A stretch of DNA of 64,000 bases. Source: Argopecten irradians. Lineage: Eukaryota > Mollusca > Bivalvia > Pectinida > Pectinidae. Positions 1 through 64,000 of the stretch are shown here, in pieces. Numbering within the stretch: the stretch's first letter is position 1; each line of letters starts with the position of its first letter. The notes beneath the pieces were generated by a model that ran no database searches, was not told the DNA's origin, and worked only from the letters and a program-made list of their open reading frames with translations. The stretch spans positions 36,719,882-36,783,881 of the forward strand of contig NC_091145.1 of the NCBI RefSeq assembly GCF_041381155.1, given 5' to 3'. The position numbers and the translations under genes are program-made.

Positions 1-98
1 AATATCATTAAAGATACGAATTGTAAACAGTTCACACACATTGAAGAATTGAAGAAAACAAATAGTCTTGATGATTGTTTTTTGTTTGCTTTTTTTAG

Positions 99-2422
99 AT
101 GTTTATTATTTTATTGAAAGAGAACATTCAGAAAGTGAGTGGGACAACACTGCGAGCAATATTTGGTGTCTTAGAGATGTTGGTTTCAGACGGTACGATT
201 TCATAATCACATTTTGTACTAGGATAAAGTTAAATGCATTTGGCAGGATATAAAGCTAAAAAAAACCATGTAAATGCAATAAGTTATCTTTAATTTTTAG
301 GCCTTCAGTATATATGTACCAAGATTCATGATTTAATTAATATATTACCCCAATATATTTGTCTCGCAAAAAGAGCCTCCTTCTGGAACATCATACTTGA
401 GAATCAGATACCACATTAGCTATACGATAAGTGCTGTTTATAAAGATTAAAGATAATGATTTGTATCATTTATAGCTCTTAATAACGAGACGAATATAAA
501 GATGATGGAAAGACTGTTGGCGACCGCTTCGGAGGCGTTGGCCACAAAGTCGCTGGTCGGAAGTAAGAGTCTTCTGAAACGTCACCGAGACGTCGTCAAT
601 AATCTCACAACTAAACTTCAAAACTTCCAGTATTCACAGGTATGTGAACTATTCATTTATTATTCTAAATACTACGTCATTGTCATACAGACTTTGAGCA
701 GTACTTTGTTTTCGATGGGGCAAAAGACATTTTAAGGGTACGTTTAATCCCTGAACATTGGACTGAAGGATGTAGTTATATAGGTGTATAATATGATATG
801 GTTGGGTGATCTCAGAAATAAACAGAAAATGCAAAATCAAATGTGGCGTTGCATGATATTATAAAAAAAAATCTTTCATTATCATTGAATTAACCCTAAT
901 TGACCATGGCTGTCGTTGGATGGCCCGTTAAATCAGAAACATATCCATACATACATACATAGTATTTAGGTTTCCGGTTATATAAAGACAAATAAACAAA
1001 CCTCACTGTTAGTACAAAACTGTATCATATTTCAAAACGTTTGGTTTGTTTAATGTTAATTAGTAATAATAACTCTTGTACATACATGTTGTATTTGTAG
1101 TTATCCAGAAAAGGCGAATTATTACTTGTACAATTGTTAAACCTTTCATCCCATTTTATGTTTCCAGCGAGAGGATGATCACATGCCACAGCTACTAGAC
1201 CTCCCTAAGGAGTGTCTATACAACATCCTGAGGCGAATCTCAGACCCCCGGGACCTGGCCAATGTAGGAGCCACCTGCTCGTACATGCATGACCTGGTAG
1301 AGGACCCGTTTATATGGCAATACATGTGTCTTTTCCACTTCACTGACAAACAGCTTTATCAATTCATCTGTGACGAGGAATACATGGGTGTCAACTGGCT
1401 TAAAACGTTTCAACTCTGCTTCAAGTTAGTATGATATGGGTATTTCAAAAATGATATTTTTTATTTCAAATAAGAAGGGAACAGAAGTTAATTAACAAAA
1501 GTCGACGATCATATGATCGATAATTTATCATACTGATGTTCTATATATAGTTCACCTTTCAATAATTCTAAATATGAAATGTTCGTATTGTTAAGAATCT
1601 TCATATTTTGAATGAAATAAATATAATGTATGTATGTATTGTATTTTTTAAGTTGTTCTGTCGATGTCGATGAACGATTAAAGGGAGATAAATCTATTAC
1701 AATATAAGTATTATGTATAGATGGATACATCGCATTTACACGAATCTTATCTCTTCTTATGTTGACAAAAATGAATTTCAATTGATTTACAGACAAAAGA
1801 AACGTCTGCGGGTGAATTCCTACGCCAACGAGTTATATTTCTGCAACCTTTGTCGTGCCATTTACTGGAAGGTAAATATATTGAATCTCTTTACATCCAT
1901 ATCAGTGTAGGATAAAAGGCATTACCTATCTAAATCATTTTTAGCAAAAAAATTCCAGTGTCGAAAATTTACATTTATAGTATCATAAATCAACTTGCAT
2001 TCACGTGCGCTTTACTTCACGAATTTGGCGGTCCATGTGAAAATTCACGAAAGTTTGTCTCCGCAAATTACCATCTACATCATATTATTAATAGGAATTT
2101 CCATTCCTTTTTTCACTCTGCGAATTTTAATCTTCACGAATTTGATTTGAAGTGAAAATCGCGAAATATAATAATCGCGAAAGAAAGTTGGTTTAGGATT
2201 AGGTTAATAGTCTTTATAGAGTTACCAAGGATATAGTGAGCTACATACTAGTATTATGCGTAATTACAATGAAAAGTGCTTATTTACGATGATACATTAA
2301 ATACTAAGTAGTTTTATATTTTATTTTTACAGGACATAGGTCACCCCTGTCGGAATGCCGATCAAAGTCCTTGTTCGTCACCACTGTTACCCAAGGAGTT
2401 CATTGCCATGTTGTGTCTTTAA
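99..2422 (+). CDS. FBXO25/32: F-box only protein of the FBXO25/FBXO32 (atrogin-1) family, 3' part
   Basis: Substrate-recognition subunit of an SCF (SKP1-CUL1-F-box) ubiquitin ligase; vertebrate relatives act in nucleus and cytoplasm. Exons inferred from GT-AG sites and matching phases: 99-192 (tentative), 476-639, 1168-1424, 1793-1871, 2333-2422 with a TAA stop. The F-box lies in the third of these (LDLPKECLYNILRRISDPRD onward), followed by an FHFTDKQ stretch like FHFSERQ of FBXO32. The last two exons carry the family's C-terminal signature: FCNLC, IYWK, then DIGHPC and a final PKEFIAML, matching the vertebrate pattern CKHC, LSWK, DHPC, PQDFINLF. The segment before the F-box (KSLVGS and LQNFQ) also fits the family. 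The gene is cut by the window edge: the N-terminal half is missing. Family assignment is strong; FBXO25 and FBXO32 cannot be separated here, and invertebrates often have a single ancestor. The exon at 99-192 rests on phase compatibility and weak similarity. Confidence 0.82.
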
Positions 2423-3581
2423 ATTTATCTGTTTGTTTCATGAACTCCATTGTGTTATTGTTTGTTTAAGTGTATTCTTTCTCATGGGGATACGCATTTA
2501 ATTTGTTTACATCAAAACACTACTTTACCATGCAATCATGACATAATATGTCACTTTTTTGGACGTTGTTTTTCAATCAAGGCGTTTTCCTTGATATTTA
2601 ATGTTATATTGTGTTATTTTGAGATTAAATACTTTCACATCTTTTAATGATTCTTGCGTTATGTGTTCAAACCGGCATGAACAGTGATTGGGAAAATAAC
2701 TTTGTACTTACATTAAGTGACTCTAAAGGAGTGACGTAGTCATGTAGGTGACGTTGGCACTGATACAAAAATGACACAAAACAAACATCTTTATCGGCCA
2801 CATTTATTATGATATAATAAATAGTTAGGATTAAGTTATAAATATAATAACAATTAACAAAATATTGGTAGCACATATATAAGTACATCAAGCTATTCTG
2901 TTGATAGCATGTCCGAAGATAACATGAATTAAATTACTTACCATAAGTGGGTTTTTTAAAGGGAAAATGATAATCATAGATTTTTAAAATGACAAAATAC
3001 AAATAAAATAATGTCTTCGCAGTTTGTTATTGGCTTATATTATGAAAGTTCGATGTTATGCTATCTAGATTATTATTCAATGTCGCATGCACGAAAACTT
3101 GATTTTGATTCATATCAACTTTTACATATGCTCGCGCTAATTGTTTATCTAAACATTAACAAGTCTATATAAATAATTTAAACACAAACTAAAATGTAGA
3201 TAAAAATTAACTACTAATAGTAGTATTAATGATTTATCATACGATAGGAATCCAATGTTCCTTTCAAATGTTGACAGAACAGTTAAATGTTGACTATACT
3301 GTTGTGGAATATGGTTGTTATACATAATTAAATAAAAACAAACAAACAAAAACCCAATGATGATGTTATTCGAAAATACCTGTACACAAATCAGTACTGG
3401 GTAATTTCACATCCATGTACAAGGTGATTTGATGTTTGACTGTTTTGAGGAGCTGACAAACTAAGTAATACTAAAATCCTTTTGGATTACCAGAATACCG
3501 TAGTAATTTTAATTGAAGACTGTGGGAAAATCCACAAATAGCATGCATAATGCATGCATGATAATTTTGTCTCAATATCGT
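2423..3581. other. Convergent intergenic region and 3' UTRs
   Basis: AT-rich DNA between the stop of the F-box gene (+) and the stop of the EF-hand gene (-). It should contain both 3' UTRs. On the minus strand possible poly(A) signals are ATTAAA at 3513-3508 and AATAAA at 2807-2802. No further coding exon is recognisable. Confidence 0.5.
2624..2629 (+). terminator. Possible polyadenylation signal of the F-box gene
   Basis: ATTAAA about 200 bases after the F-box stop codon. It is the common variant of AATAAA, and the distance gives a normal short 3' UTR. No transcript evidence is available. Confidence 0.35.
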
Positions 3582-6500
3582 TTACGTGACGTGTATTTCT
3601 GTATACATAGCACTGTCATTGCCTTTTTCATCTCCAGTGTATTGATGCTCGTTGTATCTATCGTCGCCCCTCTCATCGCCGTTATGGGGATGTTCGTTGT
3701 ATCTGTCATCGTATGATTCGTCTGTATCATCTGACGCACTTTCTAGATTGTGGTTTTCTTCTCCGATGATCCAGGGAGCGTCATTGAACTCTTTATTGGA
3801 TAGACGACCATCACCTAAAAATGTTATATAAGGTTAAGCACGAAATCTCCCCAGCATACCTAAAATATCTCAGTTTTAACTAACCGCACTCAAAACTACA
3901 ATGTTAGACACACAAATGCTATTCTTCCTATCTTGTCTAGAAAGTCTTTCTATCATGAATCATTCTTAAAAAAAAAAAAAAAAACAATCAGAGACTGGAA
4001 TAACTTGCCTGAATCACTTATAAGCAGTTCCACACTTACATCTTTCTCTCGATGATTATCAAATTTATCAACCCCACAGTCTACCCCCTTATTTACATAG
4101 GGCACGGGAAAGGTAAAATAAATCATTCCAGAATTAAACGGACATGAACATAAATAAACCATGTAAATTTGAGTAAAATATATATTTAAGACGTGTCAGA
4201 TACCCAACTAAGTAATATATTTATATCAGTTATTGTGCAAATGTGTCAAATAAAATAATTATAATGCAAATTCCATCTTTCTGTATTTTCAACCGGCCCG
4301 GTGGATTTTTTTAAAGGGACATGAACATAAATTCAGTCATTCTAATTCTGTTACATAACCACAAAGCAAAACATGGCATAAATATGTTGTTTTGCATTCT
4401 TTATGAAGCATATAATGTAAAATATTGAAAAATTCGTCATTGTAAAGTATTTTAATTGAATCGTTGAATAGCAATACAATTAAGAAGGTATAATGTGTAC
4501 GCTGTACCAATATCCGAACCAAGATCACGTACATTAGGGTTCATGTAAAGGCTTTAAACAGTGATATTTTGCAAGCCTAAAACTCATTACTGTGCTGCAA
4601 TTGAACAGAACTAATTTCATTAATTGTTGGTATATACCCTGGCTAACTGTCAGTCTTACTGTTGATATGTAATTTGTGAAGCTGCTTGTAAAATTCAGTA
4701 AAATATGAGAAAAATGTATATTTCTGGAGAAGACATAGAACTCGTGTGAATTGCATTGATGGAACCAAATAATCATGCCATCGTGTTCAGTTGTGAATAT
4801 GCCAGGTACTCCAACAGTTTGTTTGGCAAAATCGGACCAGCAAATAGCGCAGGAGCCTATTGTAGTAAATGCAAATGGCTGCTATAAATGGCGGATCACA
4901 AATATCGCATATAAGAAGCCATCTCAATTGATACAAATGTTCTTATAGACACCATAAGGTACTCTGAACATGACAAGAAGACTCTTCACGAAAAAAATAG
5001 TTCAACCGATCTGTTTGGGGCGAAAAATGCAAATTTCCGGAAAGAGCCTCAAAGTCCATATTTTAACTATTTTTTTTCGTAAATAGTCTTCTTGTCATGT
5101 TTAGAGTACCTTATAGTTTATATAAGAGCATTTGTATCAATTAAAATGTCTTCTTATATACTATATTTGTGATCCGCCATTTAAAGCAGCCATTTGCATT
5201 TACAACAATAGGCTCCTGCGCTATTCGCTGGTCCGATTTTGCCAAACAAACTGTTGGAGTACCTGGCATAGTCACTACTGAACACGATAGCATGCTTATG
5301 TGGTGCCATCAATGCTATTCACACGAGTTCTATGTCTTCTCCAGAAATATACATTTTTCTCTTATTTTACTGAAATTTACAAGCAGCTTCACAAATAACA
5401 CACCCACAGTATTATTTTACTGAAATTTACAAGCAGCTTCACAAATAAAACACCCACAGTAAGACTGACAGTAAGCCAGAGTACATACCAACAATTAATG
5501 AAGTTAGTTTTGTTCAATTGCAGCACAGTAAGGAGTTATATGCTTGCAAAATATCACTGGTTAAAGCCTTTACATGAACCTTAAACAAATGGAATACATC
5601 ACCACTAATAAGGTAAACACACTACGATAAGAGCGATTTGAGTAGTTCTAGACAAAACTTACATTTCACCACCATGGGCTTTATGGCATATCTCAATGAA
5701 ACAAACTAATCTAATTTCCACTGGAACAGGTTTGTTTACGATATATGTGCAAATTTTAATGTTCTCTTAAACTGAATTGTCCCTTTAATGTATTTTACAA
5801 GTATATCAATGCATATAGAATATCTAATATCTTTTAAGATATCAACGTTATCTTCACTAGTACGTTTATTTCAGGTCATTCATTTATAAAAATTAAACAT
5901 AAAGAAAAGAAAACAAAAAGCACTTTAAATCAATTTTAAAGAAAGAAACCTCCAATGTCATGCTTTGCCTCAGCTCCGATTATCAGTTAGTGTAAACCTA
6001 TCCTCAGCAGATCTAGTACTGAATCTCACGATATACACCATGATACAATTTTTACAGTGGTTACAAGACCCTCCATACACATTGTATCACCTGCACATGT
6101 TGGATGAAATAGAATTTGTAAAATCTGTTTTGATCTAGGGGATTTTATTGACAAGAATAAATGCATGATGCATCTTGTTAATTTTTAACTATAGGAGTGA
6201 AAATAAACAGATGTTGTTTAAACGCATCCGATACTTTATACAGACTGTTAATATTAGATACTGTGAGGGTTTTTTCGCGCATACACAGTATTTCGCATCT
6301 TCGTTAGTTCAAACATAGTCACGGATACAGAAATTTGCGATCAATGATCTTACTGCCAATTGTGGTGTGCGATCAATGGATCTTATAGACAGTCGTGGTT
6401 CGCGATCAATGGATCTTACCGCCAATCGTGGTGCGCGATCAATGGATGTTACTGACAGTCGTGGTGTGCGATCAATGGATCTTACTGACAGTCGTAGTGT

Positions 6501-9500
6501 GCGATCAATGGATCTTACTGACAGTCGTGGTGTGCGATCAATGGATCTTACTGCCAATCGTGGTTCGCGATCAATGGATCTTACTGCCAATCGTGGTGTG
6601 CGATCAATGGATCTTACTGACAGTCGTAGTGTGCGATCAATGGATCTTACTGACAGTCGTGTGTGCGATCAATGGATCTTACTCAATGGATCTTACTGCC
6701 AGTCGTGGTGTGCGATCAATGGATCTTACAGCCAATTGTGGTGTGCGATCAATGGATCTTACTGACAGTCGTGGTTCGCGATCAATGGATCTTACTGCCA
6801 ATCGTGGTGTGCGATCAATGGATCTTACTGCCAATCGTGGTGTGCGATCAATGGATCTTACAGCCAATTGTGGTGTGCGATCAATGGATCTTACTGACAG
6901 TGGTTTGCGATCAATGGATCTTACTAACAGTCGTGGTGTGCGATCAATGGATCTTACTGACAGTCGTGGTTCGCGATTAATGGATCTTACTGACAGTCGT
7001 GGTGTGCGATCAATGGATCTTACTGACAGTCGTGGTTCGCAATCAATGAATCTTACAGCCAATTGTGGTGTGCGATCAATGGATCTTACTGACAGCCGTG
7101 GTTCGCGATCAATGGATCTTACTGACAGTCGTGGTTCGCGATCAATGGATCTTACTGCCAATCGTGGTGTGCGATCAATGGATCTTACTGACAGTCGTGG
7201 TTCGCGATCAATGGGTTTAACTGCCAATCGTGGTGTGCGATCAATGGATTTTACTGACATTCGTGGTGTGCAATCAATGGATCTTACTGCCAATCGTGGT
7301 TCGCGATCAATGGATCTTACTGACAGTCGTGGTTCGCGATCAATGGATCTTACTGCCAATCGTGGTGTGCGATCAATGGATCTTACAGCCAATCGTGGAG
7401 TGCGATCAATGGATCTTACTGACAGTCGTGGTGTGCGATCAATGGATCTTACTGACAGTCGTGGTGTGCGATCAATGGATCTTACTGACAGTCGTGGTGT
7501 GCGATCAATGGATCTTACTGACAGTCGTGGTTCGCGATCAATGGATCTTACTGCCAATCGTGGTGTGCGATCAACGGATCTTACTGGCAGTCGTGGTTCG
7601 CGATCAATGGATCTTACTGATAGTCGTGGTGTGCGATCAATGGATTTTACTGATAGTCGTGGTTCGCGATCAATGGATCTTACTGACAGTCGTGGTGTGC
7701 GATCAATGGGTCTTACTGACAGTCGTGGTTCGCGATCAATGGATCTTACTGCCAATCGTGGTGTGCGATCAATGGATCTTACTGACATTCGTGGTGTGCA
7801 ATCAATGGATCTTACTGCCAATCGTGGTTCGCGATCAATGGATCTTACTGACAGTCGTGGTGTGTGATCAATGGATCTTTCTGACAGTCATGGTTCGCGA
7901 TCAATGGATCTTACTGATAGTCGTGGTTCGCGATCAATGGATCTTACTGACAGGCGTGGTTCGCGATCAATGGATCTTACTGCCAATCGTGGTGTGCGAT
8001 CAATGGGTCTTACTGACAGTCGTGGTTCGCGATCAAAGGATCTTACTGCCAATCGTGGTGTGCGATCAATGGATCTTACTGCCAATCGTGGTGTGCGATC
8101 AATGGATCTTACTGACAGTCGTGGTGTGCAATCAATGGATCTTTCTGACAGTCATGATTCGCGATCAATGGATCTTACTGATAGTCGTGGTTCGCGATCA
8201 ATGGATTTTACTGACAGTCGTGGTTTGCGATCAATGGATCTTACTGACAGTCATGGTGTGCGATCAACGGATCTTACTGACAATCATGGTGTGCGATCAA
8301 TGGATCTTACTGACAATCATGGATTTATATTATCATTTTATACAATTATTTGCTACAAACTGTAATTGGCATTCGTGCTCTCTCACGAAATAACGCGAAA
8401 ATCTGATTTCCGTCTTTGCATATTACAGATTACCGTCATTTTCTCCGACAAGTATGACGTTACGCTCGCAAATACATGACGTCACAATCAATGCCTACGC
8501 ACAAGTGCAGATAGCTCTGTAATATGCAAATTCGGAATATTGTGAAAACAAAGTGGCTTACAGTAATATACCTAATTTCGTAGATATCTAACATAACCTT
8601 CCATTGAATAGATTTTGAAGTACTGTTTTACTGTATTTAAAATCAGCATTTAAAAAACTTAAATCAGCCCACCAATTGATATCCTTTCTTATGACACATG
8701 TAATCAAACTCTCGCCAGGTGTACATTTTGTCTGCAGGGACATTATAGTTTCGAATTAACTACTGTGCAATGTCTACGGAGATGTTATCGTCATGGGCTT
8801 TTAACATGATAACTGATTAATCTTTTATCGGACGAACACTATATCATATAACATTCATCTGTTTATATCTCTGCGGGAAGCTGACATGTTGTGATATATT
8901 ATCAATATAATTAAAGGTGCTTTATCATATTGTGTGCCTTCAACTCGAAACCGAGATTAGACATTATAACAGTTGAAGCTGAAAATTGTTTTAAGCTGGT
9001 GATTGTTTTTATGTAAGACAGAGCTGTCCCTGTTTCCATACAAATACTTATCCTAATCATGACGTTATGTAATAACCAGTGGTGTTTTATCATTGTTATC
9101 TGTTCCGGATAGTGATAGCTTCAGCTTTCAGATATGGCTGTGTGGATGTTTATTTAGTATAATCAGAGATTCAGAATGTATCTGGTCTAATGGGTATAAA
9201 TTGAAATAAATAAATAAAAACGTGCTTACATTTTATTTCTCCATAACAACATCATTATGCTATCCTTTTATCCAATAAATATCAAGCTACGTTGTGGTAA
9301 TTCAGGTTTTAGGTAAAGCTCATGCTATGGCACTAAGTACAAGTACCCTCGACTTAACACGTAAATCCAAATCACACCTATACATTTAACTTGGTTACAT
9401 ATATATCTAATGAAGCTTATCTAGACATGCCTACCAGACTACATACCGTCTATGTCTGAGGCATGTAGAGCCAATGCGGCGTTTTCCTGGGCCTGAGTGG

Positions 9501-10008
9501 CTACCATTAACTCCTCTAGGTCGATGTACCCATCCTTGTTGGTATCATACTGGCTAAAATTGGTCGGCATGGGCAGGGGTTCGAACTCCTCGACAACATA
9601 CAGCCCCTCCTGTTCCAGGTTGTCCAGGTCAATAGGTCTGTTTTCACGTAATACCCCGTCAGATGCAGTATCCGATTGTGTGTACCGACTGGAATCTGTT
9701 TTGTCGAACTCATTGTGTTTGATATCATTCTGTTTAGGGTCTAAATAAAGATCCTCAGTGAATTTAAATTCGTTCTTCAAATCGACTTGGTTAAGGTTTA
9801 AGTATCTTGTCCTTGAAGGATCTATGTCGACAGTAAATTTGTCACTGTATGTATCAGACTCTGTCCCTGATTTCTCCCTCAAATCTTCTTCCTTCTGTGC
9901 CCTCAGTTCCACAAAGAGGGGCGGAGGAGCCGTAACCTGCTGCACTGTCACAGACAATCCTAGTACTATACACACGACAACACAGCTTGGTGTGTTAGTG
10001 GTGGCCAT
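3582..10008 (-). CDS. Secreted two-EF-hand calcium-binding protein with duplicated acidic tail
   Basis: Two exons on the minus strand: 10008-9447 (start) and 3814-3582 (stop), giving 264 residues. The start chosen is the ATG at 10008, with A at -3 and G at +4; the open frame reaches further upstream but only to a GTG. Residues 1 to about 27 form a signal peptide (VVVCIVLGLSVTV core). The middle is acidic and rich in Asp, Ser and Thr. EF-hand loop 1 is near residues 155-166 (DTNKDGYIDLEE). Loop 2, near 185-196 (DIDGDGRLSNKE), is split by the phase-1 intron. Both loops have canonical oxygen ligands at positions 1, 3, 5, 9 and 12. The tail has two 15-residue repeats starting DDRYNEH. It probably binds calcium outside the cell or in the secretory pathway. 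The closest family is not recognised; mollusc shell-matrix or ER calcium-binding proteins are possible. The 5,632-bp intron holds several repeats. Confidence 0.8.
3830..4165 (+). mobile_element. Non-LTR retrotransposon (LINE) fragment, C-terminal end of reverse transcriptase ORF
   Basis: Translation gives the typical tail of CR1/Jockey-type LINE proteins: SPAYLKYLSVLTNR, then SRKSFYHESFL, then TIRDWNNLPESLI and LTSFS, comparable to the family pattern of a Tyr-Leu stretch, SFFP, WN-LP and a final F-K-L. The fragment is broken: an A-run near 3966-3983 shifts the frame, another shift lies at its start and stops follow. It sits in the intron of the EF-hand gene on the opposite strand, starting only about 15 bases from the acceptor of exon 2. 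Exact ends are uncertain. Confidence 0.6.
4311..5788. mobile_element. TTAA-bounded fold-back DNA transposon (MITE-like, piggyBac-type ends)
   Basis: The left end TTAAAGGGACA at 4311 and the right end TGTCCCTTTAA finishing at 5788 are inverted repeats that include TTAA, the target site duplication of piggyBac-like elements. The left end carries about 10 extra bases just inside the shared terminal sequence. No transposase is encoded, so it is non-autonomous. Inside lies a much longer palindrome, 4530-5582. The flanks between the termini and the palindrome do not look complementary, so this may be one element inserted into another. Confidence 0.6.
4530..5582. repeat. Long imperfect inverted repeat (about 0.5-kb arms)
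   Basis: The left arm runs from GGTTCATGTAAAGGCTTTAA near 4530 to about 5000. The right arm runs from about 5060 to 5582 and reads as its reverse complement with scattered mismatches. Matching landmarks include GTGATATTTTGCAAGC, GTTTGTTTGGCAAAATCGGA and CTCCTGCGCTATT, each seen once per arm. The right arm carries a tandem duplication of a 50-bp piece (5362-5411 and 5412-5460). The central spacer holds a smaller pairing around the AAGAAGACT segments. If transcribed it would fold into a very long hairpin. Confidence 0.8.
5789..6335. other. Intron sequence between fold-back element and minisatellite
   Basis: AT-rich intronic DNA of the EF-hand gene. No exon, RNA gene or clear repeat was seen. 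Confidence 0.5.
6336..8324. repeat. 33-bp minisatellite, about 60 copies
   Basis: Head-to-tail copies of a 33-bp unit of the form CGATCAATGGATCTTACTGA plus 13 further bases. Copies differ at two main places: GACAGTCGT or GCCAATCGT, and GGTGTGCGA or GGTTCGCGA. Irregular units occur near 6660-6690 (partial duplication) and 6900. Because 33 is divisible by three, long stretches stay open in several frames: plus-strand repeats of RSMDLTDSRGV and DQWILLTVVVC, and minus-strand repeats of VRSIDRTPRLS. Variants change amino acids in each of these frames, which argues against purifying selection on protein. It lies wholly inside the EF-hand gene intron. Confidence 0.97.
8325..9446. other. Remaining intron sequence upstream of the minisatellite
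   Basis: Intron of the EF-hand gene up to the donor of exon 1 at 9446-9445. Around 9195-9222 there is an AAATAAATAAATAAAA tail that resembles the 3' end of a retroposon, but no body is recognisable. Otherwise nothing is seen. Confidence 0.4.
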
Positions 10009-10488
10009 CCTGACTGTCGTTGTTGTAAATATCACAGAGACACCGAGTTAATACTCTATAGAAAATCCATCCTCTGTGAATGATTACATTGCATGATACA
10101 AACACCGATCCGTTTATTACGGATACACAACAACATTACGTAACATCCTAAAGGGAATCTCCAGCGGACCAATGTACGGCAGCGTGTACTGTATGGAAGC
10201 CTGACGTCTCTCGCGTGTTTGGCAGAACAGATTCCTTCATCTCACGTACATGCTACATCATACTCATGGTAGGTTGAGCAGTTGCCAACAACTGACATCC
10301 TCCAAAAACAACATAAGCTGGATACAAGGCATATCTACATATATATGTATATGTATACAAGTAAATTTAGTATAGACGTTCATATGTAGTAGTCAATAGC
10401 GATATTAAGTGGGCATATACATATAAAATATATAATTGATTTGTCGGCGTTTTGTATTTTTTTAGCAGTGTTAAATGTAGCATTCTGC

Positions 10489-10546
10489 GGGGGTTACTAT
10501 CACTAACGTTATATCAGTTGATATAACGTCAGTGATAGTAACCCCC
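10489..10546. repeat. 58-bp near-perfect palindrome
   Basis: The arms 10489-10516 and 10519-10546 pair with one mismatch. The left arm starts GGGGGTTACTATCACTAACG and the right arm ends GTCAGTGATAGTAACCCCC. The loop is only two bases. It could be a hairpin-type mobile-element remnant or a cruciform-forming site. Confidence 0.9.
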
Positions 10547-11377
10547 GGAGTATCGAAAATGACTGTATATGTGCTTTTGTTCGAGGGGGTTAACGTTTGC
10601 TGTATTGGTGGTCGTGTTTTGATAACCTATATACTTATTACTTATATATACCCCATAATGAAATGGAAAATATTACAATTAAAGTAACCTATATATTGTA
10701 TTATTGGTATTAATTGACAAATGCGAAAAAGTATCAAATCGCGAAATGTTGTCCCCGCAAAACTTTATAACAGAGAACGACAGAATGATTGTACTTGATA
10801 TGCAAATACATTCACCAAGTGATAAAATGTTCAGTTTGGGGTAATTTCCTGTTCCTTCCACCAAAATATTTTATTGTTAGTTGGTCGTGATGAGGTGAAA
10901 TTGATGTCAGATTGTAGACCATTTTGATGTCAGTTAAGATGTTTTCCTGATCTTCATATATCCGAAAAATTTATTAATATCACTAACTGAAAAAAATACA
11001 TGTATGCGAAAAGAAGGTTACAGCAACAGAATTCCTTATTAAGATATACCCTGATTTGTAGCATACACTATCTTTAAGAAATAATGCAAACATCCAACAA
11101 TGTTTCTAGCAGAAGTGATTTGCAATATTTTAGAAAGAAAATATTTCGATTGAATTACAATTTGAGATTGTCGTATACTTTTTGATATTCTAAAATATAG
11201 AAATACGGAATTATGGGTCTGTTAAATATAAATATATGTCTATTAATTTACGATTAAAAGTTGCTATGATCTACTCTTTGACTATGGGTTTTGGTTTTCT
11301 ATCTGTTTTTTCTCGTTCACAAGGAATGCAACGTTATGTATGAAATGCATCACTATATTAAATTTTAGCAACAAGTG

Positions 11378-11722
11378 TTAAAGTGAACAGTCGGGCAAGG
11401 ATGGCTAAAGTCGGTGAAAATGGTGTGAATGTATCCAGTATAATTTCTTATGAAATGGAAAAATAAAATCTCTCGTCAAAATCTGTCTGCGTACGAAGAA
11501 ATTAATTTAAAGTATGGAAATTCTAAAACGTCCTCCCGGCTCACTATGTCCGTGGTTACATTTTCACGCAGCCTCGCTTTCAATGCTTTCAACTTTTCTT
11601 TACTTTAATGGTCAGAACTGGGAAACTAAGCAGAACTTGACCGTCGTATTAATATGTGAAAACTTTTGGAAGGCCAAAGAACGCATTTAGACTGGTTTTC
11701 TTTGCCCGACTATTCACTTTAA
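11378..11722 (+). mobile_element. 345-bp TTAA-type MITE, family A, copy 1
   Basis: Ends are TTAAAGTGAACAGTCGGGCA on the left and TTGCCCGACTATTCACTTTAA on the right (19-20 bp inverted repeats including TTAA). No coding capacity. A near-identical copy in opposite orientation lies at 21458-21800. The TTAA boundary suggests mobilisation by a piggyBac-like transposase. Confidence 0.85.
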
Positions 11723-14251
11723 CACTATTATACAATTATTATTAATTCTTTTATTTCCTCCAATAATGAAGAGTTAACAGAAATAAAAATGATATTAATA
11801 AAGAAAGAAACTATGGTCACTCTCCTATTCATCACTTTCATACAGTGATACACTAAAGATTTAAGTGGATAATTATATCAGTAAAAAAGAAAATGTTTTC
11901 CGCAACATGTTCATCATTTGCTTATATTACAAACACACATACTGCATAATACATATACTATGTAGTTATACTCACATGTAAATATCGGTTATTAAAATTA
12001 CTACATGTATCTTGTAACTTGTAATAACAGAAATATATATTTTTTAAATTAAATTTAATATATTGTAGTATAGCGTCACAACATAACAATGGTAATGTTT
12101 ATTATATAACAAGGACAATGATGGAATACATTTGAATTATAAACATAGCACAACACAGAGTCTAGAAAGATTAACTCCATTTGTCACTAAGAAATAATAG
12201 GATATCATCAATATCCCTCGTCACTGCACACAAGGCTTATTGATGGCATGATATGGTCTGTTTTCAAGGACAATAACCCGATATAATGTTCCCATGAAAA
12301 ACGATACTGTTTTACACTTTCTTACGACACTTTCTTGTCTATTTATGACTTACACCTTGCATGATGAATCTAAATTCACTTTGTCTTATTTCCATTTTAT
12401 TCTTCGCATCATCCCCAACCTTCATTGTTTATATGTCTTGGCTGACCCGAATTTCTAGGGCTCCTATCGCTCTCGTGGCTTTGATGGGAGACGGCGACTG
12501 CTTATTATATATAAAAAGCTATCGACTTTCTGAACGATGGTAGCCATTTTAGTAGACCCATCAGAATTCTTATGGTCTATAAGCATAGTTGGGGTAGATT
12601 TGCCGTTGTTTCCTCCAGTTATATTATAGCATACAGAAGTATGTTTTAGTCTCTTTTTAACCTACAGTCATAAAACGCATAGTCTAAGCTTGGTCAACGG
12701 ATTGTAGGATAGAACATAACTACACTGTTACTACTTGTCATGTATGTCTCTGTGGCTCGAGTTGGTTTTTATCGGTGGTTCTAAGGCAATGCTGTGACAA
12801 AAGTGAGTCAACAACACACAGTGTATATTTTCCTATATATGTATGTTCTATTGTTTTCACTTTTTTAAAATTACTGATTTTACATTATCTGAGATATGGA
12901 TCGAACCTTCCCATTTGACGAACTCACTGATTACTCTTTTCACGCGTAATTTTGATATACTTTTCCTTTGTGTATTTTTTGGGGTAAATTGTGCGTGCTA
13001 GAAATTTTTAACATCTTTGTAGCAATAAAAAAGGAAATAACGTCACACGTTTTAATGATGCATAAAACAAATGATATTTTGTAAAATAAAATACAAATTA
13101 TTATACCAGGGAAAATTAAACATTGTTGACTCATCTTTGACACGGTACTAGACAAAGATTGTATCTGTAGTCATTCTCGATATTACTATCACTGTCAATA
13201 TAACCATCTCTGGGCTATGTCATAATACAACTGAAGGAATTTTAAAAAAAAGCACAGGTCTGCAGAGACTTCCTTAGAAGATCACACCTAGCGGCGCCCA
13301 ACTTCTAAGTCTTGAATTCTCGAAACTACCTGCCTCGTCTGTTGCCGTACTTAGAGCCTTCAGTTTTGCTATGATATTATCTAGGTATTATATTGCGACA
13401 GTAATAGTAACCTGTAATATACAATAGAATGTAATATAATAGAATGGGTTAACCAATGTTTTAATATGTTTTATTAATGGATGTATTACTTTATCGATAT
13501 TTATTATTTTTCAAGTCCATTATAATTCTCTTTGCATGGCCACCTAATACATAAACGGATTACATTCAGTAATTTCAAAAGAAATTGACTTATGAAAAAA
13601 TACATAACTGGAATTAGACTTATGAAAAAATACACAATTGAAAAAAATACTTTCGACTTTCTCAATAATTGCTTTTACAACCATAACAATCGTGCTATTG
13701 GTATGGAAAAACCTAATAATTTCGTGCTGTCGAAAATGTTATGAGCATTATATTAAATCTTCATACATACTCGCGGTTAACGCTTTTCAATTATGTCGTT
13801 ATATGTTATTCAATTACATTTCTTATGGAGATATATATGCATGTATGAATTAATGCAATTCGCCCTGATGTTAATATATTACAAATTACATATTCTATAT
13901 AAATTCTTTGCAACGAAATTTTTGTGTAAATTACAACTATTTATGCAACTGGCTAGGCATTATTTGTTGAAACAAATTTATTTTTTACCTTCTGACATTC
14001 CATTTTTTCGTGTTTAAAACATGAAAAACAACATGTACAATATATACAATATTTTATATAAGTGTTTGCTTTACCTTGAGGTAGACGAGATATTGAACTC
14101 TTGAATGTGATTTGAATAGAGAGTCGTGATAACACATCCGTAATTTGTCAGTCCTGTCCGACTCTAACATTATACGGACGGGGGTGTGGCACACATGTAC
14201 AGCTCTCCATTATCAGCTGACTACTACTACAGGCTAGACGCTTTAAACACA

Positions 14252-17106
14252 ATGGCGGCCACAGAAGAAGAGAGAACCGTTCTGATCGCTCAGGATGGCA
14301 GCGATTACTCAAACTATGCATTTGATTGTAAGTATATGATTCCAGACTACATCTACTGCTGACTAGATTTTTATTATTCTTATTAAATTAAGGTTTACAT
14401 GAATTGAGTAGTAGGCCTATAGGCAGGAGAGTACTGTGTAGAAGTACAGATCTAGCTCACTGTAAACATGCAGGCGTTTATCACCATATCAAGTGTTCAT
14501 CGCGTCTCCTTATTTATGAACCTGTCGTGATGTTCACTACATATTCATTTAGAGTTACATGCGTTATTCTACTGACATTGAAGTTATATCATTTAATTAA
14601 GCGGTGCGTGATATGAATGGCTGATCTACACTTGTACGAAGTCCATATCAAGGGTTCGTTGACTTGCTGTGAACTCTGCTGACATCCTAAACCCAAGTAT
14701 TTAATGTACACGATTTAGATATTTGTTTTACCACTTTACCACAAGGCATGAGTTGAAATAATATATGTATAATATAGGTGAAGGATTTGTGTTTCAGTTC
14801 GGTCATAATTAGTCCACCTTTTATATTCTTGTGTCGCATTATCGATTCTTAATGTCCTGCTTTTATTGTCAGAAGCATTGTTGTGATGCATCTCCATGCT
14901 AACACGTTTGCCTCTTTATATTTTCCAGGGTACATGGAAAATATCCACAAGAAAAATGACAAGGTTATTCTGCTGCACATACCCGAGTACCACAATGTTG
15001 TAGCATCACGTACGTATTAGTATGGTTAGCTTAACACAACCAATGATAATTTCTTCTTTCGTGTTATAGTTCATTGTACTACAACTCGCATGCTTATGGA
15101 ATTTAGAATACGCTCTTTGTTAAAAATGATTAAAATATTAACTGTTAGTGGTAACGTTCCTTTTCAATGTCAGTAATGGTACATTTTTGAGGTATTCATT
15201 TTAAAGCTGACGTAATAGGCATCTACATTCAAGTCCTACAAACACATGTTACAGAATAAATGACTCGCCATCATTACATATGCTATTGATTCATGTAGGA
15301 CGGTAGAGTGATGAGTAAGGGACGAGAAAGCTAGGATCATGACAAAGATCTAAACTAAATGGCAAAATATTCATATTCATAGATTCGACAGGTCCAAAGC
15401 TTTACATTAGTTATGGCAAAATGTATCTGACCTGAATAATATACATCAAAATGCCACTTCACAAGCTTAAAACATGATTATACATTAGATAAGCCAAATT
15501 ATCAACTCTCATTCAATTATATACTTCGGACAACATAGTATTAACCACAGGAGGTTGACAATTGTTTGTAATATATGACATAGACATATAAAAATCCATC
15601 TTTTTATAGTATATAGGGTTACTTTTGTATGTACATGCTATATATCATTGACAGAACGTCAGATTCCAATGGTTAACCGTCAATACAAAACTTTAATGTT
15701 TAAATTGATATACAAATATTGTTATACTGAAGTTCTGTCTCTATGATTAATGGGTAGAAAAACAAAAACAAAACAAGTGCTCAAGAAGAAGACACGAATA
15801 AACTTAATCTAGGCCACGTTCTACTTATCAAATGAAAGTTAGAGTGGTAGCAACTGAAGCAGGAACCAATGAGTGTTCAGAAAACCTTAATGGAGCAGTA
15901 AAAACATACGATTCTTAACACCATGGTGTCGACTATAACATTATATCTTTTCATTCTTGGCCTGTATCTCTGGAATCATTTAGAAATTAATATCGCGGTC
16001 AGTAAGTCGTTGTATGTCATAAAACCTGTTACTAGTGTGCAATGATATTGTCTTTAATGTAATCTCAAGGACATTGAAAATCACAAGTGCCGAATTCATT
16101 GTAAATATCAAACCAAATTAAGAGTCCCATCACATTATTCTGAACACTAGTTATTGCAAAATCTGGTCATTGATTTTGATATAACTTCCCAATTTTATCT
16201 GCTCATACAAATTCCACACAAACGTACATGTATATGACAAACCAATTAATGCGCTGACAAATACACATGTATGTCCCTCACTCGATGAATTCTGCTTACT
16301 CAATAAAACAAACCCCATGTTGATACCCAGACATGCATCTCTCCACACGACTTACTTACATAGACCCATATCTATTCACAGCGATGGTGATGGCTGATGT
16401 GAGCGTACTAACAGACATGTGGAAGGAGGAGGAAAAACGAAACCACGAGTTTCTGGAAAAACTCGGTGAAAAGCTTAAGGCTAAAGGTGTACGTATCAGT
16501 GTTGTCTTGTATCTGATGATGAATACGGATTTATGTTTAATGTTCGATTATGCTTATGTTTGTGTCATTTTGCAGTATATTTCTTGACCGCTCACATCTG
16601 TAACTTATATAATATGTTCTTCCTTTAAATATTGCGACCTTGTGGCATTTATATACATATTTAGGATAAATTTGAGAGTTATGTCCTTTTCCATGAATAT
16701 ATATATATGGAAATGTCATTCCTAGACTTATATATGAGGAATAGGTACATTTATGTTATATTTTGAATATACTGGGTTTTTGCAACCAACGAAGGACGGA
16801 CAAGTCAATCAATTTATGAAACAGAATAAGGAAGTAGACATTTGTCATGTATAACAAACGAACTATTTTTGTCTACAGATTGGTGGTAAAGTAAAAAGCG
16901 TTGGAGGACAGCCGGGAGAGGTGATCTGTAAAACAGCTAAGGAAGAAGGAGTGTCTCTGATTGTCACGGGCACCAGGGGCATGGGTACTATCAGACGGAC
17001 ATTCATTGGCAGCGTCAGTGATTACGTCATTCATCATGCGCATGTCCCCGTCCTGGTAGCTCGTCACAAAGACCACCATCACCATCACCATGGACACCAT
17101 AATTAG
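14252..17106 (+). CDS. Universal stress protein (UspA domain), gene 1 of tandem pair
   Basis: Complete four-exon gene: 14252-14327, 14929-15009, 16382-16488, 16879-17106, giving 163 residues with intron phases 1, 1 and 0. This is the normal length of a one-domain USP, a Rossmann-like alpha/beta fold that usually works as a dimer in the cytoplasm. Beta-1 starts RTVLIAQDGSDYS, with the Asp used in nucleotide binding. Exon 4 carries the full ATP-binding signature G-2x-G-9x-G-S as GTRGMGTIRRTFIGS, so it probably binds ATP. The C terminus ends in an unusual His-rich tail (six His, Gly, two His), absent from gene 2. The start ATG lies in ACAATGGCGG, a good initiation context that resembles a YY1 site. 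Substrate and trigger are unknown; animal USPs are linked to hypoxia, heat and immune stress. Confidence 0.92.
15010..16381. other. Intron 2 of USP gene 1
   Basis: Bounded by GTACGT after exon 2 and TATTCACAG before exon 3. AT-rich, with no recognisable exon or repeat inside. Confidence 0.6.
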
Positions 17107-19936
17107 TGGAGTGTGTAGAACAATGGAACGCGTCCCGTTATATATAGGGCAGTCATTTCAACTTTGTTATACACGTGCTTATGTAAATCAGGGAGGTCAA
17201 ATGCCAGTAACTTTGCAGGTTATGTCGGGAAAATGTTAAGAATATTATTGTCTCGCTGTATGATATGATCATCAAATGATTATGTTTACATTCCTATTCA
17301 GATATCAATATTACATAGCAATCCTGAGAAGAAGCGAGACCAAATTGTTTTCTACATTTTTCATGAAGTAAGGAATAAATTAGATAACACTGAATGTCTT
17401 CACAATACTTTTACCTCTATAAAGAAGCAAAAGAAATCACCAGCATTTGTTCTTCTGTTTGTGGATATTGATCCCCCAATCACAAAGAGTTGCGTCATAT
17501 GTGGATAATGAATCCCTTGAAACCAAAAAGTAGTAATTATGAAATTTCAATAAAGTTTATAAACGTTATATTATGTTGATATGTAATGTGTCCATTAGCG
17601 TTGTGAGTGTATTACTTATTTAACTGAGCTATCGATCATACACAATCGTGTGGATGAAACGTTTTTATTAGTATGTACCATACGTATCATCACTTTGATG
17701 TTTTAGTTGTATGTTGAAGTAAATATACACGGCTTTCCTGCTTTACATGTGTTCTGGCACCTGTATTGGATACTACCTTATGTAACACATAGGGACATTG
17801 TATCCTCTCAGGTCACTCCTACTTACCTTGTTAATCAGATTTTTTTACATTAAAAGTTATCACAGAAACCATTGCTGATTTTTTTATTTTTTTTTATAAC
17901 ATAGCTTATTTTTTCTTAAGATTCTCACGAAATAGTGCCGTCATTGCTTAATTAAATTCTGAAACAAAGAAGGCAATCTACTGTATATACACAATGTTAT
18001 AGGCTTTATATCTTGGAAGATACGAGGGCATTGCGTTCTTTATTCTGCTTATGTTCTTACTTCGCTGTCATCAGTATAACAAACCAACGGCAGGTGTGTT
18101 TGTCATCTCGATCAGTGCTGCAGTGATACAGCAGAGTAGCAAACAGGTATGTACTGGGAGATGCATTAAAGTGACGTCACAATATAATTAAAATTAGAAT
18201 TGCAAGTTTAATTTTAATCAGATTGGGTGACGTCATAGGACTTTGCCGACGATTAACTTCATTAATGTTGTGGCAAAATAATTCAGCAAAATAGTAAGTG
18301 GAAGAAATGCTTTTACTGAAGTTCATTTTACTTTCTCTCACTAAATTGTATAATCTTCTTAACTACTGGTGAAAACGTCTGCGAAAAAAGGCACAACACT
18401 GTAAATAGAAACATATTCGATTTTCTCGATTAAGGATTTAATCTTAGCGTTCGGATTATGACAAACTCTATTTAATGTATTTATTCATTTTTATCTCTAC
18501 TGCAATCGAGAAAATCCAACCTAGCAATAAAGTCTATGACAAGATTTTTTTTCTTTTTAGATAACCCCAAAACTAAAAACAACCAAACAGCATACAATAA
18601 GAGGATAGATTACGTACCTTGTAGTGCTTGAAATTGCACTTCATACTTTTTACACAATTCAACAAAATTACTGTAAACATATTTATTTTAGCGCTGTCAA
18701 TTTCGTGTGCAAATGTGAAAAAAAAACTGTGAAAGATTTATTAGCGCAGATATAAATTACGGTAATGCGTTATTCCTTACCGGAAATACTCTTTTAAAAA
18801 TTCAGCGCTGTATATGTATTAGCGCTTCAAAGACAGCGGCAAAATAACACTACCGCTCTAAAAAGTACGTTTACAGTAAGGGACTTGAAACTACAGTAAA
18901 ACGTGCAAAGCTTCCTTATTAAATATATTAAGGTACATTTTAGCAAGCTTACATCTATTGTTTTTAAAACGTTGCCCCAAACATACTCAGAGATGGTATC
19001 GACATTGGAGATTGTTATACTTTGATCTCGTACTTACATGTATCCATCCACCAGCCCGAAGGACTTTGAATTTTGAGAACGGTGAATAGATTTTTAAGTG
19101 CAACCCTATTACGTCGATTACTTGAAAACCACAGTGCTTTGACATTTTGTAAATAAAAATCGTTAAAGATAGTTAATGAAAAGTGATTTTTAATCTGGAC
19201 GCCACATACTACTAATGGACGTAAACATGTCATTTAAATGCGAATAGAAATAAAAGATTGAAGATTGCTATCCAACAATAGGGAAAACATAGGCAGATTT
19301 TCACAATTCCATGAAAGTCATTTCCTTTCGATTTTCTATGAATACATTTCTATTACTGCGCACACAAGTCAAAATACAATGCAAACAAAGTAGTTTTTGT
19401 TAATGACTAGATTAATGTATTAACACTTTAAGCCTATATTGACTTTAAACGATTTATCCAATGATTGATGATCAATATTGTATGCATTAAAATAATTACA
19501 CATTGCCCTTTTTCTCTGACATACGGCACAATTACTTACATTGATACATATGTCAAGGACACAGACTAAAAAGGTGTGCACAAAGCGGATTTTACCTTTT
19601 GTTTTTTCCAATCGGTTCCCTATTGTTGTTACTTTGTTATTGTATTTTTGTTTGGATATTTTTTTTAAAATAAAAAGTTGAATGTTTGTTTCTCTCTACT
19701 CCTTTAAAGTTGAATTACAACTTCATAACAGCAGAGCTATTTGATGGTTCGGAACTGTTATCGCGATGCCATTGACCTTGGTAAGTCTAGAACAGGTATC
19801 ACGATATCATCCACCTGATATAGTTGTGATAGACTATCTATACAAGCCTACTGGCCTAGTAAGCACGAAAAGGTCGGGAGAGTGAGCAGGTCTCTGAGAC
19901 AGGTCTAATATACAGTGGTCAAGACAGTGGTCAGCG
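17107..19936. other. Intergenic region between the two USP genes
   Basis: Contains the 3' UTR of gene 1 and the promoter and 5' UTR of gene 2. A stretch ending CAAACAG before GTATGT near 18146 could be a noncoding first exon of gene 2, but no partner acceptor is certain. No other coding material is seen. Confidence 0.45.
17549..17554 (+). terminator. Polyadenylation signal of USP gene 1
   Basis: AATAAA about 440 bases after the stop codon. A second candidate AATAAA lies near 17372. Confidence 0.5.
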
Positions 19937-22900
19937 ATGTCCAAGCCCAGGAAAATACTGTTGGCCATGGATGGCAGCTACCACTCCGAGTTTGCATTCG
20001 AGTGTAAGTGATTTTATTTTTAAGGTAACTTGTTATCATATAAAGCTGGACACAAGTCTATCATGTATCTTACACGTGGTGGATTTATACAGCTGGATGT
20101 CTTCACACTCCATATTTAATAAATGATGACGATAAACATTAATAACGAAGTAAGAATTTGCTGCAAACAAACATTATAAAGGTGCCATGAAGTGGTGTTT
20201 TCAAAATTTGATTTCAACTTAAATTGTCTTAATTAATCATCTCTTAATGTACATGTATAATGGCTTAATTGGGTCAATTTGAAAATTGACTTAATATACA
20301 ACGTTGACCAGAAAGATATATAAAACATTGCATTATTAGAGTAATGTAAATATGGACAAGGACGATAACAAAATCTGCTTCCTAATCCTTTCGAAAACTC
20401 AACATTTCAACACCCTTTTATTCTGTATACTTTTCTGCGATATCTCCAACAATTTTCAGTCATCAGCCTATCAATGCCCATTTCTTGCAAAGTAACAACA
20501 AGTATAACTAGGGCCATGATTATTGTTTATCTGGTAATTTCCAGGGTACGTAAACAACCTGATGAGATCAACTGATCAGCTCGTGATTGTCAGTGCACTA
20601 GAACGTCACAATGGCCTGAACAACGGTAAGCACATTTAGAATAAACACCTTTATTTAGAGATAATTCACTAAAGTCATTACAATACCATTTAATTTGTTT
20701 AGGCTTTTATCATATGAAATGATTAGTAACCTAAACAGTTACTAGAGTTTAGTTTATTTGGTTTTGTTCTATAATCACTGAGGGTTGTCTCCCTCTCATC
20801 TGGTACAAGACAGACGACGGTTCTCATGAATGGTATTATAAAATAGTATTCAGTGTGGATTGTCTCCCTTAGAACTAATTTAAGGTCTGAGTGATCATTC
20901 AAATGGACCAAATACCGTTCAACGTGATTTTCTTTAATTTTTGAAAGTAGTTTATCTCAGCATACATTTAGTATTACCCTTATGGTGTTATATTACAAGG
21001 TGACATTGTGACAAACGGTTAAAATCCGTACCCATGTAAACAAGACATTAAAATTAATGTGGAATTTATTGACACGGGGTAAATTGACTTTTATCACTAA
21101 TCTTAATGCCAAACATAGACATATATCATTAGTAAGATTTACCGGAAGTGGGCTATGTGGACTTGCGCATCATATTGGTGATGCGGAACAGATGAATAGA
21201 TCTGTTACCAAGTCACATTAACAATAAACGATTTTCTAGTGCTGCAGTACGGTTTAGGGATACGTTCGTAGTTACACTTTACATAGTGTTGATATTCAGA
21301 CTTTATTGGTCTTACAGAGGGAATGACCAAAATATGAATCATGTTCATCCATGACGTACACAGGCAAAATGTCTTTATGTAATTACGTATCAAATTAAAA
21401 ACTCAAATTGACACCAAATTGGCTTGAATTCCACACAAAGATGTCTTCAGGTCAAGTTTAAAGTGAATAGTCGGGCAAAGAAAACCAGTCTAAATGCGTT
21501 CATTGGCCTTCCAAAAGTTTCACATATTAATACGACGGCCAAGTTCTGCTTAGTTTCCCAGTTCTGACCATTAAAGTAAGAAAAGTTGAAAGCATTGAAA
21601 GCGAGGCTGCGTGGAAATGTAACCACGGACATAGTGAGCCGGGAGGACGTTTTAGAATTTCCATACTTTAAATTTATTTCTTCGTACGCAGACAGATTTT
21701 GACGAGAGATTTTATTTTTCCATTTCATAAGAAATTATACTGGATACATTCACACCATTTTTACCGACTTTAGCCTTCCTTGCCCGACTGTTCACTTTAA
21801 GTGAAATTAATTTGACATGGATTTCAGGTAACTTGATTTCACATGAAGGTTTTGTAGGCAAATCTTACCTGGAATTCACGAATTTGAAAGTAGATTTTCT
21901 GTTAATTTCACGCCAAGCTCACATCGGTGAAATTAACCTGACAACATTTAGTAGAATTAAGCTGAAGACATTTAGCATGTGTTTATCCTAAGCCTTTCTT
22001 GTGGTGGCTGTTGATTTTGTTATTCGTATTTTATACTGCAGCCCTCGGAAGTGCTGACATACAGTCTCTGTGTACTATACTGGATGAAGAAGCAGATGAA
22101 CACAAGATATTGGTTGAAAACTTAACGAAAAAGCTGGAATCCACAGGGGTGTGTTATCATTACATACACATATGATAATATAAAAGCTAATTGTCAGTTG
22201 CCCCCTACACTTCCTTGAACCAAAAACAAAGTAGCGACAGAAAAAGTATCATGCAACTATACAAACCTGTTATCACGTCAGGTTACACCGATTAGTAATG
22301 ACCATTAAGACGATACGTATAACCTACCTATTTTTATGATATTTAGCGTTATACCTCAAGTAAATATGTAAGATCAGTTATGAGAGGTTTTTAACATTGA
22401 ACGAATCTGCCATCACAATTGACACATGATCAGTCAACATGAAAATGGGCATTAAGAATCCACACCTCTGAGGTTTCAGTCCCGTCGAAGTCTCGTTTTA
22501 ACAAAGATAAAGGATGTTAGGAGTTTGTCAAATAAAGTTTATCAATATCTGTAGCAAGTTGTAAGTTGCAAATTTTGTCCAAAAAATACATTTCTTTTCT
22601 TAGAATATTTTTACGTGGATTTTAATAAATTACCCATTTGGCAACAATTTTGAAAATGTCTCTTTTTCACTTTGAGTAGAGTTTTTTTACCACATTATTA
22701 TTTAAATCGCTTTTATTTTAATCATCCCTGCGCCAGCATTTTTAGCTGTATCGAGTTACTTTTTGCTGTTATAAATCTTTACTAGGTTCGTGGTCATTAA
22801 AATATTAAGCATTAATGTGTGAAATGATACACTTTTGTCAATTTATTTTTGCATTTAATGCTAATTTGAGCACTTTCTTTTTTTACTCTTAAGTATTTAA

Positions 22901-24249
22901 CCATTTCCCTATTGATTTGCAAGAAACATATGTAATTCCAAAATATTTTTTCTATGAAGGGTTATTGAATCTTGTAAAAATGGCTGAAAATGCTCATTTT
23001 GTAGCTAAAAATTGAAGGGTATATTGCATATGTTGTTATTCCGAAAAAAAATCTTATTAATCATAGCTGCTATATTTTTAAAGAAGACCACAGGAAAATA
23101 TTTACTGCAAGCATTCATACATATTGAACATCACATTAGGAAACTTTGACTGTAATTTATCGTGAATATGGCAAAACGGCAAAAATCCCATAAAATCCAA
23201 TATTATATTTGAATGACAAAAGTTAAAAAAAAAGAGCACTGACATATGTATTTTCTTCCATTTTCTTCTATGGTATGAACTCCTATTTCCAAAAAAATAT
23301 TTCTCAGAGGTGTACATCTTGGAGTTTATTTCTCATGATCAGTTTTAGTGTTTTATGAAAAGAAATGAGTGTTATCTTTGTTGTCTTTAGACTGATAAAA
23401 ATAATATATATTTCCTGGAAACTTGATATTACTTTATGTCGTTTACAAATGGGAATTGTTAAAGATGCTCCACCGCTGACAAATGGTATTTTTTCACTAT
23501 TAAAAACAGGAACAGACGATTTAGTATTTTTCTTCAGTTACAAAAGTTACTTACTTTACACCATTACCACCATTGAAAAGTTTGAGCTTCTAATTTTACT
23601 TCAAGTTAAAAATATGAAAAATAATTAATTGCATCCCGAAAAAATTCCGTACCACTATATCCTATATGCAATGAACTACTGAATGCGCATGTACCAAAGG
23701 CAAAATAAATTATTTAATATTATTTTTTGTGTTAATTAGACTATTACAAACACGATTCAATACCAATCATTGTTCAAACGCTGAATATCATTTTTGGTCT
23801 GTCGGCGGTGGAGCATCTTTAAAGAACTATTAAGATTTTTTAATTAAGATTTATAAAAGGATACCACTGTTACAACCCACTTTAAAAAAACTAACGCCAT
23901 TGTTTTTTAAAAGTACTCAAACTGCGTTGACCATATTGAACACATTTTGATATACTTCGTCAAGAATTAGGATAGGTATACTTCTATGTTGCAGCTGAAA
24001 GGGATGGTGAGAACACAGCTCGGAAAGGCGGGAGAAATTGTAATGAAAATAGCTAACGAGGAGAATGTTGACCAAATCATTTGTGGGTCAAGAGGTCACA
24101 GTAAAATGAGAAGAACGCTTATGGGTAGCCATAGTGACTATATTTTACATCACGCGCATGTACCCGTGACTGTGTGCCGTCACCCGAAACATATACACGT
24201 AGAGACAGTGGCAGGATCAATCCACTCCTTAAACAGCAACGAAGGCTGA
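19937..24249 (+). CDS. Universal stress protein (UspA domain), gene 2 of tandem pair
   Basis: Complete four-exon gene: 19937-20003, 20545-20625, 22042-22148, 23995-24249, giving 169 residues. Exons 2 and 3 have exactly the same lengths (81 and 107) and the introns the same phases (1, 1, 0) as gene 1, so the two are tandem duplicates. Beta-1 reads KILLAMDGSYHSEF. The ATP signature G-2x-G-9x-G-S is intact as GSRGHSKMRRTLMGS, followed by SDYILHHAHVPVTV, close to gene 1's SDYVIHHAHVPVLV. The C-terminal extension (HPKHIHVETVAGS onward) replaces the His-rich tail of gene 1. Outside the ATP-binding exon the two proteins have diverged a good deal, especially in the dimerisation and helix segment of exon 3. 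Intron 2 carries one MITE and intron 3 another plus a dispersed repeat. Role as for gene 1; no specific ligand can be named. Confidence 0.92.
21458..21800 (-). mobile_element. 343-bp TTAA-type MITE, family A, copy 2 (inverted)
   Basis: Reverse-orientation copy of the element at 11378-11722, with ends TTAAAGTGAATAGTCGGGCA and TGCCCGACTGTTCACTTTAA. It lies in intron 2 of USP gene 2. The two copies differ by few changes, which suggests fairly recent activity. Confidence 0.85.
23130..23325. repeat. Dispersed repeat, copy 1
   Basis: Shares with 45190-45420 an ordered set of matches, including CAAAACGGCAAAA, CCATAAAAT, TTCTTCCATTTTCTT, TATGAACTCCTATTTCCAAA and TCTCAGAGG. It is diverged, with no coding capacity, and probably part of an unclassified mobile element. 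Confidence 0.7.
23459..23822. mobile_element. 364-bp TTAA-type MITE, family B
   Basis: The left end TTAAAGATGCTCCACCGCTG and the right end CGGCGGTGGAGCATCTTTAA form terminal inverted repeats of about 23 bp with one mismatch, including the TTAA target site. The interior is AT-rich and noncoding. Inserted in intron 3 of USP gene 2. Confidence 0.85.
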
Positions 24250-24378
24250 TATAGGACCTAACCATGACAACAACCCGCGCGATATTGAACAATTCAGCTG
24301 TCTCTATGTAATGCTTTTATCAATAGATAGAAAATATCCATGACCAATTAGTACTACATCAATTGCTAACAAAAAAAA

Positions 24379-24532
24379 TTTCAAAATTGTTTCAATATTT
24401 GGTAAATGAAAACATTTTATTACATTTGTTTGACAGAAAAAAATGGGCTTTGTAATTTCAAAATTGTTTCAATATTTGGTAAATGAAAACATTTTATTAC
24501 ATTTGTTTGACAGAAAAAAATGGGCTTTGTAA
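24379..24532 (+). repeat. 77-bp tandem duplication
   Basis: Two adjacent copies (24379-24455 and 24456-24532), identical or nearly so, in the 3' region of USP gene 2. The near-identity suggests a recent duplication. Confidence 0.93.
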
Positions 24533-24876
24533 TTTTACGACCTTGTTTTAGTGTGTACTTTTTGTGCGCCTCTTTCTTTCAATGCTTGCTATAAGTTTCG
24601 AACATTCCAGTATTATGTTCCATGCTTCAATTTCATGATAACTTAATGACGATGCATATCCGGTGACGTAGTAATGGCTACATAATATATTGTACTGACT
24701 ACATATACAATTTGTTACAAAAACCTCTCTGTCGGTTACTGGTAAATTAAACATTGTGCTTATATCTCTTTATCGTCTTGAAAACACTATTTGGAAGCTT
24801 GAATATTTAACATGCTTAGCTTACTGAAAATATGTAATGCATTGTTGTTTTTTGCAACTACAAATATCATATAAAC

Positions 24877-24882
24877 AATAAA
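24877..24882 (+). terminator. Candidate polyadenylation signal of USP gene 2
   Basis: AATAAA about 630 bases after the stop. It would place the 77-bp duplication within the 3' UTR. An earlier unmarked site is possible. Confidence 0.3.
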
Positions 24883-25365
24883 TATGTTATCATAACATTA
24901 TAATATTACATTAATCGTATATACTAAATTCTCTAACTGTCTTGTTTTGTTTTAAAAAGTATTACCAAATGAACACAATATGAATACGTAAAAGTGATAC
25001 CGAGACAGCATTCTGAGTGAGGTATATGAGAGTAATTATAAATCTGGGTTGATAATGACCTCTGATACGTTGTGAGAATTCTCGTTAAAAACATCATCTA
25101 TTAATGCCCGTATAAATTAAAACACAAATATGGTTTTTATGACGTCATAATTAACATAATAATGCTTTTTTTTTGCATTCTGGAACAGTGTTTTGATTGG
25201 AGTCATAAACGATCTGCTGCTGGCAATCTCACAACACCGAAATTCCATACTAAGACGCTACTGAGACGCTAGCTAATCTGGAGCACTTGGATCTTCGTCT
25301 CTTTTATTCACATTCAGAAGGCTTCTAACTTATCTAAATAGTTTCATTGTTGTCAATTTTCAGTA

Positions 25366-25452
25366 ATGGAGTTCGTTTTTATGATGTCTGTATTCGTTGT
25401 ATTCCTCTTTGGGACTGTTGCCATCTCTGTCGAGGAATACAGAATGATATGA
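25366..25452 (+). CDS. Possible small ORF with hydrophobic leader
   Basis: A 28-codon ORF starting MEFVFMMSVFVVFLFGTVAI and ending in TGA. The first 20 residues form a signal-peptide-like or membrane segment. A TTTTCAG acceptor-like site lies two bases before the A preceding the ATG. It could be a first exon or a chance ORF; there is no homology to cite. Confidence 0.15.
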   Translation: MEFVFMMSVFVVFLFGTVAISVEEYRMI

Positions 25453-25653
25453 GAACATATGTCAACTATGCCCTAATATAAGGTATCAATATATCACAAA
25501 AAAGTGAGTATTAAATATATTTATCGCATAATCCGCCTGATATCAAGTGATTTCGCCCGTGTAATATTTTTGCACATGTCACTAGTGTAATATGACCTGG
25601 AGCGATTGACATTGGCTGGAAATTCATTGTGATATTAAACAGAAACATTAAAA

Positions 25654-25715
25654 TGACGTCAGTAAAAATGACGTGACGTCATAATTACGATGACGGCGGG
25701 CAAAATGGCGGACTC
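25654..25715 (+). promoter_or_regulatory. CRE pair with YY1-like site: candidate promoter
   Basis: Two TGACGTCA palindromes (25654-25661 and 25674-25681) are followed by AAAATGGCGGA, a YY1-type motif overlapping an ATG. The short frame from that ATG (MADSTGFSEY) reaches a GTGAAA that could be a donor. This combination is typical of some animal promoters, but no gene body is recognised downstream. Confidence 0.3.
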
Positions 25716-27649
25716 TACTGGATTTTCGGAATACATTTTGACGTGAAATTCTTTGTTATGTAGGTATTTGTAGTTATGTGATAAAAAGTATCTTAAATTT
25801 GTGTTAATTTCATATGAGATTTTATGAAACTCGTCTCGAAGTTTAAATTTTTGCTCGCCAAGACTCGCTAAAATAAAAACTTCTTACACTTGAACACTCA
25901 TGTAAAATCCTTTATATGTAATTGTTCTTCTGGTGTCTGAGTTAAACTTTCAGAGATTTCATACCTAAAGGTTATACCCCAATAAGTTACACACTAACAA
26001 TATTTAATTGCATTGATAGTTCCGTTTGTTCCAACAAGCTGTTATGATTATAACCTCAGTGCTTTTACTCAATACTTCATCTCAACATAAAATGTTTATT
26101 ACAAAATATTTATGTAGTCATAATTGAAACCCAGACTTTCATCTAAATAATTAGCAATAAAGATAGTATTACATACTATTATTATTCACACATATTAACA
26201 TTATGCACATTCTTCAATTATAACAAATGTGATGAATTAAGAATAATTAGATATCTATTTAATTCTAACCATAACTGAGGTTGAGAGTGAATAACATGTT
26301 CTTGTTAATCAAAGATAAATAAACAACTGTTCAGTAAATTGGAAAGATATGCGACAAAGACCAAGTAGAACGAGACTCCGCCCTTTTTACACGGTAAACC
26401 CTTTGAATACATGTGTCTGAACAGTTGTTATCTTTAATCTGAATTAAAAATGTGCGTGCACGGTCCGAATAATAAGTTCAGTATTAGGTAACTCTTTGAC
26501 ACCAAATCGTCGACACATGGTTTGTGTGAACCGAAGTGACCCACCCCGCAATACCAGCAATCGTATTGTGGAATTGGAAGAAAGTTTAATATTATCCTGA
26601 TACGCTGATCGACCGGAAGACTTTGAACAAGACTGGTTTATTAGCAATAGACCGCTACTTTCTAAGAAAACAATTAAGTATTAGGCTTTGCGGAACTATC
26701 GACTATCCCCAGGTTTCTGTGGTGGATTCACTCAGCCGTGAAGCGTCACAACCCATCAGCAGGTCTCTCGCAATCTCATGAATATTCATGAGTTTTTCTC
26801 CATCGCGATCCCTTTAGGAAGGCTGGTCACCGCCATATGGCAATATGTAATTTCATGCCTTGTTACGTTAAGTGCTAATATAACAAACCATGTAACGCTA
26901 TAGTTGTTTTAATTAAAACACAAATATTCTCGAATCTGCAAATTTAATTTGATAAAAAAATCTTATTATTTGATTGCGTGATCTTCGCATGCTTTACATG
27001 TTAGGTTAACAATAGCGATGTAACAGGGTAGATTTAGCGATACGGATTTGTTACTTCACACTCCCGAACAGAGACTCCATACCAGTTAGGTTAGGGTTGG
27101 TATCCTGGCTAAGGAGCTTAACTCATTTCACGTATAGATGGATTTAAATTTCAACACACTTCTGTGCTTTCGTACAAATGAAAACCTGGAAATAATTGTG
27201 TTAAATTTCGTAATTTAACAAGCTTAATGAAATGAAATTATATTAATGTCACACATTATGGCTAAATCTGAACAGAGCAATTACGGTACATGGCGCCTTC
27301 TAATTTAATATTTGTAATGTCACATGCACTTTGATTCCTGTTGCAGAAGAATTTCTACAAAAATAAAAACAAAAGACTGTTTATCTAGACTAACAATTAA
27401 CAAATCACTATTATCTGTAAATAATGTTGATATGAAAATTGATAGTTTTACAGTATTTTTCAGTTTCCACTGATTTATTCAATAATATTTCTAGTATGGT
27501 GTTATTACCTAGCGACTCTACAAACTAGAACAAATGTCATGGACCGGTTTACCAGAGGATCAAAATTAGATAAACACAGAAGTTCGTAAATTACTCGTTC
27601 ATAATCAGTTTGTAAACAATTGTTAAGTGAGGTAAAATTAAACAGGTAT

Positions 27650-27775
27650 TCGATATTCAATATAACGAACAATTTCTAACTTTACTATACACGGCTAAAA
27701 GTAAAGTTAAACAGCTAATTGTTCTATGATATAACGATTTTTGTAACTTTACTATACACAGCTAAAAGCAAACTC
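27650..27775 (+). repeat. Diverged tandem repeat of about 68 bp (two copies)
   Basis: AACTTTACTATACAC, GCTAAAAG and ATAACGA blocks occur twice in the same order about 68 bases apart. Confidence 0.6.
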
Positions 27776-27780
27776 GTTAC

Positions 27781-27828
27781 ATAATTTGATATGCTACTCG
27801 CCTAAAGGCTTGTGACATATCAAATTAT
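27781..27828. repeat. Short hairpin
   Basis: The 13-base arms ATAATTTGATATG and CATATCAAATTAT pair around a loop that itself contains GCCTAAAGGC. Confidence 0.75.
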
Positions 27829-28009
27829 TGAACTGATTTATTAAATTTCTTATTCCAAAGCCGCTCATGTACGATCCTCTATTTAAAAGTAAACTATTTT
27901 ACAAGCATTTTCATTACCTTAAACTTATACGTAAATACAGATACAACACAAATATCATTGTACTCCGATCACAGACTATTCCACGACTGTTTACAAAATG
28001 ACGTGCGCG

Positions 28010-28140
28010 CGCTATAAATTCATTATATTGTAACAGGGGAGGAGAAAATGTAGCGGCCAGACCGGGATTCGAACCCAGGACCCTCAGAATACTAGCCGAG
28101 TGCTCTAACGACTGACGGTCAGACATAGGGGTATATATGA
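28010..28140 (-). mobile_element. tRNA-derived SINE (or tRNA pseudogene)
   Basis: On the minus strand there is a perfect RNA polymerase III B box (GGTTCGAATCC at about 28074-28064) and, about 50 bases upstream, an A-box-like TGACCGTCAGTCGTTAGAGC. No clean seven-pair acceptor stem or anticodon arm can be drawn, so it is not a functional tRNA gene. The sequence after the tRNA-like part (ACATTTTCTCC onward) would be the SINE body. Confidence 0.65.
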
Positions 28141-29198
28141 TCCAACAATATCTAAATATATAGCGGATCAGCACAATCATAGCAAGATTTAGCAATTTTG
28201 AATTTTCGCAATCTTTTCAAGATATGCATGAATCAACCATATACAAATATTTATAACTAGATCACAGCGAGATCCCGCGAAATTGGGAAACTATCATCCC
28301 GGGGAAAATACCGGCTATACGGTATTCAAGTTCCTTCCAAAGTGACGTACATTTGGTTTTAAGAAAGACGAATATAGAAAACCACATCAATACGCTCTAT
28401 CTTTGAACTTGTGTCAGCATTAAGTTTTATATCATAATTACATGGACTACATCAACGAAAATCACTACAAAATAATGATAATATTCTGCGTATATCATTT
28501 TACATGTCTTGTTAAAATGATAATTGTGTTATATTGTGAAATTTTCTTGATTTTAAAAAGACAGAAATAGACGGGAAGAATATCGGATATCCAAGTATCA
28601 AACGATAATGAGTTGTTTTTGTACTTTTGCTATTATATATTGATATTTTCGTTATTTTTTACTGTTTAATGAAATAATTCGCCATTAGATAGCCACAAAT
28701 GTCTGAGAAACAGACATATAAATACATGTATGTCGATAATATGATTATTTAAGACCAACACATCAATAATGCTCCATTGAATTATCAAATATATAACAAA
28801 GTACAATTCCATTTTGATTAAACAGTTAATTAGTATATGAAGTTAAGGTCACGTGCGGGCTAGCCTACCCAAACAGGTCGGATGGTACCTACCTATCGAT
28901 TGACAGCAGTAATTGAATAGCAGTAGATTATGGCAGATCACTTATAATCGACGATTAGTAGCCATTGTTTAACTTTATGATTATAAGACAAGTTATTGCC
29001 ATAGCATGAGAACATCCACCAGATCTAACAATATCACATACATTAAAACTTGGAATCAGATATATTTATCATTGGAGGGCATTGCAGTGTTACACTAGGA
29101 GAATAATAAATGATGATCAGTTTTTTCGAGTGCAGTATTTTGCTTGGTCAGGTTGTCTTTTCAATTCGCTATGGACAAATAAGTTTCAAATGGCTCTT

Positions 29199-29439
29199 AA
29201 AGGTGACATTATATCGAGATTTTAAAAAGGTGACATTATATCGTGATTTTATAAAGGTGACATTATATCGTGATTTTATAAAGGTGACATTATATCGTGA
29301 TTTTATAAAGGTGACATTATATCGTGATTTTATAAAGGTGACATTATATCGTGATTTTATAAAGGTGACATTATATCGTGATTTTATAAAGGTGACATTA
29401 TATCGTGATTTTATAAAGGTGACATTATATCGTGATTTA
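29199..29439 (+). repeat. 27-bp minisatellite, nine copies
   Basis: Nine nearly identical units starting AAAGGTGACATTATATCGTG, 27 bases apart, the last cut short. Because 27 is a multiple of three, the array stays open and reads as repeats of KVTLYRDFI within a 118-codon frame (29110-29466). The uniformity is more likely recent expansion than coding constraint. Confidence 0.95.
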
Positions 29440-30380
29440 AACGCTGCGATTGTATTAAAGCTTTAACATTTTTTCATCTAGTGAATTTTTGTTATAACAA
29501 ATGAAATGAAGATAAAAGAAAACAAATCATGCAGAAGAAGTATATAAATAAATAAAACCAATATCTTCGTATATTTAATGGTGCATTCATTATATTACTG
29601 ATTTTAAAGTTGTTTCTTGTAAATCCATAACGTCAAACCATTAAATTGAATAAATGAGATAGAAACCTTCCAAAGAAATGTCGTTCATCTTTAGAACTGT
29701 ATACACAAATGAGTAATGTGCATTTGGATACCGACTACACAGGAAATGTCTCTAATTGGTGCTGAAACTTGAGTAGAGGTTTTCGCAGGTGTGCGTCTCA
29801 TTAGAACACAACCTTTACCATAAAAAGAGAAGGATCGCTAACTGGAGAGACGGCTGATGCACAATGATTCATACTGTTTTATACGACAAAAACATTACCG
29901 CCACTCTAAAAACAGAACCGACTACTTACTACCATATATGGAGCGGGGTTCTTTTGTCGTTAACCTACAGTAGAACCGTCACATTAAAAAGCAAAGGTTG
30001 GCAACAAATTGGGATTAAATACTATTGTAAAATAACATGACCTTTCGCTAATTGGCCAGAGAGTGCTAGACAAATGTACAGTACTTCTCACTTAGCGTCC
30101 TAATAGGGGAGTCAGTAATCATATAATTACTGCTGATATATCAGTTTGACATTATCAACGTATCCTTAATTCATTCAAGATAGATGTAATCTATCAGTAA
30201 AATTACTTAGATGCAATCTATTGCATTCAAATTAGCAATTGTTCTCTGAAACAACGATAAGATGATAACTTGTGAAAATTAAAATAATACTGAAACACAA
30301 AGATGTAATCTATTACATTCATACAGATATTATGCTAACATTACCAAGTAAAGAAATAGAGGTTACACAATGAGTGGTTT

Positions 30381-30506
30381 TGAATATCGAATTGATTCCA
30401 CACGAGTGAGTTATTTTTCATAAGTAAAAAAAGACACGAGCTTTAGCGAGTGTCTTTTGTAACTTTTAAAAAATTACTTACGAGTGTGGAATAAATTCAA
30501 TATTCA
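30381..30506. repeat. Imperfect hairpin of about 125 bp
   Basis: The left arm TGAATATCGAATTGATTCCA, followed by CACGAGTGAG, pairs with CGAGTGTGGAATAAATTCAA and TATTCA on the right. A nested GACACGAGC / GCGAGTGTC pair forms the tip. Confidence 0.75.
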
Positions 30507-30529
30507 ACAATCACGAGTAGTGTTACCTG

Positions 30530-31207
30530 TTTCTACCACAATCATATTCGTTTTTAGCCGATATAAATGCGGCAGGGATACGGTAAAGACTGTATTTACC
30601 GAAATATGCAAATAAGGTGTAGTAATATTTTCATCAGCAAAAACACACTAATTAGTAAAATAATACCTCCTTAACGTCTTATTGAGTTCAAATCTTTATA
30701 GTTGCTTCCAGAAAATAAAACACAATGGCGCACTACATGTATACATGTAAAAGCATTCGCACGACACTGCATCGTCTATTTCCCGCCAGATAATCATCAA
30801 GATTACCATCAAGATCAACTTCGTTTCATACACGTTAAATCTACGAAACTCATCAGTAAAATCCTTGTCCGTCAAGATGTCTTATTAGTACTAAAGGTTA
30901 ATTTAACATGTATGAAAACGTCACGTATTTTGACACAACGACAATGACGCATACGCTTTCCAACAACAGTTTTGGACCTAAAGCGGCGATCACAACATAG
31001 AATGACGTCATTTGATTATTGATGACGTTGAGAATGATGACGTGACACTGGGAAATAAGTAGTTCGGTCAAAGTTCACCGTGTCAACCAATCAGAATGCG
31101 TACAGAGTTTATACCACGTGTGGTAAAAACAGAGTGTTAATCAACAGCTGCAGTGTTTATTCAATTTCCTGAGAGTTGAATAACCCTGCCTATTGTGGTA
31201 GAAACAA
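30530..31207. mobile_element. Possible non-autonomous DNA transposon with TGTTTCTACCACAAT termini
   Basis: TGTTTCTACCACAAT at about 30530 and ATTGTGGTAGAAACA ending at about 31207 are perfect 15-bp inverted repeats about 680 bp apart. No transposase is visible between them. The target duplication is unclear. Confidence 0.4.
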
Positions 31208-31305
31208 GTTTCAAACATAATAATTTTTTTCAATCTGTCTATTTCAATGGGAAATATCAATAACAATAGAATGTAATGTAAGATTTTAGGAAAAAGTAAC
31301 CACTG

Positions 31306-31866
31306 CTTATATGAATCTGTATTTTAGAACATATACAGGCTAGAGATAACACTTATATGAATCTATATTTTTAGTACATATACATGCTAGTGATAGCACT
31401 TATATAAATCTGTATTTTTAGTACATATACAGGCTAGTGATAACACTTATATGAATCTGTATTTTAGTACATATACAGGCTAGTGATAACACTTACATGA
31501 ATCTGTATTTTAGTACATATACAGGCTAGTGATAACACTTTATACAGGCTAGTGATAACACTTATATGAATCTGTATTTTAGTACATATACAGGCTAGTG
31601 ATAACACTTTATACAGGCTAGTGATAACACTTTATACAGGCTAGTGATAACACTTATATGAATCTGTATTTTAGTACATATACAGGCTAGTGATAACACT
31701 TATATGAATCTGTATTTTTAGTACATATACAGGCTAGTGATAACACTTTATACAGGCTAGTGATAACACTTATATGAATCTGTATTTTAGTACATATACA
31801 GGCTAGTGATAACACTTATATGAATCTGTATTTTTAGTACATATACAGGCTAATGATAACACTTTA
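31306..31866 (+). repeat. Composite 46/23-bp minisatellite
   Basis: Repeats of CTTATATGAATCTGTATTTT followed by AGTACATATACAGGCTAGTGATAACA (about 46 bp). Shortened 23-bp units, CTTTATACAGGCTAGTGATA plus ACA, are interspersed. The short unit looks like an internal deletion of the long one that was then amplified. Confidence 0.95.
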
Positions 31867-31932
31867 TAGACATAATCAACTAACTAGGGGAAGGTAGGGA
31901 GGAAGGACGAAAGGATAGAGAGGACAAAATGC

Positions 31933-31956
31933 AAAAAAAAAAAAAAAAAAAAAAAA
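31933..31956 (+). repeat. Poly(A) run of 24 bases
   Basis: Uninterrupted A-run shortly after the minisatellite, possibly a retroposon tail. No body is identified. Confidence 0.8.
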
Positions 31957-34900
31957 TAGAATAAAAAATTGAATTCTTAAAAGGTGGTATAAACATATTT
32001 CGAGAAATGCTACTTTTGTGTTGGTATTTGTATATTGTCATGCTCTTTATAATTTCGGTTCAGAGCGTGATCTTCATTTAAAAATTGATATGTTGTTGAG
32101 CTTGCTTTACTGGTAAAAGAGATCCGAGATTAATTAGTAACTATGAAATCAGAAACATAATTTATTTCGTTTAAACGCTATATTAAACTGTCGATTGATG
32201 AGTAATTTTACGACCCCTATGTGGGTCGTACAACAATCCCAACACGTGCGGAGCTTTTGTCCAAACATATGTTTCGTTTTGTGTTGTGTATGCTCTCTTT
32301 AATCAAAATGAGAGTCGGCCCATGCGCTGCAGATCTTTAAGAGATGTAATATCTGCCTAACTCTGCTAAGATTGGGAACAAAGTCACTACATTTCTTGTA
32401 TTTTTCAAGAAGAACTTAAGATGCAATGCAACTCGCAAAGGTACTTGTGAATTCAAAAAATCACAGCCAAGAAAAGTTCCCAGGATAAACGCGTATCAAA
32501 TATTAAAATGACTCCCAGAAAGAACCTGTTATATTCAATATTCAGCGACTCTTTGATGTTAAAATCCAATATATATTGAAGAGCTTTGCGAACGCTGGTA
32601 TTTACATAGATGATGGAAGGGTGGAATTCACAAAGACAGAAACATTAAATAACAATGAGCAATGGTAATTAGGAGTAGACGCGCGTCTTGGTTTATGTTT
32701 TAACGGTCGGCTTTTATATCTGATGTTAGCCAAAGTTTGAGCATATAAATTAGACATTTTCGTCAATACTTACACATGACTTCGCCACACGACAACGCTT
32801 CAATAAATAATGGAAGCTAAAGACGCGCACGCGGCACCAAGTTCGCACCTAAGGACTCGCTAATTGATTTTATCATAATTATTTCAAAAGCGTGCGTGAA
32901 CCAATTGAGAAGGTTTGCTTTCATCAAGTCATTTAGAGATGATGCTTTACTCTGTACCACAGATTTTATGCCTTTCAAGTGGAATCTTTATCATTTCTGT
33001 CTATGGATAAGTGATTTCGGTATGTATATTAATGACGCATAACGGGACTCCGATGTCTATCTGGTGGCGCTTTAGGAACAGAAAGCAGCATTACCGGCTA
33101 CTGCTCGAAATGTAAATCGGTTCATCTTAACCTCGACATTAAATTATCGTGAATTATTAAATACCAGAAAATTTGTCGTATTTCAGTAAATGATAATCAA
33201 AGACATGACTTGCTTGGTTACAGTGTTTGACTGTTTGGTCGTCAACACCGAGGCCATCCAATAAATCTGAACATAAAAATTCCAACAGTAAAAATTGTTC
33301 AGATATTCATTGCATTTCACGTGCCCCGAAATCACATATTAATATTCATGTTTTGTGCATTGATGTTGCCATAATAATGATACAGATGTATTTTATTCAT
33401 TTATGCAAAGGTGGTTTTACCGTTTAGTTTACAAAACGCATTAACTATCACAAGGAACTCAGCCGGTGGGGGATTGCATACTCTAAATGACCGAAGATCA
33501 CATTTCGTTCTACTAAGAACGATAATGTGTAACCTTCTTTAATGGCATAACGGAGAAATACGGAAACCTGGTGTTATTTAATTTATCTATGTTTTATTCT
33601 TGTACCACACAATGTGTCAACCTCATAGAGCATGTTTTATAGAAACCATTTGTTAATTTTATAAAAAAAAAACGCTTTAAAAAGAATTTGAAATGAAACC
33701 TTATTAAGTAAAGCTGTTATTTACGCCTTGAAATGTTTAGTGCATGCACAATACGTACCTCATTTCATATTTGACAAGGAGCAAAGGAATTTCTCCGGAG
33801 GAAATTTATTAATGTTTTTTTTTAAGGATGAATAAAAAGCACATATTTGTTCATGGCGGTAAACGTGTAAAGCATGTAACTTTCTTCTGGTTTGACTAAA
33901 CGTTGTAGAACCTTATTTAATGTTTAAATTAAATGAATTCTCTTAATTCCTTTAACGATATACCTGGTATACAACATGAAGTAAAGTTCCGGCTGACTGA
34001 GAAATATATACGAATGATTGATATAAACATATTTGTTCTTTACACATTTTTGTAAATACATTTAACATGTAATGTGTCACATTAAACCATACATTTCCAC
34101 ATTTTACTTGCTTTTTTAGCCTCATTAATGACCAGTAAATATATCAATTTCTAGTATCATAAATTATATTCTTAATAAAGTATTAAGTTCAGAGATATAC
34201 GTTATTGTTTGATGTTATATTTTACATAATGAACCACAAATAATTTTGTTTTATTATACAACTATAGACAACAGATACTCTTATAGGATATATTAGAATT
34301 TATCCATTTCAACATAGTTATCAAAAATATTTCAAATACCCGCTGTGACTTAGTCAGGAGGTTAATCAAATAAATTTTTGTACATATAAAGCAACTATAT
34401 CGCTAGAATCCATCGTCATTTATGCCGAAAAAAACCTAATTCAATTAAAGAATATCATATTTGTACGAATGAGTCACGTATTGTCACGTATTGTAGAATA
34501 AGAAAAGAAAAGGCGTCGATGCATATGTATCGTTTCTCTATAGATTTTCGCTACAATGATCATTATGCACACAAGATTAAAGGCAATTTGGTCCGCTGAT
34601 AAACTCTCGATCGTAATAGACTATAGAATGGAGTGTATATATTTCTTATTTACTTACACCATTTTTATCGTGGGAAAGCGAAGATGCAGGACAACTTACA
34701 CATTATTAGAAAACTTTAAACACTCTTGAACGTCATTATTTGCTCTTCCTTTTTCAACTAAATCTCGACTCTTTCGTGTTTTTTTCTAAAAGATTGAAGT
34801 TCCGGACCAAACTCTGCGCACCATGCGGGGAATACCACCGTAACACGCCGTGGTTAAATTGATTTTCTCTGTTTGTTTTTGTTTGTTTGGGGCTGACTCT

Positions 34901-36409
34901 GGCGTTGTCATTTACACTGTTAAGCCACCAGGATACTTGAGGACATTCGGCAGGCTCTCCTGCCTGTAGATACACCATTATGTCAACACACAAAACTACT
35001 TTACAAAAATGCACAATGTCGTTGACGACTTTGTGCTTTTGAAGGAAAGACGACATCGTTGTGTCCGCTTTGTTTGTGAAATATTACAGAAAGCGTCGAA
35101 GGTTTTTATCTTGTTTGCTAGCCCGCTTCTTATTGACTTTCTTGAAAATGTCTTTGATATGAAAGAAGATTAGCGATACAATCGGCTGGGTTACGTAGCC
35201 ATGTATCAAGTACCACTCCAGATCGAGGCTCAGCGGGTTTCAAGCTTTTCAAGGACCTAGAAGCAAGTAGATCCGCCCTATAAAGATCTCGGAATGCTCT
35301 TGTCCACAATAGAAACTTTCGGCATATTGCATTTTGGAATTACATTGACGTTCTCAGTCTTCGTGTATCTAACAGTTGGCTTTTGTGTTAGTTCATTTAA
35401 AAATTCAATTGCAAAATATTCATTATGAGTGCTTGAGTAGAATTGTGTCATATTTCTGAGTTGCATTTAATAAATTTAAATTAAATGAATTATACAAGTA
35501 TATCAAACAGACCCTTTTTGAGATCCTGCTTTAAATAATCTGGCATGAGATTCAAAAGGTTATAAAAAGAAAAACGATGATCAGTCGAATTTGCTTCTCT
35601 ACATTGTAACTTAGCCGCTAAAGTACTCAGTTGTATGACGGGCACTATACCGTTTGCTGCTCTGAACAGGACAGAAAAAAGCCCACTGAGTGCAGCGTTA
35701 GATTATGGATTATGGATCGTTGCAACTTTCTTAATTCAAACATTATCCTCTCAGTACATTACGTTCTTTAAACATTGTCGAATTCCAGAAGATGATGTCA
35801 ATGAAAAAGACAATAGACTGAGGTATATTACTCTGGCATAAATTTACTATTAGCAATTTTGAAGAAACAAAATCAGAGATTTTATATCATGGTATACATA
35901 CATTTAGCAAACATTTGCTATCAAATTTTTATCTCCTTAAAGCACTGTTTTTTAAGATAAAAATAGCAAATGGTCTTCTTCATGGTCGTTAAAGATTCAA
36001 ACGTGTAACTTTTTTCTTACAGAGTATTCAAACAACACAAAGATGATGGGACCAGAATGTTCTGGAGGCGTAAGCTCCACTTCCTCCACAACATCCGCAA
36101 TAAAAATAGAGGATCTTACATGAGTGACAATGAAATATAAAATTAATAAAACGAGTTCAATAATTTGAACGGGTTTGTTAGATATTTAAATTTAATTAAA
36201 CGGGTTTGTTAGATCCATACTATGAGTATAAGGTACTAAGATACTATTTATCTCATAAAAATCTAGTATTCATAGAAATATATTTCTATCTATTCGGGAC
36301 AGACAGTATATAACCTTACCAACCAAAAAGAGAATTTATGAGATCATAATTCTCCTATAACTACCATTGGTGTAGTGATATGTATAACGTGTATTGTGAT
36401 GTCGTTCTG
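31957..36409. other. Gene-poor AT-rich region
   Basis: No secure gene. One 100-codon minus-strand ORF (35056-34754) is listed separately. The stretch 32600-33130 is a little less AT-rich but shows no motif that would fix a function. Confidence 0.45.
34754..35056 (-). CDS. Hypothetical protein or first exon, unrecognised
   Basis: A 100-codon ORF with a real ATG, beginning MSSFLQKHKVVNDIVHF. The first 40 residues, up to GEPAECPQ, look more protein-like than the rest, and a GTATCC donor-like site follows there. No domain is recognised. Chance ORFs of 80-95 codons occur elsewhere in the window, so length alone is weak support. Confidence 0.22.
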   Translation of the reverse strand: MSSFLQKHKVVNDIVHFCKVVLCVDIMVYLQAGEPAECPQVSWWLNSVNDNARVSPKQTKTNRENQFNHGVLRWYSPHGAQSLVRNFNLLEKNTKESRFS

Positions 36410-36411
36410 AA

Positions 36412-37052
36412 CGACGTCATGACGTAATGACGAAATGCGCATTTTTTGTGCGTTCTTGCGTGTTACCGGAATGAAAAATCCCGAATTGCTCTAAATATTT
36501 GTCGTATGATTTTAAAATATTGAATATCCTAAAGATGGAACATATCTGATGTAAATATTGGAACTGTGCTCATGATTTTATGTTAATTTCATGGACTTTT
36601 TTTACTGCGAATGACGTCGGAAGTTCTTATGACGTCAGAAGTACTTATGACGTCACAAGAAGAGGCTCCACTAACGGGGGCAGTGGGGAATTTGATTTGG
36701 TAATAGTGATTACAGTGTGCATTACAGGGTTGCTTAAATATAACAGAAAACATAAATGTAAGCATTAAATTGCCTTCTTCGGGTATTCATGGTCCTATAT
36801 AACTTCCATGATTGCAGACAAATTAATCATTACGCTCTAACACGCGTTATTCAATTTGTCTGCAACTCTGGGAGAATAATAGAACCATAAATCCCTTAAG
36901 AAGGCAATTTAATGCTTTAAAAAAGACAATACTTTTAATTTCGTTTCTATATAAGATTGGCGAAATCAGGCTAGAATTTAATTTTTCCGTCTACCGAGAC
37001 AATCGCTTGACATCATATTTTGATTATGACGTCATTTTTACATGTGACGTCA
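36412..37052. promoter_or_regulatory. Cluster of CRE-like TGACGTC motifs
   Basis: TGACGTC-type sites occur at about 36412-36431 (overlapping GACGTCATGACG), at 36612, 36630 and 36648 (an 18-bp tandem repeat), and as full TGACGTCA at 37027-37034 and 37045-37052. CREB/ATF factors bind such sites. No gene start is identified beside them; they may belong to a repeat. Confidence 0.35.
36761..36916. repeat. 156-bp imperfect palindrome (hairpin or short MITE)
   Basis: The outer 19-base arms AGCATTAAATTGCCTTCTT (36761-36779) and AAGAAGGCAATTTAATGCT (36898-36916) are exact reverse complements. Pairing continues with mismatches inward to ATTGCAGACAAATT and AATTTGTCTGCAA. Confidence 0.9.
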
Positions 37053-37189
37053 CAATAGTGTTATATGTGTGTCTTACAATATTTATGGCATGCTCGTATG
37101 CATCTGGGTCGTTGAATTCAGGGAAGTAACAACTTCAAATGGTAAGGACATTGTAGAGACAGCTGAAGTGGGTTCAGATACTAATATGT

Positions 37190-37520
37190 CTGATCGCCTT
37201 TCAGAGTGTTAATGTCTGCTCCGTTTGATAAAAAAGCAAAGAGATTGAGAAAAAAACATGGGTTGAAAAATGTCATTTACAAATGGATTGTAACACATGT
37301 TATTCATATAAACAAATACGATATACTTTTATCGAATACTATTATTGTCTATAAAATTGTAAATATAATTTCTCTGTGCATGTTATGAAAAAGAGAAATT
37401 ATCTGAATTTGAATAATAATCGTCTTTCAGAGTGTCAATGTCGACTCCGTGTGATGGAAAGCAAAGTGACTGAGACAAAAAAATATTGCAACTAACATTT
37501 CAATATAACAAGAAAGATGG
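37190..37520 (+). repeat. Diverged direct duplication with acceptor-like starts
   Basis: Two similar blocks (about 37190-37280 and 37427-37520). Each begins CTTTCAGAGTGT and continues AATGTC, CTCCGT, TGAT and AAAGCAAAG, ending near ATGGGTT. The first encodes KRLRKKHGLKNV and a further stretch at about 38370 encodes DILRKKHGYNV. The second has a stop, so duplicated decayed exons or a repeat are both possible. Confidence 0.45.
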
Positions 37521-40500
37521 GTTAAAATATCCAGGTAAGGTCATCATGATATTTCAGGACGGGTTTCATTGAAAAATAAACCGGACATTTAACCTTGGAC
37601 AAATATTAAACCATATGATATTGTGACAGGATAAAAGCATAAACGGCTTAAAGCTGTTTTCGATTTTTGTTTTCACAGCTACACATAAAACAGAAACAAC
37701 ATTTAATCCACGTTTTCTTTATTTTGATATCAGTTTTTTACATACAATTAAATTACTACTTTATTTGCGCCTTGTTCACCTTACACCCTATCTTATATCA
37801 TATCCTATTTTTTAAAATAAATGCATATCGATATAACAACAATATACACATAACATATAATATGTCCTCTCGTAAGAGGAGACTTATTTGTCGTTCTCGC
37901 ACTTTCAACCACACACCTACCCTCACTTACACCTTATATATACACATCAAATTGCCAAATGGTATTATGTAACCTTAAATATAAGGGAGATAATTAGATG
38001 TATTTATTATATCCTCTTTATTTATTTCAGATGTAAGCATTGGTGTGATCATATGACGTACTTCTGTCTTATACATAAATATCCCGACATATTACCATAA
38101 CCCCTCTGGGTAGCGAGTTTCAATCTAATGTGGTGTCGGTGCTTGGTACTGACTGCTCAGTGGTTGGTTGTTTTTTCTCCGGATACCTTCGGCTTTCTTC
38201 CATTACCTTAAATGACTCTGGCTTTGTTTCTTGGTAATAAAAGAGTGTAAGAGATTTTGATATTTTTGAAATTAATAAAACCATGCTACATACATGTTAT
38301 CTTCCTCCATTATCGATTTAAAATTCTAGAAATGAAGGAAGAAAAAACTACTGAGCTAACAATTAATGACATTCTTCGTAAGAAACACGGGTATAATGTA
38401 ACACATTTTTAGTGATCACTATATTTTAACGTAATTTAATATAAAATACTATCAATTATATACGGGAAACTATCATCTAAATCCAGATGAAATTCAGATC
38501 TCTGGTTTTACAATGAAGAGTTTCCCATTTCCTTTGTACATCACCCGCTAATTGTGTCGATCAGACGAGGATCCCCGGCCAACAACAGTCTAACACGTCC
38601 TCCTTAGTGCTGTTCCTTTGAACAGGAAGTGGAATTTGAGAAATGTAGTTTATTCGCCAGACAGTGATGCTGGTCTTTATCTCAAGACCACAGTTCCACA
38701 GATAATGGCCGCCGTGTCCGACTATTCAGCCACGTCAGAAACGCATCGCCTGTAATAATGGTTTTCCGAGTTAACCCAAAAGGTAGAAGGTAGTTAAATG
38801 AATTTTCCATTAAACAATTAGTACACTGACATGGAGCTGAAAAACCAATAGGCTATAATTTGTAGTTGTTTGCCTTTCTGGTTTTGTATCTGTTAGTGTG
38901 CGTGTTAAGTCCCGGACCGGAAATTAGTCTGATTCCGGAAATAGACAACCGTGTCGTGGAAAGTGGCGTTTTTCTCAGGAAACAATTTAGCAAGGCAGAA
39001 TACACAGACGAAGACTAGATTCAATTTAGCGTCTAGGAACTCCATTTGTAGGAGAAACGATGGTGGAGAATTGAATGAAATATATTTCTAGATTATTTCT
39101 TCAATCAATTTCAGTATCTTGTGTCGTCTGCCCGTCTGAGTACAGAAAAAGTGATAAAAGACGAACTCACGGCATATTCTCATTACATCTTGTAGAGAGG
39201 CAAGCGGGCTTAAGAACTTCTAAGTCAGAGAACGATGTTCATAAGGTATCATACAGTATAGGTGGATTGGTAAGGAAATTGAATTCAAAACTTGGTGATA
39301 ATTTTTTTTAAAGAAAAATGAAAAACGAGTGTTACATGACATTATGCAAGGTAAACTCTCGTCTGGGTTGTAACTTTATGTCTGTACTTTTAATGTCATT
39401 TATGCCATAGCTAGGCGAAAATTTTGACATTAATTCTTAATTCAGTAATGTATTGAAAACCTGATGAACATTAGTTACAACCCATAATGCTTTCTCTGCA
39501 AGTTCTTGTATTTATGCTTTTTATGTTTTGATGAAAACAATCTCAAGACATCACTTTACAATTGCTAATAACACTGTGAAATTGAGAACTGAAACTGTAA
39601 ACCTAAACTTGGTTTCACAGTCTGACTATATGTACTCATTCCACTGCACTATAGATGTACGTGCATGTATAATGACTTGTGGCAGTACTGCCAAAGTTAC
39701 TTTTGAGCTCTTTCTCTAAGCAAAATTAAAATCAATGTATTTTAAGTATAATAATTATCATCATGTTGGTATCTTTTGGTGGTGAATATAATATTAAAAG
39801 CTCTTCTTGATTGATTGGTAGGAAAATTACGGCAATAATATTAGGTCAGACCTGAATAGTGTTACATTGTAAAAAAAATAATGACACCATGGTCAACATC
39901 CCATTGCTATTTTAGGTGAATTTGAGTTGTACGGCGGGGGCCATAACTAATACAGGGATAATTTTCTGTTGGTTTAAGATATCCTTCTGTCGGTTTTGAA
40001 CCGGTGTGTTATAATACTACAGTGCACAGTGCATACTGCATGGTCATTTTGGACTGAGGCTCTCTATTGTCATGGCCAACAAAGTCAACTTGAAAGAGAT
40101 CTAAGTCTATACAAGAAGATAGATAAAAATTGAACAGTTTTAACGACTTTCAGTTTATTTTCGGATTTTTCTTAATGCATTAAATACATTTCAATGCTAC
40201 CATATCATTGTTTGATTGTATTGATATGTGACGTGACAATCAAAATAATTTTTGATGCCTGCGTCGTAAGCCAAACAAAAATAATAATTTCATGAATGTT
40301 TTAAATGTAATTTTAAAAAAAAGAAGATGAACGCTTAACAATCTGGTAAAGAACTAATGTGGCATATGATTTCACCATCTAAATTTCATAACTAAGCAAG
40401 TTACAAACAATATCTGGCTCTGAAAGAGACATTAGGCATTAAATGTGACGTGGTGGTATATCACAGAAAAGATAAGGACATAAACCTATTAATGTATCAT

Positions 40501-41999
40501 AGATGTGTTACCAACCGAGTGTAGTTTACAAAGACGGTTCAGGCTCGGCTTCTTATTGTAACATTCCCAAACCACATGCTCTAACTCATTTCTGTATTAA
40601 TGTGTTACATTTGGCTATCCCACTGGCCTGTTCTACCGACATTGGCTCATGTAGATGTATAATATCTGTCAGAGATTTATGAAAATGGATATCCACATGT
40701 CACGTCTATAAAGCACATTCAATTTGGCCATAAAGTGGCAAAGATGACCCAACAGACAATAGATATAATGGCGAAACCATTTCTATGGCAGCAGTTTAGA
40801 TTTGGTGGATGTGCTTTTCTACAGTGAACACGAGATCAAGACAGCAGCACAAAATGACAGCTAAATGCTATTAGGTATTGGATAAAGGCCCTAGATGTAA
40901 TTGTGTTTGTTCATCCTCTATGTACATGACCTTATCTTGTGATTTATTCCAATACAGGACATACACCGGGGGATTGGGCATGACTGGCATATACTGTCGT
41001 CTGCTCATAATACATGCCCTCCCGCGTTATTCCCCCGACGCTCTCTCGTGCCATATCGTCGTCAAATATTCATAGCCGTTTTAACTAGATTAAACACGTG
41101 CTGCGCTTTTACTGTAGACAAATACGACCTATCAATACTTCCTGGGGACTTGTACATTCAATAGGTCACCCCCGAAGTCTCCCTAGTTCCCGGGACGTTC
41201 ATGGTCCATAGAGGACCTATGACGGCACCAAATGGTCCTTTTGTACATGTATATCATTAGGGGAACAAGGCCAACAAATGGCCAGCATAATTAATATATC
41301 CCTGTCTTTTGTTGTCATTAACACAATGCGATGCATGGCAATGATAGATCTGCCATATTCAATAATACATGCGACTCATTATTGTATTAAATTGTCACAT
41401 GAAATGTATTTCATTGGCTTTGACATTCGAAATTTATCGTCGTTGAAAATCATTAATGATTAGAAATAGTTACATCGATATTTTTAAAACCGATCGCTAT
41501 AAAAAGGTAAAATACAAAAGTTTAAGTATTAAAACTAATTTATCAATGCTAAAGTAACATTTCAAATAACTGTATCACTATGACATATCAATTAATACTA
41601 GCTGAGGTTATCGGGTGTGACTTACAATAGTTTAGATGTCATGTCGGTTGATGATAAATTTGATACATTGTTCATTGAGAAAAAAACGAATGTGGAGAAA
41701 GAGAGGAAGCAGTTGCACTTAACAGCTGTTTGAACTTTCAAGGACTCTTATCAGTTATAGAGGGAATTCAAAATGGTCAAGAACGAAGATCCAGACGGTA
41801 AATCAAGATGGCGGCTAAGTAAATGATTTAAGAAGAGGATTAATAAAGACGGTCAAAAGAAGTGATTTAAGAAGAGGATAAAAGCGGTTAATAAAAAAGG
41901 CAAAAAAAAAATGAACCAAATTTAAGAAAACGATAGAAGAGGTTAGTCAAAATGGTCAAAAAATTATTTGAGAGAGGATCTAATCGGTAAATCAAAATA
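37521..41999. other. Gene-poor region
   Basis: No secure gene; one exon candidate at 39115-39311. From about 40500 to 41260 the DNA is somewhat less AT-rich and could hold regulatory elements of distant genes, but this is composition only. A GATGGCGGC YY1-type motif lies near 41807. From about 41770 a degenerate AAGAAGAGGAT-containing repeat begins. Confidence 0.4.
39115..39311 (+). CDS. Possible coding exon of an unrecognised gene
   Basis: After an acceptor-like CAATCAATTTCAG (AG at 39113-39114) an open frame encodes VSCVVCPSEYRKSDKRRTHG and, further on, TSKSENDVHK and SIGGLVRKLNSKLG before a TAA. The composition (charged, few hydrophobic runs) is protein-like. Possible donors are GTATCA after VHK or GTAAGG after SIGGL. 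No neighbouring exon or known domain was found. Confidence 0.28.
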
Positions 42000-42000
42000 G
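41770..42000 (+). repeat. Degenerate AAGAAGAGGAT-rich repeat
   Basis: Loosely repeated blocks such as GATTTAAGAAGAGGAT and GGTCAAAA with variable spacing of about 50-60 bp. Boundaries are uncertain. Confidence 0.45.
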
Positions 42001-42070
42001 TTCAAGTGAATAGTCGGAAAAAGAAAACCAGTCTAAATGCGTTTATCGGCCTCCCAAAAGTGTTTGCACG
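42001..42070 (-). mobile_element. Fragment of MITE family A (copy 3)
   Basis: About 70 bp matching one end of the elements at 11378-11722 and 21458-21800, with shared AAGTGAATAGTCGG and GAAAACCAGTCTAAATGCGT. The rest of the element is missing and the terminal TTAA is decayed. Confidence 0.7.
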
Positions 42071-42199
42071 TTATGATTCAAGAACAAAGATGCAGACGGC
42101 AAACAAAACAAGTGATTAGTTAGTATTAAAGAATAAATACAATCACTAGGCACATCTATATAATAGTTTATGAACCAGAACATTGGTGTTTCAGAGATT

Positions 42200-42382
42200 A
42201 TAAAGGAAAAATAGAATTGTTAGTTTCAATGTATCTCGATTTGTCTATTGATGGCTGTGTCCATCTATTATTTCTTCTTTATTTTTAGTATTATCATTTT
42301 TTTGGTTTCTTTTGACCTCTTGTTACAAATGTAAATATGTCATGAGTGAATAATAAAATCTTGAAATCTTGAATCTTGAGAA
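42200..42382 (+). mobile_element. Probable LINE 3' tail
   Basis: GAATAATAAAATCTTGAAAT followed by CTTGAATCTTGAG: an AATAAA with a short tandem ATCTTGA tail, as seen at the 3' ends of CR1-type LINEs. The body upstream carries no recognisable coding sequence. Confidence 0.4.
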
Positions 42383-42690
42383 TGGCCACCTGTGATCAGG
42401 AGAACTCTTTATGCTTGACTGTCTTCGAATCAATTTACTGTGACTGTTTTAACAACAGTTTTAACATCTGGTGAGACTACTGACTGTAGGATCCGCCGTC
42501 ACACAACGCTCAACCTGGCCTACCTTATATATTATGTACAAGATATCCGCCAGTTTTAAATACCAACACAGGGATGCCGTTGCAGAATAGCGTGGTAGCG
42601 TACGTTCGGAACGTGTCTGCTATTGATGCTGCCACTTAGAAACTTTTGTGCATGTCATCTGTTTGCATCCATATGACAAGTGTTAAAAAT

Positions 42691-42738
42691 AGCACCAAAA
42701 TGAGCGCCAAAAAGTGGCATCGAAAAAAGCGCCAAAGC
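42691..42738 (+). promoter_or_regulatory. E2F-like motif cluster
   Basis: GCACCAAA followed by two GCGCCAAA copies (42704-42711 and 42729-42736). The reverse complement TTTGGCGC is the E2F consensus. Function is unproven and no adjacent gene start is seen. Confidence 0.2.
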
Positions 42739-45189
42739 GATTATTTTTCATAGTCAGTCTATCAAGAAACAGCGTTGTGGTTATTATGCCATTATACGCT
42801 GAATAACAGTAGTTGTTTCTGATTCTGGCTTATAATAATGGGATTAATTTTACTAATACTTTCACCTTGGTCATTAGCAGCATTTTAGTTTGGAAATTTA
42901 TTATATCTATTCTGATCATTTATATTAATTTTCAATTGAAATTTGTGTTCTAAAATATAATAAATTCCTAATAAAAGAATTCCTTATCATACTATTTTAT
43001 TTCTGATTTTATTCAACATTTTCAAATAAATTATAAATACGTCAATGAAATACTGAAATATAACTACAATGTAATTGAAAACACATTTTTGATATGTCAT
43101 TCCTATACAAAACCTAATTGAATTCGTTGTCCGCAGTACAAACAGGTGTGAATGGATAAGGACGGCCAATTGATCACGTGATTTTCCAGGAAATTGGAGT
43201 TACACCTGTTGTATCTATCTATCATCTGATATGGCCGAGTGTCAAACTAATCAGCTGACACGGATGACTGAGTTTAAACCACTTGTTAAGATCCAGCACA
43301 CCTGGCTGTAACAAATATCACTTGGAATGTTTTGTCTTGCTGTAGTTATAAAACTGCTCGATATAATTGTTAATACATAATTTATATGATTTTGTCTTTC
43401 TATCGAAATCGTCACGTGTACGGTATATTTTTTTCGTCCGATTTTAGAAGAGCCGCACCTTTTGCCATCGGATAGTAGCTGTCGCACATTTTTTGAATCA
43501 GTTAATACTATGAATTATCCAAAAGGCCCCGAAATTGGAATTGGCGCGAAAGAATATATTTCATAAACAAAATGTAAACAATAATATATCAAATAAGCAT
43601 CTTAATTTGCCAAATGGGGGAGGGTTATATTCAGTGTCATGGCTATGGGAAGATACACTAAAAACAGATGATTCAATATTTATAAATAAAAAACAACACA
43701 TTCACTAAAATAAGAGTTTTTAAAATTAATTTTCGCACTGAGTTAATTGTTCAAAGGAATCAATTTATTTAGAACTTTAAAAATGGTATTGAAAATTCGT
43801 GATGATATTGTTTCCTTCCGCTTTGTATGATAATGTGCTACAACAATGCGACGTGAAGAATGTTCAGTTGTGTTGTATACGTATCGATCACACATTAATA
43901 ATCACTTGTAACACAAGAACAATAGGTACGAGTAAATATTTATTTTACACAAAGTCTCATCAAATTCAAGAGGAGAAAAAAAACACAAGCACACGTAATT
44001 ACGGAAACAGTGACGTCATAATGACTTTTTTTTGTCAAAGATGATGCCAATGTTTATCTGTTTCATAGTAGGACAAAAGATGAATCAATACATCGACCCG
44101 ATAAAAATGAAACATTACTGTCTGAATTTAGTTAAAATGAATTTGACTTTTGAGAAAGAATATGGCCCATATCTTTCCGTGTGAGTAAATTAAAACATTA
44201 TTTACTGTGACGAACGCACCGGAGTGAGGAATCGGTTATTAAGGTGCACGTTGGAACGTTTTGTAGTATGGCTTTCACACGTCCTTCCACAACCCTTAAG
44301 ATCAATTAAGAGGCTTGCTTTTACTGTCTATTTAAACACGAAGTAAATTTTGTTTAAAAGTCGGATGTATTCTTTCAAATAAATTGATTTGTTAACTTTA
44401 CTGTCCATTACTGATATTTACACACGGGCCGTCGTTCTTCTCAATCTAACAGCTAGTTTGGACCACTTGAGAGTGTGTGTAGATGTTATGTAGGAGGAAA
44501 ATTGAACGATTAGATGACATTTAGTGAAACTATATGTACCTAGGACCTGTTCACATAATACCATCACAGAGCCCAGGACACAAAGTCTCCACAGGGTGCC
44601 TCGGTAACATGGCTAGTGCCAGCTCACACGATTGCTGGTCTTTTTAGACGGGGGCCACTCGTCACAAGGATTCTTTAGATTGGAACAAATATGCAATCGA
44701 TATAGGGACAAAGAACCATTTAATTTGTTTTAGCAGTTTAGTGTTTCTATTGCGAGAACGCCACTCAGTATAAAACATATATTGACCGAACGGCCCAAGC
44801 AGCAATTGAGGAGCTTGAACACTCGAATGATTTGAGATAAGTGAAAAAGATGGGGTCCCAAATTATACTCGGTGGTGTGAAACTTTGGCAAAACGTTTAA
44901 AGGACGTTAGTGATCAATAAATCGTCCGACAGGGGGCACTCGAGGACAAAACAAATTGACTTATATTTAGAATCGAGTTTGTACAAATCGACAAATTACT
45001 CCGATACACTCACCCCTATTCATTTCAATTTCAATCTTAAATGATCAAGCTTTTCTTTCTTATATTTTTCTCCACCATTTTACAGGGAAATGGTTCTGGA
45101 AACGTTTCAATTGTGTCCATAGATTTCAGGAACTAATGCTGATTTTGGCTTATTCTTTCTATCATAAAACTTCCCACACCTCAGTAGGA

Positions 45190-45420
45190 AATTATGGCTT
45201 TAATCTCTTGTGTATATGGTCAAAACGGCAAAATTCCCATAAAATTCAATATTTTCTCAACTAGGTATCTTGGAGTGAAAAAAGCTTAAAAACGAGCACA
45301 CGGACATATGATTTTTCTTCCATTTTCTTTCATAGTATGAACTCCTATTTCCAAAAAACTATATGAGAAAAAAAAACGTTTAATACAAGAAAATTTTGAT
45401 TCTCAGAGGCGTACACCCTT
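45190..45420. repeat. Dispersed repeat, copy 2
   Basis: Same ordered matches as 23130-23325, with an extra stretch around CTAGGTATCTTGGAG and an additional A-rich insertion. Unclassified. Confidence 0.7.
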
Positions 45421-48400
45421 AAGTGTTCCGGAAGAGTTCGCGTCCTCCAAATCCTCGAAGAAAGTAAGCGAGGGTACCGATTGATCTCTGAAATCTCTGG
45501 TGTGATTTAAGACAAGGAGCATAAGTGATTATTTCACTACTTCAATTTATATATTAAGTTCAATATTGCAGGAGAGATACACCTGACCACGTATGGAATC
45601 ACATAAAATTATCTCTTTACTCAATTTTACATGAACATATTGACCTAATTAAATATTTTACTAGAAGCAATGATCCGTGGTAATACTGAATAATTGCTAA
45701 ATGTTGCGATTTAAATTTCGCTAAATACGCGCATTTAACTCAAATTAACGAAATCTTCCGAAACGCACGGTTTTACATATCGAACTCTGTCATATAAATA
45801 ACGCTTTAAAAGCAACTCGCCAATAACAGTAAATCGCGAAACTTTACATCCATAAAATATAACAAGTACATGTATACAGCATATCATCTATTCATACATA
45901 TATATTATTAGATGTGAATATGAAAGTTTCATTTTCATCCCTACCAATACTTTATAATTTATTACTTTATAAGTATTTATTTAACAGGCAGAACTCCAAT
46001 CTCTGTATCTAATATGGTAAGAAGAAGATTTTTACATCAATCTTGTTTATTAGTGAAGGGTCCACCATTGACAAGGAATACATATTTTCATTATATCTAA
46101 TAGAAATAAAATAAAGATGATATATATATTTAAAATTAGTTAAGAAAGAAAGTGTTGATCGATACATACAATATTCTTAAATTACATAAAGGAAAAAAGG
46201 ATTGCACAAAAACTTCTATAAGGAAGATTTATCTAATTCAGACCATGTACCGTTAAGATGAGTGTACTATTCGTTTGGTAGAATTAACTTCATTGTGTAT
46301 AATAAAACTTTTACTCGTAAAGGAGAATATCCTTAACACCATTTAAAGTAAAAAAATGTTTATAGATTTTTAATTCAGATGACTTATAACCTGATTAGTT
46401 TGTGTTTTACTATTCACTAAGGTTTTGCTTAGAACGTTCCATGTTTGGTTTGAGAAGAAAGCCTGGAATCAGGAAGAAAAAAAGCTTCATACATAGACAG
46501 TGTTTTAAACAAATAATTTACAGAAAAGAATATGCAAATTTTGCTCTTTCAAAAAGTAAATGACACGTGTTGACCTCTATAAGGAAGCATGACGAGTAGG
46601 TATGTAAGAAAAGGACCAAAGAATACCAACCTATACCATAGGATAATAAAATTAATCACATATTGTATATCAACCGCTTTCTTTATAAATCTGCATTTAA
46701 AAAAAATATTGTTACTAGAACACTTAATGAAACGTAATCATAAAATTATAAATGACTTAAAACCATACCATAGTTTATCACATGACTGATATTTTTTTTT
46801 ACACACAAATACACATAATGATGTTAATCGAAATACTATCTTTATAATGTTAAATTAAATGTGTTGAAACGTACCTTATTAATTAAATTAACGGTTGTGG
46901 AGTCATATTTTCAACAGATGAAATGTTATTGCTTTTGTCTTTTACCAAACATGTCCTCACCAGAGTATAAATATTGACACGATGATAATGTCCACCCCTA
47001 ACATTTGCATACCTTTAAAATGAACACACAAACTATTGCAATACACAGATTTTTATAGAGGGATGCACTTTTGTAATTATATTTGTCATTCTAGACATTC
47101 TCACGAAGGAATGGTTACCGTGTATTTGCCCTGACAGACTGATCTGATTAACTAAGTAGGCGCCCCCCTAACATATGGCCAGCGGACTGATATATTGTCT
47201 AATCGTTCGGCTGTACCCGTCACATCAAATGATTATGACATATGGGTACATGTACGTGAGATACCCATTTTATGTGTGCACGTGCGAACGTTTTGCATTA
47301 CAAGAATTTTGATGACACGGACTCAATCAAATGCTACCCCAAGTCTCGTGTCGGGACGTTGGCGAGAGTTGCATCCTCAATACAAGGCTGCAGTCAGCAC
47401 TGCCAATATTTGTTTTGTTACTTTTAAACGTCACTTTCATCGCAGATCACTTTAAAAGGCGGAACGTCGGACTAGCGGCGATAATGTCTAACGATAAAAA
47501 AAAACTGAAATGAGATTTGAGACATTTGTTAGTGAAATAAAACATCGACTTGATTAAATGTAACTCGAGTTTATTGGTTATTGTAATGCATTAATTTTAG
47601 GAAATATTTGATTTCAGATAATTAATACAGCGTGATAACTTAAACTTTGTCCTATAATATTATTTCATTCGAACTGTACAAAGGAACTGGAAATGGTGTA
47701 ATCATAACGTAACTGCGGTCTATCAGGTGACCAATTGTTTTCTCAAAATACGTACCCCATCTAACAAATAAGTATTTTGTTAGACCTGTGGGATGTTAAT
47801 AACAACAACATTGCTGATATACCAGTTCTAAACGCATCAATGTACATTTTTGCACAAATCTTTATGCATTTGAAATGACAATTATTTTGTTGCTTTTCTA
47901 CATGTCATAAACAATTACCATTATCAAAATTATTTGTATTCAATTGAATGAACGATTCCACCTGCCTGAGTTTATATTCACTGATACATTAAAGACTGTA
48001 ATTGTGTGTTGTGTTTCTAAATGTCACTAGTACCAGGTAACTTAAAGGAAAAGCTTCCTAGATGTACAAATCAGTTCCCGTGCGACTACACGGAGCGCAT
48101 CCAACCGTTTCATTGCAGGTAGCGAGGGGTATGTATAATGTATAAACCGTGATTAAAGTCACTCCGTACGTGAATGTGGCGACAGTTTATTTACAATGAT
48201 TTACAGTATAACACTTAATTCACACACAAACGCCTGACTGACACATGACAACCTGAATTAGAAGGTTCACTAACTCCCGAAAAGTAAAATTAACCAAACT
48301 TTCCTTTGACATATCGTATGAGCTTTCTATTCTGATAAAAGAGCATTGGATACAGTAGTCTTTACCAATCTATGGGCAAAAAGAATCATAATTGGTGTTT

Positions 48401-51400
48401 GTTTAAATGATTATGGGTTTTCTTGACAATAGGTTTTTCACTTTCTTGCACCTTTTCACCAGGTATTTGATTGAGTGAGCGACCATTTATACACTGCCAG
48501 CCAAGTTAAAGCTATATTGACACATCAAATGTACTTCTCCACCCCTTTTTGATAGCCTTCATTAAAACTCTACGTTTTCCCCGTGTGAATAAAATAGAGA
48601 TACAAAATAAAACATGTTTATTAGCGGATTGTATTATATCGAGGTGCCAATGCTCACAGATCGGGACGTTATCAAGTGGTCTGTCCGCTCCACTGTCAAC
48701 ACGTCCCCCTTCTATTTCTATATCAGATGCACCCGGTGTTCCCCTTTATCTCAATCACTTCAATTAAATTCAATTAGGATAAGTAAATACTAATCGTGCA
48801 TTTTTAACATCTTTCACGATTTCAAGTCGTGTCTCACATAATGCTACTGTTTCTCCGCGAATCCTATATGAGCAGAGGTTTACAAACTATGTATGCTTAG
48901 CTCTTAATTACATTCAAACGTTGATGCATACTTTGTGAAGTTGATATTCCCCTGCTTATTTAAATGTGTACTTGATGTAGAAGTAGGTGTCCTATTACCC
49001 ATGTTGAGCTTCCCTTAATTAATAGAGACAGACCCTCGTGTCTTACACTGAAAAAGAACATATCGTGAGGTTAGATGATATCTTGACCTGTATCATCGCT
49101 CGTCAATATACAATTCTCAATTTGTTTAGGTTTTTATCATGACTTAAGTTTAGAACACGTGTGTGTTCATCTGACTAGACAAACAAGTAAGTGTATTCAA
49201 TGTTTTATCAATCTACCTTATTACGTATTCATCTATTTTATTATTCCTCTTTAAACATACCCGTTTCCATAAGTTCCGTGAGTATGTTAGTGTTGATGGT
49301 CCTTGTCTGGGGAAAATTCTTCAAGTAATAATGCAATTGTACTTTTCCTTTCCACCTTGTAGTAACGTCGTGATACCATTACCATAGACCAGTCACAGGC
49401 GTAGTAAGATAAGTGTAGATATATGAAAATATATATTTATAAGGAGAACAGAGTAAGGGGTCCCAAAAGGTATTACACATTTCCGAACTAAAATGACAAT
49501 TTCAAACTTCTTGTCAATTAATATTGATACTTTTTTCCCTATCGAAAACAAGTCTCAGGCCAAACACGGTAAAAAAAGGTGCTTTAAGTATCGATAACAC
49601 AGTCATCTTGAAATTATAATAACATAGTTTGAACCTGCAGATTATAATGTAATGCAAACATAACTTGAAAGACAATAGGTAAGTATTCCATTAAATATTT
49701 TCCAGAATACACGATTCAAGCTAAACATTTTTGACAAAATAAAGTTGTAATAAAATAAAGACATATTTAAGTGACATTTGAAAAATCTGAGTCGCTTTCC
49801 AATTTTATTATCGTATCAATATTATTTTATTATCAATTCTTTTGGAAGGGGTGTTTTTCTTTGGTCCGATACTGGTGTTAAATATGGGTGCATACTATGT
49901 TCGTTGTCGTAAACAAAGGTAATTGGAGTTCATACCTTAGGAATACACCAGTAAACGTTTTAAGTCATATGTGTCGTTTCATACCGACGAGTCAAGACAA
50001 ACTTCACCATCAAAAATGACATTTTAAGAATTACACTTATTGTTTACAATACATGTACATAGCTTTTTTTAAATTTTATTTTATGTGAAAATGAATTGTG
50101 GTAGTACTACGAAAACTTGTATCTATATTTACGTCTAGAGTATATTGTACAGATGGTTACACCACAAAGCCATGTCGTGCTCTGTAATTTCATTCATATT
50201 TGACAGTGCTATTTACCAATTGTAAAGTAGTTGCGGATATTTTTTATGATATAAATATACATAAAGCATAAAAATAACAACTTTTATGGTGAAGGCCTGT
50301 CGTACCTCATTTTATAATAGAATTTTGTCTGTGCCTTTGAATGTTTCTCACAGTATAATTCATTAAATCGTATGGTCAACAATAAATTACCGAATAAAGA
50401 ATAACATGGCGACATTTTCGGACAGTTATGGCACATAAAACTTTGCAAATATGCAATGTGTAGTAATTTATGATGAAACTCCTGAGGCACCGATGGCTTC
50501 TTACTGTCGAGATACAATACGTCGATATTGTGAATGCGGAAATCATTTAGCTTTGATAACGTGATGTGGTAGTAGTGAATGATATCATACCAAGTGATGA
50601 TGACAAGGGTGAATTACGGCCTAATGGTACACTTTTCACTGTAAAATGACATAAATAAAGTCATATCTTAATGTTTCTAACGGGCTGTTACTTGTCTTAC
50701 GGTTAAAATAGCATTACGACGTACACACTATTTGACATTTTAAAATACAAAATAGAGGTTATAATTTCAGAGCGTTTAAGATAAGATTGGGCTTGAGTTG
50801 TAATAGCTTGCCGGGGGCATACAAAGTGTTACCTGGGAACAAAGCCTGCCTTTCAGAGAGTCATTTTGACTGTTTAAGAGGCGAGAAAATGATCATCGTC
50901 CTAACATTAGCCTTTTCATCACCAGCCTAATCGAGAGAAATCGCCGATTACGGTGTCCACCCCCTACCTGGTGATTAGAATCCCGTGCTGGGATGATTTC
51001 CACCTACCCGACGGCTAGCAGAGCCACCATTCACATGCAGAGTCGTAATCAGCAACGGGTTACAATGCTCTGCTTAAAGGATAAATCATATTGAAAAGTT
51101 GTTGATTCTTTACCGCAAAGTGACCAAACCGTACCTCTACAGTACCGGGTTCTAATTAGGGTACCTCGACCTTTTTTAGGTAAAGTGTGTTTATCCTATT
51201 AATGGCTGGACTCAAGCCCTGCCAAATGCTACGATTTGACCTGGACCCTCAAAGGATCAAGTCCCCTCGAAAATCCTAGTTAGGGCTTGCTGAGTAGTTC
51301 GGGACGGTTGGACAATAACAGACACCTGTGCAGACAAGTTGTAAAATACACAAAGTGATCGGTGTCTAAAACACCTAATTATATCCTTATCAAAACCCTT

Positions 51401-54299
51401 ACACATTTCAGTTCACCATATGGACTGAAACATGGTTATAGAGTTCCGTGGAATCTGAAATATGTTCATGATTTTATGTGTAAGACATTGTGGAAAATCC
51501 TGATAAATCTTTGAAAATATAGGTCAATGCAAACTTTGGAAATTATTTCACATGTAACCGAATCTCATTATAGCAATCGAATTGCGCAAATATATATACA
51601 TAGATAGAATTTGGTAATATTATTTTCAAATAGCGAATAAAATATTTATGGGCATATAGAGAAAATATACTGCATCTTTACTTTTTCTTTTTTCTGGTGT
51701 AAATTAAGAAATCTAGTGTACCTAATCATCATGATGTAAGCTATCATAAGCATGTTATAATTGAATCTTTATTTTTATTTTATGTTCTTTTATTTTTTTT
51801 ATGTCCAAACATAAGTTCATATCCATAAAATAAAGTCAAATCCAAAAGGCAATTTGCATACAGAATCTCTTTTTCAAAATTGGTGGTTCTACAATATTTT
51901 GTTCCGGGAGGATAAGCGACCCGTGTTACATTGCACTAGCCTACTTATTCATGTCTCAAGATGTCACAATTTATGTATGCAAAAAAAAAACATTCAAATA
52001 AAATCGCAATAAAGATGTTATCAAAAATAATATTAATATATATATAACTAGTAAGTAAACTATAAATATTGACAAAAATGCCATTTTCGTGTGATCCTTT
52101 TAATCTTGATATCCCGAAAAATTGTTTTTTTTTTCTGACATTGGTGAAGATAATCAGTTACTGTCTAAATTGTTAGGTTAGTATATAAATAATTAAGTGC
52201 TGAATTATATGTCCTTATTTAGAGATGTAGTATTATAAACGGTGGTCAATTATTAAGGTTACTGCGGTTATAATATAGCAAAGCTAAAAGTAGTTATTCT
52301 TAAGATCGAGGAAGGTGCTGATATTAAGGTATCTAAATCGCCATACATGGTGTACCGAATTGTACGGAAAGAACTAAAACGCTGAGTTTGTTCATGCATT
52401 TTTAAACAGCTACGATTATGAATTTAGACATAACATCACTACTTGTCGTCTGTCCGAAGTCAGCATGTATTTATGAAATAAAATTACTATTTACTTTACT
52501 TATGACATATAAAATGAGCGCCAGCGACAAAATTACATACTAAAACTAATATTAAAAACTATTTGATACAAAAGATTACACTGTAATTACGTATATTCTA
52601 TATATTGAAGCTTTCATCTGCTATATAATTTATGTTAAAATACTGTTTTCTTTCTTTCTTGTTTACGAGTAGTTTATTGGTGGCACCATATCCTCTAAAT
52701 AGCGGTTAAGAAATGATGATATCCTTATCATCCTGACCAATAACCCGGATTAAGCGTCTATTTATTAACATCATCAACTAATAACACAAGTGACTTGATC
52801 AATAGTGGTTCTATCAGCTATATCGTTGGATCGGCGCATGTCTAAATTCCGAATGAATATCGATTTAATTTCACCGATAAAGCTAATATCTCTATTCGTC
52901 TGTAAGTTTCTAGCTTGTTAATTTGTCTGATATGATATGTACTAAATTTGTCGAATTATATGATGAGTTGTGTTTTCGGATATCAAACTTATAATGTTGT
53001 TTCAATAATTGAATTATGATAAATATTCTTTACAAATAAATTACTGAAGTATATAGAATAAGATAAAGCCTAAAGCCACTGAAAACCATAGTTTGCAATG
53101 TAAAACAAGATTTATAAATATGCATTAAGATTGCTACTTGTAACCATACAAAGGGTGAAAAGTAAACAATTATGGAATAATATATTCATCATCAAAATTA
53201 CATGACTAACCTTATCAACCTTAAATTAACATTTCTAAGATGTCTATGAGATCGGATTTTTGTTAATTGAGGATAGACATTGGTAAGTATGATTTGATGT
53301 AATGCATTAATTTTGTAAATATGTTAAACCTAATAATGCAAAATTTCTCATTTGTGTAAATATCATAATGTATTTGACACATTATAAATTCGCCATAAAA
53401 AATTGTAATGTTGCAGGAATCTTCGGAAGATATGTGAATATATTGTGTGAATTTATTTGTTTTTAACATATTTTATAAATGCATCAATACTATTTAACAA
53501 AATTTTACAAATAAAAAAGGCAAGGTTGAATAAAGATTTTACTGTCATTTTTGTATCAATCACCCATTATGATTATATGGATTTTATATACACTAGGACT
53601 ACTGTGTTATATAACATAAGAACTATGGACACTGTGGGATAGCCCTGACTACATAAGGGAGGGAGAGATGAAGGCGTTTGAGCAGGTATGTATTGTGTGT
53701 AACGAGGTGGAAGCCCGATCTCTCATCTTACATGTAACAGGTAAGGGGTAACTAACGCTCACAATGGCAGCAACGCGATAGGTGTCAATTAGCTACGTAT
53801 TTGTCATATCCTCACCACAGCTTTAAAAAGATATCTTACTTAGATTGACAAATGCGTGAATAAGAGAAAATTATAAACCTTAATTCCACCCTGTGTCATT
53901 TAATCTCGTGCTTCCCAAGCTGCTTCCGTGTCTAATCCAACGATCTGGCTCCGCCTCCTCCATTTAATACTCATCGAGCCGAGAGGACGGCAACATAATG
54001 TATGCTAAATGGAGACTTGAAAGAGATTTGCGGTTTTCTGATGTGCTGTATGCTTAGCGCTGATTGGCCAATTCTATATAATTATTGATTTTATGACAAT
54101 TGTATCGTTGACAGACAATTGACCTATCAAAATTGAGGATTCACCCTCACATGGTCATCGCGGATTGGAAATACTTTTGTTAGGATAGAGGGAAAAGTTA
54201 CACGGCATTAAAACAGCCAAGGACTTATAATGATGTGTGAAAGGTTTAGCAGCACACTGCCATCCTCTAACCAGGTGTGATCACTTGTGCACTTATCCA

Positions 54300-54368
54300 C
54301 TTTTCATGCAGCAAAAGTCGCCAGCAGAGATCGTCATCGTTTGAGAAAGATATCCGCTCACAGCAGTG
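54300..54368 (+). other. Noncoding 5' exon of Fezf (3' boundary only)
   Basis: Ends in CAGCAGTG before a consensus donor GTAAGT (54369-54374). The intron would run to the acceptor TTTTATAAAG (AG at 54616-54617), with exon 2 starting at 54618, 22 bases before the ATG. The 5' edge of this exon is not determined; the start given is nominal. Confidence 0.5.
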
Positions 54369-54639
54369 GTAAGTCAAACTCACTCTGTATTCTTAAAATA
54401 ATAACAATATTGTTTTGTTTTATACGGGTTTATTCTTTCAAAAAATATTTTTATGAATAAAATATTTTTTTTATATCATCTATCAATGAAAAATAAAATC
54501 ATGTGTATTTTTATATTTTCAGTTTTAAATGTTTAATTGATAAATTAGACATTGACGAGAAATAAAAACGTTATTATTTCTCTATTTCAATAGAAATTAT
54601 CTTTCTCTTTTATAAAGGTTGGTCAACAGACAATTCACC

Positions 54640-56190
54640 ATGTCCCTGACAGAAAGTCCTAGCTCTGACCGACAAATTAATAAACAAACCTGCCCAGTCT
54701 CCGGTAAAGAGAACACCAACACTCGACCAAAACTAGCTTTCTCAATCGAAAACCTCATCGAAACAAATTCTGGAAACGAGAAATCAAAGGACGCGGAGAT
54801 TACGTCCGGCATTATGGATGACAAGGAAACGGCAAAGTCGGAGACATCAGATACAGAATCTTCGGAACAGGGAACCTGCAGTCCAAGTTTGAAACAATAT
54901 TCGCCAGTTCATAGTCCCCCTTCACAGTCTGGGACGTTTACGAACTGGCTAATTGGGAGGGATGTTATGAAGAAACAATCCACACCGAATATGGTGCGTG
55001 ATAATCGGGACTACATGATGGCGGGGTATCAGTCATGTCTCCACCCTGCCTTCTTTATAGGCCGGATGTCGCTGGAGGAGTACCAGAATTACCTGTTAAG
55101 GAATTATTCCATTTTCCAGCAACAATTTCCTTCGTATTCATCCAAAGGAAGGGATCCGTCGATCGAATATCTAAAATCATTGAGTATGCAGAAATTTCAT
55201 GAATCAGGAAAATTCGGAACACGTGAAAACAGCAATGGTTTCGGCAGTAAAAGGGAGGAAAAACTTTCCGAAAACAGTGAATCTATTCCAGGTAACATAA
55301 ATACAAAATTTGAGGAAGGCTCGGGACAAAACCTGGCTGAAAACAATGGACAACCTCTTGGGGAAAAACGAATACATGAAAATAACAACGAAAGTGACCC
55401 GATATCTTCAAAAATGAAGAAAATCGCAAACAAATCTCAGAAGACTTTTACCTGTCAAGAATGTGGTAAAGTATTCAATGCTCACTACAATCTTACCCGC
55501 CACATGCCCGTACATACAGGGGCCAGGCCGTTTATTTGTAAGATTTGTGGTAAGGGATTCCGGCAGGCCAGTACATTATGTAGACACAAAATCATTCACA
55601 CCTCCGAAAAACCACACAAGTGTACCACGTGTGGAAAAGCGTTCAATAGAAGTTCGACTCTTAACACACACATGCGAATTCACATGAACTACAAACCTTA
55701 CATCTGTGAGTATTGTGGAAAAGGTTTTCACCAGAAAGGAAACTACAAAAACCACAAACTTACACACAGTGCAGAAAAACAATATAAGTGTACTATCTGT
55801 AACAAGGCTTTTCATCAGATTTACAATCTCACGTTCCATATGCACACGCACAACGAAAAGAAGCCGTTCACGTGTCGTATATGTGGGAAAGGATTCTGTC
55901 GTAACTTTGATCTGAAAAAACACACCCGAAAACTGCACGAGGGAAACCCTCTACCATCGGCCACGACCCCGCCTTTAGGACAGATGGATCAGAGTACTCC
56001 GGCCCTTTGTGGGGCCAGTAGTACCTATCCCCAGGGCCGCCTAGGGTCCACTCAGGGAGCCTTTATCGGGGCTCGGCCATCTCCGTTCTCCCCACAGGCC
56101 ACTTTAACGTGTCAACGAAGTCTTTTGTCTCAATATATGTTGAGTCCGACGTCAGCAAGCTTTCTTCATAAATACTCTAATTATCTTTAA
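54640..56190 (+). CDS. Fezf: Fez family zinc-finger transcriptional repressor
   Basis: Complete 516-residue protein. The start is the ATG at 54640 in strong context (CACCATGT); the frame reaches further upstream only through a TTG. Residues 31-40 ([10 protein letters not shown]) form an EH1 motif, which recruits Groucho/TLE corepressors. Six C2H2 fingers at about 272-433 are spaced and worded as in vertebrate FEZF1/2: [20 protein letters not shown] in finger 1, [16 protein letters not shown] in 2, [15 protein letters not shown] in 3, [16 protein letters not shown] in 4, [16 protein letters not shown] in 5 and [16 protein letters not shown] in 6. All Cys and His ligands are present. It is nuclear and binds DNA; in other animals it patterns the anterior nervous system and specifies neurons. 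The whole coding region is one exon, whereas vertebrate FEZF genes split it; an upstream noncoding exon argues against a simple retrocopy. The gene is isolated, with about 30 kb of gene-poor DNA before it. Confidence 0.97.
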
Positions 56191-59100
56191 TTTATCGCGT
56201 AAGAAAAATATGAATGTGTATAAACACAAACAATAGAAATATTTAATAACTTTTTTATTATTATTTAAAACTGGTTTATATTTATCACAAACTTATTATA
56301 TCATGACAATGTTATCTCACTGAAGATGTTTTAAAATAGATGTTCACGCCATAGACTAGAATATTAATTTGTTTAGATATTAAAAGCACGTGATATTAAC
56401 AGACGCATTATATAAGCAAATAATCACAGAAAAACCTACTTTATCAGACATATGTTTATAAAAATTATTTAAACGGTAGAAATGTATTTAATGAGGTTAT
56501 AATAGTGCTATGTAAAACATGTTAAATGGATATCAATATTTATATGGAACAATGCCTTTATTTACTTTTGTTGTGTAAGACGTGAAGCATCGTTAGCGAT
56601 GTGTGTGACCGTGATGACATGACTATCAAACTTTGCTACCATATGGTGTTGACCGGTGCCAGAGATGTGATAACTCCTCCAAGTGACTTTAATTTTATTG
56701 GATACTGGAGGTTTTTTCCTGGGAGAGCCGGCAGGATGAGGAAACCACTATGTGTGAAAATCTCGGGGTATCTGATGCATTAGTTCAATTCCATTCTCGA
56801 ATTATTTTTCGTTTGATTTTTATCGGCAATAAAGGTTTTTCCTGTAAATTAAAATATGATATCTTACTTTATTGTCTTTTCTCATTTATCAAACTGGAAT
56901 GTTTTTCCTCGATTAAAAATCTCGATTTAGATTGATTTTCATTTTTTTTCTTTGATAATTTGCTAAGCTGAATCAGACCAAGCGATGTAATTTGTGTAAA
57001 CATTGTATCACAAAACGAATTAACTAATGCAATAACTGTCTCACTATAGGGCTGCTGCTGAAGTAATCAAACGAATCTACGAAATTATCGCCCATGTATT
57101 TGCTCAGTTTAGTTTTATTTTAGTAACGTCATTTTTATTGTTACTTTTTAAAGCACTTTCTAATCAGTTAAAACATTCCAGTGATGCAGCTACTACGGCT
57201 ATGTGTATGGAGATATGTTTCACTTTTGAGTTCTTTCTGAAATGACTGATACTTTGTTTCAGTTTTTGTGTTATGATCACGAGATAATTTTGATAAATTC
57301 ACTAATTGAACAAATTATACAATTACAGATAATGATTCATCTCTGTTTCACAAACAGTTAATCGACTCCATGTTCCTTCTTTAAATTAATTTCAGGTTAA
57401 AAATAATGTCGAATTTGGAATATTTGCATTTGAAAATACTAAATGATTAAAAAACATTTTTTATTGTATTTTTTTAAAAATAAATAAGTGTTATATACTC
57501 TAAAATTACAGTTATTGGACAGAAAAAATATGATAAAAATGATAAAAGAAAATTGAATCATTTGCTTTTGGATTTCAGCTAGAATGTTATTAATCATGCT
57601 TTATTACCCTTGTTATAATACACCACTTACTATTTTGATCGACATTATTTCGTCATCTAAAAATCAAATACTCCACGGATCATCCCTGTTAAATATAATG
57701 TGTGATTGATTATTACTCAATTAACATTTTATAATTTAATCATAATATTTTTCACGAATCCCTTAAAAAACAACGCACAAACAAAAACAAAATAAAAGTC
57801 AAATTTATTCCATATATTTATCATGGATTAATATCTTTAAAGATGCGTCTGTTTTTTCCTACCTATCATTTAATACATCTATCTGATGGTCACATTCATT
57901 TATAATCTATTTTATAAACACATGTTCAATGTCCGTTACTATTCTAAATACATAAAAATTAATATGTCGTTAGCGTACTCGTTAAACTATAGTATACTGT
58001 GTGTAATATAATTAATTATACGCATTAATCTGATTGGCTCATTTGCTTTTTATACGAATATTTGAAGCTTTTTGAATGCTGTTAAGTGATTGAAAAGTCA
58101 ATGGTTTGTAACCATTGATAAATGGTTAAAGAGACCGATAGAGAACTTGGTTTATGTCCACAAATATATCAATTATTTAATAATGGCACCAGAAACAGCA
58201 CTTATTACAACAAAATGTCATTCAAATTTGACACGATATGAAACAAATTTAATTCTAAGCAAACAAAGTGAAATACATACCTTTTTATTACTACAACTGT
58301 TACATACTCTCATACAATGTCATGCGGTATACATAAACTCTGTGTACATATTGTAGTAAATGATTTCAAAATCAAATCAATTTATTGAATTGAGAAAAAA
58401 AAACATGTAAGGAAAAGAGTTATCACAATTCGATACCGGAATAATTAAATAATTGATGGAAAACATCACCTTTGTACCATTCATGACATGTATAAAACTA
58501 ATGGTTCTCAATGAAAACGAGAGAAAACATATTTATGTTAAAACTGACATGATGATCTCATTTAGAATTCTGTCAACCAGGCGTATAGAAATCACTCGAC
58601 AAAGAATACCAGCAAAGCAGTTAATCATACATGGATGACAACAATAGCCAAAGAAACATTATTGACAAAGGAAACACCTGTACAGGTACGGCAAAAGGTA
58701 TTCGCCACATGTTTATATGGATGACAAAATTAAATAGAATAACTACAATAAATAGTTACTTTAGTGGGTTTTTTTTCCATTTTGTCATAACTGATCCATA
58801 AAAATAAATACATGTAAAAAATGAATAAATAAATACGTATAGTATGATATTAACCGACTGCACATCAGACAAATTAACTTCCCATTAACACTAAAATGTT
58901 AATTATCATTAATCGTAATTCACATAAATATGCAAATTGCATTGGTGATTAATACAACATACAATATTTTTGTGTTAATCTTTAACATAACAGTCACATC
59001 ATTGATATAAAACGAGAAAAATGAATAATTATAAATATGTATAATAATAACAAAAAACATATTTGAATAAAGTGTTCAAAGTCAATTATGTATGTGTATG

Positions 59101-59741
59101 TGATTTAAGTGCGAAGGTAACACATTATTTCTATTTTGCATGTCAATATTGAACATGAGATCAAAATGTTTTTCATGAAATAATCAATAATGAAAAGACT
59201 GCGGTGTTTACTTTTCATTCTTGTATGATTGACATTTCAAACTTATAAAATGCATCAATACAGTTCTGAAAAGAACTTTTGAATGAAGGTCTATACATGG
59301 CGATCTAAGAGTTACTATTCATTGCACAATTGATTCTGTAAGCTGTCGTTAAGGCACATGTTGTACATAGATAGTGGATGCAGCTTTAACATCAGTCGTA
59401 TTGAAGAGAGGCAAGAGAGATCAAAACTTCATCTTCAATTAAAAGCTCACTCATTACATACTTAACATTTAATTAAGTAAAGTTATTTAATTCTAAAAGA
59501 ACCATATCGATAATAAACTCGATGGACTTGAGGACATTGTGGGTCTGGTGCTTTTCAATAATGAAAGCCTTATTCGAATGTCCTCTTTAACGAGTTAGAT
59601 GGTATCTAATTTGTCTACCGATTTTTTTTTCTTTTCTGTTTATTAATTATTGACATTTTCAGTGATGAAAATGCACCACTTATACCTTTTGTGATCAATT
59701 CGGTAGCATTTATAACAACCGTTTAGCGTTAATACCCGCAG
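56191..59741. other. Intergenic region downstream of Fezf
   Basis: Starts with the Fezf 3' UTR. Very AT-rich. A CAATTTATTGAATTGAG stretch near 58378 reads on the minus strand like a LINE tail, but no body is identifiable. No gene supported. Confidence 0.4.
56828..56833 (+). terminator. Candidate polyadenylation signal of Fezf
   Basis: AATAAA about 640 bases after the Fezf stop, the first exact AATAAA noted on this strand after the stop. Confidence 0.35.
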
Positions 59742-60009
59742 ACTAAGGATGTTAGATAGCATTACACCAATCTCTCACTTTCACATGGGCGATAATTGCA
59801 CAGCCCTAACTCCGCTCTCTCCAGTACCACTTCAGGAATACCCAGGCCCTCAGCCACGCACGCCCCTACAGACAAGGAGGCCTATCGCTCCACCTTATAT
59901 TAGAGGAAACCTCAGAAGTAGTTTACTTCATACGGCTTCAACACTCAGCGAAATCAACCAAACTGATCAGGCTAAAACGACATCGTCCGCGGAGTGTGTA
60001 TTGTATTAG
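59742..60009 (+). CDS. Possible terminal coding exon, unrecognised gene
   Basis: After an acceptor-like ACCCGCAG a frame encodes 86 residues from the ATG at 59749 and ends in TAG. The protein is rich in Pro, Thr, Ser and Gln: LTPLSPVPLQEYPGPQPRTP, then LQTRRPIAPPYIRGN, ending EINQTDQAKTTSSAECVLY. Such composition is typical of a cytoplasmic tail and unusual for chance ORFs in this AT-rich DNA. An AATAAA at 60417-60422 would suit a short 3' UTR. No domain recognised and no upstream exon identified. Confidence 0.38.
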
Positions 60010-60416
60010 TACGGGTCAGTGGCACCATTCGATATTAATCCATAAGTCTTGTATAGCAGTATTGTAAATACCACAATCCTGACAAAGAATTCTCTTTCAC
60101 AGCTTCTCTCTCAAAAAGTACATCATATCCCACATTCTAGTTCAAAGAATTTTTTCTATAATACAAACAAAATCGTTAAATGGTTAAGCCTAAAAAATAA
60201 ACTGTTTTTCAATTACACGCACTTGAACTATCATTTGTAATTTTCAGTTGCATCGATAAGGCTCTCACTCTTTTTAGAAGAAGGATTGACGTCTTCAGTT
60301 TAAATTGACATTAAAATTGAAAATGCTGCATCAGTGCATTTTCAATAGTTTCCGTAAGGGTGTTGCGACTTGAAGGCACTATTTAACTTGTTGTAGTATT
60401 TACGATAATGCTTCAT

Positions 60417-60422
60417 AATAAA
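60417..60422 (+). terminator. Candidate polyadenylation signal after the possible exon at 59742
   Basis: AATAAA about 410 bases after the TAG; only meaningful if that exon is real. Confidence 0.25.
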
Positions 60423-61388
60423 AAGGAATGATTAAAAGCGACATTTCGTTTCTTCAGTCCTCATCATTGTTTTGCCTAAAACCCGAAAATTACAAATCTT
60501 AAAAATAAATGTTTCTCATAATGAACATGGTTATGGTAATAAATCGATGTTAACATTTTTCTTCAATATGTTTTTAGAAGCATATTAATGAAAAGTACAC
60601 ATTAAAAAAAAGATATTACACACACACTTTGCACGAGAAAAATTATACATGATGAACTATTTACTTATTTTTATTCCTGATAGTGAATCTAACAAGCGAC
60701 CGGTTATTTTAATTGGGTTGATATATAATATAACCTGAAAGCCATATCTTGAGAATTTAAAACCGCTTAAAATTAATTTGTTTTTTACTTTTTTTTTAGT
60801 AATTTTTACATAAAATCACGAAAATTCTGTCTCGCTTAAATAACGTCTATACGGCATCTACTTTTTCACTATCATATCTATGCTAATTTGTAAATAAGAT
60901 TTTTATATCCAACTTTCTCCTTTGAATAAGAAAACAAAATATCATGTCCGTCGATTGTTTAAAAACCGTACATAATACGAAAAAAATTACAATAATATTA
61001 TATAGTGCCATTTTAAATCACAAATAAACATGATCGACTATATTGGTATATCTAGTACCTTGAATGCTTTAGATTAGCTACAACAGATTCCATTTTACCC
61101 TTAAGAATCCCCTGATTTTAGCGCAAATTCTAGTGACAGAACAGCCAGCCATATATTGAAGAACTTTTAAATTATATTACCAAAGTGACAAAGTAAGTAC
61201 ACGGAAAATTACTATTTCTGGTAATATGTTTTTAATGAGATAAATGCTGACTCATAAATATATCTATAGTGAAATACATCGTAATATATAATCATTAAAC
61301 ACAGCGTATCATGTACAAATGCATGCAGTTCATGGGTTATTGTTAAAATATCTATGTTTTAGTATACCGTTTCACATGGCCTATATGA

Positions 61389-61464
61389 TTGAATGAATGA
61401 ATGGATGAATGAATGAATGAATGAATTAATTAATGGATGCTGCATGGATGGGTGGATGAATGGA
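61389..61464 (+). repeat. GAAT/GGAT tetranucleotide microsatellite
   Basis: About 19 imperfect tetranucleotide units of GAAT and GGAT, interrupted by TTAATTAAT and GCTGCAT. Confidence 0.9.
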
Positions 61465-62449
61465 ATATTTTGATATGCGAATGTTTTCTTCTTCACTATA
61501 CTACTTAAAAAGAAATTGAAGAGAGTAGCTAATATGAAGATATTATAATGGGTTTTTTCTATAGGATTAAAATATTTTCTTGAATGTCTGTCGTAAAACG
61601 AATTTCATTATAAGTGTAAATATAATGTTGTCACTATCTTAACTCAGAAAAGTATATGTTTTTTTTTTAATTATTCTTCAGTTATATTAAAATAAAAAGA
61701 AATCAACGATATGTAACGACATTGTAATTCCAGCTGCTTTATATTGGAGAACAATTTCTGCATATTTTTGTTTGAGAAATGCTTCCAATATTTGATTATT
61801 TTATTGTTCAAAATATTTTGTTAATTTCGTAGTATGTTTTTTGAATAATAGCTTAGGTTGCTATACATATGACCAAACTTCCTTGTACAAATTCCTAAGC
61901 AATGTGCTGGGCTGTGTTTTAGTGTCGGGTTTTTAATATACGTGTATACTGCAAAATCATAAATGGATAGATACATGTTTATGGATATATCGATATACGG
62001 ATATAATACAAAATGTATAAACAGGCCATTGAGATTTTTATTTTAACAGAAATATATAACATATTGGAACTACCCCTCAGATCCTGTAATTATTTCTGTT
62101 TCCTGAAGTCGTTATAATGGTTCCTTTCTAGAAAAGTGAACTCGCTGTGAATGTTACTATGTTGTTACTGGTGATACAGACATTGCGGTGACAGAAATGT
62201 GTTATTTAAGTCGCCTAGGGCATGGATTAGGTGGTCACGATTAAGTTCCATTCGGTGAAAGTTGTTGGCCCTATAATTAAGGTAGAGCATTTTCGCCTGC
62301 CATATCACTAGGCCCTAGCAGTCCCTGTTATTCCAGAAATCTCAATGGGGCCAAATTAGATATAATTGAGTAAAGAACAACGTCTACCAACTATTTCAAA
62401 ACTGATTTCTGTTAAACGTCGAGGTGCCGTCAAGCTGTGACAAGCTATT

Positions 62450-62800
62450 GTCACTGTGACAAAGTTCTCGCTATATGGTGTTAAGACCAACAGCTTTCGT
62501 GAATATTCATAACAAATCGACGCTCCTTTCCTGGCAATAAGCACCTTAATTTGGTACCAGAGGTGGGGAAATGGACAATAGTTCGCGTCAAACATTTGTT
62601 CTGTGGAGATTCTCGCTGACTACTGATTGTGTGAGAGGTTCTTCCCTGCCAGACTCCTGTGTCTTTAAGGAGCTCCCCCCTCAACAGGATTAGCGTGACC
62701 CCGCCCCCTATTACACATAACGCGGGGCCCTTTACTTTACTGTTCACCCTCGGGAATGATAGAGGAGGAAACAAGCCGTGTATGACACATCTGCCTGCTA
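62450..62800. promoter_or_regulatory. GC-richer island, candidate regulatory element
   Basis: Distinctly less AT-rich than its surroundings, with GTGAATATTCATAA (POU/octamer-like) near 62500, GAGCTCCCCCCTC and CCGCCCCCT GC-box-like sequence near 62670-62710, and GCGGGGCCC near 62722. It could be an enhancer or promoter, possibly conserved. The call rests on composition and motifs only. Confidence 0.25.
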
Positions 62801-64000
62801 AGTTTGTTTTCTGATTCTCCGGCGGTTTTTTTACTCCTTCGTGTGTAGAACAGCCTGCGATTATTAGATGGATGGTGACGGAAAACTAGTCTTTAATCTA
62901 AATAAATATTGTTACATGGGACAATAAAGCCAACAGAAAGTAATTAATTCTGTAGTCATGCGTGCGTACATAATTAACAGTGTGGTTATTATACTCATTG
63001 AGAGTATAAACCATGGTGAATATAAGATGCATGTCTTTGAGTTGTGTTAGACGCGTTCTGATTGGATGGTTTTGGGCAGACTTATCACCAGCGCTGCTGA
63101 CATTTCAGAGTTTATGTAAGCCAATCCTATGACTGTCATTGCTTATTGATTACGTGCTGAAGTTTGGCTGGTGTTCACTGTTTACTGTCGTCAGCTCAAA
63201 CGTCTTGGAGAAATCTCAACATGTCGGTAAAGCAACCAAACATGATACGCTTTACTGGAAATCACTTCTCTCAGAATATTTGTATGGAAATGAAATGGTT
63301 TTATTCCAAACGTCTAACATACATTACAAGTCTGATCAACAAGAATGGTAGCCATTTATAGATGGTATTACCGCCAGATTCAAGTTGTTGATACTCTATC
63401 TGGTGCTGTTCAGTTAAAAATTCCCTCCGCGGAGTGAAGAAATTGTGGTTACCTTACAGACAAACATGGTATAATAAATTATTTATGTTTTGTTACTCTG
63501 CAATAGTTTAGCTAAAACTTTTCTTGTTGTAATCTACAACTGCGTCGTAAAACCAATATAGGAGAAAAATATTTATACATACCTTTATTTCAAGCAGAAG
63601 AAAAGAAATGCAGACGACAATTCTTTGATTTCTTGGGGTTTCGTCAATATATGTAAAGAGAAAGAATGTAGGCTGTATTATTTTCTAAAAAAAAAAAATA
63701 AAAAAATTCATTCTCACTTTCGTTGTCTTGATATTTTATTCACTGTATCAAATATCAAACTTCTTGGACTTTATTTACATGAAAAAGCGGTCTTGATTTT
63801 TCAAACAAAGAATCATTTTATTTTAATAAGTTTTGCGATTAGGTCATTATGGTAGGACAAATTGAAAATCTCAATAATTTTACTTTTTAAACAGTAATGA
63901 TTCATAAACCTTAGTTTTGAAGCAATGTAGGGAATGTCTCAATTTCCGGAAACGACGTCGATGAACCATTTTTGTAAATACATGTATCTTTAAACATTGA

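What the first reader, a model, noticed from the sequence alone, without database searches (positions are those of the whole stretch)
6336..8324. Two-kilobase 33-bp minisatellite open for long stretches on both strands
About 60 copies of a 33-bp unit lie inside the intron of the secreted EF-hand gene. The plus strand has open frames of up to 490 codons in repeats of RSMDLTDSRGV or DQWILLTVVVC, and the minus strand one of 380 codons in VRSIDRTPRLS. Most likely the frames are a by-product of a unit length divisible by three. An unannotated repeat protein is still not excluded.
Basis: partly seen in the sequence, partly recalled or inferred. Interest (0 to 1): 0.7.

Follow-up and report, generated by a model that had tools for sequence, protein, structure and literature searches.

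The report
Minisatellite grown inside ancient MITE
A 2-kb run of about sixty 33-base repeats in a predicted gene intron looks like the swollen middle of an old, decayed transposon rather than a hidden protein gene, and the same middle segment appears to have swollen at other places in the genome too.

Summary
The array is real: 6336-8322, 33 bp x 59.9, with stop-free runs of 492 (+) and 402 (-) codons. The runs fit a by-product of a unit length divisible by three: 99.7% of shuffled units keep at least one open frame, none of the three open frames shows a synonymous excess, and spacings of 32 and 47 shift the frame.

A profile from 29 single-unit copies elsewhere matches both flanks (6270-6364, E 5e-17; 8292-8412, E 5e-19) and the units; 0 hits in 10 resampled windows. 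The far terminus lies at 8537-8565, beyond a palindromic insert. A core pattern has 471 matches in the 846-Mb genome against 19 for its control. Four more loci carry arrays of this core, with 34-, 31-, 30- and 35-bp units; one (L067) is weak. Flanks of four array copies are no more alike than those of single copies, which favours separate local births. MITE-born tandem repeats are already known (Xstir, miDNA4): a new member of a known kind.

The parts
6259..6335 (+). Left arm of the MITE-like element; the outer terminus (from about 6259, by eye TACTGTGAGG...) is degraded
   Evidence: Profile positions 16-109 match 6270-6364, E 5.2e-17; outer end by eye, start not fixed
6336..8322 (+). 33-bp tandem array, about 60 units, each corresponding to about positions 78-109 of the 224-position element
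   Evidence: TRF; 57 of the 59 window profile hits are units
8292..8412 (+). Last unit and right arm of the element up to about position 201
   Evidence: Profile positions 80-201, E 4.6e-19
8408..8537 (.). Palindromic element nested in the right arm
   Evidence: Arms 8408-8429 and 8516-8537; 8434-8540 matches many other places in the genome. The nesting is inferred from the element resuming behind it
8537..8565 (+). Right terminal inverted repeat of the element, beyond the insert
   Evidence: Local alignment score 19; best of 2000 control places 14
9447..10008 (-). Predicted exon 1 CDS of the secreted EF-hand gene
   Evidence: Pfam EF-hand
3582..3814 (-). Predicted exon 2 CDS, completing the second EF-hand loop

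Best explanation
The array is non-coding. An old, decayed, roughly 224-bp inverted-repeat element (a MITE, perhaps with a TA target) lies in what is predicted to be the first intron of a secreted EF-hand gene. Its centre (about positions 78-109) was duplicated and grew to about 60 copies, most likely by replication slippage followed by unequal exchange or conversion. The unit happens to be 33 bp, so frames stay open. A second palindromic element landed in its right arm. Shown by computation: the element and its dispersed copies, the match of both flanks and of the units to it, and the lack of a coding signal between units. Inferred: slippage and unequal exchange, that growth came after insertion, the TA target, the nesting, and the order of events.
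For: A profile from 29 single-unit copies (the window not among them; two of them, L046 and L048, look like copies of one duplicated locus) matches both flanks at E 5e-17 and 5e-19 and gives 57 further hits to units; 0 hits in 10 first-order resampled windows. The right terminus resumes at 8537-8565. Consensus termini are exact 25-bp inverted repeats. Core pattern: 471 matches against 19 for the control, 107 of them in the five arrays. One single copy used as query: 312 candidates, 40 scored, all 40 significant, one of them itself. Arrays of the same core at four more loci with 34-, 31-, 30- and 35-bp units. Synonymous changes at or below expectation in all three open frames. Open frames expected by chance.
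Against: No direct evidence of slippage: exact direct repeats of 4 bp or more around the core of the consensus were found only at offsets 34 and 42, not 33. Runs of identical units do not recur more than in order shuffles, although TRF scores a 99-bp period above 33. No target duplication beyond a possible TA in 19 copies. Only 1.3% of 5000 unit-order shuffles reach the minus-strand open run. The 492-aa frame hits Pfam RDM3_C at E 2.7e-14, above that family's cut-off; six periodic controls reached 2.5e-10 at best, with another family.
Confidence: 0.92

Rival explanations
1. The array encodes an unannotated repeat protein, on + or -, transcribed from within the intron.
For: Open runs of 492 and 402 codons; RDM3_C beta-solenoid hit at E 2.7e-14, stronger than in six periodic controls; the minus run exceeds 98.7% of unit-order shuffles.
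Against: Two frame-shifting spacings and no synonymous excess in the three open frames; open frames expected for a 33-bp unit; both flanks and the units belong to a non-coding repeat family; related arrays use units of 30, 31, 34 and 35 bp.
Confidence: 0.03
2. Array-bearing elements were themselves mobile: one amplified MITE subfamily spread the arrays, and the single-unit copies are collapsed ones.
For: Five loci carry core arrays; central repeats travel with elements in oyster Helentrons (PMC7492417, abstract).
Against: Flanks of four array copies (0.52-0.67 identity in six pairs) are no closer to each other than to single copies (mean 0.604, n=116) or than single copies to each other (0.61, n=406) (L067 was left out as too degraded). 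Unit borders differ between loci. 1 of 30 element loci read holds an array (L043).
Confidence: 0.1
3. The array is kept for a regulatory role in the EF-hand gene's intron (for example an enhancer or chromatin array).
For: Only its position in the predicted first intron.
Against: No Rfam match at E up to 0.1 in 3500-10200; dispersed decayed copies of the same element are common elsewhere. Not tested directly.
Confidence: 0.04

Closest known systems
miDNA4 (Xenopus tropicalis, Tc1/mariner MITE; Scalvenzi and Pollet, as told in PMC12628747 section 6 part 1 and passages of PMC9659126; original not read)
   Same: A MITE whose internal segment exists as a single monomer or as an array of variable copy number.
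   Different: There capture of a pre-existing tandem repeat is suggested, flanked by short direct repeats of 5 bp or more. Here one unit is the usual state among the loci read, and units of 30 to 35 bp with different borders occur at five loci. No sequence comparison was made.
Xstir tandem repeats (Xenopus MITE; Hikosaka and Kawahara, as told in PMC12628747 section 6 part 1; original not read)
   Same: [quoted passage not shown] repeats derived from the MITE's internal sequence.
   Different: The mechanism proposed there uses two neighbouring elements; within the window no second copy of this element was found. Sequences not compared.
Cg_HINE elements of Crassostrea gigas (non-autonomous Helentrons; PMC7492417, abstract and outline read)
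   Same: Tandem central repeats between conserved element ends.
   Different: Those are Helentrons. Here the consensus ends are exact 25-bp inverted repeats, and 1 of 30 loci read has an array.
BrickBuilt (minisatellite within a MITE, Porphyromonas gingivalis; PMC4596501, abstract and outline read)
   Same: A 23-bp minisatellite between leader and tail segments with small inverted ends.
   Different: Bacterial; forms found 19 times in one genome, always intergenic. Here the copies read mostly lack an array.
Alu-, B1- and LTR-derived mammalian minisatellites and the Haber and Louis short-repeat model (as told in passages of PMC6947457; originals not read)
   Same: A short internal segment of a transposon becomes a minisatellite.
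   Different: Source here is an inverted-repeat DNA element; no flanking short direct repeat at the unit's spacing was found in the consensus.

Membership tests
MITE | Terminal inverted repeats | tested here: met
   Consensus of 29 copies begins TACTGTAAACCACTTTATTTTCGCG and ends with its exact reverse complement. The window copy keeps a clear right end; its left end is degraded.
MITE | Short, with many dispersed copies | tested here: met
   224 profile positions. 471 core matches against 19 control; 362 lie outside the five arrays and two excluded loci and were not each checked. 40 of 40 scored matches to L059, itself included, of 312 candidates.
MITE | Target-site duplication | tested here: inconclusive
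   19 copies with recognisable ends (two of them, L046 and L048, probably one duplicated locus): no match beyond the terminal TA for lengths 1 to 9; length 9 was 0.345 against 0.302 shuffled, sd 0.035. A TA duplication fits but cannot be told from the repeat itself.
Tc1/mariner superfamily | TA target and an autonomous relative with the same ends | not tested
   Only the TA ends are compatible; no autonomous partner was searched for. The defining feature is recalled.
Helentron/Helitron with central tandem repeats | Central tandem repeats as a regular part of the element | tested here: not met
   1 of 30 element loci read has a core array (L043). In the other 29 TRF finds only short repeats of about two copies inside the element, and an 11/22-bp array overlapping the edge of L045. 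Helitron end structures were not tested.
Minisatellite | Head-to-tail units of roughly 10-60 bp (recalled range) | tested here: met
   33 bp x 59.9
Minisatellite | Length variation between individuals | not testable with these tools
   One assembly only
Protein-coding repeat gene | Frame kept through the array, and purifying selection between units | tested here: not met
   Frame-shifting spacings 32 and 47; synonymous distinct changes 6, 7 and 8 against 8.0, 8.6 and 9.8 expected in the three open frames

The most novel reading that the evidence does not exclude
The middle 30-35 bp of this decayed MITE family is an intrinsic seed for minisatellite birth: the same segment was amplified separately at five or more loci, with unit length set anew each time (30, 31, 33, 34, 35 bp), while the arms were not seen to amplify. 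The family would then be a natural replicate experiment on why some sequences start tandem repeats.
Probability: 0.35. Interest if true: 0.5.

Novelty: new member of a known kind. Interest (0 to 1): 0.3.

Why it matters
It makes a candidate hidden protein unlikely and puts a checked origin in its place. It also sets five arrays of different unit length, apparently born from the same transposon core, next to some hundreds of unamplified core copies in one genome. That is a ready comparison set for the question of how a minisatellite takes its first step from one copy to two.

Tried and rejected
Coding: set aside on substitution pattern, frame shifts and relatives. The RDM3_C hit of the 492-aa frame is read as a likely effect of periodicity: six controls (one reversed, five permuted within the 11-residue period) also gave hits, best E 2.5e-10 (Big_6), and one hit RDM3_C at 3.3e-5; none reached 2.7e-14, so it stays a weak point.

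Rfam: no match at E up to 0.1 in 3500-10200. The left flank as query finds only itself; the family appeared through the flanks of the second locus. L066 and L068 share AAGATTCTTACTGACA but have other flanks and were excluded. The generic tandem pattern (2745 matches, control 666) was listed only for its first 100 or so places, many of them in arrays with other units; it was not used for counting. The stricter patterns gave 35 matches against 3 controls (22 in the window, 6 in L065, 7 single places not examined) and 20 against 0 (window, L009, L065, L067, and the excluded L068). Both missed L043, so five arrays is a lower bound. A tandem pattern from the left arm gave 1 match against 1 control; one from the right arm gave 7 matches at one locus against 1 control, whose flanks have no significant profile match (best E 7.3).

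Block duplication in the array: the longest recurring run of identical units is 2, no more than in shuffles. Folding one copy (L059) as single-stranded DNA gave z -5.8, as inverted repeats would.

Bias: all four further arrays were found with queries that hold core sequence, so a preference for the core is only partly tested.

Full report
OBSERVATION. The array is real and at the stated place: 6336-8322, period 33, 59.9 copies. The core 17-mer occurs 60 times with up to 3 mismatches, against 0.23 expected. The longest stop-free runs are 492 codons on + and 402 on -. Of 58 spacings between 59 anchors, 55 are 33; the others are 32, 47 and 30, so two shift the frame. The 492-codon run therefore begins in one peptide register and continues in another.

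SURROUNDINGS. On the minus strand a predicted 264-aa protein, with a hydrophobic signal-like start (by eye), is split by a 5,632-bp intron (9446-3815) inside an EF-hand loop; Pfam EF-hand_5 E 1e-9. The array lies in that predicted intron. No RNA evidence is at hand. The window lies in an unnamed 845.8-Mb genome. I took it for a mollusc from general appearance; that was not tested.

ARE THE FRAMES MEANINGFUL? Shuffled consensus units keep 3.3 of 6 frames open on average and 99.7% keep at least one; 33-mers from elsewhere in the window keep 2.9, and 98.5% keep at least one. Neutral mutation of the consensus array at the observed rate, without indels, reaches 492 codons on + in 9.8% of 2000 runs and 402 on - in 14%. 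Shuffling the order of the real units reaches the + value in 15% and the - value in 1.3% of 5000 runs. Of 29 distinct substitutions in the 55 regular units, 6, 7 and 8 are synonymous in the three open frames, against 8.0, 8.6 and 9.8 expected; in the three closed frames 9, 7 and 11 against 7.1, 8.0 and 8.2. The 492-aa frame scores E 2.7e-14 against Pfam RDM3_C. Six periodic controls gave scattered hits up to 2.5e-10 but none as strong. I read this as an effect of periodicity, with that reservation.

ORIGIN. A search of the whole genome with three units found a second array, L009, 34-bp unit x 27.7, whose flanks resemble those of the window array. The L009 left flank with its first unit found ten other loci. 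The right flank with its last unit found sixteen other places, one of them the window. All ten left-flank loci and 8 of the 15 remaining right-flank places were fetched; 12 more loci came with the core pattern. Of these 30, one (L043) holds a core array and 29 hold one unit; L046 and L048 look like one duplicated locus. The 29 align over 224 positions, and the consensus ends are exact 25-bp inverted repeats. A profile built from them finds the window's left flank (6270-6364, E 5.2e-17), right flank (8292-8412, E 4.6e-19) and 57 unit hits at about positions 78-109. All 59 window hits lie in this element; there are none in 10 first-order resampled copies of the window without the array. The right terminus resumes at 8537-8565, behind a palindromic insert (score 19; best of 2000 control places 14). 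The left terminus is degraded.

FAMILY. The core pattern has 471 matches in the genome against 19 for the reversed control. Of these, 107 lie in the five arrays and 2 in excluded loci, leaving 362 that were not each checked. One full copy as query gives 312 candidates; 40 were scored and all 40, itself included, match. Arm identity between single copies averages 0.61 (406 pairs), so the family is old. No target duplication beyond a possible TA was seen in 19 copies.

REPEATED BIRTHS. Five copies carry core arrays: window 33 bp x 59.9, L009 34 x 27.7, L043 31 x 48.1, L065 30 x 19.3, L067 35 x 10.1. The best unit hits correspond to about positions 78-109, 86-121, 81-110, 80-110 and 86-120. L065's right arm matches only to position 143, and L067 is weak: its left arm with first unit matches at E 1.6e-4 and its right end was recognised by eye. 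Arm identity among the other four array copies (0.52-0.67, six pairs) does not exceed that to single copies (mean 0.604, 116 pairs). This favours separate local amplification over spread of an array-bearing element. Tandem forms of the left arm (1 match, 1 control) and right arm (one unrelated locus) were not found with the exact strings tried. All four further arrays were found with core-bearing queries, so the preference for the core is suggestive only.

MECHANISM. Most likely a first duplication by slippage or microhomology joining, then growth by slippage, unequal exchange and conversion (inferred). The 55 regular units fall into 30 distinct sequences that share recurrent variants, which fits. 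Recurring runs of units are not in excess, and no exact short direct repeat at the unit's spacing was found in the consensus; neither helps the reading.

KNOWN? MITE-internal tandem repeats are known: Xstir and miDNA4 in Xenopus (PMC12628747, passages and part 1 of section 6; PMC9659126, passages), BrickBuilt in a bacterium (PMC4596501, abstract and outline), satellite repeats within Helitron or Helentron elements of molluscs (PMC7492417, and PMC5139131, abstracts and outlines), and transposon-born minisatellites generally (PMC6947457, passages). Verdict: ordinary as a kind, with a testable question attached.

Noticed in passing
4534-5584: A long palindrome in the same predicted intron (arms of 341 nt at 92% and 172 nt at 91%), with a 50-bp direct duplication at 5362-5461.
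   Followed up: no
8408-8540: Palindromic element in the right arm of the MITE; part of it (8434-8540) has 1809 first-look candidates in the genome, 40 of them scored.
   Followed up: partly
10482-10553: A 35-nt inverted repeat with 2 nt between the arms, upstream of the EF-hand gene's predicted start.
   Followed up: no
29198-29438 and 31306-31868: Two further tandem arrays in the window: 27 bp x 8.9 at 98% matches, and a mixed 23/46/69-bp array.
   Followed up: no
L066 and L068: Two loci share a larger foldback-like element: 31-bp arrays on both sides, in opposite orientation, of a short 33-bp array that contains TTCTTACTGACA.
   Followed up: partly
L043 180-4374 and 7240-8501: Two other long arrays (39 bp x 107, and a 39/86-bp array) within the same 8.5 kb as the 31-bp MITE array.
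   Followed up: no
L043 array near its right end; L050, left of the element: A hairpin-like insert (GATACTCCAGGGGTTCC ... GGAGTATCGAGGATG) lies in the L043 array near its end, and a similar sequence lies beside the element in L050; seen by eye.
   Followed up: no
6389-7864 (+), 492-aa frame: Pfam RDM3_C beta-solenoid at E 2.7e-14, stronger than any hit of six periodic controls.
   Followed up: partly
whole genome: Tandem TTACTGACA at 25-40 bp spacing is in excess: 2745 matches against 666 for the reversed control; the listed places, all on contig C1, are largely in arrays with units unlike the MITE core.
   Followed up: partly
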